From: Candidatus Hydrogenedentes bacterium ADurb.Bin170
Lineage (GTDB): Bacteria > Hydrogenedentota > Hydrogenedentia > Hydrogenedentales > CAITNO01
Length of the DNA stretch: 64,000 nucleotides
Assembly: GCA_002070275.1 (NCBI GenBank)
Contig: MWCY01000001.1
Coordinates: 62,001 to 126,000 of the forward strand
Reading direction: 5' to 3'
Position 1 is the first letter of the stretch. The number at the start of each line of letters is the position of its first letter. Shown piece by piece: positions 1 through 64,000 of the stretch. The translations under genes and the position numbers were made by a program. The notes beneath the pieces were generated by a model, which worked only from the letters and a program-made list of their open reading frames with translations, had not been told where the DNA came from and ran no database searches.

Positions 1-1
1 G

Positions 2-700
2 GCGCCGCCTTCACCTGTATACCTTTTTCTGAACCCTTTCATGATCACAGAAGAAGAACGCAATCTGTTGCACGCCCGACTGGCAGGCGAAGAAGCGTGT
101 GCCATCTGGCTTTATGCGCCGGGGTACTTCGGAGCGGAGTCCGGGATGGAAGGTATGTCCAGACTGGTGGGAATGGATATCCAGCCCTTTAAAGAGCCTG
201 CTTCCGGTGAATCCGTGTATATTCTGTCGGGCCTGTATATGCCGCCTGATCAGCCTTTCGGCTCGAAGACCCTGTGGAACCCGCTTTTCTTTATACCGCC
301 CCATGACGATCTGGATCTTCTGGCACACTACACCTCGGATAAAGATAAGGGCAGCATTGCCATAAGGACTTTTCCGGAGAACTGGACATCTCTTTTTATC
401 GCTACTCCCGAGCTGAGCCCCGCACTGCTGAGGGAATTGATGGTGCTGCTGGAACAGCCGATCTTAACCAATGACGCTGAAGATATCTGGTATGACACCG
501 TTTATGCACGAAATAATCTTATGACCATCCACAGCAATCAGGCCGGGCGCCGTTCTTTCTCTTTCGGTCAGTATTATGATATCGAAGATCTTTTTGATTC
601 ATCCATGTCCTGGTTTCAAAAAGACACAATTCTGCTGACCATGCGTACGGGCGAGACGCGTGTTCTTCAGAAAAAAATAATAGAGACCGAAAAACGATGA
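2..700 (+). CDS. C-terminal part of a beta-galactosidase-like glycoside hydrolase (cut by window edge)
   Basis: The reading frame is open to the left edge, so this is the end of a longer gene; the first ATG at 41 is probably internal. The visible part resembles the beta-galactosidase trimerisation (GATase-like) and C-terminal region of large GH42-like proteins of PVC-type bacteria. A strand ending in WLYAPGYF is followed by a segment with MSRLVGMDI. Near the end, DTVYARNNLMTIHSNQAGRR resembles the usual phrase about the residue at a carbohydrate-enzyme C-terminus, and the final beta-domain carries VEDLF-like spacing (DIEDLFDSS). The catalytic barrel must lie outside the window, so substrate and activity cannot be judged. 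The next gene starts 93 bp downstream. The family call rests on remembered motif style, not on a search. Confidence 0.6.
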   Translation, partial: APPSPVYLFLNPFMITEEERNLLHARLAGEEACAIWLYAPGYFGAESGMEGMSRLVGMDIQPFKEPASGESVYILSGLYMPPDQPFGSKTLWNPLFFIPPHDDLDLLAHYTSDKDKGSIAIRTFPENWTSLFIATPELSPALLRELMVLLEQPILTNDAEDIWYDTVYARNNLMTIHSNQAGRRSFSFGQYYDIEDLFDSSMSWFQKDTILLTMRTGETRVLQKKIIETEKR

Positions 701-793
701 TGGCAGGCAGCGCCATGCCGACGCCTGTTCTTCAATATTTCTGAATGCCTGATTTCAATTTACCCGGATGAACAGAGAAAGAAGAGAGGAACC

Positions 794-3757
794 ATGCTGA
801 ATGTGGACCGCAGATCCGCTCTCTGCCGTTTCATTTTTTACGGCTGGCTCTTTTTTCTGGTTCTTGCGCTGATTCCCTGGACCGCAAATCCTGTCAAGCC
901 GATTAAAGACCTGGTCACAGCAGCAGCAGCTCTTGCCGTCTGTGCTGCCGGGATCGGGCTGCTGCCCCGCACTGTCGGTGATATGCGGAAAAAACTCTCG
1001 CCGCCCCTCTGTATTCTGGGACTGTGGCTTTGCTGGTCTGTCGTTTCGGCATTGGCGTCACGGCATCACTGGCTTGCGGTGGATGAACTCCGCATTCTTA
1101 TACCGTGGCTTGTTCTGTCATTTTATGCTTCTTTTCTGTTTCACAGTGGGCAAAGCAGAAAGACGCTTGCGCTGGTGATTTGCCTGGCTGTCTGCCTTTC
1201 CAGTTTATATGGACTCTGCCAGTATCTGGGCTTCGATCCATTTCCCTGGGTTACCCGGGACATAGAGGAGTACCGGGGGCTTCCCGCCACCTTCGGCAAC
1301 CCGAATTTTGCAGGACACAGCCTTATTCTCGTTATCATAGTGGCGGCGGGTCTTATCGCTGCGGCACCCCGCAGTGCGGCCTGGCTGCTTCTTCCGCTGC
1401 CGTTGTTTCACCTTTACCAGACGCATATGCGCGGCGCATTGCTTGCTTTGGGCGCAGCCGTTCTGCTGGTTCTTCTCTATGTCTTTTTCCGCAACAGACC
1501 GGGCAGCTCCCTGAAGAAAATATCGTGCCTTTTTGCTGTACTGCTGCTGATTGCTCTGGCAGGGCTCGCCTTTCTGCTGCCTCTCTCCAAAAAGATGTCC
1601 GGATACTATTTTCCAACGGGTGGCTCTCTGATTCTGCGCTACAACGGCTATTACGGTGCTGCCCGTATGGCACTCGATCATCCGATTTTAGGTGTAGGCC
1701 CCGGGAATTACAGCCCGGAGAATATACCTTACTGGACTTTTTATGAAAGACGGTGGTTCGCCGACCAGAACAAGCGGAATACACACGTGCACTGTGATTT
1801 GCTTGAAAGCGCTGTGGAGACCGGGTTTCCCGGCATGATTCTTCATCTTCTTCTTTTTATTCTCCTGATTGTGCAATCGTTATACGTTGCTTTTGAATCC
1901 GGAGAGCTCGAAAAACGGCGGTGGGGAGTGATTTTTGCAGCATTTTTCCTGGCATTTTTGGTGGATGGACTTTTTGGATTCAACCTGCGCATCCCTGTTT
2001 CAGGAGCACTTTTTTATCTCGCTGTCGGTGTTTTCAGTGCCTTCTGGCATGAAAGTACCGAGAATAATCAGGGAAGGCAGGAACGCCCGTCCCCGTCAGC
2101 AGTGCCCGACAGAGGGCGCCTTCCGGAGCTTCCTCCACAAAAAAGGCTTTTTATGGGGCTCATCAGCATAGGGCTTGTGTCGGTGTCTCTGGGCTGTGCC
2201 TGGTGGGCGCTTCGGGTTTTTCAGGGGGAACTGGACTGGTACCGCGGGAACAGTGCTCTTGCCTGGGCGGAAAGAAATTCCGGAGATGCGCAAGTGCGCC
2301 CGGTGCTTTTAAAAGCGGAATCTGCTGCTGCCCGTGGTTTTAAAAAATGCTTCTGGGACACGCGGTACAGTAATTTACTGGGGCATATTGCTCTGAAAAA
2401 AGGCGATACCGATCAGGCAATTGTTTATTACACCCATTCGCATGAGATGGATCCGTATCATCCGCATACGGCTGCCAATCTGGCACGGGCGTGGCTCAGC
2501 CGGAGCATGCAGACGATGGGGAGAGAGAGTTCGCTCGCTGATCTGGAAAAGAATGCGCAAGGGCTGGAAACGGCAGAAAAGCATGCGCGTTATGCAGCCG
2601 TTTATTGCCCTGAATCTCCTTATGTGCAGGATGTCCTCTGGCGGATTGTCCGTGCAGAAGCACAGCTTGCAGAAATGAGAGGCGAGGATGCGGTGCCTCT
2701 TTGGAAAGAAACCCGGGATCTTATTAATGTGCATCTGCGGGATGTTCCTCTGGATTTGCCTGCCGCCCGCCGTGCGTTGTTTTCTGCCTGTATCAAACTT
2801 GATGACCTCGATACCGTTGAATCTGTTTTGACCCCTCTTGCCGAAGATCAGTCTTTGTCGTCGGAGTTCTGGGAGTTTTACAGACGTTTTGCCCGGGAAA
2901 AAGGACAGATGGATCACTATCTGGATGCCCTGTTGAAGCAGTGCGCAAGGGCGTTGTCGGAGAAATCAGATCGCTTTGTTCTTCTCTTTGGTTACCTGAG
3001 TGCTGCCTGGGCAGAAGTATATACGGCGGAAGGAGGGCTGGATTTTTACATAGACGAGGCGTTGCGCCATTTCCCCGAGAGCCTGGCATTGTGGGCACTT
3101 GCGATCCGCGCTGTGCCGCCTGAAGAAGCGGGGGCGGTACTGAAAGAAAAAACAAACAGGACAGGAAGCAGTTCCTGTCCGGAGTTCATTAAGTTGTTTG
3201 CCGCTGAACCCCAGGACGAAAAAAGTGTGACTCAATCAGCTTCGCTTCTTGCCCGGGAAGCCATGCAAGGCGGTGACAGCTCTGTGATTGGAGACCTTGC
3301 AGTTTTTGCTGATGTCCTTTTGCGCAGGACAGAGTCGCTTGCTCTTGAATCGGGCGCAAAGGCGGGCATTTATGCCAATCTGGCTACTGTTTATCTGGAA
3401 GGTGCTTTGTGGGAAGAAGCGGACAGATATTTTGCACAGGCAATAGCCCTGGTTCCTCCTGCCTCTTCAGCACGGCTTAAAGCCTCCCGATCCCGGGCGC
3501 TGGAGCAGCTGGGCAGATTGCCTGAAGCGCTGCAGCTCAGCCGGGAGGCGTGGCAGCAAATGCCCGACGATCCGCTGGTGCTCCTGATCCACGGGCGCAT
3601 TCTTCGCCTGACAAAACAGAATGCGGAGGCGGCTGCGCTGCTTGAAAAGGCTGCGGGGCGATTTCCGGCCGGATCCCCTCTGCAGCGGCAGGCACACTAT
3701 GAGCGGGCGCTTGCAGAACAACACACAGCAGCACCGGCAGCGGGGAAGGGGGAGTGA
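794..3757 (+). CDS. O-antigen ligase (Wzy/WaaL-type) membrane protein fused to TPR repeats
   Basis: A 987-residue inner-membrane protein. Residues 1 to about 430 form some 10-12 hydrophobic segments with the Wzy_C/O-antigen ligase signature: a loop with ILGVGPGNYSPEN near residue 300, followed by THVHCDLLESAVETG. This family joins or polymerises lipid-linked oligosaccharides, or in PglL-like members transfers glycans to protein, on the periplasmic side. After one more membrane segment near 455, residues 480-980 are helical TPR-like repeats (for example GDTDQAIVYYTHSHEMDPYH and ALWEEADRYFAQAIALVP), probably periplasmic. The start has a good AGAGAGGA ribosome site. The next gene begins 2 bp after the stop and is also a TPR protein, so the two are likely co-expressed. 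The actual acceptor (LPS, exopolysaccharide or protein) is not visible. Confidence 0.85.
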   Translation: MLNVDRRSALCRFIFYGWLFFLVLALIPWTANPVKPIKDLVTAAAALAVCAAGIGLLPRTVGDMRKKLSPPLCILGLWLCWSVVSALASRHHWLAVDELRILIPWLVLSFYASFLFHSGQSRKTLALVICLAVCLSSLYGLCQYLGFDPFPWVTRDIEEYRGLPATFGNPNFAGHSLILVIIVAAGLIAAAPRSAAWLLLPLPLFHLYQTHMRGALLALGAAVLLVLLYVFFRNRPGSSLKKISCLFAVLLLIALAGLAFLLPLSKKMSGYYFPTGGSLILRYNGYYGAARMALDHPILGVGPGNYSPENIPYWTFYERRWFADQNKRNTHVHCDLLESAVETGFPGMILHLLLFILLIVQSLYVAFESGELEKRRWGVIFAAFFLAFLVDGLFGFNLRIPVSGALFYLAVGVFSAFWHESTENNQGRQERPSPSAVPDRGRLPELPPQKRLFMGLISIGLVSVSLGCAWWALRVFQGELDWYRGNSALAWAERNSGDAQVRPVLLKAESAAARGFKKCFWDTRYSNLLGHIALKKGDTDQAIVYYTHSHEMDPYHPHTAANLARAWLSRSMQTMGRESSLADLEKNAQGLETAEKHARYAAVYCPESPYVQDVLWRIVRAEAQLAEMRGEDAVPLWKETRDLINVHLRDVPLDLPAARRALFSACIKLDDLDTVESVLTPLAEDQSLSSEFWEFYRRFAREKGQMDHYLDALLKQCARALSEKSDRFVLLFGYLSAAWAEVYTAEGGLDFYIDEALRHFPESLALWALAIRAVPPEEAGAVLKEKTNRTGSSSCPEFIKLFAAEPQDEKSVTQSASLLAREAMQGGDSSVIGDLAVFADVLLRRTESLALESGAKAGIYANLATVYLEGALWEEADRYFAQAIALVPPASSARLKASRSRALEQLGRLPEALQLSREAWQQMPDDPLVLLIHGRILRLTKQNAEAAALLEKAAGRFPAGSPLQRQAHYERALAEQHTAAPAAGKGE

Positions 3758-3758
3758 T

Positions 3759-4571
3759 ATGAATAAAACGCGGATCAGGGAGAAAGAAGATTCTGCACCG
3801 GTGTCAGACACAGAAAAAATAAAAGTGCCTGCTTCCCTGTTTTCTTTTACAGGAGTCCTGTGCATTATTTCAATGATCGGAATACTGGGAATGCTTCTGT
3901 ATTTTTCAGAATCGGGTGAAGCATTTCTGTCTGCCCGCGATGATTCTGTTGGTGAGGTATTGATGAAGCGGGGAGACCGGCTGGTGCGGGCAGGAAGTGA
4001 TAAGGAAGCTCTGGCTTATTATGAGAAAGCACTGGCGGCCCGTTTTGCAGGTGCTCAAAATAAAACGCATACCTTTGAAGCAGCAGGTCTGATTCTCTGG
4101 AAGCAGGGACACTTTGACCGGGCAAAGGACTATCTGAGCAGATCGCTTCAAGGGTATCAGCCGACAGAAGAACCTTATGAAGCCCTGATTGATATTCTGC
4201 TTAAAGAAGGACATGCGGAAGAGGCAGCGTCGCTGCTGGAAGACTGGCGGTCGGTTCGGGATGAAGCGGCAGATCCGTGGCAGAGCGATAAAGTGCTGCT
4301 GGCTTCAGGAAAAGCAGCGGCTGCGCTCGGCAAAGAGGAGGAGGCGCTCCGGCTTTTTCAGCAAGGAGCTGAGCAGGGAGGCGCCCCGGAATTCTCTGCC
4401 TGCCTGGCACTGTATTATGCGAAAGCAGGAGACCGTGAAAAAGCGATCTCCTGCTTGAAACGTTATTTTCTCAGAGGCGGCCAGGGGGAAAAGTTCCGGG
4501 CGCTTTATGATGCTCTTCTTTCAGATAAACCAAATCCGGATTCAGAATTGCTGTCTCTTTTTACGCATTGA
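3759..4571 (+). CDS. membrane-anchored TPR protein
   Basis: This is a 270-residue protein. I chose the ATG at 3759 because it directly follows the upstream stop and a GGGGAAGGGGGA purine run; a longer frame starting at 3621 would overlap the upstream gene heavily. Residues 1-25 are charged and cytosolic. One hydrophobic segment (about 28-48, VPASLFSFTGVLCIISMIG) anchors the protein, and the rest is TPR-like helix pairs such as GSDKEALAYYEKALAAR and GHFDRAKDYLSRSLQGY. TPRs are protein-interaction scaffolds. The tight coupling with the O-antigen ligase suggests a partner in glycan assembly at the membrane, which is inference. No enzymatic motif is visible. Confidence 0.75.
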   Translation: MNKTRIREKEDSAPVSDTEKIKVPASLFSFTGVLCIISMIGILGMLLYFSESGEAFLSARDDSVGEVLMKRGDRLVRAGSDKEALAYYEKALAARFAGAQNKTHTFEAAGLILWKQGHFDRAKDYLSRSLQGYQPTEEPYEALIDILLKEGHAEEAASLLEDWRSVRDEAADPWQSDKVLLASGKAAAALGKEEEALRLFQQGAEQGGAPEFSACLALYYAKAGDREKAISCLKRYFLRGGQGEKFRALYDALLSDKPNPDSELLSLFTH

Positions 4572-4589
4572 TCTTCTGCGTGCGCCCGG

Positions 4590-6188
4590 TCAACAATCAG
4601 CAGGCTGCTGTCCGTTTCTGTACCGGCGCAGCAGGAAGTATTCAAAACTGTCCAGCAGCGCCACATAGGACGCAGTAATAATATTTTCTGAAACGCCGAC
4701 TGTGGACCAGCTGTCTCCGGGATCAGAAGTCTCAATGAGCACTCGGGTTTTAGCCTGAGTTGCCAGTTTCCCATCAAGAATGCGCACCTTATAATCTTCC
4801 AGATGCATTTCTTCAATAGCGGGGTAATGGGATTTCAGGGCTTTGCGCAGTGCATTGTTCATGGCATCGACAGGACCGTCACCTTCTGCGACCGTATGGA
4901 CAATTTCACCGCCCGGCAGTTCAAGTTTTACAGTCACTTCTGAAAGGGTCGGCCCGTCCGTACGCGGCTGATTGACCCGTGCATGGTAGCCCAGTGTTTT
5001 AAAGAGAAACGGCGTCTGATTCAGCACGCGGCGGATGATCAGAAGGAGCGAAGCGTCCGCTCCTTCGAACTCATAGCCTTTGTTCTCAAGTTCTTTGATC
5101 TGGCGCAGAATTTCGCTGGTATGCGGGCTGTCCTTTTCCAGATGGATGCCCAGTTCTTCCGCTTTCTGAATCAGGCTGGATCTGCCGGCAAGTTCACTGA
5201 CTGCGATACGGGTAAAATTGCCGACCAGTTCAGGTTTTACATGTTCATAACTGGTTTTGTTTTTCTTTACCGCATCGGCATGCATGCCGCCCTTATGCGT
5301 GAAGGCATTTTTTCCGACATACGGCGCATGATCGCGAAGTGCCATGTTTGCAAGTTCCGCAATAAAATGGGAGCGACGGGTCAATTGTGCCAGCTGCTCG
5401 GCAGAGATGACGTCATAGCCCATCTTCAATTGCAGTCCGGGAATTACAGTACAAAGATTTACATTGCCGCATCGTTCGCCATAACCGTTCATGGTTCCCT
5501 GAACCTGTTCCGCTCCGGCTTTGACCGAGGCAAAAACGCTGGCGACAGCCGTGCCGCTGTCATTGTGCGGATGAATGCCCACCTGAGTGCCCGGTATCCG
5601 CGCAACGGCTGCACGGGTCATCTCCGCAATGGCGTCCGGCAGCTGTCCGCCGTTTGTATCGCAGAGAACGACAGATTCCGCGCCTGCTTCGGCTGCACAT
5701 TGAAGCACAGTCAGTGCATATTCCGGATCTTCCAGATAACCGTCAAAGAAATGTTCTGCATCCAGAAAAACACGTCGGCCATTGGCTTTCAGCCAGGCGA
5801 CAGATTCGGAGACCAGTTTAAGATTGTCTTCCAGCGAGATCCGCAGGACATCCTTGACCTGAGAGACGATGCTCTTCGCAAAAATAGTGACTACCGGGCA
5901 GCCTGTCTGAATAAGCGCTTTCAGATTCGGATCCTCGTCACAACTGTATTTGATGTGGCGCGTGCTGCCGAAAGCGGCCATAACACTGTGTTTCAGGTCA
6001 AGATCTTTGACCTGCTCAAAAAGCATTGCTGCCTTGGGGTTGGAGCCCGGCTGACCGCCTTCAATAAAGTCAATGCCCAGCGCATCCAGCGTTTTGACTA
6101 CCAGAAGCTGGTCTTCTGATGAAAATTTGATGCCCGGACCCTGGGCACCGTCTCTTAACGTTGTATCGTAAATAAAGATTTTTTTCAT
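4590..6188 (-). CDS. cimA: (R)-citramalate synthase
   Basis: Condenses pyruvate and acetyl-CoA to citramalate, the entry to threonine-independent isoleucine synthesis. At 532 residues it has the length of the CimA branch of the isopropylmalate/homocitrate synthase family. The N-terminal HMGL-like TIM barrel opens with the metal-binding signature DTTLRDGAQGPG (residues 8-19) and carries HPHNDSGTA near 205 and the THKGGMHADAV motif near 295. The C-terminal third (about 395-520) is the LeuA dimerisation/allosteric domain. DGAQ and an early GGQPGSN phrase are typical of CimA rather than LeuA. The start at 6188 follows AGGAAG. Its partner for the later steps may be the isopropylmalate dehydrogenase-type enzyme at 13282. 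The convergent neighbour ends only 18 bp away. Confidence 0.9.
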   Translation of the reverse strand: MKKIFIYDTTLRDGAQGPGIKFSSEDQLLVVKTLDALGIDFIEGGQPGSNPKAAMLFEQVKDLDLKHSVMAAFGSTRHIKYSCDEDPNLKALIQTGCPVVTIFAKSIVSQVKDVLRISLEDNLKLVSESVAWLKANGRRVFLDAEHFFDGYLEDPEYALTVLQCAAEAGAESVVLCDTNGGQLPDAIAEMTRAAVARIPGTQVGIHPHNDSGTAVASVFASVKAGAEQVQGTMNGYGERCGNVNLCTVIPGLQLKMGYDVISAEQLAQLTRRSHFIAELANMALRDHAPYVGKNAFTHKGGMHADAVKKNKTSYEHVKPELVGNFTRIAVSELAGRSSLIQKAEELGIHLEKDSPHTSEILRQIKELENKGYEFEGADASLLLIIRRVLNQTPFLFKTLGYHARVNQPRTDGPTLSEVTVKLELPGGEIVHTVAEGDGPVDAMNNALRKALKSHYPAIEEMHLEDYKVRILDGKLATQAKTRVLIETSDPGDSWSTVGVSENIITASYVALLDSFEYFLLRRYRNGQQPADC

Positions 6189-6314
6189 GGTTTATGTGCT
6201 TCCTAATACAATACTCCCCTGATCGGATGTTGGAAAAGTCGTGTGATCCTCTGCAAAATGAGCCACACGCCGCATAGTATAACAAAAATCGGGCCGGACT
6301 GCCTAACGCCGGAT

Positions 6315-7538
6315 TCAGAAAGAGAGCGTTTCTTCTTTCAGAAAGTCAACGGTGAGGCGGTGCCCGTCAGGAATCATGATGCCGCTGGACAAGGCGGCGC
6401 CTTCTCCATAAGCGGCAGATTCTCCCGGCTGAATACCCGGACCGCAGAGTGCAAAGGGTACAGCTCCGGATGCATGGGTCTTGGTACTGATGAGGGTAAA
6501 ATGGTCGGGCGCAACCAGTATACGGCAGTCTTTTCTGTCTGCTGCATAAGCGATGACAGGCGCCACAACTTTCGCGTCAAAATCTTCTATCGCCTGAATT
6601 TTCAAAGGAATACTGCCCTGATGTGCGGCTTCATCAGGTGCTTCCACATGGAGGTATACAAAATCATGTTCTTCCAGAGCATTAAGCGCCGCTGCCACTT
6701 TCCCCGCATAATTGGTATCGATCCAGCCGGTGGCGCCTTCCACATGAAGCACTTCAAGCCCCGCGCAGACACCTATGCCCTTGACCAGATCGACGGCAGA
6801 GATCACGGCGCCACTGACACCGAAGCGATCCCGGTAGGATTCCAGCGTAAGCGCCCGCCCCTGACCCCAGGGCCACAGAGATACTGCCGGAAGTTTACCG
6901 GAGGCGATGCGCGCCACATTGACAGGATGCTCCTGTAATGCTTTTTGTGATGCCTGCATGAGTGCGATAAGCAGATCGGCAGCAGCGCCCTGAGGCAGGA
7001 AGGGCTCGAAGGATTGCCCAGTAATATTATGCGGAGGTTCGCATACCGCCTGCGCCAGATCTTCGACCGTGCAGCCGCTGTCAGCTTTCAGTATGCCTGT
7101 ATGACGATAGCTGACGCCGCAATGGAGACGGATCGGGAAAGAGGCGGAGAGTTCCTTATCCAGATGATGGATTAATTCCGACGCTTCTTCAGTGGTGATG
7201 TGACCGGCTGTAAAGTCTTTCATTACGCCGTCCGACAGCGTAACAAGATTGCAGCGGAAGGCAACTTCATCGGCGGCAAGAGTGATGCCCTGGCTTGCCG
7301 CTTCGATCGCCGCCCGCCCGGAAAAGGAAACACGGGGATCATACCCGAACAGAGAAAGATTGCCTACATCACTGCCCGGAGGCATCCCTTCGGGGATGGG
7401 GCAGAAAAGGCCGGTCACTCCCATACGGGCAACACGATCCATGTTGGGCGTATGAGCGGCTTCGATCGGTGTTCTGCCCTGGCACGCATCCAGAGGATGG
7501 TCAGCCATGCCGTCACCAAGCAGAATGATGTATTTCAT
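6315..7538 (-). CDS. apgM: 2,3-bisphosphoglycerate-independent phosphoglycerate mutase, archaeal (ApgM) type
   Basis: Interconverts 3- and 2-phosphoglycerate in glycolysis/gluconeogenesis without the bisphosphoglycerate cofactor. The 407-residue length matches the ApgM branch of the alkaline-phosphatase superfamily. Metal and nucleophile motifs are present: GDGMADHPL (residues 8-16), a Ser nucleophile in PPGSDVGNLSLFGYDP (Ser56), HVEAPDEAAHQG near 300, and LVAPDHFTL near 345. The start at 7538 is preceded by GGGAGAAG at good spacing. The family also includes phosphonopyruvate decarboxylase-like relatives, but the motif set fits ApgM. It sits 127 bp upstream of cimA on the same strand with no clear terminator between them, so partial co-transcription is possible. 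Confidence 0.9.
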   Translation of the reverse strand: MKYIILLGDGMADHPLDACQGRTPIEAAHTPNMDRVARMGVTGLFCPIPEGMPPGSDVGNLSLFGYDPRVSFSGRAAIEAASQGITLAADEVAFRCNLVTLSDGVMKDFTAGHITTEEASELIHHLDKELSASFPIRLHCGVSYRHTGILKADSGCTVEDLAQAVCEPPHNITGQSFEPFLPQGAAADLLIALMQASQKALQEHPVNVARIASGKLPAVSLWPWGQGRALTLESYRDRFGVSGAVISAVDLVKGIGVCAGLEVLHVEGATGWIDTNYAGKVAAALNALEEHDFVYLHVEAPDEAAHQGSIPLKIQAIEDFDAKVVAPVIAYAADRKDCRILVAPDHFTLISTKTHASGAVPFALCGPGIQPGESAAYGEGAALSSGIMIPDGHRLTVDFLKEETLSF

Positions 7539-7702
7539 TGAAAACTTCTCCCGGTCTGCCGGAGCACTGTTCTTAACTGGAATGAGCGTGAGATCCCCCG
7601 GCGACTCGTATACGGTACCATGATAACGCTGTTAAGAGCAAGAAGATTCCTGCGTAGCCATCCGATCACATCAGAACTGCAGGCGAAGTACCGGGATAAA
7701 AA

Positions 7703-7731
7703 AGAGCGACGGCAACCGAAGTTGCCGCCGC
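7703..7731 (-). terminator. rho-independent terminator of the pilin gene
   Basis: Read on the minus strand, an 11-bp stem (one G-U pair) closes a perfect TTCG tetraloop and is followed by TCTTTTTTATC. The stem arms are 7706-7716 and 7721-7731. It lies 33 bp after the pilin stop and separates the pilin transcript from apgM. Confidence 0.9.
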
Positions 7732-7764
7732 AAAATTACACGATCAGAAATAAGTCTGAGTTTA

Positions 7765-8220
7765 TCAGATGGGGGTGCTGTCCGCGTCTGCAGCTGCACC
7801 GGTGGCGAAGCGAATGATACCGCTGGCATCTACGAAGAAATAGCGGATACCGGTTACGCCATCATTGTTGGGGTTAGCTGTGCACGTGAAGTTCTGGAAA
7901 AGACCATTAGCATCGGCTTCAGCACCAGCCAAATTGTAATCATAGCCCTGCAGGGTGTCGTCATTGGCTGCGATTTCAAGATCCAGGAAGGAAGGTCCGG
8001 CTGCAGGTTCTCTCAGCTCGACCCATGTATCAGCATAGCCTCTGTTGGCAGCGGCAAAGGCGGTCTGCGCACCGACGATGGTCTTCAGGTTGCCGATAGC
8101 GGCGGCTTCGTTGGACTGCAGTCTGGAACGAAGCAGGTTGGGGATGGCGATGGCTGCGATAATGGCAATAATGGCCACCACAATCATCAGTTCGATCAGC
8201 GTAAAGCCTTTGTTCTTCAT
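7765..8220 (-). CDS. type IV major pilin / pseudopilin (PilA/GspG-like)
   Basis: A 151-residue prepilin. The start at 8220 follows a strong GGAGG and gives a short basic leader (MKNKG) cut before Phe by prepilin peptidase. The mature N-terminus begins FTLIELMIVVAIIAIIAAIA, with Glu5 and the long hydrophobic helix that packs in the pilus core. The C-terminal globular part (about 60-151) has two cysteine-poor beta stretches ending in GIRYFFVDASGIIRFATG. The glycine after the basic residues and the Ala/Asn-rich linker NLLRSRLQSNEAAAIGNLKT match the type IVa pilin/pseudopilin group common in Myxococcota and PVC-like phyla. The gene stands alone between a sigma-54 promoter and a strong terminator, suggesting a highly expressed structural pilin. 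The prepilin peptidase is at 29023. Confidence 0.9.
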   Translation of the reverse strand: MKNKGFTLIELMIVVAIIAIIAAIAIPNLLRSRLQSNEAAAIGNLKTIVGAQTAFAAANRGYADTWVELREPAAGPSFLDLEIAANDDTLQGYDYNLAGAEADANGLFQNFTCTANPNNDGVTGIRYFFVDASGIIRFATGAAADADSTPI

Positions 8221-8289
8221 AGCGATACCTCCATGTTGGTTGTTTGGAACAAAGCACACACAAACAAAAAACTGTCTGCCTAATTTATG

Positions 8290-8306
8290 AGCAAATGTTG
8301 TGCCAA
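8290..8306 (-). promoter_or_regulatory. sigma-54 (RpoN) -24/-12 promoter of the pilin gene
   Basis: The minus strand reads TTGGCACAACATTTGCT: the -24 GG and -12 GC are separated by exactly 10 bp, a near-consensus RpoN site. The transcript would start near 8279, giving a leader of about 60 nt. Upstream, the octamer TATTCGCA occurs twice in tandem (8333-8340 and 8342-8349), a possible activator (PilR/NtrC-type) site centred about 60 bp upstream of the start. Confidence 0.85.
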
Positions 8307-8422
8307 AGTTATTTTAATGCAATACTTGAAGATATTCGCAGTATTCGCATGAAATGTGCTGCAGAAGATAGGGGAAATTGATCCTGCTTTACAAAAAAAC
8401 GGCACAAATTACAAATTGTTGT

Positions 8423-8448
8423 CAAAAAAAAGCCTCCCTGGCAGGGCT
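8423..8448 (-). terminator. terminator overlapping the nadA stop codon
   Basis: On the minus strand, AGCCCTGCCAGGGAGGCT (8431-8448) folds as an imperfect hairpin (AGCC/GGCT base, one bulge) followed by a run of eight T residues. The stop codon of nadA (8447-8449) lies in its 5' arm. Confidence 0.65.
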
Positions 8449-9514
8449 ATTGAATTGCAAGCATGCGCTGAATGGGCAGGAGTGCCTGTTGTCGGATTGT
8501 TTCATCAAGATGAACCTGATACTGGCATTGTTTCAATGCCGCCAGCGTATCTTCAAGGGTTATATAATTCATGTGCTTGCACCGTAACGTGCAGGCCCGC
8601 ACAAGACGTCTGTGGGGAAATTCAGCGGCGAGGTTGTCACCCATGGAACACTCAGTGAGAAGAGCATACCAGGGAGCGTCTTTGTCACGTACATAGTCGA
8701 CCATAGCCTTGGTGCTGCCTGATTTGTCAACCAGTTGAATTACTTCCGGCGGGCATTCAGGATGGGCGAGGATGACGGCGTCCTGATACTGTTTTCGTAT
8801 GTTTGCCACGTCTTCTGTGGTAAAAAGTTCATGGACTTCACACTTGGCATGCCAGCCGATGACCAGTGGCTGATCAGCCGGAACAGCGTCAAATGCTTTC
8901 TGATCCGCTTCGGAATCGAGGAAGGGGAGCCCCAGTTGCGTCGCTGTATTTTCCGCCAGATAGGCATCGGGCAGAAAGATGATGCGCTTGTGCCCGTCTT
9001 CCACAAGTTTGGACAGCACTTTGTCTGCATTCCCCGAAGTGCAGCAGTAATCGGATTCCGCTTTGGAAGTGGCGTAAGTATTCACATAAGTAACCACTAC
9101 AGCGCCGGGGAATTTTGCTTTCAGCGCACGGATATCGTCAGCGCTGATACCTTCTGCCAGAGAGCAGCCCGCTTTTTCTGAGGGGACGAGCACGGTTTTC
9201 TGGGGGTTGAGTATTTTGGCTGTTTCACCCATGAACCAGACCCCGCAGAAAACAATGATATCTGCTGTCGTTTTGGCAGCGATGGAGGAAAGCTGCAGTG
9301 AGTCGCCTGTGTAGTCCGGAATACTGTGATAAAGTGCCGGCTCCATATAATTGTGTCCGAGAATCACAGCATTCATCTCATGCTTCAGGCGATTGATTTC
9401 ATGCGCGATTTCCACCTTCGCTTCAATTTCAATGTCGGGAACGATGCCCTGAAGCCGTTCTTTCATAAATTTTCTGGTTTCATCCAGACCTGCCTGAGCC
9501 GACAACGTATTCAT
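8447..9514 (-). CDS. nadA: quinolinate synthase
   Basis: Forms quinolinate from iminoaspartate and dihydroxyacetone phosphate in de novo NAD synthesis, using an oxygen-sensitive [4Fe-4S] cluster in the cytosol. The 355-residue protein has three pseudo-repeated domains. AVILGHNYMEPALY (49-62), YTGDSLQLS (68-76), VFCGVWFMGETAKILNP, HPECP (251-255) and KSGSTKAM follow the family. By position, the three cluster ligands are Cys117 (AGCSLAEG), Cys225 (AKCEVHEL) and Cys312 (LRCKHMNY). Extra cysteines occur at 90, 157-158, 254, 289 and 308. No nadB or nadC lies nearby. The start at 9514 has only a loose AGAAAGAGAAG purine tract. Confidence 0.95.
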   Translation of the reverse strand: MNTLSAQAGLDETRKFMKERLQGIVPDIEIEAKVEIAHEINRLKHEMNAVILGHNYMEPALYHSIPDYTGDSLQLSSIAAKTTADIIVFCGVWFMGETAKILNPQKTVLVPSEKAGCSLAEGISADDIRALKAKFPGAVVVTYVNTYATSKAESDYCCTSGNADKVLSKLVEDGHKRIIFLPDAYLAENTATQLGLPFLDSEADQKAFDAVPADQPLVIGWHAKCEVHELFTTEDVANIRKQYQDAVILAHPECPPEVIQLVDKSGSTKAMVDYVRDKDAPWYALLTECSMGDNLAAEFPHRRLVRACTLRCKHMNYITLEDTLAALKQCQYQVHLDETIRQQALLPIQRMLAIQ

Positions 9515-9821
9515 GAGGAAATTCTTCTCTTTCTGGCCGGGTGTTAAAACAAGGGGGTTGACAATACGGTTGGATCTTCATTGTAACAGGAGAAATATGT
9601 GCAAGTAAAAGAAAGCATACCCGGGCTGCTTAGTGAAACGATGTAAAAGCCTTATGTACTCCCGGAATACTGAAAATTCACTTTCATAACTTACTATTTA
9701 TTTTGAGCAGTTTTCAGAAAAAAACAGCGGCACAGTCCTGCTCAGGATTTTCCTTATGACTGTGCTATACTTCCTGTTTCTTTACGCATTACCCCTTCTT
9801 CTACCCCCTTCCGGCTGTATA
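9515..9821. other. 307-bp divergent intergenic region nadA / MATE gene
   Basis: No gene was found here. A sigma-70-like pair on the plus strand, TTGACA (9558-9563) and TTGTAA (9581-9586), is separated by 17 bp and lies about 235 bp before the MATE start. It is followed by AGGAG and a three-codon ORF (ATG TGC AAG TAA). The second half is AT-rich with no convincing element. No minus-strand promoter for nadA could be fixed. Confidence 0.4.
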
Positions 9822-11234
9822 ATGACTTTTCAACAGAAACAATTGATTGATGAAACACGCTGGACAGGTACCCGTGAGGTGCTGTCCATGTCCGGCCCTC
9901 TGATCCTGGGCATGCTTTCCTATACGATCATGGAGTTCTTCGATAAGGTCATGTGCTCCTATCTGGGCACAGATGCACTGGCTGCGGTAGGGAGTGCCGG
10001 AATAGCCTCCTTTACACTTTGTACGCTTTTTATGGGAATTGCCAGCATCGTTACCACTTTTGTGGCGCAATGCTTCGGAAGAGAGCAGTACACTCTGTGT
10101 GCCTGTTATTGCTGGCAGGGGATGTATATTTCCGTTCTCGGGATTTTTTTTGCCGCGGTGCTTTGGCCGCTGGCTCCTCTTCTTTTCGGTTCCATGGGAC
10201 ACAATGAAACAGTGACCCGCTATGAACTGGAGTATTTTCGAGCACGTGTGCTGGGCTATTTTTTTGTAGGAGCAGTGACGGCTCTTGCCGGTTTTTTCCA
10301 GTCGGTCAGCCGGCCGCGTATTCCTATGTATGCCGCCATTATCGCCAATGCTTCCAATCTGATACTGAATTATCTTCTTATTTTCGGCAAGTTCGGTTTT
10401 CCCCGGATGGAGGTGGCGGGTGCCGCTGTCGCCACTGTGCTGGCAACAATCCTGCAGTTCGCCATCATGCTCTCCTTTTTCCTGCACAGGCATTTTGACA
10501 GTCGTTACCGGACACGTTCGTCCTGGGCTTTTGACTGGCACCGCCTGCGTGAGATGATTACCATAGGAACACCGTCGGCAGTAAGTATGTTTCTGGATGT
10601 GGCGAACTGGTGGATTTTCACAGCCTTTATCATAGGGCGCTTCGGTGCAATTCAACTGGCTGCCAATACCATCGCAGTCAGCTTTATCCACATATGCTTT
10701 CTTCCCGCTGTCGGTCTGAATCATGGGATTGCCGCCATTGTCGGTCAATGGCTCGGGAGGCGTGATGTGGAGCGGGCAAAGCGGCGTACCTATACAGCCA
10801 TCAAGATCGCCGGTGTTTATATGGTCGCCATGGGCATTACTTTTGCCCTTTTCGGCGATACACTGATTTCGCTTATCTTCCGCGCGGAACCGGAAGTTGT
10901 CCATCTCGGACATAAACTGCTGATCCTGGCAGCCCTTTTTCAGGCCTTTGATGCTGTTAATATCGTTTGCACCGGTGCGCTGAAAGGGGCGGGCGATACA
11001 CATTGGATGATGTATGTGACTTTTGTCATGTCGTATCTGATTTTTCTGCCGCTGGCACTGCTCTTTGCCTTTTATTTCCGGATGGGTGCCTTTGGTGCCT
11101 GGATAGGTGCAACAGTGTTTATTATTCTTTTGAGCGGTGTGCTGTTTCGCCGTTTCCGGAAAGAAGGCTGGCGCAACATCAATATTTTTACCCGTACCGC
11201 CCGGGAAGGCACATCGTCGGCTCAAGGGCACTGA
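9822..11234 (+). CDS. MATE family multidrug/Na+(H+) antiporter
   Basis: Exports cationic drugs, dyes or metabolites in exchange for Na+ or H+ across the inner membrane. From the ATG at 9822 the protein has 470 residues and 12 hydrophobic segments in two halves, the usual size of NorM/DinF-like MATE proteins. The family-typical opening LSMSGPLILGMLSYTIMEFFD starts near residue 20. In the C-terminal half, LFQAFDAVNIVCTGALKGAG is the hallmark loop before TM11. An in-frame ATG at 9756 would add 22 hydrophobic residues; neither start has a strong ribosome site, and 9822 fits the family length. The substrate is unknown. rluD follows 38 bp later. Confidence 0.85.
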   Translation: MTFQQKQLIDETRWTGTREVLSMSGPLILGMLSYTIMEFFDKVMCSYLGTDALAAVGSAGIASFTLCTLFMGIASIVTTFVAQCFGREQYTLCACYCWQGMYISVLGIFFAAVLWPLAPLLFGSMGHNETVTRYELEYFRARVLGYFFVGAVTALAGFFQSVSRPRIPMYAAIIANASNLILNYLLIFGKFGFPRMEVAGAAVATVLATILQFAIMLSFFLHRHFDSRYRTRSSWAFDWHRLREMITIGTPSAVSMFLDVANWWIFTAFIIGRFGAIQLAANTIAVSFIHICFLPAVGLNHGIAAIVGQWLGRRDVERAKRRTYTAIKIAGVYMVAMGITFALFGDTLISLIFRAEPEVVHLGHKLLILAALFQAFDAVNIVCTGALKGAGDTHWMMYVTFVMSYLIFLPLALLFAFYFRMGAFGAWIGATVFIILLSGVLFRRFRKEGWRNINIFTRTAREGTSSAQGH

Positions 11235-11272
11235 TCGCCCCGAAGCCCGGAACGGCACTGGAGGATAGTACT

Positions 11273-12241
11273 ATGTCATCTCTTGTCCACCTCACTGTGG
11301 ATGATGGAGAAAACCCTGTCCGTCTGGATGTGTACCTTGCGGAGGCGCTGAAGAGTTTTTCCAGAAGCCATATAAAGAAACTGATCCAGCAGGGCAGCGT
11401 AACCGTAAATCAATGCATTTGCACGAAAGCTGCCACAGTGGTGCAGCCGGGACAGAGTATTGCTGTTGAACTGCCTGAAGCGCCGCCTCTGGTGCCTGTA
11501 CCGGAAAATATCCCGATAAGAATTCTTTTTGAGGATCAGCATCTGGTGGTTGTGGACAAGCCTTCCGGGCTTGTGGTGCATCCGGCGCCGGGGCATTATA
11601 CCGGAACGCTGGTGAATGCCCTGCTTTTTCATTGCCCTGATTATGAGCAGACCGGCGATGACTCCCGGCGCCCGGGCATTGTACACCGCCTGGACCGCTA
11701 TACCTCCGGTGTGCTGGTGGCAGCGAAAAATCAGCATGCGTACCTGCATCTGGCAAGACAGGCATCGGAACGCCATTTCGAACGTCGCTATCAGGCACTG
11801 GTTGCCGGAGAATTTCCGGAAGACCGGGGGACGGTGAACGCAAGTCTGGGCAGAAGCCTGGTCGACCCCTCCCGTATGGCTGTCACAGGCGTTAATGCGA
11901 AAACAGCCATTACCCACTTCGAGACCCTGGAGCGTTTCGGAGTCGCCTGTCTGGTGCGCCTGACGCTGGAAACGGGGCGAACCCACCAGATACGCGTCCA
12001 TATGCGCTTTGCAGGACATCCTATTTTTGGAGACCCTGTTTACGGGACCTGTAATTATGACACGCCGGGCGTGCCGGAGGAGCTGCTTTCAGCGCTGATG
12101 CGGCTCGAAGGACAGGCGCTGCATGCGGAAAAACTGGGGTTTACCCATCCTGTTTCCGGTGAATGGCTCACTTTTGTCAGTTCCCCTCCCGAAGATTTTC
12201 AGAATGCCCTGAAAGCCCTGCGCCTTTTCAAAAAAGAATAG
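11273..12241 (+). CDS. rluD: 23S rRNA pseudouridine synthase, RluD type (RluA family)
   Basis: Isomerises uridines to pseudouridine in large-subunit rRNA (helix 69 in RluD itself). The 322-residue protein starts at 11273 after GGAGGATA. Residues 15-70 form an S4 RNA-binding domain. The catalytic domain has VVDKPSGLVVHPAPGH (93-108) and HRLDRYTSGVLV with catalytic Asp141. LETGRTHQIRVHM and GDPVYG follow near 235-255, as in the RluA/RluD family. RluC and RluA also share these motifs; the S4 domain plus length favours RluD. It is probably co-transcribed with the MATE gene. Confidence 0.88.
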   Translation: MSSLVHLTVDDGENPVRLDVYLAEALKSFSRSHIKKLIQQGSVTVNQCICTKAATVVQPGQSIAVELPEAPPLVPVPENIPIRILFEDQHLVVVDKPSGLVVHPAPGHYTGTLVNALLFHCPDYEQTGDDSRRPGIVHRLDRYTSGVLVAAKNQHAYLHLARQASERHFERRYQALVAGEFPEDRGTVNASLGRSLVDPSRMAVTGVNAKTAITHFETLERFGVACLVRLTLETGRTHQIRVHMRFAGHPIFGDPVYGTCNYDTPGVPEELLSALMRLEGQALHAEKLGFTHPVSGEWLTFVSSPPEDFQNALKALRLFKKE

Positions 12242-12472
12242 AACAAGGATTTTTCCTGAAACCAGTTTTGTATGTCTCAGGCTTGTCCGGGGCGTTGTAT
12301 TATTCGTAATTTTAACGGGTGTAATGCCTCCGTTTCGGGTGAATTTACCTCTTGCTGAAAAAGGCTGCTTTTTTTTCTGTTTTTAAACCATTGCTTGATT
12401 ACTACGGTTAATTGTTGCTAAGATATGGTGCAGGCTGAAAAATAGGTATTGGTCTAACTTCCACTCCTCATT

Positions 12473-12487
12473 GCGGGATTTTCCCGC
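12473..12487 (+). promoter_or_regulatory. short hairpin upstream of the sigma factor start
   Basis: GCGGGA-TTT-TCCCGC is a perfect 6-bp stem with a three-base loop, 23 bp before the proposed TTG start at 12511. It could influence translation, or it could be a weak terminator remnant. Its role is unknown. Confidence 0.4.
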
Positions 12488-12510
12488 CCATCCAACTCGG
12501 GACGTTTTCT

Positions 12511-13086
12511 TTGAGCGCAACATCAACCAGATGGTCCAAAGAATTTGAAGATGCTGTCATGGAGCACGTTGATCTGCTCTATGCGGTAGCGTTGCGCCTG
12601 ACGCGGAACCATGCGGATGCGGAAGATCTGACACAGAATACCTTTGTGAAAGCGCTTCGTTTTCATGATAAATTTAAGCCCGGAACCTATATAAAGGCCT
12701 GGTTGCTTACTATATTGAGAAATACTTTCATCAACGAGTACCGGCGTCGCTCCCGCCGTCCGCTGGAAGTTGAACTGTCCGGACTCGAAGTGGCACGGGG
12801 CACTCATCCTGATCCCGAGGTTTTTTTTGAGCCTCGGCCCGGCTGCCGGGAAGATTTACTGGAGCTGGTGGATGATCCTGTTCGCAAAGCAGTGGAAGCC
12901 TTGCCTGAGGAATTTCGCGAAGCGGTTCTGATGGCGGATCTTGAAGACATGTCATATAAAGAGATTGCTGAAGCCATGGGCTGCCCTCTTGGCACTGTTA
13001 TGTCCCGTCTTTACCGTGGGCGTAAACTGCTTCGCGACGCTCTTGAAGAGTATGCCCGTGACCGGGGGGTCGTCTCTCCGAAGTAA
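12511..13086 (+). CDS. ECF-type RNA polymerase sigma factor
   Basis: Directs core RNA polymerase to alternative promoters. The 191 residues hold only regions 2 and 4, as expected of ECF sigmas. Region 2 is about residues 15-80 (ADAEDLTQNTFVKALRF and the promoter-melting stretch KAWLLTILRNTFINEYRRRS). Region 4 is about 125-182, with LPEEFREAVLMADLEDMSYK and a helix-turn-helix MGCPLGTVMSRLYRGRKLL. The TTG at 12511 is the only early start in frame, and the next ATG (12559) would trim into region 2; there is no strong ribosome site. No anti-sigma gene follows: the next gene is metabolic and 195 bp away. The linker between regions is rather long and Pro-rich (about 82-120). Confidence 0.88.
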   Translation: MSATSTRWSKEFEDAVMEHVDLLYAVALRLTRNHADAEDLTQNTFVKALRFHDKFKPGTYIKAWLLTILRNTFINEYRRRSRRPLEVELSGLEVARGTHPDPEVFFEPRPGCREDLLELVDDPVRKAVEALPEEFREAVLMADLEDMSYKEIAEAMGCPLGTVMSRLYRGRKLLRDALEEYARDRGVVSPK

Positions 13087-13204
13087 GCAGTTTTCAGAAA
13101 GATCTTTCAGGATTTGAAAGATCCGGCGGCACGGGGTGATTTTGATGCAGTGATGCGCCTTATGTGCTTTCAAATGAATAGTGGAACGTTTTAGTGAATA
13201 TCAG

Positions 13205-13257
13205 CAGACCGGTTCTTTGCCGGCAATAAAATGGCAAATTGCCTGCCGGTCTGTTTT
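13205..13257 (+). promoter_or_regulatory. nested hairpin in the leader of the isopropylmalate dehydrogenase-type gene
   Basis: An outer perfect 8-bp stem, CAGACCGG (13205-13212) with CCGGTCTG (13246-13253), encloses an inner 6-bp stem, GGCAAT (13222-13227) with ATTGCC (13238-13243). TTTTC follows. CCGGCAAT inside the loop could alternatively pair with ATTGCCTGCCGG, so two folds compete. It ends 24 bp before the next ATG. It may be a terminator of the sigma gene or an attenuator of the enzyme; the T-run is short, so neither is certain. Confidence 0.5.
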
Positions 13258-13281
13258 CAACAACAACCAGGAGACTCTTAC

Positions 13282-14361
13282 ATGGCAAAGTACTCAGTAG
13301 CTCAGATTCCCGGCGACGGAACCGGGCCGGAAGTGATGGCGGAAGGCGTGAAGGTTCTTGATGCGGCTGCCGCGAAGTTCGGATTTTCCTTTTCTTATCA
13401 GAACTATGATTTTGGCGGTGAACGCTATATGAAAACCGGAGAGGTGCTTCCGGATTCCGCCATTGATGAATTCAGAAAATTCGATGCCCTTTATCTGGGT
13501 GCTATCGGTCATCCCGATGTCGCGCCCGGCATTCTGGAAAAGGGGATTCTGCTGCGCACGCGCTTTGAACTGGATCAGTATATCAATCTGCGTCCTGTTA
13601 AACTTTATCCCGGTGTTGACACGCCGATCAAAGATAAAGGACCCGAGCACATCGATTTTGTGGTGATTCGTGAGAACTCGGCTGATATCTACACCGGCAT
13701 CGGCGGTGTGCAGCGCAAAGGAACGCCTTACGAAGTTGCGATGCAGACCATGGTTTACAGCCGTAACGAAGTGGATCGCTGCCTGCGCTATGCCTTCGAA
13801 TGTGCCCGCAAACGCAATAAAAATAACACCCTGACGCTTTGCGGCAAGACCAATGTTCTGACCTATGTGTTCGGTCTCTGGGAACGCGCTTTCCATGAAA
13901 TGGGCGAAAAAGAATTCCCGGATATCAAGCGTGAATATGCGCACGTGGATGCAACGACCATGTGGATGGTGAAGAATCCGGAATGGTTTGATGTCATTGT
14001 GACGGGCAACATGTTCGGCGACATTATTACCGATCTGGGCGCCATGATTCAGGGCGGGATGGGCATCGCGGCGGGCGGTAATCTGAACCCCGAAGGCGTT
14101 TCCATGTTCGAGCCTATCGGCGGCAGCGCACCCAAGTACACGGGTATGAATATTATCAATCCCCTTGCCTGCATTTTCGCCGGACAGATGATGATGGATC
14201 ATCTGGGTGAAACAGAAGCCGCCAAGGCTATTGAAGATGCATGTGTTGCCTTCCTCACCTCCGGGCTGATTAAAGGACTTGCCGCCAGCGATATTAAAGC
14301 TGCCGGGATGAGCACCTCAGCCATCGGTGACTGGATTGCCGACTATATCGCCAAGAACTGA
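13282..14361 (+). CDS. leuB: 3-isopropylmalate dehydrogenase-type beta-decarboxylating dehydrogenase
   Basis: Oxidatively decarboxylates an alkyl-malate (3-isopropylmalate or methylmalate, possibly a related 2-hydroxyacid) with NAD in branched-chain amino-acid synthesis. The start at 13282 follows CAGGAGAC and gives 359 residues, the LeuB length. Family motifs are IPGDGTGPE (7-15), a LGAIGHPD loop near 73, [16 protein letters not shown] near 132, GKTNVL near 192, the substrate/metal segment [19 protein letters not shown] near 245, and [12 protein letters not shown] near 278. Isocitrate and tartrate dehydrogenases share this fold, so substrate assignment is tentative. With cimA in the same window, a role in citramalate-route isoleucine or leucine synthesis is the simplest reading. 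It is preceded by a nested hairpin and followed by a strong terminator. Confidence 0.8.
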
Positions 14362-14379
14362 TTCTGCTGATACTTTTTC

Positions 14380-14418
14380 GGACCCGTGGAGAAAGTCTTT
14401 CCCACGGGTCCCTTTTTT
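14380..14418 (+). terminator. rho-independent terminator after the dehydrogenase gene
   Basis: A perfect 10-bp stem (GGACCCGTGG with CCACGGGTCC) continues into an inner GAAAG/CTTTC pairing and is followed by CTTTTTT. It lies 18 bp after the stop codon. Confidence 0.92.
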
Positions 14419-14495
14419 ACCTGAAGGTTTTTTGAAGTAACAGCCGCTTCGCCGGATGCGAATGCATGCACAGGGAAGGCTGTCGGATACACAGG

Positions 14496-15518
14496 ATGCT
14501 TCTTCGAGAAATTATAGAGCAGCGCGAAATAGATACACTTTCACCATCGGCATGTTTTGCCCGGTATTCCCGGGGGCGCGCCATGCCTGAGGAGGAGGAT
14601 CCCTACCGGACAGCCTTCCAGCGGGATCGTGACCGCATTCTCCATACCAAGGCCTTTCGCCGCCTGAAACGCAAGACGCAGGTATTTCTTGCCCCTGAAG
14701 GAGACCATTTCCGGACGCGCCTCACTCACACGCTGGAAGTCTCTCAAATTGCCAGAACCATTTCCCGGGCGCTCTTTCTGAACGAAGATCTGACGGAAGC
14801 TATCGCATTGGGTCACGATCTGGGGCACACGCCTTTCGGGCATGCCGGTGAAACGGTGCTGAATGAGGTGTACAGCGCAGGATTTAAGCATTATGAGCAA
14901 AGTCTGCGCATTGTTGAGCATCTCGAAAAACGCAAAACAGGAGCGGGTCTGAATCTCACCTGGGAAGTGCGTCAGGGGATACTCAACCATTCTCACGGAA
15001 AAGCAATTTTATATGACCAGCCGGTGCCTGATCTGTCATCGGAATGTCTGGTTGTAAGCCTTGCCGATGCTATCGCTTATATTAACCACGATATCGACGA
15101 TGCGCTGACGGCAGGTGTTATTTCCTTTGATGCTCTTCCGAAGGAGGCAGTCACGGCAGTTGGCGAGGGGAATTCAAAGCGGATCAACAGTATGGTGCTG
15201 GGTGTGATTGAAGGCAGCAACGGCGGGGAAATCAATATCCTGCCCGAAATTAAAAGAGGCATGCGTATTCTGCGCGACTTTCTTTATCAGGAAGTGTATC
15301 CCCGTGAAGCCATAGAATCCGAGATTCGTCAGGCGCGCCAGATGGTGCGGGATCTGTATTGTTATCTTCTGGAGCACCCGCCGGCACAGATGAATCATGA
15401 TGATACAGACGATTCCTTTGAACGCCGGCTCGTTGATTATATTGCCGGTATGACGGATGAATACGCCATGCGGCTGCATCATTCGATTTTTAAGGGATCA
15501 CAGACCGGGCAGCGTTGA
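14496..15518 (+). CDS. dgt: dNTP triphosphohydrolase (dGTPase-like, HD domain)
   Basis: Cleaves dGTP or other dNTPs to the nucleoside and tripolyphosphate, helping balance nucleotide pools. From the ATG at 14496 the protein is 340 residues, beginning MLLREIIEQRE as in the short dGTPase-like branch; an upstream in-frame ATG at 14466 adds ten residues. Diagnostic stretches are AFQRDRDRILHTKAFRRLK, APEGDHFRTRLTHTLEVSQI (first metal His), LGHDLGHTPFGHAGE (His-Asp pair) and, later, LADAIAYINHDIDDA. Its last 21 bp overlap convergently with bshB1. Confidence 0.88.
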   Translation: MLLREIIEQREIDTLSPSACFARYSRGRAMPEEEDPYRTAFQRDRDRILHTKAFRRLKRKTQVFLAPEGDHFRTRLTHTLEVSQIARTISRALFLNEDLTEAIALGHDLGHTPFGHAGETVLNEVYSAGFKHYEQSLRIVEHLEKRKTGAGLNLTWEVRQGILNHSHGKAILYDQPVPDLSSECLVVSLADAIAYINHDIDDALTAGVISFDALPKEAVTAVGEGNSKRINSMVLGVIEGSNGGEINILPEIKRGMRILRDFLYQEVYPREAIESEIRQARQMVRDLYCYLLEHPPAQMNHDDTDDSFERRLVDYIAGMTDEYAMRLHHSIFKGSQTGQR

Positions 15519-16217
15519 TAAAGAGACCGGACCCTCTGAGTAAAGCGCTTCACCATGGCAGACACCGATGCGCCTGCCCCAGAAACGTGCCCGGTGCTCT
15601 ATGGATTCCCAGAATTCCAGAGAGGAAATATAGGTGCCGGCACTGCGGTCGTCCGGATTGTAAAACTGGGTTTTATGGGCGCCGATAGATGCGAGTTTTT
15701 TCGGGAAAAAACCGCTGATATCCACAATGCCGAAAGGTGAAGCCGCCGCATCCAGATAGGGATGGAAATAATAGATGCGCTCCGGGCGGAAAGGCTCCTG
15801 CCCTGTATCGATGCGCATAAGGCCGGACAGGAAACAGGCATCTCTGCCCAGATAGTGGGCGGCTTCATGATCAGGGTGTCGGTCGGGTGTCATGAGGGTT
15901 AAAACCACTTTAGGCCGGAAGCGCCGTATAAAAGGAATAACCGCCAGACGCTGTTCCGGTGTGTTGGAAAGACCGCCGTCCGGCAATCCCGCATTTTCAC
16001 GGGCGCAGAGTCCGAGGATTGCGGCGGCATGCTCGGATTCCGCATGACGTTCGTCAGGGGTACCCCGGGTGCTGAGTTCCCCCCGGGTCAGATCAAGAAT
16101 GGCAATCCGCTTTCCTTCAGATGAAAGTTTCGCAAGCAGTCCGCCGCAGCCGAGTTCCACATCATCGGGATGGGCTCCGATTGCCAGTACATCAACGGAT
16201 TCGTGGTGCGTGGTCAT
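15498..16217 (-). CDS. bshB1: bacillithiol biosynthesis deacetylase BshB1
   Basis: Removes the acetyl group from N-acetylglucosaminyl-malate, the second step of bacillithiol synthesis. The 239-residue PIG-L/LmbE-type zinc deacetylase carries GAHPDDVELGCGG (13-25, zinc ligands His-Asp-Asp) and TPDRHPDHEAAHYLG near 110 (third ligand and catalytic region). DLTRGELSTRGTPDERHAES is typical of BshB1 and separates it from mycothiol MshB and other LmbE proteins. The ATG lies within the last codons of bshC (4-bp overlap), after AGGAG, which implies translational coupling. BshA is not in this window. Confidence 0.93.
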   Translation of the reverse strand: MTTHHESVDVLAIGAHPDDVELGCGGLLAKLSSEGKRIAILDLTRGELSTRGTPDERHAESEHAAAILGLCARENAGLPDGGLSNTPEQRLAVIPFIRRFRPKVVLTLMTPDRHPDHEAAHYLGRDACFLSGLMRIDTGQEPFRPERIYYFHPYLDAAASPFGIVDISGFFPKKLASIGAHKTQFYNPDDRSAGTYISSLEFWESIEHRARFWGRRIGVCHGEALYSEGPVSLSTLPGL

Positions 16218-17776
16218 AGTTCAAACTCCTGCACACCCGTTTTGTCGGGAGAAAATACATCCAGCATTCTATCGATCAGCGACCACCCCTGTTCAAATAA
16301 AAAAGAAAAGAGGGAAAGAACCCGTTCCTGCTCTTTTCCGTTGGGAGAAAAAAAACAGTGCAGGCGGGTCAACTGGTTTTCCAAAGTTTTCCGCTTCTCC
16401 TGATCGGAAAAGAGAAGGGCTTTCCCGAAACGGTCAAAATAAAACTGCTGATTTTTCTGGAAACGCTGCGCCAGCTGCTGAACAGCTGCAGGTGTGCCGG
16501 GTGCCAAAAAAGGCGCGAGGAAATGGGCAAAAGCATCGTCCAGCGATATTCTGCCTTTTTGAAAAGCATTGTGGTACCGGTTGGCGTGCTCCTGTTCCAA
16601 TGCACGGGTCAGAACCTGATTCAGATCAAAAGGCTGCGTTGTGTCTGCTGAAAAACGCTTTCTCAGTTTGTTGTTTTTGAGCGTAGTAATAAGCCCTTTC
16701 ATGCGCGGATATACGATGGGCATCGGCTGATCAAACAGATTAAAAAGCGGTTTTAACTGTGCCCAGTAAGCGATTTCGCCGGGACCCGCCACATAAGCCA
16801 GCACAGGGAAAAGCGCCTGCTGAATGATCGGACGCAACGCAACATTGCCGGAAAAAAGTTCGGGCCGGGCAGCCAGCAGGGCTTTCATTTCTGGTTTTGA
16901 AAAAGACCGTTCTGCTTCGGGGGCATGAAACCTGCCGTTTTCATAAAACATCGTGCAGCGTATTTTTTCAATTTCCAGGAAAAAATTGCACATGGTTTCT
17001 GTGCGCCGGATCGGTCGCCCGAAACCGCGGGATTCCAGAATATCCCCTTGCCGCATGAGCAGTGCCGTGCTTTCCAGCGGGGCTTCTATTTCCTGTTCCA
17101 GAATAGCGGCGGCAGTACGGCGCGCGGCAGGAAGACGCGGATCAAAGAGACGCAGTGCCGTGTGGGCAAAAAGGCGTGCCTGAATACGGGAAAACCATTC
17201 CGCTACAGACGCTGATTCGCCGAGCGCCCGGATAAGAAAATCACGGATTTCTTCTGTGCACTCAGAGGAGGGTGTCACCGCCGCTGCCTGATCTATAAGC
17301 TTGTTTAACTGACCGGTGAGGGGAATTTCGCCGGCAGGCATCCCTTTTACATATCCGTCTGCCGGAGAAGGCGTATAGCGGAGCGTCAGAAGATCATGGC
17401 GACGGGTCACCAGTGTTGCATGATTGATTTCTTCAAAATCATGGTCGTCCGAAGCTGTCCAGAAAAGAGGGATGACGGGGGCATCCGGGCGGCTCACCCT
17501 TTCTGCCAGCTGGATTGCTGTGATAGTTTTGTAAACTGTATAAAGGGGCCCTCCGAAGAGCCCTGCCTGCTGCCCGGTTATTATGACCCGGCATTGCGGA
17601 GGCAAATCAGTTTTTTCGACGCCCAGCTGCTGCTGATACCGATTTACCTGCTCTGCCATGGCGGGAGGAAACGGGGCAGGGGAATGCCTGTCGCGAAAGA
17701 GAGAAGCGGGCAATGCTTCGTAAAGATCCGCTACTCTATCCTCTCCGGAAATATAGGCATGATACAGACTGTTCAT
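16214..17776 (-). CDS. bshC: bacillithiol biosynthesis cysteine-adding enzyme BshC
   Basis: Joins cysteine to glucosaminyl-malate to complete bacillithiol, the low-molecular-weight thiol used instead of glutathione. The 520-residue length is close to the family norm (about 540). Typical stretches are RVIITGQQAGLFGGPLYTVY (about 63-82) and FWTASDDHDFEEINHATL near 105 in the Rossmann-like core, VYPRMKGLITTLKNNKLR near 350, and a long C-terminal coiled coil. Start and stop overlap both neighbours by 4 bp (ATGA), so methyltransferase, bshC and bshB1 are probably translated as one unit. Confidence 0.93.
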   Translation of the reverse strand: MNSLYHAYISGEDRVADLYEALPASLFRDRHSPAPFPPAMAEQVNRYQQQLGVEKTDLPPQCRVIITGQQAGLFGGPLYTVYKTITAIQLAERVSRPDAPVIPLFWTASDDHDFEEINHATLVTRRHDLLTLRYTPSPADGYVKGMPAGEIPLTGQLNKLIDQAAAVTPSSECTEEIRDFLIRALGESASVAEWFSRIQARLFAHTALRLFDPRLPAARRTAAAILEQEIEAPLESTALLMRQGDILESRGFGRPIRRTETMCNFFLEIEKIRCTMFYENGRFHAPEAERSFSKPEMKALLAARPELFSGNVALRPIIQQALFPVLAYVAGPGEIAYWAQLKPLFNLFDQPMPIVYPRMKGLITTLKNNKLRKRFSADTTQPFDLNQVLTRALEQEHANRYHNAFQKGRISLDDAFAHFLAPFLAPGTPAAVQQLAQRFQKNQQFYFDRFGKALLFSDQEKRKTLENQLTRLHCFFSPNGKEQERVLSLFSFLFEQGWSLIDRMLDVFSPDKTGVQEFEL

Positions 17777-18531
17777 GCTGCGCCCTTGATACCCAGCACT
17801 AGCATTCTGGGTGTTTTCGTGCTGTAGGGCGTGCCGTCATAATTGCCCCAGGTTTGTGTAATACGCAAGCCTGCCTGCTCCAGTAGAAACCGCAGTTCGT
17901 CAAAGGTGTACATGCGGACAGATTCGCTGCTTTTTCCTACAAGGACGTTGTTTTTTTCGACGCGGATGGTTTTATTGACCCGTTGTGTTTTTTCATCGAT
18001 CCACCGTTGCTCCCGGATCCGGAAACCCAGAGAGTCACGGGTGGATTCAGTGACCAGATTCTGTTTCAGATATTCCGGATTGAGATAATCAAAGAAAAAA
18101 CGCCCTCCCCCGGCAAGAGCGTCGCTCATCTGCAAAAGTGCCTTTTTATTTTCCCCGTCATCCATAAAATAGCCGAAGCTTGTGAAAAAAGAAAAGATGA
18201 CAGAAAAAGTACGGGTAAAAGGAAGATATCGCATATCCCCGCGCACCAGATGGACTTGCCGGCGGGTGTTCTGCAGCGCTTTTGCGAGCAGTACCGGCGA
18301 GTAGTCGTACCCCGTCAGGCTGGCACCGGTATCCATCAAAGTCGCAAGGTGTCGCCCGGTACCGCAGCACAGATCAAGCGCTGTGTCCTTCCGGGACAGA
18401 CCCGCTGCTTCAGCGGCGAAACGGGCTTCCGGTGCGGCCGAGGCAACGGAGCGATGAGCATAGACAATGTTGTAAAGATCGCCGAAGGCGCTTTCGAACC
18501 AATCTTCAGGAATTGTTTTTTTCTCAGTCAT
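17773..18531 (-). CDS. class I SAM-dependent methyltransferase in the bacillithiol operon
   Basis: A 252-residue cytosolic methyltransferase. The SAM-binding motif LDLCCGTGRHLATL lies at residues 52-65, and GYDYSPVLLAKA and RGDMRYLPF complete the Rossmann site. SFFTSFGYFMDD near 118 is the post-motif region of the methyltransf_25/11 type. I chose the ATG at 18531; a longer frame from a TTG at 18591 would overlap the aspartokinase. Its stop overlaps the bshC start, placing it directly in the bacillithiol operon. Some anaerobes make N-methyl-bacillithiol with a SAM methyltransferase (NmbA in Chlorobi), so this gene is a candidate for that step. That link is inference from position, and general small-molecule methylation is the alternative. 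Confidence 0.8.
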   Translation of the reverse strand: MTEKKTIPEDWFESAFGDLYNIVYAHRSVASAAPEARFAAEAAGLSRKDTALDLCCGTGRHLATLMDTGASLTGYDYSPVLLAKALQNTRRQVHLVRGDMRYLPFTRTFSVIFSFFTSFGYFMDDGENKKALLQMSDALAGGGRFFFDYLNPEYLKQNLVTESTRDSLGFRIREQRWIDEKTQRVNKTIRVEKNNVLVGKSSESVRMYTFDELRFLLEQAGLRITQTWGNYDGTPYSTKTPRMLVLGIKGAA

Positions 18532-18574
18532 TTCTAAGGTCTGCAGGTCTGCTTCCGGAAGGAGGCGGAGAACA

Positions 18575-19885
18575 TTACTGCCAGCTGTCAAAAGCGTGAT
18601 AGATGGCGGAAACCGCTTTTTCGAGATCCTGTTCTTCCACTCCGATCAGAATATTCATTTCAGAGGAACCCTGATTGATTACCCGGATATTGACGCCTGC
18701 TTCCGCGAGTGCACCGGTGAGACGTGCGGCAACGCCAACCAGCCGGTTCATGCCTTTGCCCACGGTGGCGACGATTGCCAGACCGGAGGTGACAGTGAGA
18801 TCGTCAGGATCCAGAAGCCGTTCAATGGATTCCAGTATGGTCTGCACTTTGCCTTTGAGCTCGTCATCGGAGGCGATAATCGAAATCGTATCGATACCGG
18901 TGGGCATATGTTCCCAGCTGACCCGGTGCTCCTCGAAGATGGAAAGCAGTTTTCTGCCGAAACCATGTTCTTTATTCATGAGCGTTTTCTCGATGTTGAA
19001 CATGGTGAAGCCGCGCCGCCCCGCAATGCCGCATACCGGATGTCCGGAGTCGCGCCGGGCGACGATCAATGTGCCGGGGCTGTCCGGTTTTTTAGTGTTC
19101 AGAATCTGGATGGGGATGCCCGGTTCCCTGACCGGAAAAATAGCCTCGTCGTGAAGCACCGTGGCGCCCATGTACGAGAGTTCGCGCAATTCTCTGTATG
19201 TGATCTCTTCAATCCGTTTCGCATCCGGAACAATGCGCGGATCTGCCATTCTGAAGCCGGACACGTCAGTCCAGTTTTCATAAAGCGAGGACCGGGTTGC
19301 CCGGGCGACAATAGAACCTGAAATATCACTTCCGCCCCGTGAAAAGGTCTTGATTTCCCCTTTAGGCGTTGCGCCGTAAAAACCGGGAACCACGAAGAGA
19401 CAGTCGCCTTGCAGTTTTTCACCCAGCAGGTCATAGCTCCGGGGATCCAGCTGTCCGTTTTCTTTGAAAAGGATGCATTCTGCAGGGTCAACAAAAACGG
19501 CGCCCAGCGCTTCGGCAATCAATTTTCCGTTGAGATATTCACCCCGTGATGCCATATAGTCCGGTGCTTCATCACGGGAAGCATGCTCGGCAATTTCTTC
19601 CAGGCAGGGCTGCACATTAAAAGAAACGCCCAGCTCGCGGGCAAGGGTCGAAAAACGTTCTTCTATAATGCTTTTCGGTTCTGTCGGATCAAGACCCTGC
19701 CGTGCCATATTGTGCCACGCATACAGAAGGTCTGTAATCTTTTTCTCTTCTGCTGTTCGCTTGCCCGGGGCGGAAGGCACAATATACTTCCGTGCCGGGT
19801 TGGCACGGATAATGTCGATAACCTGACGGATGCAGGATGAATCTGCCAGAGAAGAGCCACCGAATTTGCAGGTGATACGCTCCAT
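18575..19885 (-). CDS. lysC: aspartate kinase
   Basis: Phosphorylates L-aspartate, the first step to lysine, threonine, methionine and diaminopimelate. The 436-residue monofunctional enzyme has the amino-acid kinase fold with KFGGSSLAD at residues 7-15, SAPGKRTAEEKKITDLLY near 38, and the catalytic FSRGGSDISGSIVARAT near 180. Two ACT domains follow (about 290-436, ending near VNIRVINQGSSEMNILIGV), which normally bind lysine or threonine as feedback inhibitors. The architecture resembles the Bacillus YclM/ThrD class. The start follows AGAGGAAAGAC. It sits between rseP and the methyltransferase in a tight operon; no functional link to either is obvious. Confidence 0.93.
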   Translation of the reverse strand: MERITCKFGGSSLADSSCIRQVIDIIRANPARKYIVPSAPGKRTAEEKKITDLLYAWHNMARQGLDPTEPKSIIEERFSTLARELGVSFNVQPCLEEIAEHASRDEAPDYMASRGEYLNGKLIAEALGAVFVDPAECILFKENGQLDPRSYDLLGEKLQGDCLFVVPGFYGATPKGEIKTFSRGGSDISGSIVARATRSSLYENWTDVSGFRMADPRIVPDAKRIEEITYRELRELSYMGATVLHDEAIFPVREPGIPIQILNTKKPDSPGTLIVARRDSGHPVCGIAGRRGFTMFNIEKTLMNKEHGFGRKLLSIFEEHRVSWEHMPTGIDTISIIASDDELKGKVQTILESIERLLDPDDLTVTSGLAIVATVGKGMNRLVGVAARLTGALAEAGVNIRVINQGSSEMNILIGVEEQDLEKAVSAIYHAFDSWQ

Positions 19886-19931
19886 GGTTGTCTTTCCTCT
19901 TACACTGTAATTGGGTTAAATTCTGAGGGGA

Positions 19932-21596
19932 TTAAAACCAGCCGAAAAGAAGGCGCTGAATATCGTTGAATGTGACAAAGAGCATAAGTGCGATCAGGAG
20001 AAAAATGCCGATCTGCTGCATGCGAACCAGCAATTTTTCACTGACCGGTTTGCCTCTTGCCGCTTCCACCGCATTCATGACTACTTGCCCGCCGTCGAGA
20101 ACAGGCAGCGGGAGAAGATTCAGGACAAAGAGATTAACACTGATGAAGGCTGTGATTTTGAGCAGCCAGTCCCATCCCGCCTGGGCGGCTTTTGTAGTTA
20201 CTTCATAGATCATCACCGGCCCGCCGAGATCTTTGGGGCTCACCTTTTGCTGCACAAGCCCGACAATCGTCAGCACCGTGCGCTCCACGGCGAGATAACT
20301 CTGATAGAAGGAGTGGGGGATGATGCGCACTACTGGCACCCGATGCCAGACTGTTTTCGGGCGCAACGCTACACCTATAGCGCCGACAGCCTGGATTTTC
20401 AGGGAGGCGTTGATCTTTTGCTCAGGCTCCACCACACCGAAAAGAATGCCCGGTCTCTGAACGGACAGATCAAATTCCGAGCCCGGATTCTCTTTCTCAA
20501 AGGTAAAAAATTCTGCAGGACTCATGGCTTTTCCGTTGACTGCCGTAACCATATCTCCCGCTTTCAGTCCAGATTCTTCAGCGGTTTTTGTTTCTATGGC
20601 AAGTATGCGCAGTTCCTGCTCTTTTTCGGAGGAACCGAAAGAGATGCCTTTTATGCGTCCGATTGTTTCAGGAGTAGCTTGCAACGCCAGGGTCTCGCCG
20701 TTTCGCTCCACCTCCAGCCGGACGCTTTCACCGGCTGGTATCTTCTCTATAGATGTAATAAATGAAGTCAGGGAAACGGTCTTATCGTTAACCGCCCGGA
20801 TGATGTCCTGAGGCTTCAGGTCTGCTGCTTCTGCCTCCGAGCCGGGGAATACCTCGCGGACAATGGCTGTCTCAAAAGGACCGACGCCGAAGCGTGGATG
20901 CCCCGAAGCATCGAGCACCTGAGGGACGACAGGAGACACAAAACGTCTGCCGTCAATTCTTTCAAGCAGCACGTCGTATGTTTTCTTGTCACCGCCCAGC
21001 ACTGCGGTAATGGCGAGATCTGTCATGTTGCCGATTTCCCGGCCGTTTACACTTAGTATGCGGTCGCCCACCTGCCAGCCCTGAGCATCGGGAGTGCCTG
21101 TCATGTCGGCAGCGTCGGTGTTGTGAAGCAGGAAAAGAGGAGCCGTTTCTACCGGCGAACCTGCTTCAATTTCGCCTACTCGTGCCTCCACTTCCCATTC
21201 GGGTACTTCACTGCCAACGAGTCCTACCAGTGCATACAAAACAACGGCAAGAACAAAGTTCATGGAAGGTCCCGCAAGCAGCACGCACATCCGCTGAATG
21301 ACGGGTTTGTTTTTAAACCAGCGGTCTTCCGGCACATGTCCGTATTCCTCTTCGCGTTCTTCATCGCTGAGGGGAACATCTTCCTGACCCGCCATCATGA
21401 CAAAGCCGCCGATCGGGAGCGCTCCTATACAGTAATCTGTTTCGCCCCACTGAAAGCCGAAAATACGGGGCGGCATACCGATACTGAACCGTTTTACATA
21501 AATGCCGAAACTTTTTGCCGCCAGAAAATGCCCCAGTTCGTGAATGAAAATCAGAAGGCTTAACACGGCAACAAATATGACAATATTAATCAGCAT
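19932..21596 (-). CDS. rseP: site-2 intramembrane zinc metalloprotease RseP with PDZ domains
   Basis: Cleaves membrane-embedded anti-sigma factors or signal-peptide remnants inside the inner membrane. The 554-residue protein has the zinc motif HELGH at residues 19-23 in the first membrane helix and the matching NLLPLPVLDGGQVV near 505 in the C-terminal helix pair. Between them are PDZ-like repeats (for example near 155, GWQVGDRILSVNG; near 255, AADLKPQDIIRAVN; and near 345, LKAGDMVTAVNG). Three PDZ-like units make it about 100 residues longer than E. coli RseP. Its first codons overlap the end of dxr by 7 bp, a common rseP-dxr pairing. An ECF sigma factor is encoded elsewhere in the window, but its partner anti-sigma is not visible. 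Confidence 0.93.
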   Translation of the reverse strand: MLINIVIFVAVLSLLIFIHELGHFLAAKSFGIYVKRFSIGMPPRIFGFQWGETDYCIGALPIGGFVMMAGQEDVPLSDEEREEEYGHVPEDRWFKNKPVIQRMCVLLAGPSMNFVLAVVLYALVGLVGSEVPEWEVEARVGEIEAGSPVETAPLFLLHNTDAADMTGTPDAQGWQVGDRILSVNGREIGNMTDLAITAVLGGDKKTYDVLLERIDGRRFVSPVVPQVLDASGHPRFGVGPFETAIVREVFPGSEAEAADLKPQDIIRAVNDKTVSLTSFITSIEKIPAGESVRLEVERNGETLALQATPETIGRIKGISFGSSEKEQELRILAIETKTAEESGLKAGDMVTAVNGKAMSPAEFFTFEKENPGSEFDLSVQRPGILFGVVEPEQKINASLKIQAVGAIGVALRPKTVWHRVPVVRIIPHSFYQSYLAVERTVLTIVGLVQQKVSPKDLGGPVMIYEVTTKAAQAGWDWLLKITAFISVNLFVLNLLPLPVLDGGQVVMNAVEAARGKPVSEKLLVRMQQIGIFLLIALMLFVTFNDIQRLLFGWF

Positions 21597-22756
21597 AAAG
21601 GAGTACTTTCGGAGGTTGAAGCTATATGAGCCTGTGCACGCAGCCGTGCGTCCCGGTCTGCTTCCATCACGGCATCCAGATCATAAGCGGAGGAAAAGTT
21701 ACTTTCAGACAGCGTCCGTTCAACGACTTCCGCGATAGCCAGAAAGGGAATCTTTGCGTTACAAAAAGCGGCTACCGCTTCTTCATTGGCGGCATTCAGA
21801 ATAGCGGGTGCTGTGCCTCCCTCCTGTGCTGCTTCCTGAGCCAGAGCCAAACAGGGAAATGTTTTGCAGTCCGGTTTGTCAAAGGTCAGGGTGCCAATTG
21901 TCGCCAAATCCATTCTTTCATCGGATAACGTCAGACGGGAGGGATAGTTGAGAGCATAGGCAATAGGCAGCTTCATGTCTGCCCGCCCCAACTGCGCTAA
22001 AAAAGACCCGTCCACAAACTCAACGAGGCTGTGAACAATACTCTGGGGATGTATTACCACCCTTATCTGCTCCAATTCTAGCCCAAACAGCCACATGGCT
22101 TCAATTATTTCCAGTCCCTTGTTCATGAGCGTGGCTGAATCTACGCTGATTTTAGCGCCCATATCCCAGGTGGGGTGAGACATGGCCTGCGCCGGAGAGA
22201 TGTGTCGCATCTCCTCCGGAGAATATCTGTAAAAGGGACCTCCGGACGCCGTCAGATGCACACAGCGTACGTCTGCATGGTTGGAGCCTTCCAGGCATTG
22301 GAAGATGGCGCTGTGTTCGCTGTCAACAGGCAGGATGCGCACGCCCTGTTTTCCTGCTTCTTCCATGATGTACCGGCCTGCCATGACCAGAGGTTCTTTA
22401 TTGGCTGCCGCCACGTGATTCCCGGCTTTGATCGCAGCGAGCAGCGGCTGTAAACCGACCGCCCCTACCACTGCATTCAGTACGAGATCTACCGGCTGCG
22501 ATGCCAATTCTACAAGCCCTTCCGGGCCGCTGAGCACCTGACAGTGCCCGGCATGCTTCTGCACCGCTTCGCGCAGTTCCGGATCAAAAACGGATACATA
22601 GTGCGGTCGAAATTCTTTGATCTGTGCCAGAAGTAATTCCACATTTCCCCGGGCGGTCAGCCCATGGATCTGAAACTGATCAGGGTGCCGGCGGACAACT
22701 TCCAGCGTATTTTGCCCGATACTGCCTGTGGAACCTAAAACGGTTATTTTCTTCAT
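21590..22756 (-). CDS. dxr: 1-deoxy-D-xylulose 5-phosphate reductoisomerase
   Basis: Converts DXP to MEP with NADPH, the committed step of the non-mevalonate isoprenoid pathway. The ATG at 22756 gives 388 residues beginning MKKITVLGSTGSIGQNT, the NADPH-binding glycine motif, right at the N-terminus as in the family. The metal and substrate region includes LPVDSEHSAIFQCLEG near 125 and TWDMGAKISVDSATLMNKGL near 195. A longer frame from 22831 would add 25 unrelated residues. It is the first gene of the operon running to bshB1. Confidence 0.95.
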   Translation of the reverse strand: MKKITVLGSTGSIGQNTLEVVRRHPDQFQIHGLTARGNVELLLAQIKEFRPHYVSVFDPELREAVQKHAGHCQVLSGPEGLVELASQPVDLVLNAVVGAVGLQPLLAAIKAGNHVAAANKEPLVMAGRYIMEEAGKQGVRILPVDSEHSAIFQCLEGSNHADVRCVHLTASGGPFYRYSPEEMRHISPAQAMSHPTWDMGAKISVDSATLMNKGLEIIEAMWLFGLELEQIRVVIHPQSIVHSLVEFVDGSFLAQLGRADMKLPIAYALNYPSRLTLSDERMDLATIGTLTFDKPDCKTFPCLALAQEAAQEGGTAPAILNAANEEAVAAFCNAKIPFLAIAEVVERTLSESNFSSAYDLDAVMEADRDARLRAQAHIASTSESTPLC

Positions 22757-23111
22757 AATTACCCTGAAAAGAGGCGGAAGGTGCTTTATGCGCATGCAAG
22801 GCATGAAACCCGAAAGAACTGCTGAAAGCATACTATATTATTGCCGTGCTTCTATTGTCAATTGAGCCTGACAATCTGCCCGGCAAAGTGTTCGCCAATT
22901 TTGAGTATGAACTTATTGCAAAATTCAAAATTCATAGATATAATAATATTGAGAAGGGTGTTCGGCGCAGGTGGGGACAGACATATCATCTCAAATTTTT
23001 ATGCTGTGTAAAGAACAGCAGATCCCTGTCCGGCTACGATAGAGGCACTTCCTGACCGGAAAAGTTCAGGGAACTGTTCCTGAAAGACCCTCATTAACTA
23101 AGGAAAGAGAA
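22757..23111. other. 355-bp divergent intergenic region dxr / EF-hand protein
   Basis: No gene was seen. It contains a strong plus-strand sigma-70 promoter (22916-22944) and then a transcribed leader of about 160 nt with several short self-complementary stretches (for example CCTGACCGGAAAAGTTCAGG at 23050-23069). I do not recognise a known riboswitch in it. Confidence 0.5.
22916..22944 (+). promoter_or_regulatory. sigma-70-type promoter of the EF-hand surface protein
   Basis: The -35 TTGCAA (22916-22921) and a perfect -10 TATAAT (22939-22944) are separated by 17 bp in an AT-rich stretch. The transcript would begin near 22951, about 160 nt before the ATG at 23112. Confidence 0.75.
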
Positions 23112-25310
23112 ATGATCTCATCCGTTTCCGCAAGATTTCTCAGTGTCATGCTGCTCCTCTCCCTTCTGATGGCGCCTCTCTCTGCATCCGCTGAAGAGCC
23201 CTGCAAGCTGACGCCGGAGCAGGTATATCCTGTCTTGACTCAGCTGGTATTTGTGGTTTTTGACCTTGACCGGAACGATAAAATCACGCGCGAAGAAATA
23301 GCCGTAATTTCTCCGGAACTGGCGCAAGGTCCCGTCGGTGACTATGTGGCGGGGTATAAAAACGGTATCGGCCGCCACTATGTCAACGTCTATATTAAGG
23401 TATTGAACCCTCTGAAAATGGTCGACACGAACAAGGACGGTCTGATCCAATACGAAGAAGTGGGAGAGGATGTGCCCCGCGAGATCTTTGATATCCTGGA
23501 TCATAATCACAATGATGTCATTGACTGCGAAGACTTCGATTTTCTGACAGAGCCGTACAGCCAGGGGGATGGAGAAGAATGCGGCACCGAGGAAATTATG
23601 GCAATTGTTGCCCGGGGTGGCGTCCTCTATCTGGATCAGAATAATGATGAAATGCTCACCCGGGAAGAAATAATGACCGGAATTTCTGAAGCCGGCGACC
23701 TGGGATCTGACGAAGAAGTGTTCACGGCTGTATTTAACATGCTTGACGTTGATAAAGACGAGCTGGTTTCTGCCGTGGAACTGCATGCCACATTGCTGTC
23801 CATACCGATTAATCTGATGAATCTCATAGACCAGAATCAGGATAATGCAATCCAGTTTACTGAAGTTCCTTTTGTGCCGCCTCTTCTGTTTCTGCAGTTG
23901 GACACGGTGGTTAACGGGCAGCTTGATTGCGCTGATTACAAGGCGCAGGTGGCAACAGAAGAAATTGAATTGCCGAAAGGTGTTATAGGCGGTGTGGTGC
24001 GTGATGCAGCTACCAACCTTCCTCTCTCTGAAGCAGTTGTGACGCTGACCCCTGGCGGATTCTCCGATACGAGTCTGGCGCTGGTCGGCACCTTCGGGTT
24101 TTCTGACATCCCTTATGGTCGCTATACACTTCAGGTTGTCCTCGAGGGCTACGAGCCATTGACACAGATCATACGCATCAATCTGCCGATCACGACTCTC
24201 GACCTTTTGCTCCAGCCTGAAGCAGTGGAAGAAGGCGAGGTGGAAGGCGAATCTCCGGCTCTCGTGACGCTTGCCGGCGTTGTTCGTGATCAGGATACAG
24301 GGTTTCCGATCTCCGGCGCACTGGTTACCTTGACTCCTGGAGATTTCCAAGAGGTTTCTTTGGATATTCTGGGGACCTTTATGTTCAATGAAATTCCCGC
24401 AGGGAACTACAGGCTAGCCGTAACAAAAGAGGGATACCAGACCTACAGTACAGATCTTTTTCTTGAGAGCGGTTTCGGTGATGTGATAGATGTTCCCCTG
24501 ACTGCTGAAAATACAATAGAGGGCGAAGAGCAGCCTGTCGAGGGCGAAGAGCAGCCTGTCGAGGGCGAAGTGGCGCCTGCCGAAGGCGAAACAGGCGACG
24601 TAGAAGGCGAGGAGTCTCCGGAAGAGGGCGAAGTGCAGCCTGCCGAAGGCGAAACGGTGCCCGACAACGGAGAAAAAGGTGTTATTACCGGAATAATCAG
24701 AAACAACGCGACCTGGTTGCCGGTGGGAAAAGCGGTGGTACGTCTTACACCGGGCGGATATGAGACAACAAGCGACGATATATCCGGGACATACCTCTTT
24801 TCGTCAATCCCTCTTGGGAAATATACCATTCATGTGGCACATCCTGCATTTCAAAGCTATGCAGAGGCAGTGGAGCTTAAAAGAGGCCTGTTCGGAGTTG
24901 CGAATCTTCTGGCTCTGGATATTGTATTGACGATGACAGAAGCGGAGGGTGAAGTGCAGCCTGCGGAGGGTGAAGTGCAGCCTGCGGAGGGTGAAGTGCA
25001 GCCTGCGGAAGGTGAAGTGCAGCCTGTCGAGGGTGAAGTGCAGCCTGTCGAAGGGGAAGTGCAGCCTGTCGAGGGTGAAGTGCAGCCTGCGGAGGGTGAA
25101 GTGCAGCCTGTCGAGGGTGAAGTGCAGCCTGTCGAAGGGGAAGACGTTGCGCAAGAAGGCGAGGCGGAAGATGAGGAAGATGATGGCGCCGGGATCTCCG
25201 GCTGCTTCAGTTCTTCCAAGGCATCGCCCAAAGCATTTCTCGCGGATTGGCTTCTGCTGGCGCTGAGCTTTATGAGTGTCGGTGTTCTTCGTTCTCTGAA
25301 GGAAAAATAA
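23112..25310 (+). CDS. exported EF-hand / carboxypeptidase-regulatory-repeat surface protein with EGE-rich stalk and C-terminal anchor
   Basis: A 732-residue exported protein with a signal peptide (1-27, cut near ASA). Residues 50-275 hold six EF-hand-like calcium loops of the DxDxNDxxxxxE kind (51-62, 105-116, 130-141, 175-186, 212-223 and 240-251). Three carboxypeptidase-regulatory-like beta-sandwich units follow (about 290-368, 386-465 and 525-605), each opening like GVVRDAATNLPLSEAVVTLT. Two low-complexity Glu-Gly-Glu linkers separate or follow them: 470-525, then nine tandem EGEVQP(A/V) units at 612-674. The tail has a Gly-Cys pair (ISGCFSSS), a hydrophobic segment (ADWLLLALSFMSVGVL) and RSLKEK, which is the layout of a C-terminal sorting/anchoring signal. 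I infer a calcium-stiffened surface or matrix protein; binding partners are unknown. Confidence 0.8.
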   Translation: MISSVSARFLSVMLLLSLLMAPLSASAEEPCKLTPEQVYPVLTQLVFVVFDLDRNDKITREEIAVISPELAQGPVGDYVAGYKNGIGRHYVNVYIKVLNPLKMVDTNKDGLIQYEEVGEDVPREIFDILDHNHNDVIDCEDFDFLTEPYSQGDGEECGTEEIMAIVARGGVLYLDQNNDEMLTREEIMTGISEAGDLGSDEEVFTAVFNMLDVDKDELVSAVELHATLLSIPINLMNLIDQNQDNAIQFTEVPFVPPLLFLQLDTVVNGQLDCADYKAQVATEEIELPKGVIGGVVRDAATNLPLSEAVVTLTPGGFSDTSLALVGTFGFSDIPYGRYTLQVVLEGYEPLTQIIRINLPITTLDLLLQPEAVEEGEVEGESPALVTLAGVVRDQDTGFPISGALVTLTPGDFQEVSLDILGTFMFNEIPAGNYRLAVTKEGYQTYSTDLFLESGFGDVIDVPLTAENTIEGEEQPVEGEEQPVEGEVAPAEGETGDVEGEESPEEGEVQPAEGETVPDNGEKGVITGIIRNNATWLPVGKAVVRLTPGGYETTSDDISGTYLFSSIPLGKYTIHVAHPAFQSYAEAVELKRGLFGVANLLALDIVLTMTEAEGEVQPAEGEVQPAEGEVQPAEGEVQPVEGEVQPVEGEVQPVEGEVQPAEGEVQPVEGEVQPVEGEDVAQEGEAEDEEDDGAGISGCFSSSKASPKAFLADWLLLALSFMSVGVLRSLKEK
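24519..24671 (+). repeat. first EGE-rich linker in the EF-hand protein
   Basis: An irregular low-complexity coding stretch (residues about 470-520) built from EGEEQPV, EGEVAPA, EGEESPE and similar heptads, located between the second and third beta-sandwich units. It is less regular than the array at 24945, suggesting an older version of the same repeat. Confidence 0.8.
24945..25133 (+). repeat. nine tandem 21-bp units encoding EGEVQP(A/V)
   Basis: Nine in-frame copies of a 21-bp unit (GAGGGTGAAGTGCAGCCT plus GCG or GTC). The copies differ mainly at the last codon and by a few silent changes, so expansion is probably recent. It is a protein-coding tandem repeat, not a CRISPR array, and copy number may vary between strains. 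Confidence 0.95.
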
Positions 25311-25363
25311 AACAGTCCGATTCAACTTTTTGAATTAGATTGATCTGTGATTGAAAGGTAGAT

Positions 25364-26236
25364 GTGAAAGCTGAATTGGAGTGTTTGGAGTGTTCGCTCC
25401 GGCAGGCACTTCGTGCCGCCCGTATGGCATGTGATGATCCTGCTGTGCACCGTCAGGTGATGGATGCCGTTGCCGGCGATATTCCCGGAATGGATTTAAA
25501 CGAGTCGCCCGCTGTTCTTTCCCTGGGTTTGTACCGCTATGCACGAGAGTTGTCCGGAAATCCGGATCCCTACAAAGCCATCAAAGCGGAACAGAATGCC
25601 ATGGCGTTGGAACTGGAACCGGAGCTTGATGCCCTGGTTGCTTCCAGCGGAACACCGCTTCTGACGGCAATACGCCTTGCCGCTGCCGGCAATATCATAG
25701 ACCTTGGTATTATGCATGTCCACGAAATTGATCCCCGCCAGGAGATCATGAAGGCGATGAATACCGTTCCCGCCATAGACCATAGCGACCGCTTTATGCG
25801 AAGTCTGGAGTCCTGCGAGCATCTGCTGTACCTGCTTGACAATGCGGGTGAAATCGTCTTTGACAAGCCGCTTATCCGGGCACTGCAGAAGCGGACTAAG
25901 GTGACTGCTGTTGTGAAAGCCGCACCCATCATTAACGATGCATGTCTGGAGGATGCGGAACAGGTGGGACTCACTTCACTGTGCGAAGTAATCGACAACG
26001 GCGGGGCTTTTGTCGGTTCTCCGCTGAATCTCATTCCTTCTGAATTTCGAAAGAGAATGGAGGAAGCCGATATAATTCTCGGCAAGGGTCAGGGCAATTA
26101 TGAAACAGTGGATGACTTCGAAGGCGATGTCTATCTTCTTCTGAAAATTAAATGTGATGTGATTGCCCGCCATTGCGGGGTGCCTAGGGGAGAAAGCGTT
26201 TTTCTGTCAACGCGCGCCCGCAATCAGAAGCGTTGA
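25364..26236 (+). CDS. DUF89 / ARMT1-like metal-dependent phosphatase
   Basis: DUF89 proteins are metal-dependent phosphatases thought to remove damaged or over-accumulated phosphometabolites. This 290-residue member starts with GTG at 25364 after AAAGGTAG. The N-terminal helical part has ELECLECSLRQALRAAR with a CxxC-like pair (Cys7 and Cys10), as in the bacterial/archaeal subfamily. The active-site Asp-Asn motif is LLDNAGEIVFD near 164. AAPIINDACLEDAE near 188 and LGKGQGNYETVDDFE near 245 complete the site. The substrate cannot be inferred. The next gene, a DnaA-like ATPase, starts 114 bp later. Confidence 0.88.
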   Translation: MKAELECLECSLRQALRAARMACDDPAVHRQVMDAVAGDIPGMDLNESPAVLSLGLYRYARELSGNPDPYKAIKAEQNAMALELEPELDALVASSGTPLLTAIRLAAAGNIIDLGIMHVHEIDPRQEIMKAMNTVPAIDHSDRFMRSLESCEHLLYLLDNAGEIVFDKPLIRALQKRTKVTAVVKAAPIINDACLEDAEQVGLTSLCEVIDNGGAFVGSPLNLIPSEFRKRMEEADIILGKGQGNYETVDDFEGDVYLLLKIKCDVIARHCGVPRGESVFLSTRARNQKR

Positions 26237-26350
26237 CACGTCTATTACATCCCGGTATAATCGTTTCATCATCCTTGCTGTCGGCGTCTTTTGAAAGATT
26301 CCTGTCTGCGCAACCCGACGTTTCACGTCAACATGAAGGAAGCGATGCCT

Positions 26351-27361
26351 ATGAAAAGGCTGACTTTCGATACCTTTATACCTCATAAAAGCAATCAGGG
26401 TGCCTATGAAATAGCCCGGGAAGTCGCAAGAATGCAACCTGAGCTTCCGAGGCCCGTTGTGTTTCTGGGTGAATCGGGATCAGGCAAAACACACCTTCTC
26501 TGGGCGATTGTGAATTATTTTCGTGACCGGAACAGCGTTGTTCGCCTGGCGTTAATTTCTCCCCGTGATTTCCCCGACAAAGTGAAGAGACTTTCTTCAG
26601 ATGAAGATAAATTAAAAGCCCAACCGCCCATTGTCCTTCTGGTGGATGACCTGCATGGTTTTGCACAACACGCCGCAGATCTCGAAAAAACAGTACTCGC
26701 TCTTATTCAGCACGGCCATAACGCCGTACTCGCGACCCGGATTCATCCGAATGTTCTTTCCGGATTCAGCGGAAAATTCAAGGCACTTTTGAATGCCGGC
26801 GCCATTGCAGGTATTAAGGCACTTCCGAAAGCGGAAGGCACGATTATCCCTGAAGCCGCTCTCGATCAGATTTTAGAGCTGAAATCAAAAGTGACCCGCT
26901 TACAGAAAGACAAGGCCTTGCTCGAAGCGGAAAAAGGAGGAGCCGCGGCGGCACCTAAAGAAGATGCCGTCGCTCCGGCGGTGCCTCAGGCTGATACAGC
27001 CTCTTCCGTTTCCCGGGAACACTTTAATCGGGCACTTAAGGAAATACAAAAGGCGCGCGCAGAAACTGAATCCTGGAAAAAGACAGCGGCGGCTATGATG
27101 AATCGGGTGGAAAGTTATAAAGCACTGCAGCAATCTCAATTCAGCAGTATAGAAGAGAAGATCCAGGAACTTCTTGCTTTTGCCGATCAGGACATTCTGT
27201 CGCTTGATGAAGAAAGCCTGCATGCTGCCAATGCTGAGATAACGGCTATTCTCGCGAGAAGCAGCGCGGAGCATGCGGCTGCGCTGCAGGGAGAAAGTCA
27301 GAAAACGCTTCGTTCTCTTGCCGAGCAGTTCAAAGCGTTGGATGATACGCTTCCCGGATAA
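26351..27361 (+). CDS. DnaA/Hda-like AAA+ ATPase with a C-terminal coiled coil instead of a DNA-binding domain
   Basis: The 336-residue frame from the ATG at 26351 (AAGGA about 10 bp upstream) starts MKRLTFDTFIPHKSNQGAYE, like the opening of DnaA domain III. The P-loop is GESGSGKT (40-47) and Walker B is PPIVLLVDDLHGF (92-104). A sensor-1-like stretch is LATRIHPNVLSGF (128-140). The region where DnaA carries its arginine finger reads FKALLNAGAIAGI, with no arginine. There is no domain IV helix-turn-helix. Instead, residues 172-196 and 220-330 are predicted coiled coil, separated by an Ala/Pro-rich linker. The roles of DnaA and Hda (origin firing, its regulation) may not apply. Longer starts (TTG at 26291, ATG at 26333) are possible. 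Confidence 0.8.
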   Translation: MKRLTFDTFIPHKSNQGAYEIAREVARMQPELPRPVVFLGESGSGKTHLLWAIVNYFRDRNSVVRLALISPRDFPDKVKRLSSDEDKLKAQPPIVLLVDDLHGFAQHAADLEKTVLALIQHGHNAVLATRIHPNVLSGFSGKFKALLNAGAIAGIKALPKAEGTIIPEAALDQILELKSKVTRLQKDKALLEAEKGGAAAAPKEDAVAPAVPQADTASSVSREHFNRALKEIQKARAETESWKKTAAAMMNRVESYKALQQSQFSSIEEKIQELLAFADQDILSLDEESLHAANAEITAILARSSAEHAAALQGESQKTLRSLAEQFKALDDTLPG

Positions 27362-27419
27362 CTTCGTTCTTTTTCTTGCCGCTCTCTTCTTTCGTTGTAT
27401 CTCCCGAAAGGTCTTTGTC

Positions 27420-28010
27420 TTGCATTCAACCGATCAATTTGCTGAAGCTGTGGTTGCTTTGTTCTGGAAAATCCATTCTCTTGACCGGGTGCCCCGTGCC
27501 GGTTTTCTTCTCCGAGGGGTGCCCGATCCTGAAAGCGTGGCGGCTCACAGCCATTTTATGGCTTTTCTCGCATTGCTTTTCATCCGGGAATACCCTGAAG
27601 GGTATGATCTCGGCAAAGCGCTTGCCATGGCACTTGTGCATGATCTACCCGAAGCACAGCTCATGGATGTGCCCATGCCTGTGGCAAGCAGGTGGCTGGG
27701 GGAAGCGAAAGAACAGGCGGAGCAGGGGATTTTTGATGAGCTGTTTTCCGCTTTCCCGGACTATTATTCGGGGCTTCATGCCGAGTTTGCAGAAGGGAAA
27801 AGCCCGGAAGCCCGGCTGCTCCGTGCTCTGGATAAAGCGCAGATGATGCTGAAAGTGATGCACTATGAAAAAGAGAACCGGGGCTGTGTAGAGGAGTTCT
27901 GGCACAACCCCGGCAATTTTAATGATCATGGTCTGCCGGCTGTATCGGCTCTTTTTGATGCCATATGCAAAAAGGCAGGCCGCACACGCCCGGTTCCCAC
28001 ACCCTCCTGA
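27420..28010 (+). CDS. HD-domain hydrolase (YfbR / HD_3-like)
   Basis: A small metal-dependent phosphohydrolase; YfbR-type relatives act on deoxynucleoside monophosphates. I place the start at TTG 27420 after GAAAGG, giving 196 residues; an ATG at 27342 would overlap the previous gene and add hydrophobic residues. The metal ligands are SVAAHSHFMAFL (first His), LVHDLPEAQLMDVP (His-Asp), and a later Asp in LLRALDKAQMMLKVMH. The protein lies 58 bp after the DnaA-like gene on the same strand. The substrate is not resolved from sequence. Confidence 0.82.
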   Translation: MHSTDQFAEAVVALFWKIHSLDRVPRAGFLLRGVPDPESVAAHSHFMAFLALLFIREYPEGYDLGKALAMALVHDLPEAQLMDVPMPVASRWLGEAKEQAEQGIFDELFSAFPDYYSGLHAEFAEGKSPEARLLRALDKAQMMLKVMHYEKENRGCVEEFWHNPGNFNDHGLPAVSALFDAICKKAGRTRPVPTPS

Positions 28011-28028
28011 GGGGAGGAGCGGATCAGA

Positions 28029-28772
28029 TCAGTCCAGCTTTTCCAGAGGCTGGTAATTGCCTTGCGTGTACCCATTAGCCATGCGCACGGGCGCTGCCCA
28101 TTTAACGGCGTTGTAGATTACTTTCATCACATATTCGTTATGGTAAATGGGAAAACTTTCGTGCCCGGGTTTAAAGTAAAAGACCCGCCCCGCTTCTTTA
28201 TGCCAGCAGCAGCCGCTCCGGAATACTTCGCCGCCCTGAAACCAGCTGATAAATACCAGCTGATCGGGCTGGGGGATGCCGAAAGGTTCTCCGTACATTT
28301 CCGTGTTCGGCAGCTCGATGTATTCCGGCAGCCCTTCTACGATGGGGTGCGCCGGATCCACTACCCAGATCCGTTCTTTTTCGCCATGCTCCCCGTGTTC
28401 ACGCCATTTAAGATTGCAGCGTGTTCCCATGAGAGAGGTGAAGGGCTTTGAGTAGTGGCCCGAATGCAGAACAATCAGTCCCATGCCTTTTAAAACACGT
28501 TCCTGAACCCGACGGGCATTTTCATCGGTAACCTGATCATGCGCTTTGTGACCCCACCAGGTCATGACATCGGTGTTATCCAGAATTTCGTCCGAAAGAC
28601 CCTGCTCCGGATCATCCAGCTGCGAACAATGCACTGAGGCAATGCCCGGTTGCTGTCGCAGGTAAGCACCGATAGTGCCTCCCATGCCCAGCGGATAGAT
28701 CTCCTGGCATCGGGGCATCTCTTTTTCATGTATTCCTTCGTTCCATACAGTTACACGGATTCCGGCAGCCAT
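28029..28772 (-). CDS. ThuA-like protein (trehalose-utilisation/GATase-like fold)
   Basis: A 247-residue single-domain ThuA family protein. The start at 28772 follows AAGGAGT; the longer frame to 28823 is unlikely. Recognisable stretches are RVTVWNEGIHE at the N-terminus, DVMTWWGHKAHDQV near 70, GLIVLHSGHYSKPF near 98, and AGRVFYFKPGHESFPIYHN near 205. ThuA proteins are linked to sugar utilisation (ThuA/ThuB convert trehalose to 3-keto forms) and are abundant in PVC bacteria beside Gfo/Idh oxidoreductases. The partner here is not adjacent. The exact reaction is unknown. Confidence 0.88.
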   Translation of the reverse strand: MAAGIRVTVWNEGIHEKEMPRCQEIYPLGMGGTIGAYLRQQPGIASVHCSQLDDPEQGLSDEILDNTDVMTWWGHKAHDQVTDENARRVQERVLKGMGLIVLHSGHYSKPFTSLMGTRCNLKWREHGEHGEKERIWVVDPAHPIVEGLPEYIELPNTEMYGEPFGIPQPDQLVFISWFQGGEVFRSGCCWHKEAGRVFYFKPGHESFPIYHNEYVMKVIYNAVKWAAPVRMANGYTQGNYQPLEKLD

Positions 28773-28961
28773 AGTGCTACTCCTTTTCTGGCAGGGTTGA
28801 ATTGGTTTTGTTTGCATGCGCATTCACAGGGCGTGCAGGCTGAAAAAACGGCGTGCCGCCGGATATGCAAGGAATGCTGTTTCACTCTTGGACGGGCACA
28901 ATCATAGCATCAGAATAGCGCACCGGCGCAACTGTGCGCCCATGGTGGCTTTTCCTTCAAG

Positions 28962-28991
28962 TTGCGCTGATAGCGCAGTAAACCGTATACT
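28962..28991 (+). promoter_or_regulatory. candidate sigma-70 promoter of the prepilin peptidase gene
   Basis: TTGCGC (28962-28967) and TATACT (28986-28991) are separated by 18 bp, 32 bp before the ATG at 29023. Confidence 0.55.
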
Positions 28992-29022
28992 TTCTTCAAA
29001 CGGGGCAATCAAAAGGAAAATC

Positions 29023-29970
29023 ATGGCTATAGACGCATTGCAATCATTTCAAGGGCTGTTTCTGCTGTTTGCCTTCCTTTTCGGCATCACAGTCGGCAGT
29101 TTCTGCAACGTGTGTATCGGCAGATGGCCTTCAGGCGAATCGGTCATAAAACCGCGGTCGCGATGCCCTAAATGCATGAATGCCATTGCCTGGTATGACA
29201 ACATCCCCCTTGTCAGCTGGCTGATACTGGGAGCAAAATGCAGGCATTGCGCACAGCCGATCAGCGTTGTTTATCCCGTTGTGGAAGCACTGACCGGTCT
29301 TCTCTTCACGCTCACCTTCTGGCGTTTCGGTTTTTCAGCCGCCACGCCCGTCTACATGCTCTTTTGCGCCTCCATGGTCATTGTTACCTTTCAGGATCTG
29401 GCTGACTGGACGATCCCCAATGAGATTACCTTTCCGGGCATCCCCTTCGGAGTGCTGCTAGCTCTTGCAGGAACAGCCTGGGGAGAGGCGTCGGGGCTGC
29501 GTGTGACCGATGTGACGGATTCCCTTCTCGGCGTGCTTCTCGGCGGCGGCATTCTTTTTCTGCTTGACCGGATCACGGTGTACCTGCTGAAAAAGCCGGG
29601 TATGGGCTTCGGAGATGTAAAACTGCTTGCCATGGTTGGCGCTTTTCTCGGATGGCAGGGGGCATTGGGTACGCTGGTCATTGCTTCCTTCATCGGCAGC
29701 TTTGCCGGAATTGCCGTGATTCTTTATTTTAAACTGCGTGGTGAAACAACCGATGGCAATGACGGCAAAGAGAAACAGGATCAGGAAGGTGGCGATCCGG
29801 AAGAGAACATCACGCTTCAGGGGCACTATCTTCCCTTTGGTCCTTATCTTGCCGTTGGCGCCTTGATTTTTATGTTTGTCGGACCGGAGCTCATCGATTA
29901 TTACTTTTCATTTCTCGAGCCTTCGGGCGGTATTGTACTTATGAATGATTTGACGGATTTCGGATTCTGA
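29023..29970 (+). CDS. pilD: prepilin peptidase / leader N-methyltransferase (A24)
   Basis: Cleaves and N-methylates type IV prepilins and pseudopilins at the inner membrane, so it should process the pilin at 7765. The 315-residue polytopic protein starts at 29023 after AAAAGGAAAA. The N-terminal DiS_P_DiS domain has FCNVCIGRWPSGES and two zinc-type CxxC pairs (RCPKCMNAI and KCRHCAQPI). The two catalytic aspartates lie in DLADWTIPNEITFPG near 125 and GMGFGDVKLLAMVGAFLGW near 190. An acidic loop (GNDGKEKQDQEGGDPEE) before the last helices is unusual but harmless. The stop overlaps the next start by 1 bp (TGATG). Confidence 0.93.
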   Translation: MAIDALQSFQGLFLLFAFLFGITVGSFCNVCIGRWPSGESVIKPRSRCPKCMNAIAWYDNIPLVSWLILGAKCRHCAQPISVVYPVVEALTGLLFTLTFWRFGFSAATPVYMLFCASMVIVTFQDLADWTIPNEITFPGIPFGVLLALAGTAWGEASGLRVTDVTDSLLGVLLGGGILFLLDRITVYLLKKPGMGFGDVKLLAMVGAFLGWQGALGTLVIASFIGSFAGIAVILYFKLRGETTDGNDGKEKQDQEGGDPEENITLQGHYLPFGPYLAVGALIFMFVGPELIDYYFSFLEPSGGIVLMNDLTDFGF

Positions 29971-30953
29971 TGACTGATGCCCTTTTTCCTGATGTACGGG
30001 GGTTGCATACGATTCCGACTCCTACGCCCTTTCCGGTTGGGCCGGCGAATCTGTATCTCTATGAGAGCGATGCGCTTTATCTGATTGATACGGGAACCAA
30101 CACCCCGGAAGCGTGGGAAGCCTTTCTTGTCGGTATGAAAAAACTGGGGCGCGACCCGCGCGATATTGAAAAAATTATTCTTACGCACCACCATCTGGAT
30201 CATATAGGGCTGTCCAGAAAAATAAAAGATCTGTCCGGCGCTGTTATTTATGCCAACCCGGTAGTGCTTCAGCAGATTCCCTTGTTTTTTCAGGAAGAAT
30301 TTACCCGTGCCAATCTCGAAGAGGTGCTTTTTGAACTGGGGGTACCTGCCGGTCTGAATGCCCGATTATGTGATGAACGCCATAATTTCCGGCGCTATCT
30401 GGATGATTTCACGGTGGATAAACTGCTGGAAGACGGAGGATTTGTAGGACCTTTCCGTGCTTTCTTTCGGCCCGGCCACTCGGTGAGCGATACCGTACTG
30501 GTTCATGACAAGGAAAAATGGGCTTTTACCGGTGATCACCTGATCCATAAAATCACATCGAATCCGCTGCTCAGGCGAAAAAATGAGGCAGGGGAACGTG
30601 AAAAAAGCCTGATTCAGTACCGGGAATCCCTTCTGAAAACAAAGGAACTGCCCATTACCTGGTGTTTTGCCGGGCACAATACACCTTTTACCGATCATGC
30701 GAAAAGCATTGAGCGGACACTGGAGCATCTGGAGAGCAGAAGCCGAAAAATACTCGCTCTGTTTAATGGAGGCAGTGCCACACCATTTGAGCTGACGCAG
30801 CGGCTCTTTCCTCATTTGTCCGATGCCTACCTTTACTACTGCCTGTCGGCGACAACCGGCCATCTGGAATTGCTGGAAGCACAGGGGCGCACGGTGCACG
30901 ACAGACGTGGCGGTATCCTGCGCTATTCTGCCGGCGACTTGCCGGAAAAGTAA
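29970..30953 (+). CDS. MBL-fold metallo-hydrolase (glyoxalase II / LACTB2-like)
   Basis: A 327-residue metallo-beta-lactamase-fold enzyme. Metal ligands are visible as LTHHHLDHIG (about 69-78), GHSVSDTVLVHD near 170, TGDHLIHK near 189 and CFAGHNTPFTDHA near 233. The C-terminal 60 residues form a short helical winged-helix-like extension (GGSATPFELTQRLFPHLSDA), as in LACTB2-like family members. The start overlaps the pilD stop by one base, so it is translationally coupled. The function could be a hydrolase of thioesters, lactones or RNA; sequence alone does not decide. Confidence 0.88.
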   Translation: MTDALFPDVRGLHTIPTPTPFPVGPANLYLYESDALYLIDTGTNTPEAWEAFLVGMKKLGRDPRDIEKIILTHHHLDHIGLSRKIKDLSGAVIYANPVVLQQIPLFFQEEFTRANLEEVLFELGVPAGLNARLCDERHNFRRYLDDFTVDKLLEDGGFVGPFRAFFRPGHSVSDTVLVHDKEKWAFTGDHLIHKITSNPLLRRKNEAGEREKSLIQYRESLLKTKELPITWCFAGHNTPFTDHAKSIERTLEHLESRSRKILALFNGGSATPFELTQRLFPHLSDAYLYYCLSATTGHLELLEAQGRTVHDRRGGILRYSAGDLPEK

Positions 30954-31096
30954 GCACTACAGGACAGAACCTGCCCCTGTTGCAAATGTGAAGCCTGAAT
31001 GTCCCCGATTTACAGAGGATAAAAAATTTTACCCCCGGGAATCCGGATTTCGTGCCCTGTTCCGTCTCCATCTTTACGCATAGAGTGGCACTATTC

Positions 31097-31125
31097 TTGA
31101 CGCACGCTTTAATATATGGTACACT
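31097..31125 (+). promoter_or_regulatory. sigma-70 promoter of the hrcA-grpE-dnaK-dnaJ operon
   Basis: TTGACG (31097-31102) and TACACT (31120-31125) are separated by 17 bp. The start site near 31132 falls at the left edge of the CIRCE operator, so HrcA binding would block initiation. Confidence 0.85.
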
Positions 31126-31132
31126 ACAACTG

Positions 31133-31159
31133 TTAGCACTCTCCTTTATTGAGTGCTAA
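31133..31159. promoter_or_regulatory. CIRCE operator (HrcA binding site)
   Basis: TTAGCACTC-N9-GAGTGCTAA is an exact match to the CIRCE consensus, placed between the promoter and the hrcA start (31215). It explains heat-shock control of the operon and HrcA autoregulation. Confidence 0.98.
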
Positions 31160-31214
31160 ATGCACCATCCTGCGGAAGGTAGTGGTATCATGCCATGCCA
31201 CAGGAGTACCCAAA

Positions 31215-32282
31215 ATGTCAGGAAAAAACCAGGTGACCCGCTCTGTTCCGCTCAATGAACGGGAACAGGTGATCCTTCAGGCAATCATTAACAGTTATGT
31301 TGCTACGGCGGAGCCTGTCGGCTCCCGGACTGTAGTCAAACGTTTCGGTCTGGATCTGAGCGCTGCTACGGTTAGAAATGTAATGGCTGATCTGGAAGAG
31401 CAGGGCTATCTCCAGCAGGTTCACACCAGTTCAGGCAGGATTCCTACCGATGCAGGCTATCGGTATTATGTCGATTACCTGATGAAAGTGCAGCAGCTGA
31501 CCCAGTCGGAACGCCGCCGTATCGAAGGAGAGTATGAAAAGCAGTTAAATGATGTGGACGACGTGCTTCGCCGTACCAGCCATCTGCTTGCTCTCGTTTC
31601 ACATCATGCCGGGCTTGTTGAGGCACTGGATGTGGAACAGGCAAGAGCGCAGCGTTTTGAGTTGATGCGTGTCAGTGACGAGCGTGTTGCCGTGTTGCTG
31701 GTTGATAATTTCGGCTCTGTTCACTCTCTTGCCACCGCGGTAAAACCGACCGCAAGCAGTGAACAACTGACGCGGCTGAATAATTTTTTAAATCAAAATT
31801 TTCAAGGCGCAACGCTGGGAACACTGTCGAGCACTATTCGTGAAAAGCTTGGCGATGAGCTTTCCGAGCAGCGTGACCTTGCGCACAGTGTGCTGAGTAT
31901 CCTTGATATGCTGCCTCAGCGCCGGGAGAAAAAGTTGTTTCTGGAAGGTGCTGTACATCTTTTTGAACATCCGGAATTTCAGAGCATAGAGCAGGCGCGG
32001 GAAGTCTTCGGGCTTCTTGATGAGCATGATCGGCTTATTTCGCTTTTAAGAAAGGCTGTATCAGAAGACGGCGGTCCCGCTGTGTTTATCAGCCGTGAGA
32101 ACGGCGAAGCGGTAGGGGTCGACGGTATCGGGGTAGTTGCCTCGCCTTATCGGGTGGATGGAAAGCCTGTCGGGCTCATCGGCATTCTCGGGCCGCGCCG
32201 GATGCCTTATTCAAAGTTGACGGCCATTGTGCAGCATACTTCCGAAGTAGTAGGGCGTTTTCTGACCCGGTTGATGCGATAA
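31215..32282 (+). CDS. hrcA: heat-inducible transcription repressor HrcA
   Basis: Represses class I heat-shock genes by binding CIRCE. The ATG at 31215 follows ACAGGAG and gives 355 residues; an upstream in-frame start (31149) lies inside the operator and is unlikely. The N-terminal winged helix (about 8-85) has ILQAIINSYVATAEPVGSRT and SAATVRNVMADLEEQGYL, then HTSSGRIPTDAGYRYYVDYL. The C-terminal GAF-like dimerisation domain ends with GVVASPYRVDGKPVGLIGIL. It is the first gene of the operon and overlaps its own regulatory loop. Confidence 0.96.
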   Translation: MSGKNQVTRSVPLNEREQVILQAIINSYVATAEPVGSRTVVKRFGLDLSAATVRNVMADLEEQGYLQQVHTSSGRIPTDAGYRYYVDYLMKVQQLTQSERRRIEGEYEKQLNDVDDVLRRTSHLLALVSHHAGLVEALDVEQARAQRFELMRVSDERVAVLLVDNFGSVHSLATAVKPTASSEQLTRLNNFLNQNFQGATLGTLSSTIREKLGDELSEQRDLAHSVLSILDMLPQRREKKLFLEGAVHLFEHPEFQSIEQAREVFGLLDEHDRLISLLRKAVSEDGGPAVFISRENGEAVGVDGIGVVASPYRVDGKPVGLIGILGPRRMPYSKLTAIVQHTSEVVGRFLTRLMR

Positions 32283-32316
32283 CCGCAAATGAAGTTAAAA
32301 AAAATACTGTTAACAG

Positions 32317-33045
32317 ATGAGTGATTCGATGGATAAAACTGAATTTGAAAAAATACTGGAGCGTAAAATAGCAGAAGAAGAGGCACGAAAAAAGGGTGAC
32401 GAAACACCTGACGGTATACCGGAGGAAGTGCCACAAAATGCAGAAGAGGCAGACGCACCCGATGCGGTGAGCTCTCCTGCACAGCCTGCAGCGGATTCCG
32501 AAGTGGATCTGTGCCAAAACGCACTGGATCAGATGACGCGGGAACGTGATGCGCTTCTTGACCAGCTTTTGCGTGCTCGCGCTGATTTCGACAACTACAG
32601 AAAGCGCAGCCTTCGGGATATGGATCAGCTGCGCGAAACAGCATCGGCGAATTTAATCAGAGCATTGCTTCCCGTACTTGATAATTTTGAACGGGCGCTC
32701 GCCCATGCGGATTCCGGAAATCCCCTGGCTGAAGGGGTGGTCATGATTCAGAAGCAGCTGCTGGATGTTTTGAGTGCTGAAGGTCTGAAGCCCGTAGAAG
32801 CGAAGGGGGCGCATTTTGACCCCCACTACCATGAAGCACTTGCCATGACGCCCGCCCACTGCGCCCCGGGTATTGTGTTGGAAGAATATGAGCGTGGGTA
32901 TCTGCTGAAGGAGCAGCTGCTGCGCCCTGCGAAAGTGATTGTAAGTTGTGAAATTGCAGCCGAGTCATCGCAGAAAGATGAGGCCGCTTCTGAACAGATA
33001 AATGATGAAACAGCGTTTTCCGAATCAGAGGGAAACCATGACTGA
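32317..33045 (+). CDS. grpE: nucleotide exchange factor GrpE
   Basis: The thermosensor nucleotide-exchange factor of DnaK. The 242-residue protein has an acidic disordered N-terminus (1-65, EEEARKKGDE... EEVPQNAEEADAP). A long coiled-coil dimerisation helix (70-130) contains DQLLRARADFDNYRKRS. The C-terminal beta-wing carries LKPVEAKGAHFDPHYHEAL and VLEEYERGYLLKEQLLRPAK, the signature that inserts into the DnaK cleft. The C-terminal extra tail is acidic. The start at 32317 has no clear ribosome site; an ATG at 32329 is the alternative. Confidence 0.95.
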   Translation: MSDSMDKTEFEKILERKIAEEEARKKGDETPDGIPEEVPQNAEEADAPDAVSSPAQPAADSEVDLCQNALDQMTRERDALLDQLLRARADFDNYRKRSLRDMDQLRETASANLIRALLPVLDNFERALAHADSGNPLAEGVVMIQKQLLDVLSAEGLKPVEAKGAHFDPHYHEALAMTPAHCAPGIVLEEYERGYLLKEQLLRPAKVIVSCEIAAESSQKDEAASEQINDETAFSESEGNHD

Positions 33046-33082
33046 TAGTGTGCTGATACACACGTAAAGGAGAGATTTAACC

Positions 33083-35014
33083 ATGGGAAAAGTTATCGGA
33101 ATCGATCTGGGAACGACCAATTCCTGTGTTGCCGTGATGGAAGGCGGTGAGCCTGTTGTTATCACCAATGCCGAGGGTAACCGTACCACGCCTTCTGTTG
33201 TTGCTTTCAATAAAGACGGAGAACGGCTTGTGGGTGCTGTTGCCAAACGTCAGGCGGTTACGAATCCGCAAAACACGATTTTCAGTATCAAGCGCTTTAT
33301 GGGGCGGCGGCACAGCGAAGTTGCGGAAGAAGAAAAGATCGTTCCTTTCAGCGTGACTTCCAGTGCCTCGGGCGACCTGCAGGTCAACATTCAGGGGAAA
33401 TCCTATCGTCCTCCTGAAATTTCCGCCATGGTTCTTCAGAAAATGAAAGAGACGGCAGAGGCCTATCTGGGTGAAACAGTATCTCAAGCGGTGATTACAG
33501 TCCCGGCATATTTTAACGACTCACAGCGCCAGGCGACGAAAGATGCCGGGCGTATTGCCGGTCTTGAAGTGCTGCGCATCATCAACGAGCCGACCGCTGC
33601 CGCCCTCGCCTATGGCATGGAAAAAAAGAAAGATGAAAAAGTTGTAGTCTACGACCTGGGCGGCGGAACCTTTGACGTTTCTGTCCTTTCCATCGGTGAT
33701 GACAGTTTCGAAGTGCTCAGCACCAACGGTGATACCCATCTTGGCGGAGACGATTTTGACCAGAAGGTGATCGACTGGCTGGCAGAAGAGTTTCTCCGTG
33801 ATCAGGGTATTGATCTGCGGAAGGATCCCATGGCGCTGCAGCGCCTGAAAGAAGCGGCGGAAAAGGCAAAATGTGAACTCTCCAGCGCCGCTACCACTGA
33901 CATTAACCTGCCCTTTATTACGGCGGATCAGGCAGGACCCAAGCATATGAATTACACGCTCAGCCGGGCGAAACTCGAGCAGCTTTGCGACGCACTGCTG
34001 CAGCGCACCAAAAATCCCTGCTTCCGTGCTCTGGAAGACGCCGGACTGCAGGCACGCGACATCAACGAAGTAATTCTTGTCGGCGGTATGACACGCATGC
34101 CGGCGGTGGGTCGTATCGTAAAAGAAGTGTTCAGCAAAGAGCCGCACCGCGGTGTGAACCCCGATGAAGTGGTCGCACTGGGTGCTGCCATTCAGGCGGG
34201 CGTTCTTTCCGGCGATGTTAAAGACGTTCTGCTTCTGGATGTTACCCCCCTGTCGCTGGGTATTGAAACCCTCGGCGGTGTTACCACAAAACTGATTGAA
34301 CGCAATACCACCATCCCGGTAACCAAGCGTCAGGTTTTTTCCACGGCAGCGGATAATCAGGAAGCCGTTACTATTCATGTGCTCCAGGGTGAGCGCGAAA
34401 TGGCAGCCGATAACCGCACGCTGGGCAAGTTTGATCTTTTAGGTATTCCGCCGGCGCCCCGGGGCATTCCCCAAATCGAGGTGTCCTTCGACATTGATGC
34501 CAATGGGATTGTGAATGTTTCGGCAAAGGATCTTGGAACAGGCAAAGAGCAGGCGATCCGCATTGAGTCTTCCAGCGGTCTTTCTGAAGAAGACATCGAC
34601 AAAATGATGCGTGATGCTGAAAAGCACGCCGAAGAGGACAAAGAACGCCGTAAACTCGTTGAAGTCCGGAATAACGCCGACGCAATGGTGTACTCCACAG
34701 AAAAAAGCCTGAAAGAGCATGGCGACAAGATGGAAGCGCAGGACAGAGCGAATCTTGAATCCGCCATAAGTGCACTGAAAGAGGCGCTTAAAGGCGACGA
34801 TGTCAAAGCAATTGAATCGGCGCTCGAAAAGGCAAATACAGCTGCTCATAAACTTGCGGAAGTGCTGTATAGAGAAGCGTCGCAGGCGCAGAATGCTGCC
34901 GGAGGAAGTCATCAGGGCGGTGCTGAATATGTACGGCCCGAAGATGCGGGCGCCAACAATACAACAGATGCCGACTTTACAGTAATGGATGATGACGACA
35001 GCAGTAATAATTGA
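33083..35014 (+). CDS. dnaK: chaperone protein DnaK (Hsp70)
   Basis: ATP-driven Hsp70 chaperone. The 643-residue length is standard. The nucleotide-binding domain begins [19 protein letters not shown] (phosphate-1 loop) and contains [16 protein letters not shown] near 195 and [13 protein letters not shown] near 330. The linker motif [19 protein letters not shown] precedes the substrate-binding domain (about 390-500) and the helical lid (500-600). The tail ends in the acidic [15 protein letters not shown], a variant of the EEVD-like C-terminus of bacterial DnaK. The ribosome site AAAGGAGAG is strong. It works with GrpE and DnaJ, encoded on either side. Confidence 0.98.
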
Positions 35015-35094
35015 TTTGGTCTGCGCCATCGTTTTGTTGGGATTGAACATACACCGCAGAAGCGGTAGAGAAACTCTGCAGGAAAGTCATTGTT

Positions 35095-36210
35095 ATGCCT
35101 GCTGCAAAAGATTTATATGAAATACTGGGCGTGCCCAAAACAGCCAGCCAGGAAGAAATCCGGAAGGCGTACCTGAAGCTTGCCCATAAATATCATCCCG
35201 ACAAGACGGGAGGCGATAAAGCTGCAGAAGACAAACTGAAGGAGATTAATGCCGCCTATGACATACTGAAAAATCCCGAGAAACGGCAGCAGTATGATCA
35301 GTTCGGCAGCACGGACGGACAGCCTTTCGGCGGTTTTGAAGGGGGCTTCGGCGGTGGTTTCGGCGGCGGCTTTGGTGATATTTTTGATATGCTTTTCGGG
35401 CAGCAGGGCGGAAGGCAGCGCTCCAACCGCCCTCAGCCCGGGCATGATCTGGAATATGAACTGCAGATTTCTATGGAGGAGGCCGTAAAACCTCTCAGCA
35501 AAAAAATCAGCTTCTCCCGCAAAGAAACCTGCTCGGACTGTAATGGCAGCGGTGCCGCCAAAGGTTCGAGTCCGGAGACTTGCTCCCAGTGCCAGGGATC
35601 TGGGCAGATACGCAGCTCACAGGGCTTTTTCAGCATGACAAGACCCTGTCCGCGCTGCTCCGGGACAGGTCAGTATATTCCCCGGCCCTGCCAGAACTGC
35701 AAAGGGCAGGGGCAGGTGCGTACGAAACGGGAGATCAGTGTTAATATTCCCGCAGGAGTGAATACAGACAATCGTCTCCGTCTTGCCGGTGAAGGAGAAG
35801 CCGGGCTGCGCGGAGGGCCCCGGGGAGACCTCTACATTCGTATCAGGATTGCGCCCCATCCCTTCTTTGAACGACGCAACGAAGATGTGTATTGTCAGGC
35901 AGTTGTGTCTTTTACACAGGCTGCCGCGGGGGCCTCTATTCGCGTGCCGACCCTCACAGGGATGGGGGAGCTTAAGATACCGGCCGGAACGCAGTCAGGC
36001 GCCCAGCTACGAATGCGCGGCCTGGGTTTCCCTGATACCCGGGGGTACCGTCAGGGGGATCAATTCGTGATTGTTCAGGTGGAAACACCGCAGAAACTCT
36101 CCAGAAAACAGCGTGAACTGCTGGAAGAGCTTGAAAGTCTGGGAACAGAGAAGAATTATCCGCTTGTAGCCGAATATGAAAAAGAGATACAGGCGCTGCG
36201 TAAAAAGTAG
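35095..36210 (+). CDS. dnaJ: chaperone protein DnaJ (Hsp40)
   Basis: Delivers substrates to DnaK and stimulates its ATPase. The 371-residue class A J-protein has a J domain (5-70) with the HPD motif in HKYHPDKTGG. A Gly/Phe-rich stretch follows (GGFEGGFGGGFGGGFGD). The zinc region has four CxxCxGxG motifs (CSDCNGSG, CSQCQGSG, CPRCSGTG and CQNCKGQG), and the C-terminal beta-domains begin near 205. It is the last gene of the operon and ends 11 bp before the convergent DUF169 gene. Confidence 0.97.
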   Translation: MPAAKDLYEILGVPKTASQEEIRKAYLKLAHKYHPDKTGGDKAAEDKLKEINAAYDILKNPEKRQQYDQFGSTDGQPFGGFEGGFGGGFGGGFGDIFDMLFGQQGGRQRSNRPQPGHDLEYELQISMEEAVKPLSKKISFSRKETCSDCNGSGAAKGSSPETCSQCQGSGQIRSSQGFFSMTRPCPRCSGTGQYIPRPCQNCKGQGQVRTKREISVNIPAGVNTDNRLRLAGEGEAGLRGGPRGDLYIRIRIAPHPFFERRNEDVYCQAVVSFTQAAAGASIRVPTLTGMGELKIPAGTQSGAQLRMRGLGFPDTRGYRQGDQFVIVQVETPQKLSRKQRELLEELESLGTEKNYPLVAEYEKEIQALRKK

Positions 36211-36221
36211 CTTCTGTTTCT

Positions 36222-37043
36222 TCAGTCTGCGCTTCCGATCAGGTTCCGCCAGTTCTCCGTTTCCAGAAAACTGCCCGCTACATGCGACTCAAGTTCTTTG
36301 AACATTGCCGGGATCAGTGAAAAAGAAAGCATATCCGGCGGAAGCAGATGGCGTGTGTTTTTGCGTGCCGCCAGATCCATTAAGCCGATGATAGCCCGGG
36401 GGAACTCTTTCCCGTGTTCTTTATAAAGAGCCAGGGCCGTTGCCTGGCATCCGGCGGCAAAAGGCGCAATGACTCGCTCGCGATCAGGCGTGTCGTAGTG
36501 ACTGAGAACTGTTAGCGCGGCGAGCTGATCTGCGTTTACAAAAAAGGTAATGCTCTTTACCTGAGGGTTGTCCGGATCTCCCTCCTCCATAGGGCGCATA
36601 ACGACATAGGCCGCCGGAATTTCCCGGGGTGCCATGGTATCGACAAAACGTCGTGCCGCATCCGCATTTTTAAGATACCGCTCTCCGTACAGAAACTCAT
36701 GCGCCATAGTCTTGTTGCCCGCTTTTTCAAGGGCTTCCGCAATGTGCTCCGCTCCGGCTACTCCCCGGTTTCCTTCTGACAGGAAGCGATAAAAGCCTTC
36801 TGTGCCGCCCGGATACTGTTCGTAGCAATTGCCTAGCCCCATGCCGACACCGCCACCGTAGCACCCGTAGCTGGTTCGTGAAACGACAGCAGTTTTCCCC
36901 TTCGCTGCCGCAACAAGATGAAACATGAGACAGCCCCATTTGCCTTCCTTAAATTCCAATGCCTTCTCAGGCTTCTCGTCCTGCCAAAGCAAAGAAACCG
37001 GCTGCAGTTTAAGTTGTAGAGCTTCCACAAGTTTGCTTGTCAT
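36222..37043 (-). CDS. DUF169 family protein
   Basis: A 273-residue protein matching the DUF169 family, whose biochemical function is unknown. Visible features are QLKLQPVSLLWQDEKPE near the N-terminus, a glycine/cysteine-rich stretch TSYGCYGGGVGMGLGNCYEQ near 57, a FLYGERYLKN segment, and a late AAGCQATALALYKEHGKEFPRAIIGL phrase (about 200). The cysteines could bind iron or an Fe-S cluster; this is a guess. The start at 37043 follows AAAAGGAC. No neighbour explains its role. Confidence 0.85.
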   Translation of the reverse strand: MTSKLVEALQLKLQPVSLLWQDEKPEKALEFKEGKWGCLMFHLVAAAKGKTAVVSRTSYGCYGGGVGMGLGNCYEQYPGGTEGFYRFLSEGNRGVAGAEHIAEALEKAGNKTMAHEFLYGERYLKNADAARRFVDTMAPREIPAAYVVMRPMEEGDPDNPQVKSITFFVNADQLAALTVLSHYDTPDRERVIAPFAAGCQATALALYKEHGKEFPRAIIGLMDLAARKNTRHLLPPDMLSFSLIPAMFKELESHVAGSFLETENWRNLIGSAD

Positions 37044-37263
37044 GTATCAAAGTCCTTTTCTAAATTGCGGATCATCAGAGAAATTCACTCCCACCATCAT
37101 AGCAGAAAAAAAGAAACTGGAAAAAGCCGGACCGTCGCGCATACTTCCTTTTTAAGGCGTCTGTGCTAAAATATAAATATTCAGGGACAGGTTTGTCCGC
37201 CGTCCTTGTTTTTGAACCCTGACGGGCAAGTAGGCCGTAGCAATTTATAGAAAGGCGCTATCC

Positions 37264-38529
37264 TTGAAGAAACGTTTATCCATCGCTCTTGTGGGCGCAG
37301 GCATGTTTGGCGGAGATGTTCACATGCGGGCCTATTGCCAGTTTGCGCAATATGGATTTCTGCCCTGGCTCGGTCGTTTGGGCCTCGATTCCATGGCACG
37401 GGCATTGGGCGATATAGAGATCGATTTTGTGGCGCTCGGTACCCGGACCGAAACCTCCGCAAAGGCGCGTCTGGCAGAATATCGGGCCTTAGGTCTGGAT
37501 TTCGCTATTTACCACGGAGAGACTCCCTGGGTGGATATTCTTCGGGATTTTCCTGATCTGGATGTCCTTGCCATCGCCACGCCGGATCATCTGCATACGG
37601 CTCCGGCGCTTGCAGCCCTCGAGGCAGGCGCACATGTAATCATGGAAAAGCCCATGGCGTTGGATGCGGCAGAAGCCGATGCAATTCTGGCAGCGTCAAA
37701 ACGGGCAGGGCGTGTTGTAGGCGTGGATATGCATAAGCGCTATGACCCCGATCATCTCCGCATACGGGATGATGTATTGCATAAAATCGGTGAGCCCCTG
37801 TACGGCGTGGCTCTCCTCGAGGAGCCTCTTGCTGTTTCAACGGAAGTGTTTAAAGCGTGGGCCGAAAAGAGCGATCCTTTCAGTTATGTCGGCTGTCATT
37901 GGACCGATCTTTTTATATCCATGATGGATGTGAAGCCGGTGTCTCTCCACGCGGTGGGTCAAAAAAAGAAACTCCGCCAGGAATACGGCATGGATGCTTT
38001 TGATGCGGTTCAGGTGAAAATTCAGTTTGATAACGGAATGAGTATTGATTTTCATAATAACTGGATCCTGCCTGATTCCTTTGAAGCGCCTGTGAATCAG
38101 GAGAGCCGGATATTCGGCACACACGGTCTGGTTGAATCCGATACACAGTACAGAGGCCTGCGGTTCGTTTCTGAAAAAGACGGCATGAGAACAGCGAATG
38201 TGCACATGACACGAAATGTCCTGCGCCCGGACGGCAGCCTGGCTTATTGCGGCTACGGTGTTGACAGCGTTGCCGTGTGCCTTGAAAAAATAGCCGAAGT
38301 GAAATTTTTGAATAAAACGCTGGAAGATGTAGAAGACTATTACCCCAATGCTAAACAAGGACGCCTGTCGGTTTTGATTGTGCATGCTGCCCGTGAAGTG
38401 GCAGCCCGTAATTTTGCCTGCCTGGAATCAGGGAAAGGTGCTCCGGTAACAGCGCTATTTAACGAATCAGGCATTACAATCGTTGATCCTTATGCGGGTA
38501 ATGAGGTTATTTACAGCTGCCCGGTCTGA
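37264..38529 (+). CDS. Gfo/Idh/MocA family NAD(P)-dependent oxidoreductase
   Basis: Members oxidise or reduce hydroxyl groups of sugars and related compounds. The 421-residue protein starts with TTG at 37264 after AGAAAGG. The N-terminal Rossmann fold begins IALVGAGMFGGDVHMR, with the NAD glycine motif. Its catalytic core has LDVLAIATPDHLHTAPAL and HVIMEKPMALDAAEAD, so the catalytic Lys of EKP is present. VGVDMHKRYDPDH is the substrate-loop segment. The protein is longer than the usual 330-380 residues by its N-terminal insert (about 20-65). The exact sugar is unknown. Confidence 0.88.
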   Translation: MKKRLSIALVGAGMFGGDVHMRAYCQFAQYGFLPWLGRLGLDSMARALGDIEIDFVALGTRTETSAKARLAEYRALGLDFAIYHGETPWVDILRDFPDLDVLAIATPDHLHTAPALAALEAGAHVIMEKPMALDAAEADAILAASKRAGRVVGVDMHKRYDPDHLRIRDDVLHKIGEPLYGVALLEEPLAVSTEVFKAWAEKSDPFSYVGCHWTDLFISMMDVKPVSLHAVGQKKKLRQEYGMDAFDAVQVKIQFDNGMSIDFHNNWILPDSFEAPVNQESRIFGTHGLVESDTQYRGLRFVSEKDGMRTANVHMTRNVLRPDGSLAYCGYGVDSVAVCLEKIAEVKFLNKTLEDVEDYYPNAKQGRLSVLIVHAAREVAARNFACLESGKGAPVTALFNESGITIVDPYAGNEVIYSCPV

Positions 38530-38577
38530 TTCTGAAAGCGGTTTTCATTTCCGGAAATAATGAAGGAGACAAGTGTC

Positions 38578-39276
38578 ATGGCCCGTATGGCTCGTTTTGT
38601 TCTCGGCGGATATGTTCACCATGTAGTACAGCGCAGTTGCCTGAAAAAACCGATTTTTACAGCGGACCAGGATTTTGAAAAATATATCGGTCTCCTGGCG
38701 AAACATGCGAAGCTGGAGCGTGTGGATATCTGGGCGTATTGCATTCTTCCGGACAGCATACATCTGCTTGTGGTGCCACCCAATGCCCGGGCATTGAGCA
38801 ATATGATTCGGGATATTCATGCAACCTATTCGGGGTATTACAATGCGTTGAATGGTCACAGCGGCACAATCTGGCGTGGCCGATTTCAAAGCTGCGTTCT
38901 TGATGATCCGCTTGTGGAATTTGCCGCACGCATTGTGGAATTCCTTCCCTGTCGGCAGAGGCTGGCGGAACGTGCGGAGGATTATCGATGGTCAAGCGCC
39001 GCCGCCCACACTACAGAAAATGAGCATCCCTTTTTGACCGCTCATTTTCCATCGCCTGAAATGAGGAGCCACTGGAGTGCATTTCTTCATACCAATCCGC
39101 AAGCGGATCTTCTCGAAGAGGAGCTGCAGATGCGCACCCGCACCGGGCGCCCCTTCGGAAGAGCCGCATTTTTTCAGGAACTTGAGCAGAAATACAACCG
39201 GAGCCTTGCACCGAAAAAACGCGGACGGAAAGCGAAGCCACCGAAAACCAATACGGCGCCGGATCAGAACAGCTGA
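38578..39276 (+). CDS. REP-associated tyrosine transposase-like protein (RAYT), catalytic residues replaced
   Basis: A 232-residue Y1_Tnp/IS200-like protein of the RAYT group, starting at 38578 after AAGGAG. The fold is clear: GGYVHHVVQRSCLKKPIF near the N-terminus, WAYCILPDSIHLLVVPP near 58, and AEDYRWSSAAAH near 130, the WSS signature. However, the HUH metal site, normally His-x-His in a segment like NHVHLL, reads DSIHLL, with one His lost. The nucleophile Tyr of the RYIELNP-like helix is Ile in ARIVEFLP. I saw no REP palindromes nearby. This suggests a domesticated or decaying copy. The C-terminus is Lys/Arg/Pro-rich. Confidence 0.8.
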   Translation: MARMARFVLGGYVHHVVQRSCLKKPIFTADQDFEKYIGLLAKHAKLERVDIWAYCILPDSIHLLVVPPNARALSNMIRDIHATYSGYYNALNGHSGTIWRGRFQSCVLDDPLVEFAARIVEFLPCRQRLAERAEDYRWSSAAAHTTENEHPFLTAHFPSPEMRSHWSAFLHTNPQADLLEEELQMRTRTGRPFGRAAFFQELEQKYNRSLAPKKRGRKAKPPKTNTAPDQNS

Positions 39277-39297
39277 GTATAGGAGTGATAGAACAGT

Positions 39298-40257
39298 ATG
39301 TCCGCCATTGTGACCCATGACTTGAGCAAAACTTATAAAAGCCTCGGAAAAGCCACCGTCCATTCTCTCCGTAATGTGAATATGGAAGTGCAGGAGAATG
39401 AGATCTACGGTTTTCTCGGCAGGAACGGTGCCGGCAAGACCACGGCGATTAAACTGCTGACAGGATTGATTCAGGCGACCAAAGGCAGAGCGGAAATATT
39501 TGGCGAAGATGCCGTTTTGCCGTCCGCCCGTGCCCGTATAGGATATCTTCCGGAGCATCCTTATTTTTACGAATACCTTACACCGCGCGAAACCATTGCG
39601 TTTTACGGCAAACTCCGGGGATTGAGCAAAGATGCGATCCGGAAAGAATGGCTGCGTATTTCGGAGATGCTTTTTTTGGATGAGTTTGCCGACAGGCGCA
39701 TCCGTGGCTTTTCAAAAGGCATGCGGCAGCGTGTGGGGCTTGGCGTGGCGCTGATCGGCAACCCGCCGCTCCTGCTGCTGGATGAGCCTATGAGCGGTCT
39801 TGACCCTTATGGCAGGCGAATGGTGCGCGAGATTATGCTGCGTCTCCGGGCGGAAGGGAAAACTGTTTTCTTCAGTTCTCATATTCTGACAGATGTTGAA
39901 GAAATTTCTGACCGGGTAGGCATTCTGGTTTCCGGGGTATTGGCAGCTTCAGGCAGGATCAAAGACCTTACAGCGGGGGCGCAGAAGGCTGTTGAACTCT
40001 GCTGTTCGGGCTTGAAAGATGAGGATGTCAACGCCATTACAGCCAGAGGCATTGAATGCAGAAGAGGTGAAGAACATCAGGTTACCTTCATTCTTCCTGA
40101 AGTGGCGGAAGCACCGCCTCTTATAGCAGAGATACAACAAAAAGGCGGCATGCTGTTGTCGCTGATTCCGGTTCTGGAGTCTCTGGAAGACTTTTTCACA
40201 AAATTACAGCAGCGGGAGCAAAATCCTTCCGGAAAGGATGGAGCAGATCATGAATAG
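39298..40257 (+). CDS. ABC transporter ATP-binding subunit
   Basis: The 319-residue ATPase of an ABC-2-type exporter. Walker A is GRNGAGKTTAIK (40-51), the signature motif is IRGFSKGMRQRVGLGVALI (about 141-159) in place of the usual LSGGQ, and Walker B is LLLLDEPMSGLDPYG (about 159-173). A switch His lies in FFSSHILTDVEEI. The C-terminal 100 residues form the usual extra domain. It overlaps the permease start by 8 bp. The substrate is unknown; the arrangement is similar to lipid, gliding or multidrug export sets. Confidence 0.93.
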   Translation: MSAIVTHDLSKTYKSLGKATVHSLRNVNMEVQENEIYGFLGRNGAGKTTAIKLLTGLIQATKGRAEIFGEDAVLPSARARIGYLPEHPYFYEYLTPRETIAFYGKLRGLSKDAIRKEWLRISEMLFLDEFADRRIRGFSKGMRQRVGLGVALIGNPPLLLLDEPMSGLDPYGRRMVREIMLRLRAEGKTVFFSSHILTDVEEISDRVGILVSGVLAASGRIKDLTAGAQKAVELCCSGLKDEDVNAITARGIECRRGEEHQVTFILPEVAEAPPLIAEIQQKGGMLLSLIPVLESLEDFFTKLQQREQNPSGKDGADHE

Positions 40258-41014
40258 AATTGTAACCATCGCACAGAATACCTTCAGGGAATCCATCCGC
40301 GACAAAGTCCTTTATGTGCTCCTTTTCTTTGCACTGGCGACCATACTCGGTTCCAAAGTGCTCGGATGGATCAGCATCGGTCAGGATATAAAGATTATCA
40401 AAGACATTTCTCTGGCGGCAATGTCTGTTTTCGGTGCACTTATTGCCATTTTTGTGGGTGCAACGCTTGTGTACAAGGAAATGGATAAGAAAACCCTGTA
40501 TACCATCCTTTCTCAGCCTATGAAGCGCTATGAATTTGTAACCGGCAAGTACCTGGGACTTGTCGCTCTACTGGGCGTATCCTTAATTATTATGGCTGCA
40601 GGCTCGACCCTTTACCTGAAGATTGCGGGTGCTGCAATCGGGCTGATCTGGTTTCAGGCAATCCTTTTAATTTACATAAAACTGCTCCTGATTACGGCTT
40701 TTGCAATTCTTCTGTCGACTGTTGTATCCCCGATTTTGGGGGCGCTGATCGTTTTTTCTTTCTATGTGGGCGGGCATGCGACAGATGTGCTGCGCGATCT
40801 GCCTCCCCAGTTTGACGGCACCCGGGCAAAGCAGGTTCTGGAAACACTTTACTATGTAATCCCGAATTTAAATCTGTTTAATGTTCAGTCTGAAGCGGCA
40901 AATATGGTCCCTGTCACGTGGCCGTATGTTTTCTATGCTGTGGCATATGGCATCAGCTGGACTCTTTTTCTGCTGATCCTTGCCTGCCTGGCTTTTGAGA
41001 GGCGTGATGTATGA
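40250..41014 (+). CDS. ABC-2 type permease
   Basis: A 254-residue membrane subunit with about six hydrophobic segments. It has the family-typical opening MNRIVTIAQNTFRESIRDKVL and an early cytosolic loop, FVTGKYLGLVALLGVSLIIM. I chose the ATG at 40250 because it follows GGAAAGGATGGAG and overlaps the ATPase stop; an in-frame ATG at 40238 is the alternative. Its last 4 bp overlap the next gene (ATGA). It pairs with the ATPase as a half or full exporter. Confidence 0.9.
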   Translation: MNRIVTIAQNTFRESIRDKVLYVLLFFALATILGSKVLGWISIGQDIKIIKDISLAAMSVFGALIAIFVGATLVYKEMDKKTLYTILSQPMKRYEFVTGKYLGLVALLGVSLIIMAAGSTLYLKIAGAAIGLIWFQAILLIYIKLLLITAFAILLSTVVSPILGALIVFSFYVGGHATDVLRDLPPQFDGTRAKQVLETLYYVIPNLNLFNVQSEAANMVPVTWPYVFYAVAYGISWTLFLLILACLAFERRDV

Positions 41015-42039
41015 CCCGATCTGTACGTATTATCAGCGTTTTTCTGGCGCTTTCTCTCTTCTTCGGTCTGGCAGTTTCCTTTCTTCGTCTGGCTGATACG
41101 CAGAGGCGCACCCTGGCAACGGATGAAGTCCTTTATCTGCCCAATGAAAAATTGCTCACCTATTTCACAGCGGGTCTGAATTGTGTTATCGCCGACTTTA
41201 TCTGGCTTCACTGCATCCAATATACAGCTCATGAACACAGGGGCAAGCGGGTTTTCAAATGGATGGAGCATATGCTGACAACGGCGACACGGCTGGATCC
41301 ATACTACGTTGCCGTCTATCGCTTCGGCGCCATGTTTCTCGCTGCTTTACGTGCCGACCCTGAAGCCAGCCTGTCGCTTGCCTATGCCGGAATTTCCATT
41401 AATCCTCATGCCTGGCAGCTTCCGTATGAAGCGGCAATGGTCTACCTGCTGAACAAAGGTGAAGAGCCGAATTCCAAATATCTTGCTACGAAGCTGTTAA
41501 CGCTGGCGACGGCAACAGGCAGGGCGCCGGGCGGGATTGTAAACTTAACGGCGAAATTACAGGACGAATTTAATCTGCTCGAAGTGGAGCAGGGCATGTG
41601 GCAGGAAATGGCTGCCAGCCCGGACAGTTTTTTAAGCGAACTGGGACAGAGAAAATTGATCGAGATAGAACTGCGCAAAATTTGCGGTGTTCTGGATAAG
41701 CAGGCGCAGCGGTTTTATCAGGAAAAGGGCCGTTATCCCGCCTCTCTGGAGACTCTTCTTCAGGCAGGCATGATCCCGTATCTGCCTGAAGATCCGCTGG
41801 GCGGTACGTTTTTTCTGGATGATGCCGGAAAATCTTATAACACGACGCTGCTTGAAGATGAGGTTATACGCGCCAGAAATACACTGATTAACGCTGTGGA
41901 CAGGTATCATGCGAAGCACATCGCTTACCCAACTTCCCTGCAGGCGCTGGTGGAAGCAGGGGAGCTTAATGAAATTCCGGCGCATCCTTACCCCGGGAAG
42001 CACTGGGAGTATGATCCGTTTTCCGGTGAAGTGAATTAG
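41011..42039 (+). CDS. membrane-anchored TPR-like protein coupled to the ABC exporter
   Basis: A 342-residue protein of unknown function. Residues 6-28 form an uncleaved signal anchor. A conserved-looking stretch follows with VLYLPNEKLLTYFTAGLNCV near 45 and ADFIWLHCIQY, then TPR-like helices (about 85-150). The C-terminal third has two similar segments, FYQEKGRYPASLETLLQAG near 235 and YHAKHIAYPTSLQALVEAG near 300, each followed by a DP or HPYPG loop, reminiscent of the repeated motif of type II secretion pseudopilins. Its ATG overlaps the permease stop, so it is co-translated with the exporter and probably acts as an accessory protein on the periplasmic side. The role is inferred from position only. 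Confidence 0.7.
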   Translation: MTRSVRIISVFLALSLFFGLAVSFLRLADTQRRTLATDEVLYLPNEKLLTYFTAGLNCVIADFIWLHCIQYTAHEHRGKRVFKWMEHMLTTATRLDPYYVAVYRFGAMFLAALRADPEASLSLAYAGISINPHAWQLPYEAAMVYLLNKGEEPNSKYLATKLLTLATATGRAPGGIVNLTAKLQDEFNLLEVEQGMWQEMAASPDSFLSELGQRKLIEIELRKICGVLDKQAQRFYQEKGRYPASLETLLQAGMIPYLPEDPLGGTFFLDDAGKSYNTTLLEDEVIRARNTLINAVDRYHAKHIAYPTSLQALVEAGELNEIPAHPYPGKHWEYDPFSGEVN

Positions 42040-42169
42040 CGTTTCTCCCGAAAGGATGAGCACTTCTGTCCTGCAGACAAAAGATTTCCCGAATTCCTTT
42101 CTCTGTATCGATTTTTGTTGTGAAAGCAGTAACTGATGAAAGAGGGGCAGCCCCTCTCCGGACAACCAG

Positions 42170-43873
42170 ATGACACGTTATGAAGAAAAGCCCGTTATTG
42201 TTCAGTCAGACAGATCCATACTGCTCGAAACGGACGGGCCGTTATTCGAAGAGGCAAGGGATTGCCTGGCCGCTTTTTCCGAGCTGGTTAAATCGCCGGA
42301 GCATATCCACACATACAAATTAAGCCCGCTCGCGCTATGGAATGCCGCTTCTCTGGGCCTGTCTGCCACTGAGGTGGTTGATTCGCTTAAACGCTTCAGC
42401 CGCTATGAAATACCGCAGAATATTCTTGCGGATATTCAGGATCAGATGTCCCGTTACGGGCGCATCAAGCTGTATCGCAAGGATGACGGCGGTCTTGTGC
42501 TGTCAGCAGATCATCCGCTGCTTATCCGTGAATTGCTCAGCCATCGGCAGATTAAAGATCTGGTTTTTCCGGCAGAAGACACGCATACCCTTTCTGTCAA
42601 AGCGGAAAACCGGGGAAATCTGAAGTCGGCGCTTATAAAAATAGGATTTCCTGTTGAAGATCTTGCGGGCTATGCTGACGGTGCGCCGCTGGAAATAGCG
42701 GTTCGGGAAACAACACTTTCCGGACGGCCTTTCGGCCTGCGCCAGTATCAGAAAGAATCTGTGGATGCCTTCTATCTGAATGGATCCAATCAGGGCGGAA
42801 GCGGTGTGATTGTGCTGCCCTGCGGTGCAGGCAAAACCATCGTCGCTATCGGCGCCATAGCGGCAGTCAAAAGCCATACCCTTATCCTTGCCACCAATAC
42901 GGTAGCGCTTCGCCAGTGGAAAAGCGAGCTGCTGGATAAGACCACATTGCGTGAAGATGACATCGGGGAGTACAGCGGCGACAAAAAAGAAGTGCGGCCT
43001 GTAACGATTGCGACCTATCAGGTGCTGACTTACCGCAAAACAAAAAACAGTCCATTCACACACTTTGATCTGTTTGACAAAGCGCTGTGGGGGCTCGTGG
43101 TCTATGACGAAGTGCACACCCTTCCGGCGCCGGTTTTTCGGGCGACGGCTTCCATTCAGGCAAAGCGCCGGCTGGGGCTCACTGCCACGCTGGTTCGTGA
43201 AGACGGTCAGGAAGAGGAAGTGTTCAGTCTGATCGGCCCAAAAAAATATGATGTGCCCTGGAAGGTTCTGGAAAAACAGGGCTGGATTGCAGAAGCGGCT
43301 TGTGCCGAAATTCGTGTGCCTTTGCCTGATAACCTGCGGTTCGAATATGCGGTGGCCCCGAAAAGGAACAAATTCAGAATCGCTTCCACCAATCCTGAAA
43401 AGATAGTGCTGTGCGAAAAACTGATTGAAAGCCATAAAGAAGACAATATTCTCGTTATAGGTCAGTACCTGAGCCAGTTGAAAGAAATTGCACGGCACTT
43501 CAAGGCACCCATCATTACAGGGCAGACGCCGGTAGGCAGACGGCAGGAACTTTATGCCGCATTTCGAAAAGGAGACATCAAACTGATCATTGTATCCAAA
43601 GTCGCTAATTTTGCCATTGATCTTCCTGATGCCAATGTGGCAATTCAGGTGAGCGGCACCTTCGGTTCGCGGCAGGAGGAAGCGCAGCGGCTGGGGCGTA
43701 TCCTGCGGCCCAAAGTCTCGGCATCCCCTCAGGCGTGCTTTTACTCTCTGGTCAGTAAAGATACCTGTGATCAGGATTTTGCATTGAAGCGTCAGATGTT
43801 TTTGACTGAGCAGGGATACCAGTACAGGATCGTGGAAGCGGCACGACTGGATGAGTTCATGCAGGGCGAATAA
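42170..43873 (+). CDS. XPB/Rad25-like superfamily 2 DNA helicase
   Basis: A 567-residue bacterial XPB homologue, a DNA translocase/helicase that in other organisms works in repair or transcription initiation. The N-terminal 200 residues include a domain like the XPB DNA-binding region. The helicase core has LPCGAGKTIVAIGAI (Walker A, about 222), VVYDEVHTLPAPVF (DEVH box) and TATLVREDGQEEEV with the XPB-specific RED motif, followed by IGPKKYDVPWKVLE. The C-terminal helicase lobe has VIGQYLSQLKEIARHF and QRLGRILRPKVS. It precedes a HAD phosphatase by 1 bp. The gene stands 130 bp after the ABC set, probably as a separate unit. Confidence 0.92.
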   Translation: MTRYEEKPVIVQSDRSILLETDGPLFEEARDCLAAFSELVKSPEHIHTYKLSPLALWNAASLGLSATEVVDSLKRFSRYEIPQNILADIQDQMSRYGRIKLYRKDDGGLVLSADHPLLIRELLSHRQIKDLVFPAEDTHTLSVKAENRGNLKSALIKIGFPVEDLAGYADGAPLEIAVRETTLSGRPFGLRQYQKESVDAFYLNGSNQGGSGVIVLPCGAGKTIVAIGAIAAVKSHTLILATNTVALRQWKSELLDKTTLREDDIGEYSGDKKEVRPVTIATYQVLTYRKTKNSPFTHFDLFDKALWGLVVYDEVHTLPAPVFRATASIQAKRRLGLTATLVREDGQEEEVFSLIGPKKYDVPWKVLEKQGWIAEAACAEIRVPLPDNLRFEYAVAPKRNKFRIASTNPEKIVLCEKLIESHKEDNILVIGQYLSQLKEIARHFKAPIITGQTPVGRRQELYAAFRKGDIKLIIVSKVANFAIDLPDANVAIQVSGTFGSRQEEAQRLGRILRPKVSASPQACFYSLVSKDTCDQDFALKRQMFLTEQGYQYRIVEAARLDEFMQGE

Positions 43874-43874
43874 A

Positions 43875-44540
43875 ATGGCTGACTCTTTGCACACAGAAAT
43901 TCCGTTGCTTCTTTTCGATTATGATGGTGTGATCGCCGATTCTTTTCAGGTGTATTTTGAAGAATTTCTTAAGGCATGCGCTCAGATGGGCTATGGTCAG
44001 TTCAATTCACGGGAAAGTTTTCTGAAACTCTTTGACAGAAACCTGCTGGTTCAGGCGCTTCGTGCCGGGTTTTCACTGACCCAACTAAAAAAACTGGCCG
44101 TTGATTTTATGCCGCAAATGGAAAAGGCAAATGCCCGGATCAGTCCCTTTCCCGAGATGCCTGCGATTCTGGCGACACTAAGTGCCCGGTTCCCGACGAT
44201 TATCATTACTTCCAATGCAACTGCTGTAGTGCAGAAATTTGTTGCCGACCATGGGCTTGCCCTGATCTATGATGCGATTGGAAGCGACATCGAACCCAGT
44301 AAAGTCAAAAGAATCCGGCGCGCACGAAGACTTTTTCCGGCGCATAAACCCTATTATATCGGTGATACCCGGGGGGATATGCTTGAGGCACGAAGAGCGG
44401 GGGCTGTGGCGGTCGGTGCAGGCTGGGGCTGGCATGATACAGCCCGATTACGCAGCGGTAAAGCGGCTCACATTGTAGACACACCGGCGGGGCTTCTGGA
44501 GTTTTTTCAGAGGCAGATACATTATCGGGGTAGTTCCTGA
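43875..44540 (+). CDS. HAD-superfamily hydrolase
   Basis: A 221-residue phosphatase of the phosphoglycolate-phosphatase-like group. The motif I nucleophile is LLFDYDGVIADSF (about 11-23), motif II is IIITSNATAVVQ near 112, and motif IV is YYIGDTRGDMLEARRAG near 160, with a conserved Lys between them. The small helical cap lies between motifs I and II. The ATG at 43875 follows the XPB stop by 1 bp, so the two are coupled. The substrate is unknown. Its end overlaps the convergent PPTase gene by 19 bp. Confidence 0.87.
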   Translation: MADSLHTEIPLLLFDYDGVIADSFQVYFEEFLKACAQMGYGQFNSRESFLKLFDRNLLVQALRAGFSLTQLKKLAVDFMPQMEKANARISPFPEMPAILATLSARFPTIIITSNATAVVQKFVADHGLALIYDAIGSDIEPSKVKRIRRARRLFPAHKPYYIGDTRGDMLEARRAGAVAVGAGWGWHDTARLRSGKAAHIVDTPAGLLEFFQRQIHYRGSS

Positions 44541-45274
44541 TCCGGATACAGAATGACATCGGCCTTGAGCCTGTGCAGCAGCGGGGTGCTCCCCCCTTTA
44601 CATCGGGCAAGGCACCCGATATAGCCTTCATCAACCCAAAAATGATTCAGAACCGTTGTGTCTTTTTCCGGTGCACTTTTTTGCAGCTCCGCCTTGAGAT
44701 AAGGCAGCAGGGCGGGTGCCATCTCCAGTTTAAAGCGTGCTTCCAGCGCTGTCCAGCAGGCGGTAAAAAACAGGGACTCTCTTTCAGCATCATTTTCAAA
44801 CTGTACCAGCTGTGCCTGCCAGCGGGGCGGAAATAATTTCGCCGCAACCGAAGGGTATTGTGCGGGGCTGCTTAATTTCTCCACATCCACTCCCGATACT
44901 TCCTGTCCGAGCGCCACGACGACCCAGATGCCGCAATGGCTGGTTGTCATTTCCATCCGGGTATCGCCGAAATGCTGCTGGAGGAAGGCGCGCATGAGAT
45001 AGGCCATGCTCTTATGTCTTTTGCTTTTTTCATCCGAATAGTTTGTGAGATGCCGGCGCTGACGCATCGGAAGTTTCTGAAAAGCAGGAGATTTTTCAAT
45101 ATCTCTGAAATGAGAAATCGCTGTGCTGACAATCAAAAGGTTGTCCCCTTTGAATGTGTGTGCAGGCGGCAGTCCTTCCTGCCAGCAGGAAGGCATAATC
45201 TGCCATGCGTCTTTTCCATTTACCCATGAGAAAGATTCAGGTGTGCTGCTGTCGGGGCGGATAAAAGAGTCCAT
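44522..45274 (-). CDS. 4'-phosphopantetheinyl transferase superfamily protein
   Basis: Transfers phosphopantetheine from CoA to a serine of acyl or peptidyl carrier proteins. The 250-residue Sfp-like length fits. The metal-binding motif GVDVEKL lies near residue 118, and FFTACWTALEARFKLEM near 170 contains the second conserved acid and the Lys of the WxxKEA-like region. I chose the ATG at 45274, directly after the GntR stop (TAAGATG); a TTG at 45298 would overlap. No carrier-protein or synthase gene is in the window, so its client is unknown. Confidence 0.8.
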   Translation of the reverse strand: MDSFIRPDSSTPESFSWVNGKDAWQIMPSCWQEGLPPAHTFKGDNLLIVSTAISHFRDIEKSPAFQKLPMRQRRHLTNYSDEKSKRHKSMAYLMRAFLQQHFGDTRMEMTTSHCGIWVVVALGQEVSGVDVEKLSSPAQYPSVAAKLFPPRWQAQLVQFENDAERESLFFTACWTALEARFKLEMAPALLPYLKAELQKSAPEKDTTVLNHFWVDEGYIGCLARCKGGSTPLLHRLKADVILYPDQELPR

Positions 45275-45275
45275 C

Positions 45276-45683
45276 TTATTTCCGGTTTGGTTCCGCAAGA
45301 AGACTGCGGATCAGGTCAAAGATTTCGTTTTCCGAAAGGCCTGCTTTCAGGGCATCGGCCAAAGATTTTCGGAATGCTGTGTGAATTTGTGCGAATGCTT
45401 CTGCTTTCCCTTTTTCAATCGCCTGATCGCTTAAAAACACACCGACGCCCCGTTGTACTGTAATCATGTTTTTTTCTTTCAGCAGGCGATAGGCGCGCGC
45501 GGCAGTATTCATATTCACCTTTAAATGCCGGGCGAGCTCACGGGTCGAAGGCAGTTGGTCTCCCGGCTGCAAGGTTCCGGACAGTAGACACAAAGCAACT
45601 AGAAAAACAATTTGCCGGTAAATGGGCAACGGCTCTTTGGTGCTGACAGAACCCAGGCAGGCAGGAATCTCTTTTTGATACAT
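45276..45683 (-). CDS. GntR-family transcriptional regulator (YtrA-type)
   Basis: A 135-residue protein with a winged helix (about 18-85): PIYRQIVFLVALCLLSGTLQ, then DQLPSTRELARHLKVNMNTA and AYRLLKEKNMITVQRGVGVF. The remaining 50 residues form one helical tail without a sugar- or ligand-binding domain, as in the short YtrA subfamily. Members often repress an adjacent ABC or metabolic gene. Here it lies between lnt and the PPTase, and its target is unknown. Confidence 0.88.
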   Translation of the reverse strand: MYQKEIPACLGSVSTKEPLPIYRQIVFLVALCLLSGTLQPGDQLPSTRELARHLKVNMNTAARAYRLLKEKNMITVQRGVGVFLSDQAIEKGKAEAFAQIHTAFRKSLADALKAGLSENEIFDLIRSLLAEPNRK

Positions 45684-45712
45684 GGCGAAAAGATCTCTGA
45701 AGACAGCAGGCC

Positions 45713-47449
45713 TTATTCTTCTTTAGCTTTTGGTTTGGACGCCGGTTTTCGGGCGGCAGCTTTCTTTTTTGGCGGTGCTTTTGCTTTTGCCTTTGCTCCG
45801 GTCTGTGTTCCGGCTGATACGCTGCCGCTGTCAGCAGGAGATTCCCGCACATCCTGTGCTTCAGAAGTTTCCCCTTCGAGCAGGGAAAAAAGACTGCTTT
45901 GCCTGAACTGCCGCCACGCTATCAGCAGGAAGCCCAATCCGAAAAGGAGCCAGGGAAGAAATACAGGACCGCCCGGCAAAAGCCGCCGGGCAGGTGCTGC
46001 CACCGGAAAAGCATCAACAAAGCGTTTCATTACCACATGCTCGGGTTGTGTTTTCTCAGTCCAGTCCAGCAAAGCACCGCGGGAATCAACTGTGTGATGT
46101 ACGGTATGAAAACGTCCGTAGGGATCAAAAACCCCGGACACACCTGTGTTGGCGCTGTGCAGCAGAGGCAGGCCTGTTTCAATTGCCCGCATTCGCGCAA
46201 TTTCCAGTTCCTGGAGGATAGCATTGGAATTGCCAAACCACGCCAGATTGGTCACTACGATAAGCGCATCGGCGCCTTTCTGCCGCAATGTTTCCGCCAT
46301 CGGTCCGAAGAGCACTTCAAAGCAAATGAGTGGCGCAAGCTTCCTTCCATGCAGAGAAAATACCTGCTGTTCCTTGCCGGCGGTGATGCCGCCGAAGGCA
46401 ATTCTGCTGACGAAAGGAATATAATTTTCCAGGGGAATATATTCACCGAAAGCGGCGAGACGAATTTTATCGTAGCAGCCCGCTTCTTTACCGTTCGGAT
46501 CGAAGAGCACACTTGAGTTGTAGCTATCCCCCGTCGAGGGATCGTCCCGGACAGTTCCTGTGAAAATATAGGTTCCGGCGGTTCGGGCAATGTCCGAGAG
46601 TGCTTCGTGAAACAGCGGGATTTTATAGTCGACTGTAAGCAGCGCTTCCGGCCATATTACGATGTCCGCTTTTTTGTGGTTTACCAGAGACTGGGTGAGG
46701 TTGCCGGTTTTGCGCAGCATTTCGCCGTAATAATCAGAATCCCACTTCATTTCCTGTGAAAAATTAGGCTGAATAATTCCGGCATTCAGCGGGAGCGACT
46801 CATAATCTGCCTCCTGAAACAGGAAATAGCCGCCTGCGGTCAGTCCGCCGAGAAGCAGAATAACAGAGAGGATGCGCAACACAAAATGTTGTCTTTCGGT
46901 GTAGATCTTGGCAATCAGTGTGTTGATCAGCACCAGAAAAAAGGAAAGAAGAGAAACGCTGCCAATGGAGGCAAACTGTGCCACATAGCGATTTGCACCT
47001 TGTGTATAACCCAGCGCCGACCAACCGAATCCGGTAAAAAGACGTGCCTGCAGCAGTTCCATCCCAACCCAAAAGCAGGAAAAGCCTATTGCTGTTGTGT
47101 ATCTGCCCCCTGCGTCACGAAAATACACCCAGGCTCCCGCCGGAAGAAGCCAGAAGAGAGCAAGGATAAGACATAGCCCCTGCTGCGCAAGCACCGCCCA
47201 GCCGCCTGCCCAGAAAATGTTTGCCCAAAGCCACTGAAGCAGGATGGTATGAAAAAGCCAGCCGCAGAGAAAGAAGCGTCGCAGAGTCGATTTTGCTGTT
47301 CCTGTTTTGGTGTGTATCAGAAGCGGAACGAGTGCAAACAGGGCAAGCCGGTAACGATGGTACCGCGGAAACGCCAAAGAGAGCAGAAGCGCACTGAGCA
47401 GTACACCTGCTGCAGGGCGATATTTTTTTTTAATGATGGAAACTGCCAT
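45713..47449 (-). CDS. lnt: apolipoprotein N-acyltransferase with a Lys/Ala-rich tail
   Basis: Adds the third acyl chain to lipoproteins in the inner membrane. The 578-residue protein has six or more N-terminal membrane segments, then a nitrilase-like catalytic domain. The catalytic triad is visible in order: Glu in VIWPEALLTVDYK (near 232), Lys in CYDKIRLAAFGEYIPL (near 295) and Cys in LAPLICFEVLFGP (near 344). A last membrane segment lies near 485. The C-terminal 50 residues (GAKAKAKAPPKKKAAARKP) are an unusual Ala/Lys/Pro-rich extension of about 55 residues beyond normal Lnt; on the topology expected, it would be cytosolic. Its substrates probably include the lipoprotein at 54298. Confidence 0.9.
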   Translation of the reverse strand: MAVSIIKKKYRPAAGVLLSALLLSLAFPRYHRYRLALFALVPLLIHTKTGTAKSTLRRFFLCGWLFHTILLQWLWANIFWAGGWAVLAQQGLCLILALFWLLPAGAWVYFRDAGGRYTTAIGFSCFWVGMELLQARLFTGFGWSALGYTQGANRYVAQFASIGSVSLLSFFLVLINTLIAKIYTERQHFVLRILSVILLLGGLTAGGYFLFQEADYESLPLNAGIIQPNFSQEMKWDSDYYGEMLRKTGNLTQSLVNHKKADIVIWPEALLTVDYKIPLFHEALSDIARTAGTYIFTGTVRDDPSTGDSYNSSVLFDPNGKEAGCYDKIRLAAFGEYIPLENYIPFVSRIAFGGITAGKEQQVFSLHGRKLAPLICFEVLFGPMAETLRQKGADALIVVTNLAWFGNSNAILQELEIARMRAIETGLPLLHSANTGVSGVFDPYGRFHTVHHTVDSRGALLDWTEKTQPEHVVMKRFVDAFPVAAPARRLLPGGPVFLPWLLFGLGFLLIAWRQFRQSSLFSLLEGETSEAQDVRESPADSGSVSAGTQTGAKAKAKAPPKKKAAARKPASKPKAKEE

Positions 47450-47677
47450 ATTTTATTGACCGATCCTTAGCGAATTCCTGGCTGATGTGTAGTCTGTCGT
47501 TGTCAATCTAGTGAGATGTAATCATTTCTGATTTTCTGCTCCAGGAGGGCGGCTATTTGTATCCCTCACCTGCAAGCGGTTAAAGTAGTCATTGTAAGCA
47601 GAGCCCATGCTTACCCTGTCTTCAGGCGGTTGTGATGTACCCCGCTTATACCAATAACCCGTTCTTGTGGATACAGT

Positions 47678-48712
47678 ATGATAACACCCCCGGACATTTC
47701 AAGAAGAGAATTTATTGTGGGCACCGGCAGATTCTCGGCGGCGCTGGGTATGGTAGCGGTATGCGGAAATTTGCTGCCCCAAGCCGCCGCAGGCAATGGC
47801 TGTATTGTAATCGGAGCAGGCAGCCGGGGCGAATGCTGTCTGCAAACCCTGCTTCAATGCCGATATCCTGTTGCCGCGTTATATGACAAAGATACCGGAA
47901 GAGCGGAGCGTCTCTCGCGCGGATACGGCATTCCGTCGCTGGATGTCGCTGCTCCGGATAGATGGGCAGGGCGGCACCCTTTTATTCTCGCTGTGCCCTC
48001 TTCGGAAGTACCTGAACTTATCAGCGCGCTGAAGATGGAAGATGTGCCTGTTTTGCTTGATTTTTCCACAGAATCTTCAGTCCTCCATGTGCTAAGGATT
48101 CTGGCGGAGTGTTCACTGAAGAAGGCAGCGGCGGTTTTAACGGCAGTAAGTCCGGCCATTGAGGGGCTGCGCCGCTTTATCGCTCAGGAACGCCCCGGGC
48201 CTTTGCAAAGAATTCACTGTTCACAGGGTTGTTGTGAACAGACGCTTCTTCTTGAAAAGCATGTTCGCAGCCTTTTTATGATTCTTTCGCTTTGCTCCAA
48301 CGATGAAGTGAGCCGCTATTTTTCTGTTTATTCCGGCTGCACAGGGGGACAAAGCGATGCCCACAGCACGTTAATGAGCTCTTTGTCCTTTGTTTCCGGG
48401 CTGCAGGCCGAGTTGATTACAACTACTGCCGATACTGTGCCGCTTCGCATGACTTTTCGGGGAGAGAAAAAACGTATGCGGCTGGATGTTGCATCCTGTG
48501 CTGCAGCAATGCACTGTTTATCAATGGAGGAAGTGCGGATACGGAGTATTCACGACTGGTGTGCCACCTGGTATGAGAAAAAGTGCCTTGAAAGCACCCC
48601 GACAACGCATGCTACACTCTTGCTGTCAATGTTGCAGCAGTTGGGGCGTTCTGTCCCTATCGCAGAAATTTCCAACAATATTATTTTTCCCACCTACACC
48701 TGTAAGGCATGA
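47678..48712 (+). CDS. TAT-exported Gfo/Idh/MocA-like protein without the EKP motif
   Basis: A 344-residue exported protein. The N-terminus has a TAT signal, SRREFI (8-13), then a hydrophobic stretch ending near QAAAG. The mature part opens with a Rossmann glycine motif, CIVIGAGSRGECCLQ, and VAALYDKDTGRAERLSRGYG. The stretch that normally carries the catalytic Lys (EKP) reads VPVLLDFSTESSVLHV, so the enzyme may be inactive, may bind cofactor only, or may follow another chemistry. It is Cys-rich (12 or more cysteines), unusual for an exported protein. A TAT-exported sugar-isomerase-like protein follows 31 bp later, so the two likely act together outside the membrane. Confidence 0.75.
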   Translation: MITPPDISRREFIVGTGRFSAALGMVAVCGNLLPQAAAGNGCIVIGAGSRGECCLQTLLQCRYPVAALYDKDTGRAERLSRGYGIPSLDVAAPDRWAGRHPFILAVPSSEVPELISALKMEDVPVLLDFSTESSVLHVLRILAECSLKKAAAVLTAVSPAIEGLRRFIAQERPGPLQRIHCSQGCCEQTLLLEKHVRSLFMILSLCSNDEVSRYFSVYSGCTGGQSDAHSTLMSSLSFVSGLQAELITTTADTVPLRMTFRGEKKRMRLDVASCAAAMHCLSMEEVRIRSIHDWCATWYEKKCLESTPTTHATLLLSMLQQLGRSVPIAEISNNIIFPTYTCKA

Positions 48713-48743
48713 TCGCCTTTTGTCTTTTGAGAAAGGAAAAACC

Positions 48744-49712
48744 ATGGGTTCCAAACATGATTTAAACCGGCGTGATTTTTTTCGGGCTGCAGCGGTAACA
48801 GGCGGTGCTGTGCTGGGAGCAGGCGTTCTGACATCACCCTCTCCGGTTGAAGCCCGTGCGGAAAAACGGTATCAGGAGGGTGTGAGTCCCTGGCCGCTTG
48901 TGTTGAACACCAGCACCATACGTCCTGCCTCGCTGGAAGAGAAAATTCGTGTCACTGCCGAGGCGGGATGGGACGGAATAGAGCCCTGGATTAATGAGTT
49001 GAATACCTACGAAGAGGGCGGCGGTGATCTGAAAGAGTTGGGCGCACAAATCCGCGAGATGGGGCTTTACATTCCCAACATCATTGGTCTCTGGGATGCG
49101 ATGCCGGCGACAGAGGATGCGTTTAAGGAATCTCTGAAGGTCACCCGGGAACGTATGCGGCAGTGCGCAGCTGTAGGTTCTATTCATGTGGCAGCGATTC
49201 CTGCACCTGATCGCCCGGATTTTGATCTTGCTTACGGCGCGAAGCAATACAAAGAATTATTGAAAATCGGCCGTGAGGAATATGGAATAAAAGTGGCTTT
49301 TGAATTTGTCGGTTTTATGAAAGGGGTTCACCGCTTCGGTCAGGCGTGTGCTGTTGCCCTGGACGCCAATGACCGGGATGCCTGCCTGATCATGGACACG
49401 TTTCATCTGTTTCGGGGAGGTTCCGGCTTTGAAGGACTCAGCAAAGTGCAGGGCAGCCTCTTTGCCAATTTCCACTGGAATGATGTTCCGGGAGATGTGC
49501 CCCGGGAAGAGCAGGGCGATGAACATCGCCTGTATCCCGGAGACGGTACCCTGCCTTTGACTCAGGTGCTTCAGGATCTGAAAGCCACGGGATATGACAA
49601 GGCGCTTTCTCTGGAAATCTTCAATCGAAAATACTGGGAGCAGCCTGCTGAGCAAGTTGCCCGGGATGGATTGCAGAAGATGCGTGAATGTGTTGCGGCT
49701 GCGGAAGTATAA
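48744..49712 (+). CDS. TAT-exported xylose isomerase-like TIM-barrel protein
   Basis: A 322-residue sugar-phosphate isomerase/epimerase-type protein. The start at 48744 follows GAAAGG. The TAT signal is NRRDFFRAAAVTGGAVLGAG, with cleavage probably after PSPVEARA. The TIM barrel begins near 50 with WDGIEPWINELNTYE. The four metal ligands of the family appear as AFEFVGF, IMDTFHLF, NFHWNDVPG and SLEIFNRKYW. The fold is shared by epimerases, endonuclease IV and others, so the exact reaction is uncertain. Its TAT export and link to the preceding Gfo-like gene suggest periplasmic sugar processing, common in Planctomycetes and Lentisphaerae-like bacteria. Confidence 0.85.
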   Translation: MGSKHDLNRRDFFRAAAVTGGAVLGAGVLTSPSPVEARAEKRYQEGVSPWPLVLNTSTIRPASLEEKIRVTAEAGWDGIEPWINELNTYEEGGGDLKELGAQIREMGLYIPNIIGLWDAMPATEDAFKESLKVTRERMRQCAAVGSIHVAAIPAPDRPDFDLAYGAKQYKELLKIGREEYGIKVAFEFVGFMKGVHRFGQACAVALDANDRDACLIMDTFHLFRGGSGFEGLSKVQGSLFANFHWNDVPGDVPREEQGDEHRLYPGDGTLPLTQVLQDLKATGYDKALSLEIFNRKYWEQPAEQVARDGLQKMRECVAAAEV

Positions 49713-49824
49713 GAGCGCTTTCTGCCGCGTGCGCAGTTGGCTCATTTGCGGATACAGCGCAGACATGCATGCAAAAGGATATGCGGTGCACATTACGCAT
49801 CGGCTCCAAGGTACATGAAATTTG

Positions 49825-51765
49825 ATGTCTCACCCCGGAAAAGCGTTGCTCAGTGCACAAAAAGTCAGCAAGTCTTTTGGTGCACAGCAGATACTGGACA
49901 ATGTTTCGCTGACGATTCATGAAGAAGATCGTATCGGCCTGATCGGTCGCAACGGATCCGGAAAATCTACCCTGCTCAGGATTCTTGCCGGTACGGTAAT
50001 GCCGGAATCAGGATTCACCACACGGGCTCAGGGCATACACGTTTCTTTTCTTGAACAGCAGCAGCATTTTGAAAGCGAAGAAACGGTGCAGGATGCGCTG
50101 AACCGTGCTGTTGCCAAGTGGCGCAGCCTTCTGCAGCGGTGGCATCAGCTGAATGAGCAGATGGCATCTGCAGAGAAGGGCAGCCGTGAATACCTGCTAT
50201 GGGAAGCGGAATGCCAGGAAATTCATCATCGGCTCGATGTTGCAGGCAGATGGGATCCGGTCGTCGAAATAAAGCTGATGGCGGAACAGCTGCATTTGCC
50301 CGATTTAAAGCGGACTCTTGGCAGCCTGTCCGGCGGCGAACTGCGGCGGGTGGATCTGGCGCGCACGCTTCTCGAACAGCCTGATGTGCTGCTTCTCGAC
50401 GAGCCGACCAACCATATCGATGCTGACAGCGTTTCCTGGATTGAAGGTTATCTGGAAAAATATTCCGGAGCCTGTGTGCTGGTTACGCACGACCGTTATT
50501 TTCTTGACCGGGTTTCCAACAGAATTGTAGAGTTGAGCCACGGCTCTGTTATGAGTTTTCCCGGGAATTATGCCCATTTCCTCGAATATAAAGCGGCTGT
50601 AGATGAGGTGCAACAGCGCACGGAGGCAAACAGACAGGCGCTGATTCGCAGGGAACTTGCCTGGTATAAACGTATGCCTCAGGCACGAGGCACCAAACAG
50701 AAAGCGCGGATAGGAAGGCTCTTTGATGCCGCCGCACAGGGGCCGCCTCCGGCAGATAAGCGTTTTGCTTTTGCGATTCCCGAGCCGGAACGTCTGGGAA
50801 AAGATATTCTTGAAGCCCGTCTGATCACCCATGCCTATGGTGAAAGGCTGTTGTTTGAGCGTTTTTCCCTTTTCATGCAGAAAGGAATGCGTGTCGGAAT
50901 TGTAGGTCCTAATGGCTGCGGAAAATCAACCCTCCTGCGCGTGCTGATGGGACAGGAAGAGCCTTTGTCCGGAGAATTGCTCAAAGGGGCAGCCACCCAA
51001 TTTCTTTATGTGGATCAGACATTGGCAGATATGGACCCGGAGCTCACTGTGCTGCAGTTTATTTCCGACGGCCAGCGGCATGTGGATGTGGGACGCCAGC
51101 GTATACACATTCCGTCCTATCTGGAGTCTTTTCTTTTTGATAAAAGCTGCGCCGATATGCCGGTCGGACGGTTGTCCGGCGGTGAGAAACGACGCATTGA
51201 TCTGGCCAAAAAGCTGCTGAAAGGCGGCAACTTCCTGATTCTTGATGAGCCGACTAATGACCTGGATCTTTATACGCTGCGAGTCCTTGAGGAGACCATA
51301 GAGGCCTTTGACGGTTGCGCACTTATTGTCAGCCACGACCGATATCTGCTCAACAGACTCTGCACGCATATGCTTGTTTTTGAGGAGAAAGGACAAATCG
51401 TCCAGATTGCCGGAAATTATGATGATTACCTGCTTTATCGGGACAGGCAGGAAACGAGCGTTCGTGAAGAACGCCGAAACGCCCGAAAAGAAGAAAGCAG
51501 TGAAAAGTCTGCACCTATATCCAGAAAAAAAGGACTCAGCTATCAGGAAAAAAAACGGCTGGATATGATGGAGTCTCTTATTGCTGAGGCAGAGGGCGCC
51601 CTTGAGCGGTTGCAAAAGGAAGTGAATGCCCCGGGCTTTTTTGAACGCCCCTTCACTGAAACACAAAGCACATTGACACTGCTCAGCAACGCCGAGCAGC
51701 AAGTCAGCGATTTATTTGACGAGTGGATGCTGCTGGAGGCGAAAAAGGAAGAAAAGGATTCCTGA
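49825..51765 (+). CDS. ABC-F family ATPase
   Basis: A soluble 646-residue protein with two ABC domains in tandem and no membrane segments: Walker A in LIGRNGSGKSTLL and GPNGCGKSTLL; LSGGE signatures in GSLSGGELRRVDL and GRLSGGEKRRIDL; and Walker B in VLLLDEPTNHID and FLILDEPTNDLD. The inter-domain linker contains RELAWYKRMPQARGTKQKAR, as in the Uup branch, and a long C-terminal coiled coil (about 560-640) favours Uup over EttA. ABC-F proteins act at the ribosome or on branched DNA; the specific role is not resolved. A TTG at 49822 directly before the ATG is a possible alternative. Confidence 0.92.
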   Translation: MSHPGKALLSAQKVSKSFGAQQILDNVSLTIHEEDRIGLIGRNGSGKSTLLRILAGTVMPESGFTTRAQGIHVSFLEQQQHFESEETVQDALNRAVAKWRSLLQRWHQLNEQMASAEKGSREYLLWEAECQEIHHRLDVAGRWDPVVEIKLMAEQLHLPDLKRTLGSLSGGELRRVDLARTLLEQPDVLLLDEPTNHIDADSVSWIEGYLEKYSGACVLVTHDRYFLDRVSNRIVELSHGSVMSFPGNYAHFLEYKAAVDEVQQRTEANRQALIRRELAWYKRMPQARGTKQKARIGRLFDAAAQGPPPADKRFAFAIPEPERLGKDILEARLITHAYGERLLFERFSLFMQKGMRVGIVGPNGCGKSTLLRVLMGQEEPLSGELLKGAATQFLYVDQTLADMDPELTVLQFISDGQRHVDVGRQRIHIPSYLESFLFDKSCADMPVGRLSGGEKRRIDLAKKLLKGGNFLILDEPTNDLDLYTLRVLEETIEAFDGCALIVSHDRYLLNRLCTHMLVFEEKGQIVQIAGNYDDYLLYRDRQETSVREERRNARKEESSEKSAPISRKKGLSYQEKKRLDMMESLIAEAEGALERLQKEVNAPGFFERPFTETQSTLTLLSNAEQQVSDLFDEWMLLEAKKEEKDS

Positions 51766-52404
51766 TCAGCCTGCTGCTTCACGGGGTGCAATTATCGGAG
51801 GATCGGCGCGGAAGGAAGCGACGCTACGCTGTATCAGGCGCCGGGGATCATCATCAAAAAAGATTCTGCTCCCTGTTGGCTTTTCAATGACCGGAAGAAT
51901 AGTTTGTATGTGATCGGCAACACCGCCCGTACCTGTCAGAACAGCGATCATCCGGCCTTCGTCATAAGCGATGGAAAACTCGCCTAAGGTGCCGGAACGG
52001 CCGCCTACGATAACAACGATGTCACAGCTGCGCACTCCGATAATTTCTCTGCCCATAAGCCCTGCACCGGTATAAATCATCACATCTATATTGTCCAGCG
52101 GGCTTTCATACCATTCCACATGCTCTTCAATGCTCAACGCAGGCGAGACACCGATGGTAAGCCCCCCTTTTTCTTTGCAGCCTATCACTGCCGCATGGGG
52201 AAGTCCGGGACAGCCGCCCGTAAGAATGGCGCATCCTTCTTCTGCAATGGCATGCCCGAGGGTGCGGCATCGCTCCAGGATCTCTTCGTCCATATTTCCT
52301 CCTGCAGAGCCCATCACACCGATCTTTGTCAGCCCGCAGGTTCTGCAGATCGGAACCCGTGGCGCCCCGTTTCTTTGTCTGGACTTTGAATGATCTTTAT
52401 GCAT
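51766..52404 (-). CDS. LOG/SLOG-fold family protein with an N-terminal CxxC extension
   Basis: A 212-residue Rossmann-like protein. The core has GVMGSAGGNMDEEILERC near 28, EGCAILTGGCPGLPHAAVIG near 57, and VVIVGGRSGTLGEFSIAYDEG near 135, the LOG/TIGR00725 nucleotide-binding motifs (GGxSGTxxE). LOG family members act on nucleotide monophosphates or bind nucleotide signals. The N-terminal 25 residues contain CRTCG, which is not part of the core and may bind metal. The start at 52404 follows AGGAGAAAA. It is co-directional with recN (42 bp), and its stop codon abuts the ABC-F stop. Confidence 0.82.
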   Translation of the reverse strand: MHKDHSKSRQRNGAPRVPICRTCGLTKIGVMGSAGGNMDEEILERCRTLGHAIAEEGCAILTGGCPGLPHAAVIGCKEKGGLTIGVSPALSIEEHVEWYESPLDNIDVMIYTGAGLMGREIIGVRSCDIVVIVGGRSGTLGEFSIAYDEGRMIAVLTGTGGVADHIQTILPVIEKPTGSRIFFDDDPRRLIQRSVASFRADPPIIAPREAAG

Positions 52405-52446
52405 CTTTTTCTCCTCAGTGATTAGACCAACTTGTATGATACCTCT

Positions 52447-54114
52447 TTACTGAAACTCTTTCAATAAGGCCTTTGCATGGCGCAAACTGGCAGAAGAGAC
52501 AGAGCCGTCAAGAAGCCGGGCGATTTCCTTTTCCCGTTCCTCTTTATTCATTTTAAATACTTGCGTGGTCGTTTGCTCACCATTTTCTTCCTCTTTCGTC
52601 ACTTTATAGTGCATATCCGCCGGGGCGGCAATTTGCGCCAGATGCGTGATGCACAGCACTTGTTTTGAGGCTGCAAGCTCCCGGATTCTGTCGGATACAC
52701 GGCGTGCCGTAGCACCGCCGATGCCTGCGTCAATTTCGTCGAAAATTAAGGTTGGAATCAGATCGTAGTGTGCAAAAACGGCCTTGATGGCGAGCATAAT
52801 CCGGGACACTTCACCGCCTGACGCCACCTGTTTCAGAGATTTGGCTTCTTCTCCGGCGTTTGCCGCCAGCAGAAAGGAGATACGATCGAGCCCCCGTGCT
52901 GCCAGAGGAATCGTTTCGAAGGCGGTTTCAAAATGAGCATGGGGCATGTCGAGCCTATGCAGCGCATTCGTGATTTCTCTGTCCATGCGTTGAGCCGCTT
53001 TCTTTCTGGCGAGGGAAAGGGCGGCCGCTTCTTTTTCCGCCTGGGCGGAGAGTTTTACTTCTTCCTGCCGCAGCGCATCAATCCGCTCGTCCTGATGGTC
53101 AAAATCAGAGAGAGCCGCGGCAGTTTTTTCCCTATAGGCGAGAATGGCGGAAATATCGGCGCCGTATTTTCTTTTGAGCGCCCTGATAAGGTTCAGTCGT
53201 TCATTAATCAGATTGATTTCTTCAGGGTCATATTCCTGTTCTCTGCTGTGTTTACGCATTTCATCGGCAACATTCTCAATACGTGCGCGAACCTCCGTCA
53301 GTTCATTCAAAATCAATTTAAAGTCCGGAAGAATGTCGCAGAGTTTATCAACAGCATTGAGTGTGCCATCCAATGCATCTACTGCAGAAGAGCCATCAGC
53401 GTCATAGAGGCGGCTGTACGCTTCCGCAGACAGCGATCTGATTGCCTCGGCATGGGTAATTAGCTTTAACCGCTCCTTGAGTTCCTCTTCTTCGCCGGGA
53501 ACAAGGGAGGCGTCATCGATTTCCTGGATTTCAAAGCGCATGAAATCGGCGTGGCGCACCTGATCTCTGCTGCTTGCAAGCAGATTGTCGAGATCTCGCC
53601 GGATCCGATTTCGTGCGGATACGAGAGAGGCTAGCGCTGATGCCTGCGGCGTGGTTGCGGCAAAGGCGTCCAGAAGCTGCAGTTGGCAGTCTGTTCTGAA
53701 TAGGCTCTGATGTTCATGCTGCCCGTGGAGGTCGACCAGCTCATCACCGATGCTGCTTAATAATGTGATGGTGACGGGTCTGCCGTTAATTAAAGCCCGG
53801 CTCCGCCCGTCCGACGAAACAATCCGCGACAGAATTAATGCATCTTCCTCCAGCTGAATCTCACCTTCGTCCAGAAGTTCCTGTAAAGCGGGAGAAGGGC
53901 TGTCGATGCGGAACACCACCTCAATGACCGCCTTGGGGGCGTTGCGCCTCACAACCTCCGAAGATGCCCGTGCGCCCAATGCCAGACTCAGAGCGCCAAT
54001 AACAATGGATTTTCCTGCGCCAGTTTCGCCTGTGAGCACGTTAAAGCCTTTTCCGAACTCAATTGTTAAAGTCCGGATAAGGGCATAATCTTGAATGTGC
54101 ACGCTTTCTATCAT
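52447..54114 (-). CDS. recN: DNA repair ATPase RecN
   Basis: An SMC-like ATPase that helps repair double-strand breaks. I chose the ATG at 54114 (555 residues); a TTG at 54123 adds three residues. The Walker A is LTGETGAGKSIVIGALSLAL near 30, and the C-terminal half has GGEVSRIMLAIKAVF and LIFDEIDAGIGGATARRVSD (Walker B and signature). Two long coiled coils lie between, with ELVDLHGQHEHQSLF near 127. Length and motif order match RecN. It heads a small unit with the LOG-family gene downstream. Confidence 0.95.
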   Translation of the reverse strand: MIESVHIQDYALIRTLTIEFGKGFNVLTGETGAGKSIVIGALSLALGARASSEVVRRNAPKAVIEVVFRIDSPSPALQELLDEGEIQLEEDALILSRIVSSDGRSRALINGRPVTITLLSSIGDELVDLHGQHEHQSLFRTDCQLQLLDAFAATTPQASALASLVSARNRIRRDLDNLLASSRDQVRHADFMRFEIQEIDDASLVPGEEEELKERLKLITHAEAIRSLSAEAYSRLYDADGSSAVDALDGTLNAVDKLCDILPDFKLILNELTEVRARIENVADEMRKHSREQEYDPEEINLINERLNLIRALKRKYGADISAILAYREKTAAALSDFDHQDERIDALRQEEVKLSAQAEKEAAALSLARKKAAQRMDREITNALHRLDMPHAHFETAFETIPLAARGLDRISFLLAANAGEEAKSLKQVASGGEVSRIMLAIKAVFAHYDLIPTLIFDEIDAGIGGATARRVSDRIRELAASKQVLCITHLAQIAAPADMHYKVTKEEENGEQTTTQVFKMNKEEREKEIARLLDGSVSSASLRHAKALLKEFQ

Positions 54115-54240
54115 AAAAAGCAATAAAAGCCGGATGAAAGAAATATAAAATAGATGACTTCGCCTTCAAAATGTATTGTATCACAGATGTGCGCTTTATG
54201 GCAGAGCGTGATGTTCGGGCTGTATTGATGCTGCCAATCA

Positions 54241-54249
54241 TGGTATACT
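54241..54249 (+). promoter_or_regulatory. candidate extended -10 promoter of the lipoprotein gene
   Basis: TGGTATACT (54241-54249) has the TG-N-TATAAT-like extended -10 form, 49 bp before the ATG at 54298. No good -35 accompanies it. Confidence 0.4.
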
Positions 54250-54297
54250 GAAACTATAGAATCTGCATATGTTTCAATGCAGAACAGGAGTTGTGCT

Positions 54298-54852
54298 ATG
54301 GAAATCTTTTCAGGAAATACGATGCTTTCCAGATTAAAGGCAACAGCGTGTGTCAGCGGCCTGGTCTTGTGTCTTTTTTTATCAGGCTGCCAAACCGGCG
54401 GGGGAAGCGTGGCAGACAAAGTGCTGGCTGATTTCGGTCTGAAAGAACATCCTGAAGGTCATGTGTCACGAACAGACATGGCCTTTGAACAGCTGGATCT
54501 TGTGGGCACCACCGAGATGAAACGGATGAACCATGCCGGGCGCCACGGTGAAATTAAATTCGAAGGCGATGGCCGGCGCGGCAATTATTACAAGCAGGTG
54601 AAGGTGTATTATGCCTATCAGGCGCTGGATGCTAAAGTTGCCACTGATGCCGGCAGCAGAAACAGGGGGTTTACCGGAACCGTTCAATATCGCTACCGTA
54701 TCTATGAAAGTGAACGCAGACCGACCCAGGCCGAAGCCGCAACGCTCACAGCGGACAAGGAGACTTCAGAAGAAGGACGGGAAATATACCGGTATAACTT
54801 CTCTTCCGGAGGTGTTTGGGACGGTGCCGCCGGAGAAAAAACCAAAGGATGA
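54298..54852 (+). CDS. small predicted lipoprotein of unknown function
   Basis: A 184-residue protein. The ATG at 54298 follows AACAGGAG. The signal peptide ends in a lipobox, LFLSGC, with Cys near residue 32, so the mature protein is likely acylated and membrane-tethered. The rest is a single beta-rich domain with an aromatic stretch, GNYYKQVKVYYAYQALDAK, near 93, and YRYRIYESERRPTQAEA near 130. I do not recognise the family. It overlaps the carboxypeptidase start (ATGA), so the two are translationally coupled and probably function together. Confidence 0.7.
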   Translation: MEIFSGNTMLSRLKATACVSGLVLCLFLSGCQTGGGSVADKVLADFGLKEHPEGHVSRTDMAFEQLDLVGTTEMKRMNHAGRHGEIKFEGDGRRGNYYKQVKVYYAYQALDAKVATDAGSRNRGFTGTVQYRYRIYESERRPTQAEAATLTADKETSEEGREIYRYNFSSGGVWDGAAGEKTKG

Positions 54853-56387
54853 ATGTAAAGCCCCGGACATCTTACGGCAGGGGTCCGCTTTTCATGTTTG
54901 TCTGTGTTCTTGCCCTGTCCGTATGCGCTTCCGCCTCGCCCTTCTACATCGTGGAGGTGACGGCTCCGGACGAAGTCGCCCTTGCTGATCTGCTTAACTG
55001 CGGATTGACTATTGATAACCGTGTTGACCGGAAGGTCACTTTCTATGTAAATGAAGAAGAGCTGGAGCAGCTTAAAAAGTTGTCCTACCCGCTGCATCTT
55101 CTTGAAACGATACCCGACGGGTCATCGGCCGATAAGGCATCGGGGTATACGAGTTATGACCAGATAGGCCCGCTGTTCAGCTCTTACGCCAATCAGTATC
55201 CCAATATAGTGCAGACGGGGACATTGGGGCAGACACCGCAGTACCGGGAAATCTGGGCGATAAAAATCACGCTGACACCGGAGCAGGAAGCAGATAAACC
55301 TGTAGTGAAATACATAGCTGCCATTCATGGAGACGAAATTGTCGGCGTTGAAATGTGCCTTTATTTCATTCAGGATTTGCTTGAGAATTTCGGCAAAAAT
55401 CCTTTTATAAGTGACCTTATCCGCAAAACTGTAATCTGGGTGGTGCCTATCATGAACCCGGATGGGCATGCTGCGGTTTCGCGATACAGCGCCGGTAAGG
55501 ATCTCAACAGAAACTTTCCCGCTTACGGGCAGCATTACAGCACAACTCTTTTCGATGGTGAGCCTCTGGGCGATGAAAAAGTCCCTGTGGAAAATGGCTG
55601 CATCATGCGGTGGCACGTTCGATACCCCGCCAATTTATGCGCCAACTTTCATGGCGGTGCACTTCTGGCGAACTATCCTTACGATAACACGCCCGGGATT
55701 TCAAGCGGCTCCCCGGCTATCAGTCCCGATGATGATGTTTTCCGCTATCTTGCTCTGGAATATTCGCGAAACAATCCGCCCATGTATCAGAGCCCGATTT
55801 TTCCGCAGGGGATTATTAACGGCTCCGCCTGGTACAGCATAACCGGAGGCATGATGGACTGGCATTATCGTTTCCTGGGCTGCCCGGAGCTCACTCTGGA
55901 AATATCGGCAGACAAACGCCCGCCTGCATCGCAGCTGCCCCGGTTCTGGGATGAAAACCGCGATGCCATGTATGCCTATCTCAGTGCCGTGCATATGGGG
56001 ATACGGGGGCTGGTAAAAGACCGCACGACGAAGCTGCCTCTCTGGGCAAAAGTAATGACACATGACCGGGCACAGCCCGTTTTTACAAGCCGCGCCGTAG
56101 GAAACTATCACCGCTTGCTGTTGCCCGGCACCTATAACCTCACGTATCAGGCACCCGGATACATAACGTACCATGCAGATGCCATTGCTGTAGAGTCCAG
56201 CGGCACGACGAGAAAAGACATTTTTCTATCGGACGGAGATGTGAATCAGGACGGCACGAAGGATGCTGAAGACGTACAGGCGGTAGTAAATGCCGCACTT
56301 GGAAAAGCAACGTCCTTTGATGCGGATGTGGATGGGCGGGGGCTTTCTGCTACCGACATTCAGGCGGTGATCAATGCCGTTTTATAA
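54849..56387 (+). CDS. secreted M14 zinc carboxypeptidase with regulatory domain and dockerin-like module
   Basis: A 512-residue exported peptidase. The signal peptide is about 1-30. The catalytic domain (about 95-385) has zinc ligands His160 and Glu163 (AAIHGDEIVGVEM) and His268 (NFHGGALLANYP), with substrate-binding Asn220-Arg221 (LNRNFPAYG) and the general-base Glu351 (ELTLEIS), so it should be active. A carboxypeptidase-regulatory-like beta-sandwich follows (about 392-460), then a type I dockerin-like module with two Ca loops, DVNQDGTKDAEDVQAVV and DADVDGRGLSATDIQ (463-512). Dockerins pair with cohesins in multi-enzyme complexes; no cohesin is visible in the window. It ends 8 bp before the convergent GH3-like gene. 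Confidence 0.88.
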   Translation: MNVKPRTSYGRGPLFMFVCVLALSVCASASPFYIVEVTAPDEVALADLLNCGLTIDNRVDRKVTFYVNEEELEQLKKLSYPLHLLETIPDGSSADKASGYTSYDQIGPLFSSYANQYPNIVQTGTLGQTPQYREIWAIKITLTPEQEADKPVVKYIAAIHGDEIVGVEMCLYFIQDLLENFGKNPFISDLIRKTVIWVVPIMNPDGHAAVSRYSAGKDLNRNFPAYGQHYSTTLFDGEPLGDEKVPVENGCIMRWHVRYPANLCANFHGGALLANYPYDNTPGISSGSPAISPDDDVFRYLALEYSRNNPPMYQSPIFPQGIINGSAWYSITGGMMDWHYRFLGCPELTLEISADKRPPASQLPRFWDENRDAMYAYLSAVHMGIRGLVKDRTTKLPLWAKVMTHDRAQPVFTSRAVGNYHRLLLPGTYNLTYQAPGYITYHADAIAVESSGTTRKDIFLSDGDVNQDGTKDAEDVQAVVNAALGKATSFDADVDGRGLSATDIQAVINAVL

Positions 56388-56395
56388 TGAATCTT

Positions 56396-58441
56396 CTATT
56401 CCGCGTAAAATGGTATTTCCCGGCTTTGCTCCGTTTTAAACATATCGGTTACAGTGACTGATACTGTGTGCTTTCCCGGTGTTGAAAACGTAAACGCTAC
56501 CTTGTCCTTTTTGATGCGTTTTCCGTCGAAAAACCATTCCACTTTTTTAATGGCGGGACCTGGATCCATAGACAGGGAAAAGCCTGCCGGATACTGGTCG
56601 GAGAGTGCAATGGGAAGCCTGCCCACCGGCGAACAGAGTATTTCTTTGGAATCAAAGCTCCGTTCTTCGCCTGCTTTGACTCTGATTTCGTCCGGAAAAT
56701 CTCGGAAACGAAGCGGGCTTTTACCCATCAGTACCGGCGCCAGTGCCTGCATTGCCTGCAGCGTTGCATTGGAATTGCAATAGGAAAGAAGGATGCTGTC
56801 CGCCTCCTGCAATCGGCAGGCATTGCGCGGGTCACCCAGAAAGAGAACCACAAGTTTTGCGCCGTTCTGCTTGAGGGCGCGGAGCAGCTCGATCTGGCTT
56901 TCAAAGCGAACCCGATCCGTCAGTATCACCACAATGGTGCCCAGTGCTTTCATGTTGCGTGTCAGCCTGTCAATTTCAAAACGTTCGATGTCTCCGACAT
57001 GGCGCGCACTCGTGATGCTTTGCCTGACAAGGCGCTTCACTTCTTTTTCGAGGAGCTGATACAGCTCTTCCACACCGACAACACCTGTAATTCCGACCGG
57101 TGCGCCTCCATCTTTAACCAGCGGAAGTGCGTTGCCCTGATTTTTAATCAGAGTTGCCGCATGGCGCTCCACTTTCACGCTCCATTCACCGAGCTTTTTC
57201 AGGTCGACCCGTTTGTTTTTACTGGTGAGCTGAGCAGGCGTTGCCTGAGCCAGATTCATTTTTAGCCGGAGAACCCGACGCACAGAATCATTAATATGTT
57301 CTTCCGACAATGTCCCGTCGGTGACGGCGGCGGCAATACGCTTGATTGCCTTTTCCGGCTGCACTAAATTACTTTGCCACAGCAGCATATCCGCTCCGGC
57401 AAGCAATGCCATCACGGCTGAAACAGCAGGGTCGGTTTCCGCCTGAATCAATGCTTCATCCAGAGGCCCGGCGGCAATAACGCCCTGAAAGTTCAACTGA
57501 TGGCGAAGCAGATCAGTCATTACCTGTTTGGAAAGGCTCGCAGGAGGAGACGAAGTGTCCAGTGTGGGAACCAGCACATTCCCCACATGAATGATACCCG
57601 CACCCTGTTCGATCACCTGGCGGTAAGGCAGTCCGTCCTGTTCCAGAAGAGCGGACAGAGGCGTGGTCAGTACAGCCGCACTCCGTCCTTCTCTATTGGC
57701 ACCTCCTCCCGGAAAACCCATAGGCATCCAGGCTGTTCTGGTGCCTGCAAAAGCGTTTTGAAAACATGAGGCAATGCCTGCAGCTTTTACGGGATCACTG
57801 CCCAGAGTGAGCACGGTGTCCGCTGCTGTTTTAAAAGGAGGGGAGAGATCCAGCGCAGGCCCGGGATAAAAATTAAAGCCGAGACTTTCTGTGTAAAGCG
57901 CCAGTAAAGCACTATAATCCTGAAAAATGTCGGGGCTGGATGTGGCAAGCACTGACAAAGGTGTCGGCAACTGAATGAACTGGGACGGAAGAGAGCGTGT
58001 GGGCTGGGTGAGCGCAAAAAGATCCGCCCCGATGAGAAAAGGGGCGCCTGAGACGGCTTCAAAACTACGGACAGATTGAACATAACTTAGAGCAGTGCTC
58101 GGATTCAGAGACCGGGCAAGCAGGATCCCGCCGGGGCTGAATGACTTGAGATAGGTAACGTCGCCCAGTAAAAGCCGGCTTTCTCCTTCGAGAGTGACAA
58201 TCATCAGCTGAGCGATTCTCTGTTGCAATGACCGGTTTCGGATAAAAGCCTCCACAGGATCTTCTGCAGGTTCTGCCGTTCCAGAGGACGATGAAGCCTG
58301 GTCAGATGGCGCAGGCTTTGTTACTTCGGCGGGTGTGATCTGCTCCGGGTAAAAAGCAGAGGGCTGGGCGTAGGCACTGAAAAGAGCGAGATAGCTTCCC
58401 GCAGCAAGAAGAACGATGGCGTGGATATACAGTTTTTTCAT
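56396..58441 (-). CDS. GH3-like (NagZ/beta-glucosidase fold) exported protein without catalytic residues
   Basis: A 681-residue exported protein, signal peptide ending SAYAQ. The N-terminal GH3 TIM-barrel-like domain aligns to NagZ-type enzymes: APFLIGADLFALTQPTR, then MGFPGGGANREG where KHFPGHG is expected, and LNFQGVIAAGPLDEAL where the nucleophile Asp (VTDALDM-like) is expected. Both key elements are replaced, so hydrolysis is unlikely. A second alpha/beta-sandwich domain follows (about 390-590), and the C-terminal 85 residues resemble a PKD/Ig-like fold (KKVEWFFDGKRIKKDK and FSTPGKHTVSVTV). It may bind sugar rather than cut it. The start at 58441 is weakly supported. Confidence 0.75.
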   Translation of the reverse strand: MKKLYIHAIVLLAAGSYLALFSAYAQPSAFYPEQITPAEVTKPAPSDQASSSSGTAEPAEDPVEAFIRNRSLQQRIAQLMIVTLEGESRLLLGDVTYLKSFSPGGILLARSLNPSTALSYVQSVRSFEAVSGAPFLIGADLFALTQPTRSLPSQFIQLPTPLSVLATSSPDIFQDYSALLALYTESLGFNFYPGPALDLSPPFKTAADTVLTLGSDPVKAAGIASCFQNAFAGTRTAWMPMGFPGGGANREGRSAAVLTTPLSALLEQDGLPYRQVIEQGAGIIHVGNVLVPTLDTSSPPASLSKQVMTDLLRHQLNFQGVIAAGPLDEALIQAETDPAVSAVMALLAGADMLLWQSNLVQPEKAIKRIAAAVTDGTLSEEHINDSVRRVLRLKMNLAQATPAQLTSKNKRVDLKKLGEWSVKVERHAATLIKNQGNALPLVKDGGAPVGITGVVGVEELYQLLEKEVKRLVRQSITSARHVGDIERFEIDRLTRNMKALGTIVVILTDRVRFESQIELLRALKQNGAKLVVLFLGDPRNACRLQEADSILLSYCNSNATLQAMQALAPVLMGKSPLRFRDFPDEIRVKAGEERSFDSKEILCSPVGRLPIALSDQYPAGFSLSMDPGPAIKKVEWFFDGKRIKKDKVAFTFSTPGKHTVSVTVTDMFKTEQSREIPFYAE

Positions 58442-58596
58442 CGTTTGGCTTTCTGGTCGAAGCGGTTTCGACACGATCAATCGTCTTTGTTTTCTACCGA
58501 ATCGGCAATTTCTCGGACGGAATACTATTTACAGAAACGGCGCATTCTGCTATAATTGCACCAATCAAAACTACTTTGCCTGGAAAGGGCGGTCGG

Positions 58597-60840
58597 ATGC
58601 ATGCTCTCTTTCTTGCACTTGCGGTCTACACGGCTGCCGTGCTTCCTGCTGAGACTGGGCCGGAAGCACTGGCGTTTACTCATTTTCCGGACCGGCTCCA
58701 TGCCTTTGTCTGGCGCAACTGGAACCTGGTTCCTTTGGAGCGCATGGCAGCGGCAGTCGGCACCGATGCGTCACAGATTCTGGAGACCGGGCGCTCCATG
58801 GGATTGCCGCACCCTCCGGACATTTCAAAAGAACAATCGGCGCGCAGTTATATTACCATTATTCGGGCCAATTGGCACCTGCTCCCTTTCGATCAGCTGC
58901 TGACCCTGCTGGAGTGGGATGCGGAAAAGCTGGCATACACGCTGCGTGAAGATGATTTTCTGCTGATTAAATTGGGCGGATTTAAGCCTGTCTGTGCTCC
59001 ACTTCAATATCATGCTCCCGATGCTTCTGTCAAATTGCGGGTCGAAGAAATTAAGGATCTGGTACATCAATATTTCGGAGAAGAGGCAGGCTCCTGGAAG
59101 ACACCGCCTTTTTCTTTTATAAAGGATCTATGCGAGCCTGTGACGCATAGTGAGCCGGTTGAAGCGATTAACCGGTTCAATCCCCGCTTCTGCTATTCCT
59201 ACTTTGCACTCTATGGCGATCCTTTTCTCGAACAGGACCCTTTTCCGGATGGCTATTTACAGCGCCTGGCCGAAAGTGGCGTCAACGGCGTATGGCTTCA
59301 TGCAGTCTTATACAAATTAAGCCCCTTCCCCTGGGCTCCCGAGCTCAGCGAAGGATGGGAACAGCGCCTTGAATCACTGCGTGCCATGACGGAACGGGCT
59401 GCCCGTTTCGGCATCGGTATTTATCTTTACTTTAACGAGCCGCGCGCCATGCCTCTGGCATTTTTTGAAAAATACCCTGATTTGAAAGGGGTAGAGGAAA
59501 ACGGATATGCCACGCTCTGTACTGCCCGGCCGGAAGTGGCGTCCTACATAACCGATGCCACGGCATCCATTGCGTCGGCAGCCCCTGCGCTTGCCGGAAT
59601 ATTGACGATTACCGCATCGGAAAATCTGACAAACTGCTGGTCTCATCATCGGGGGGACATGTGTTCACGATGTGCTGAACGGGGTGCGGCAAAAACAATC
59701 GCAGACGTGAACACTTTTATTGCATCGGGGCTGGATCGGGCAGGCAGCAATGCCCGTCTTCTGGCGTGGGACTGGGGATGGGCGGAGCCCTGGGCGCAGG
59801 AGTGTGTTGCTTTGCTGCCCCGCAGAGCATCCCTTATGAGCGTCAGTGAATGGGATGCTCCTGTATCGGTCGGCGGTGTGTCCACCAAAGTGGGCGAATA
59901 TTCTCTTTCAGTGGTGGGACCGGGACCACGCGCCCTTCGGCAATGGGAGGCGGCGAAGAATGCCGGGCTGGGTGCCGTGGCGAAAATCCAGGCAAACACC
60001 ACCTGGGAACTGGGAGCACTTCCATATATTCCGGCTGTGGCAAATGTGGCGGAGCATATTACGCATCTGAGGGAAAGCGGAGTTTCCGGACTGATGCTCG
60101 GATGGACTCTGGGCGGATATCCGTCACCGAATCTGGAGGTGGTGTATGCTCTTGGTGAACCGCTCGCGGACGGACGGTTCCGCACAGCCGATGAGGCACT
60201 TCACAGTGTCGCCGAAAAACGCTTCGGAAGCGACGCTGCCGGAACCATGGTTCACGCCTGGAAAAAGCTGAGCGATGCCTTTAAAGAATTTCCTTATCAT
60301 GGAGGGGTCGTTTACAATGCACCGTTGCAGGTAGGGCCTGCCAATCTTCTGTGGCGCGAGCCCACCGGCTATAAAGCGACCATGGTCGGGCTTCCTTATG
60401 ATGATCTGGATGCCTGGCGTGTGGTTTATCCGGCTGGTACTTTTCTTGATCAACTGGAAAAAGTGGCGTCCGGTTTTAGAGAGAGTGCACTGCTGATGGA
60501 AAGTGCGTTGGAAAAGGGAAATGTTCATGCCACAGCGGTTCAGCAGGAAATGCATCTTGCGCAGGCAGCTGCTCTCCATTATCAGAGTATTGCGCAGCAG
60601 GGGCGATTTATCCTTCAGCGGAATGAACTGGCGAAGGAAGCCAATAAGGAGAAACAGCAGAAGATTCGTGAAGAAATGAAGGAACTGCTGAGGCAGGAAC
60701 TGGAGTGCGCCCGTTCTCTGTATGAACTGCAGCGCTACGATTCACGCATAGGGTTTGAAGCGACAAATCATTATTTCTATACTCCGGCGGATCTCGTAGA
60801 AAAGGTGCTGAATTGCGCCCGATTAATGGAATCGCTGTAA
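58597..60840 (+). CDS. large exported TIM-barrel-like protein of unknown activity
   Basis: A 747-residue exported protein; the signal peptide is 1-18 (MHALFLALAVYTAAVLPA). The ATG at 58597 follows GGAAAGGGCGG. The first 190 residues are unlike known families to me. From about 195, a TIM-barrel-like segment begins (FCYSYFALYGDPFLEQDPFP), continuing through WAPELSEGWEQRLESLRAM, GIYLYFNEPRAMPLAF and ITASENLTNCWSHHRGDMC with a CSRC pair (about 360). The C-terminal 120 residues are helical (AKEANKEKQQKIREEMKELL). The SENLTNC-type phrase is familiar from glycosyl hydrolase-like proteins of PVC bacteria, but I cannot name a family with confidence. It probably acts on carbohydrate. Confidence 0.55.
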   Translation: MHALFLALAVYTAAVLPAETGPEALAFTHFPDRLHAFVWRNWNLVPLERMAAAVGTDASQILETGRSMGLPHPPDISKEQSARSYITIIRANWHLLPFDQLLTLLEWDAEKLAYTLREDDFLLIKLGGFKPVCAPLQYHAPDASVKLRVEEIKDLVHQYFGEEAGSWKTPPFSFIKDLCEPVTHSEPVEAINRFNPRFCYSYFALYGDPFLEQDPFPDGYLQRLAESGVNGVWLHAVLYKLSPFPWAPELSEGWEQRLESLRAMTERAARFGIGIYLYFNEPRAMPLAFFEKYPDLKGVEENGYATLCTARPEVASYITDATASIASAAPALAGILTITASENLTNCWSHHRGDMCSRCAERGAAKTIADVNTFIASGLDRAGSNARLLAWDWGWAEPWAQECVALLPRRASLMSVSEWDAPVSVGGVSTKVGEYSLSVVGPGPRALRQWEAAKNAGLGAVAKIQANTTWELGALPYIPAVANVAEHITHLRESGVSGLMLGWTLGGYPSPNLEVVYALGEPLADGRFRTADEALHSVAEKRFGSDAAGTMVHAWKKLSDAFKEFPYHGGVVYNAPLQVGPANLLWREPTGYKATMVGLPYDDLDAWRVVYPAGTFLDQLEKVASGFRESALLMESALEKGNVHATAVQQEMHLAQAAALHYQSIAQQGRFILQRNELAKEANKEKQQKIREEMKELLRQELECARSLYELQRYDSRIGFEATNHYFYTPADLVEKVLNCARLMESL

Positions 60841-60921
60841 AATCCGGATGCGGGTGCCAGCCCGGAAATGCTGTGATGGACTGGCGGATTGGATAAGAGA
60901 GCGGTTTTTCTGGAAAACAGG

Positions 60922-60949
60922 TTGCGTATTGCAATAGCAATTGTATAGT
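60922..60949 (+). promoter_or_regulatory. candidate sigma-70 promoter of the DUF5011 protein
   Basis: TTGCGT (60922-60927) and TATAGT (60944-60949) are separated by 16 bp, about 100 bp before the ATG at 61047. Confidence 0.5.
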
Positions 60950-61046
60950 ATTAGTGGGCGAAGGAAATCATTCCAGTCTGCTTCCAAGAGCAGAATCAGG
61001 TTCTGTAATAGAATTGTATACCGCCTTTGAAACAAGGATACATGCC

Positions 61047-63086
61047 ATGAGAACACCCATTCTTTTAGTTGTGTTAACCGCTCTTTTCTGTATTGGACTG
61101 CTCGGGATTGTAGGGTACACCCAGGCGCAGTCCGAGCCCCTGGAAGGGTATACTTTAGCCTTGAACGGTGCACCGAATCAACGGTATACGGTGGGTGATG
61201 TGTACTTCGAGGCGGGTTTGTCGATTCACCCGCCTTTGGATGATGCCGAAAAAAAAGTCAAGGTAAGCCTTTTTATTTTGCCTTCGCTGAACGCAGCTCA
61301 TACGACCTATCTGGCATATATAGGTTCAGAATTTAATGAAAAGGGATTTAATCAGAAGGCTGCGAAATATGAACTGAGATACAGTCTGGGTAGTTCGTCC
61401 GTGGTTCGGCAGTTTTGTTATGCCTCTCTTGCAGGTGCGCGAATTGCGCTCCTCGGTGATGCTGAGATGACAGTAGAATGCGGCACTTCCTTCATAGATC
61501 CGGGTGCTGCCGCCGATGACGAGTGTGATGGCGATCTGACTTCACAAATTATTGCTGCGGGGAATGTTAATACGAAGAGCCCCGGTGAGTATACACGCCT
61601 TTATTCAGTAACAAACTCACAGGGCAATAAAACGGAAGTAACAAGAAAGATCACAGTTGTCGATACCCTTAAACCTGCTCTCCAATTACTGGGTCGTGAA
61701 ATTATAAATATTCCGTTGAACGGTACTTTTACCGATCCCGGGGCAACGGCTTCCGACAGCTGCGATGGTGATCTTACCGGCAGCATTCTGGTGGATGACA
61801 GCGAACTTAACCCATCGGAAGCAGGGGACTATTCCGTCAGGTACAGTGTGCAGGACAGTGCCGGCAATGTGGCGGAAGCTGTTCGTACTGTCCGTGTCGG
61901 CTGTGTTTCGCCCGGCCCTGTAATCGAATTGAATGGCGATGCCGTGATGGAGGCGGAATGCGGAGAGATTTTTGCTGACCCGGGTGTTCAGGCATGGGAC
62001 GAGTGTGAAGAAGATGAAATTAATGATACGGTGGAGTATACGGATGACGGAAGCTTTGCCAGTACGGGAACGGTGCGCCGGACTTACAAAGTAACCAATT
62101 ATATGGGATTACAGGCACAAGTGACCCGTACAATTACAGTAGTCGATACAAAAGCGCCTGTGATTACCCTCAATGGCAAGGAAACGGTGAGCCTCCTTGT
62201 AGGCGATAATTATACGGAGAGTGGCGCTGACGCCTTTGATGCCTGTGAAGGTGCAGTCTCTGTATCCGTTGAGGGAGTGGATGCTGTCGATACTTCCGTT
62301 ATAGGAAGATACTTTGTCACCTACCGCGCTTCCGATTCTTTGGGTAATGAAGCCGTTAAAACACGATTGATCCGTGTCGGCTGTGGAACGCCCGGCCCTG
62401 TAATCGAATTGAATGGCGATGCCGTGATGGAGGCGGAATGCGGAGAGATTTTTGCTGACCCGGGCGCAACGGCAACCAATGAGATTGGAACTGTTGAGTA
62501 TCCCGTTACGGCGACTAAACTGCCGAAAGAAGCACTGTCTGTGCCCGGCGAATATGTCATTATCTACAGTGCCACCAATGAACTGGGCAACACGCTGGAT
62601 GTTGCCCGCAAAGTGATCGTAGTTGACACGAAAAAACCGGTCATTGTGCTGCGCGGCGCTGCAGAAGTAATCGTGGATGAAGGCAGTGTATATGTGGATC
62701 CGGGCGTGTTGTCCGCTCTGGATGATTGCGATGGCGACCTGCGGAAAGATGTGCTTTTTGAATCGGACGTTGATACGTCAGCCGTTGGCGTGTACCACGT
62801 TGAATTTTTCGTCCGTGATTCTTCAGGCAATCGTGCCATGGCAGTGCGTACAGCGCAGGTTCGAAAAGCTGTCGCCCCGGGCGAAGGAGAAAATGAGGGA
62901 GAAGTGGTGGAAGGCGAGCCCGATACTGAAGGCGAAGATCCTGTAACAGAAGGTGAGGATGTCGATCCGGACGATGAATGCCCTGGATGCGGATGCAGGC
63001 ACGGAGGCATTATCGGTGATCTTTTCATGGCGGGCCTGAGCCTTGCCTTTATTTTCTTCATGATTTTCATTCATGAAAAGATATAG
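61047..63086 (+). CDS. DUF5011-repeat surface protein with EGE stalk and C-terminal anchor
   Basis: A 679-residue exported protein; the ATG at 61047 follows AAGGATACATGCC, and the signal peptide ends near YTQAQ. Five or so Ig-like DUF5011 repeats (about 140-610) each contain a Glu-Cys-Gly-type start, an Asp-Pro-Gly-Ala-type turn and a closing VRYSVQDSAGN-like strand. The linker GEGENEGEVVEGEPDTEGED is followed by a cysteine cluster, DDECPGCGCRHGGII, and a hydrophobic segment, GDLFMAGLSLAFIFFMIFIHE. This stalk/Cys/membrane layout repeats that of the EF-hand protein at 23112, implying a shared anchoring route. It may be an adhesin. Repeats 2 and 4 are nearly identical in DNA. Confidence 0.82.
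   Translation: MRTPILLVVLTALFCIGLLGIVGYTQAQSEPLEGYTLALNGAPNQRYTVGDVYFEAGLSIHPPLDDAEKKVKVSLFILPSLNAAHTTYLAYIGSEFNEKGFNQKAAKYELRYSLGSSSVVRQFCYASLAGARIALLGDAEMTVECGTSFIDPGAAADDECDGDLTSQIIAAGNVNTKSPGEYTRLYSVTNSQGNKTEVTRKITVVDTLKPALQLLGREIINIPLNGTFTDPGATASDSCDGDLTGSILVDDSELNPSEAGDYSVRYSVQDSAGNVAEAVRTVRVGCVSPGPVIELNGDAVMEAECGEIFADPGVQAWDECEEDEINDTVEYTDDGSFASTGTVRRTYKVTNYMGLQAQVTRTITVVDTKAPVITLNGKETVSLLVGDNYTESGADAFDACEGAVSVSVEGVDAVDTSVIGRYFVTYRASDSLGNEAVKTRLIRVGCGTPGPVIELNGDAVMEAECGEIFADPGATATNEIGTVEYPVTATKLPKEALSVPGEYVIIYSATNELGNTLDVARKVIVVDTKKPVIVLRGAAEVIVDEGSVYVDPGVLSALDDCDGDLRKDVLFESDVDTSAVGVYHVEFFVRDSSGNRAMAVRTAQVRKAVAPGEGENEGEVVEGEPDTEGEDPVTEGEDVDPDDECPGCGCRHGGIIGDLFMAGLSLAFIFFMIFIHEKI
61891..61984 (+). 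repeat. DNA-level duplicate inside the DUF5011 gene, copy 1
   Basis: This 94-bp block matches 62371-62464 with only three mismatches (TTT versus GAA at 61906-61908). The last 76 bp (61909-61984) are identical. The copies are exactly 480 bp (160 codons) apart. Confidence 0.95.
62371..62464 (+). repeat. DNA-level duplicate inside the DUF5011 gene, copy 2
   Basis: The second copy of the 94-bp block, in the same frame as copy 1. Other DUF5011 repeats in the gene are much less alike, so this pair arose by recent duplication or gene conversion. Confidence 0.95.
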
Positions 63087-63115
63087 TAAAAACAGGATCC
63101 TATAAAGGAGTTTAT

Positions 63116-64000
63116 ATGAAAGTGTCTGCTTTTTATCGGAATAAAGCGGTTCTGACGTTAATAGCGGGCGGTTTGGTGCTGATGCTGCTTGTTTGCCCGG
63201 TTCTCTGTGCCCGTGAAACGAAAGGTGCGGATGATTTTTATCCGCAGGAAAGAGACCCTTATGCAGGCAACTGGACCGGACGCTGGAGCGACGATGAAGA
63301 TGTTGATCCGGATATAAGTGCACAAGTCACAGCTACCGGGCGTAATAAATATACGCTTCGCCTGGCTTCCAGATTATTTATGCGCTGCCCGGTACTTGCT
63401 GTTATGGAGTCCAGAGTAAAAAATGGTGTGCTGGAATTTTCCGATGCTAATTACCGGGTAAAAATTGAAAACGGTGTACTTACAGGCGGTCGTTCCAGCG
63501 GTTCCTCCACTTTTTCCATGAAGCCTTTCATTTACGAAAATCCCGGACTTGGGACTCCGCCGCCGGAAGGGGCGGACGTGCTTTTTGATGGTGCTGGCTT
63601 TGATGCCTTTACCGGCTCCGAAGGCTGGCAGATCGTCGGCGATGCCATGATGGTTATGCCCGGCACAGAAGATCTCGTCAGCAAAAACAAATATCTGGAT
63701 GCGCAGCTGCATGTGGAATTTCGTACACCGCTGCAGCCCACTGAAAAAGGGCAGAGCCGGGGAAACAGCGGCGTCTTTCTGCAGGATACCTATGAAGTAC
63801 AGGTGCTGGACAGTTTCGGTCTTGAAGGCACCTATGATGAATGTGGCGCGCTCTATAAACTCAGTGCACCCCATGTAAATGCCTGCCTTCCGCCCGGAGA
63901 GTGGCAGAGTTATGACATTCGCTATACAGCAGCACGTTTTTCCGATGACGGCACTCTTCTCGCCAACCCGCGCATAACCGTATACCACAACGGCATTCTG
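63116..64000 (+). CDS. DUF1080 (3-keto-disaccharide hydrolase-like) protein, truncated by the window edge
   Basis: The ATG at 63116 follows AAAGGAG at good spacing; the frame is open to the right edge (295 codons seen). The signal peptide is about 1-31 (hydrophobic stretch ILIAGGL-like, ending near CPVLCA). The mature part has a beta-domain with YAGNWTGRWSDDEDV near 45, then from about 150 a DUF1080-type jelly roll: VLFDGAGFDAF, HVEFRTP, GNSGVFLQDTYEVQVLDSFG, and ITVYHNGIL at the edge. DUF1080 domains hydrolyse keto-sugar glycosides or bind carbohydrate, in line with the other sugar-related genes. The C-terminus is outside the window. Confidence 0.85.
   Translation, partial: MKVSAFYRNKAVLTLIAGGLVLMLLVCPVLCARETKGADDFYPQERDPYAGNWTGRWSDDEDVDPDISAQVTATGRNKYTLRLASRLFMRCPVLAVMESRVKNGVLEFSDANYRVKIENGVLTGGRSSGSSTFSMKPFIYENPGLGTPPPEGADVLFDGAGFDAFTGSEGWQIVGDAMMVMPGTEDLVSKNKYLDAQLHVEFRTPLQPTEKGQSRGNSGVFLQDTYEVQVLDSFGLEGTYDECGALYKLSAPHVNACLPPGEWQSYDIRYTAARFSDDGTLLANPRITVYHNGIL

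Follow-up and report, generated by a model that had tools for sequence, protein, structure and literature searches.

The protein encoded at 23112..25310 of the window analysed here (the whole stretch of 64,000 nucleotides, positions 62,001 to 126,000 of contig MWCY01000001.1 from Candidatus Hydrogenedentes bacterium ADurb.Bin170) raises the question of what its C-terminal end is for: does it hold the chain in the membrane as a plain anchor, or does it mark the protein for a sorting enzyme, and if so, for which one? An initial annotation of the locus had described a modular chain running from a signal peptide to a basic tail. This anatomy proved to be real, with Pfam domains scoring above their cut-offs.

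The ORF, which like all its features lies on the + strand, starts with ATG, is immediately preceded on its 5' side by AAGGAAAGAG and encodes 732 aa; the ORF list, Pfam and reading of the sequence together point to an exported calcium-binding surface protein. A predicted Sec-type signal peptide, read from the sequence (23112..23192; MISSVSARFLSVMLLLSLLMAPLSASA), is followed by an EF-hand block (23262..23936) recognized by Pfam EF-hand_7, EF-hand_6 and EF-hand_1 and by a loop scan, with loops at 23262, 23424, 23499, 23634, 23745, 23829 and 23901. EF-hand_7 is found in three stretches of the protein (E 1.3e-13; 51.5 bits against a gathering threshold of 30). The six EF-hands counted initially correspond to six good, canonical loops in the loop scan. 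As a total, however, the count falls short, since the loop at 23901 (DTVVNGQLDCAD) is a seventh, degenerate and dockerin-like one, bringing the number of EF-hand-like loops to seven.

The EF-hand block precedes three carboxypeptidase-regulatory-like beta-sandwiches, detected as three stretches of CarboxypepD_reg (PF13620; E 9.9e-30; 103 bits against a gathering threshold of 32). The first spans 23970..24227, with approximate limits, the second, which is the best stretch, 24267..24500 (residues 386-463) and the third 24672..24923, in a region also covered by NF052345 (506-604). Acidic EGE segments alternate with them: a first spacer at 24216..24263, identified by sequence reading, and, by sequence reading and tandem repeats, a second spacer at 24504..24665 and a stalk of EGEVQPV/A repeats at 24930..25175. 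In total the protein contains 20 EGE triplets, and 21-bp tandem arrays (24519-24590 and 24942-25143) encode the acidic EGE spacers. The chain closes with the putative sorting tail (GAGISGCFSSSKASPKAFLADWLLLALSFMSVGVLRSLKEK; 25182..25310, including the stop). Within it, a Gly-Cys at 25200..25205 is the presumed processing or lipidation site, and the stretch 25239..25304 contains L-A-D-W, the motif with which the C-terminal transmembrane helix (LADWLLLALSFMSVGVL) opens, followed by the basic end RSLKEK. Elsewhere in the window, an ORF at 26291-27361 (+) encodes a protein whose sole Pfam match is a DnaA-type ATPase domain (PF00308, E 2.9e-17), so that the DnaA DNA-binding domain is absent.

Searching the genome for other proteins sharing the last 45 residues, as the initial annotation had proposed, was done with profile A1, built from eight tails. 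It matches the C-terminal ends of 13 proteins in the same genome; one of these is the window copy (9.4e-18), itself a member of A1. Matches outside the building set were obtained on contigs C70 (E 8.5e-18), C44 (1.4e-16), C99 (8.9e-9) and C10 (2.7e-6); a further protein on C50 matches A1 only weakly (3.18), yet its end, SACDGCSGSGKALGDYLLLGCVMLLLAQSSFFRK, clearly belongs with the others. The whole window protein used as a query likewise recovered other EGE proteins with similar ends, and the C10 protein carries no EGE repeat at all. Ahead of the tail, Pfam identifies unrelated bodies, among them Bact_surface_Ig-like repeats, HYR, PASTA, GLUG and the window protein's own EF-hand/CarboxypepD combination, and signal peptides are readable in most of the complete tail-bearing proteins. 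In a sister genome of the same genus, three tail-bearing proteins stand in a row (L257; G013:C192, 3062-13999, -), forming a local adhesin-like cluster. An ORF of 110 aa in the own genome (L252; G000:C87, 1164-1493, +) consists almost wholly of a signal peptide, an EGE linker and the sorting tail. Its end is odd (GCAPFRKCLAQKNVVCP) and the sister genome continues to SGSVWRRKM in another frame, so L252 is, judging by these reading frames, probably a frameshifted or decayed copy.

Which features of the tail are constant was determined from 57 distinct tails, in 56 of which the motif could be parsed automatically. The signature comprises a Gly-Cys, a stretch of 7-22 residues, L[GAS][DEN][WLFY] opening the helix, and terminal K/R. 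All 57 tails contain the upstream Cys, in 53 of them as Gly-Cys, and many have a GCGC core; the chance of finding a Cys in a window of the same size further upstream is 0.32. The distance from Cys to L[GAS][DEN] has a median of 14 residues (n=56), this motif lies 20-32 residues before the C-terminus, the C-terminal end is net positive in 55 of the 56 parsed tails, and in 53 of the 57 no more than 6 residues separate the end of the profile match from the stop. The tail outside the automatic parse (L080) also has a Cys and a GD motif. We refer to this form below as the LGD tail.

EGE/GEG repeats accompany 40 of the 57 tails and an EF-hand loop 15. Since both accompany only part of the tails, they are common companions and not the signal itself, and the earlier suggestion that EGE belongs to the signal is not supported: 17 of the 57 tails have no EGE nearby. 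Nor is a very unusual domain order supported, given that EF-hands directly ahead of the tail are common in the phylum (15/57). Outside the LGD form, four EGE proteins (L119, L125, L140 and L263, in G041, G020, G043 and G058; families f3, f9 and f11) have a Cys, mostly as Gly-Cys, before a C-terminal helix with basic residues and no LGD. On the strength of such ends, the LGD tail may represent a branch within a broader class of Cys tails.

To follow the tail beyond its own genome, a profile of 37 tails was run against 68 Hydrogenedentota genomes, giving about 350 matches in 34 of them. In the own family, f1, every genome carries the tail (17/17, with 2-36 copies each); in f7 it is present in five genomes (11-28 each), in f6 in one genome (11), and in f2, f4, f5, f8 and f9 in small numbers. 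The sister family f11 yields one match at E<=0.01 in all of its 25 genomes and serves as an internal specificity control. A pattern from a closer tail set (A5), LGDWLLxGLS, was scanned against 84,980 species genomes and gave seven confirmed loci, all from Candidatus Hydrogenedentota; because the pattern is narrow, this does not prove that the tail is absent outside the phylum. Queries against genome contigs with the protein of the window itself and with A4, a diverse set of tails, gave no matches or no usable pattern. As far as seen, the tail is thus confined to Hydrogenedentota, and our literature search returned no paper on sorting tails in this phylum.

These observations bear on the simplest alternative, namely an ordinary membrane anchor at the C-terminus, whose Cys pair forms disulfides or has no special role and whose LGD serves helix packing. 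The variable spacing between Cys and helix, 7-22 residues, would suit such an anchor. A plain anchor would not, however, be expected to retain a Cys, L-G-D and the same position when carried by dozens of unrelated proteins in a genome, yet be nearly absent from f11. We therefore consider a plain anchor unlikely. The tail, with its conserved Cys and L-G-D-W/L/F in place of the variable sequence of an ordinary transmembrane segment, is probably a true sorting signal, as the initial annotation had surmised for this end with its Gly-Cys ahead of the helix. Neither of the refuting outcomes named there was observed, since many other proteins share the tail and its sequence is not that of a variable transmembrane anchor.

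When 37 aligned, diverse tails were compared with NCBIfam, no known sorting model matched, GlyGly-CTERM included. TIGR03901 (MYXO-CTERM) was listed for none of the 37 at E<=1. VPDSG-CTERM (TIGR03778) was the sole known sorting-tail model touched by several tails, 3 of the 37, at a best E of 0.086 that is not significant, and its VPDSG motif is absent from the LGD tail. In architecture, the closest resemblance is nevertheless to the MYXO-CTERM/MrtX system of Myxococcota: a tripartite tail with a Cys (often GCGC), a helix and a basic end, present on dozens of proteins per genome that are exported surface proteins with unrelated bodies. GCGC is the generic MYXO-CTERM motif, and myxosortase has been demonstrated experimentally (PMC11980579). 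The LGD tail differs in adding L-G-D-W/L/F at the start of the helix, in occurring in another phylum and in lacking a TIGR03901 match. From its sequence, it thus appears to work like a MYXO-CTERM-type tail yet fails that family's model test, and it seems not to have been catalogued previously.

Cys-type sorting tails are known from Myxococcota, Synergistota and Thermococcales. The CGP-CTERM tail of Thermococcales contains a Cys and is served by a CPBP protease, archaeomyxosortase MrtA. The LGD tail shares the Cys, and one CPBP type of the phylum, L025, is distantly similar to MrtA (NF040590). It differs in having no Cys-Gly-Pro directly at the helix, and the MrtA score remains far under the cut-off of 200.

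As to the enzyme, the initial annotation was right, as far as examined, that the window does not reveal it; candidates are encoded elsewhere in the genome. One possibility is that the XrtH-like exosortase L145 (2095-3153, -; G000:C2:88624) processes the tail, which would then represent a PEP-CTERM/IPTL-CTERM route modified by the presence of a Cys. L145 has an unusual N-terminal extension and scores 70.4 bits, below the TIGR04177 cut-off of 86. XrtH-like proteins exceed the TIGR04178 cut-off with Cys, Arg and His kept, and their gene is nearly universal in the phylum, adjoined by a small membrane partner and often also by an epimerase-like gene. About 30 of the 34 genomes with LGD tails possess it. 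In one genome, G031, the XrtH-like gene follows the end of a tail gene at a distance of about 500 bp, an arrangement that favours the exosortase but is a single case. The context of the active-site Cys is ECGA(I/F)E in tail-bearing lineages versus DCGA(I/L)PS in two f11 copies, a difference that may be plain phylogeny. Conversely, no XrtH-like gene was found in the tail-rich genomes G035, G017 and G019, nor, with the Pfam model, in G006, and we know of no exosortase signal that holds an invariant Cys.

Moreover, the XrtH-like exosortase has a candidate partner of its own. The own genome contains a second tail type, GVPALSRLGVLLASAAALAAGAAALRKKRD, which is IPTL-like (24.9 bits against a cut-off of 20.5), and another VPAL/IPTL-type tail, VPAAGAVALVALSAALAGIGLARSRRK. 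Tails of this class lie at L223 (VPALSRLG..., terminating in RKKRD; G000:C35:27852-27929, -) and L262 (VPAAGAVAL..., terminating in RSRRK; G000:C11:38095-38172, +), and similar ends are seen across the phylum. The same genome thus contains counterparts of both members of the IPTL-CTERM/exosortase H pair, namely an XrtH-like enzyme and a tail of VPAL type; unlike IPTL-CTERM, the LGD tail carries a Cys and has the IPTL/VPAL motif at the helix start in none of 57 tails, making it a separate, second class. The VPAL/IPTL tail is the expected natural substrate of the XrtH-like exosortase, so that a different enzyme probably acts on the Cys tail; we regard processing of the latter by the exosortase as improbable. 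A full-length EpsH-type exosortase (PF09721) was also discarded as tail enzyme, being almost absent from the tail-rich f1 and present in the tail-poor f11.

The remaining candidates are intramembrane proteases. The own genome encodes four CPBP proteins (L023, L024, L025 and L026), none of which exceeds 15 bits with the Mrt core model NF040914 (cut-off 100), and no MrtX-family enzyme over cut-off was present among the CPBPs scanned. Orthologues of L025 (G000:C17) keep E-x3-R and the two His residues, and L025-type proteins were found in nearly all of 40 genomes tested. Some of these orthologues match MrtA over nearly the full length of MrtA, at 48 bits in G047, the best case, and 27.6 in G011; the own-genome L025 gives no MrtA match. 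Control CPBPs of the phylum score 18-43 bits with several Mrt models, in most cases aligning only to the core. Similarity to MrtJ/MrtS at 20-43 bits is generic among these CPBPs and proves nothing by itself, and the match of L025 orthologues to MrtA is a hint and not an assignment. L025-type proteins were not found in G024 (99% complete, 3 tails), G004, G010 and G027, and they do occur in f11, a family nearly devoid of LGD tails.

For the co-occurring membrane protease that the initial annotation had advised looking for there are several candidates, but presence patterns single out none. Among the 34 tail-bearing genomes, XrtH-like, L025-type and rhomboid proteins are each present in about 30, and each is also encountered in genomes devoid of the tail, so that these patterns do not discriminate between enzymes; that they tie no processing enzyme to the tail is also what a plain anchor would predict. 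In single-tail f5 genomes, no adjacent enzyme of the kind found in MrtJ/JDVT pairs was seen.

Processing by a different CPBP of the L023 type or by the single rhomboid would agree with the wide distribution of both in the phylum and with the weak MrtJ likeness of L023 (25 bits), a similarity that is generic among these CPBPs. L023 lies in a conserved GNAT-GNAT-CPBP-ABC transporter order that is also present in tail-less f11 genomes, for which reason it was dropped as favourite. The rhomboid, present in one copy in the own genome, was downgraded because it was not found in the tail-bearing genomes G009, G010, G012 and G017. We judge either enzyme very unlikely to serve the tail. L024 and L026 (G000:C2:40491 and G000:C9:76448), paralogous CPBP-like membrane proteins of about 400-450 aa, are present in f1, f2, f5 and f8 but lacking in f7 and in most f11 genomes. 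They were rejected, since WGxxQQ takes the place of the expected catalytic Glu pair and since they are missing in the tail-rich f7, G006 and G031. L025 could tentatively be put forward as the tail's enzyme, though with less than even confidence.

By analogy with the experimentally demonstrated myxosortase (PMC11980579), the following mechanism can be proposed. The signal peptide would carry the chain across the inner membrane by the Sec route, after which the C-terminal helix would hold it there temporarily. The tripartite signal would consist of the Gly-Cys, a short polar basic linker, the L-G-D-W/L/F motif at which the helix opens, and the K/R end. An intramembrane protease, likeliest the conserved CPBP glutamic protease L025, a distant relative of MrtA encoded outside the window, would recognize the Cys and LGD, cleave near the Cys and remove the helix. 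The protein would remain anchored by a lipid, or by some other group attached to the Cys, and be moved to the cell surface, where the EGE stalk would space the beta-sandwich and calcium-binding head from the membrane. No lipidating enzyme was identified. Taken as a whole, we lean towards a Sec-exported, modular calcium-binding surface protein bearing an uncatalogued tripartite sorting signal, with L025 as the likeliest protease. More speculatively, the phylum may possess a pathway of its own, in which dozens of calcium-binding and Ig-like adhesins are fixed to the surface by a CPBP glutamic intramembrane protease that recognizes both Gly-Cys and L-G-D at the helix start, beside a separate XrtH/VPAL pathway in the same cell.

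Two separate C-terminal sorting classes thus appear to coexist in one genome, with candidate enzymes named for them. Since the LGD tail resembles known sorting tails and matches none on record, a probable protein-anchoring pathway becomes testable. With the tail profile, several hundred proteins now labelled 'hypothetical' in this uncultured phylum could be annotated as probable surface proteins and, if the CPBP protease is confirmed, a further independent lineage, distinguished by an additional recognition motif, would join those with Cys-type tails.
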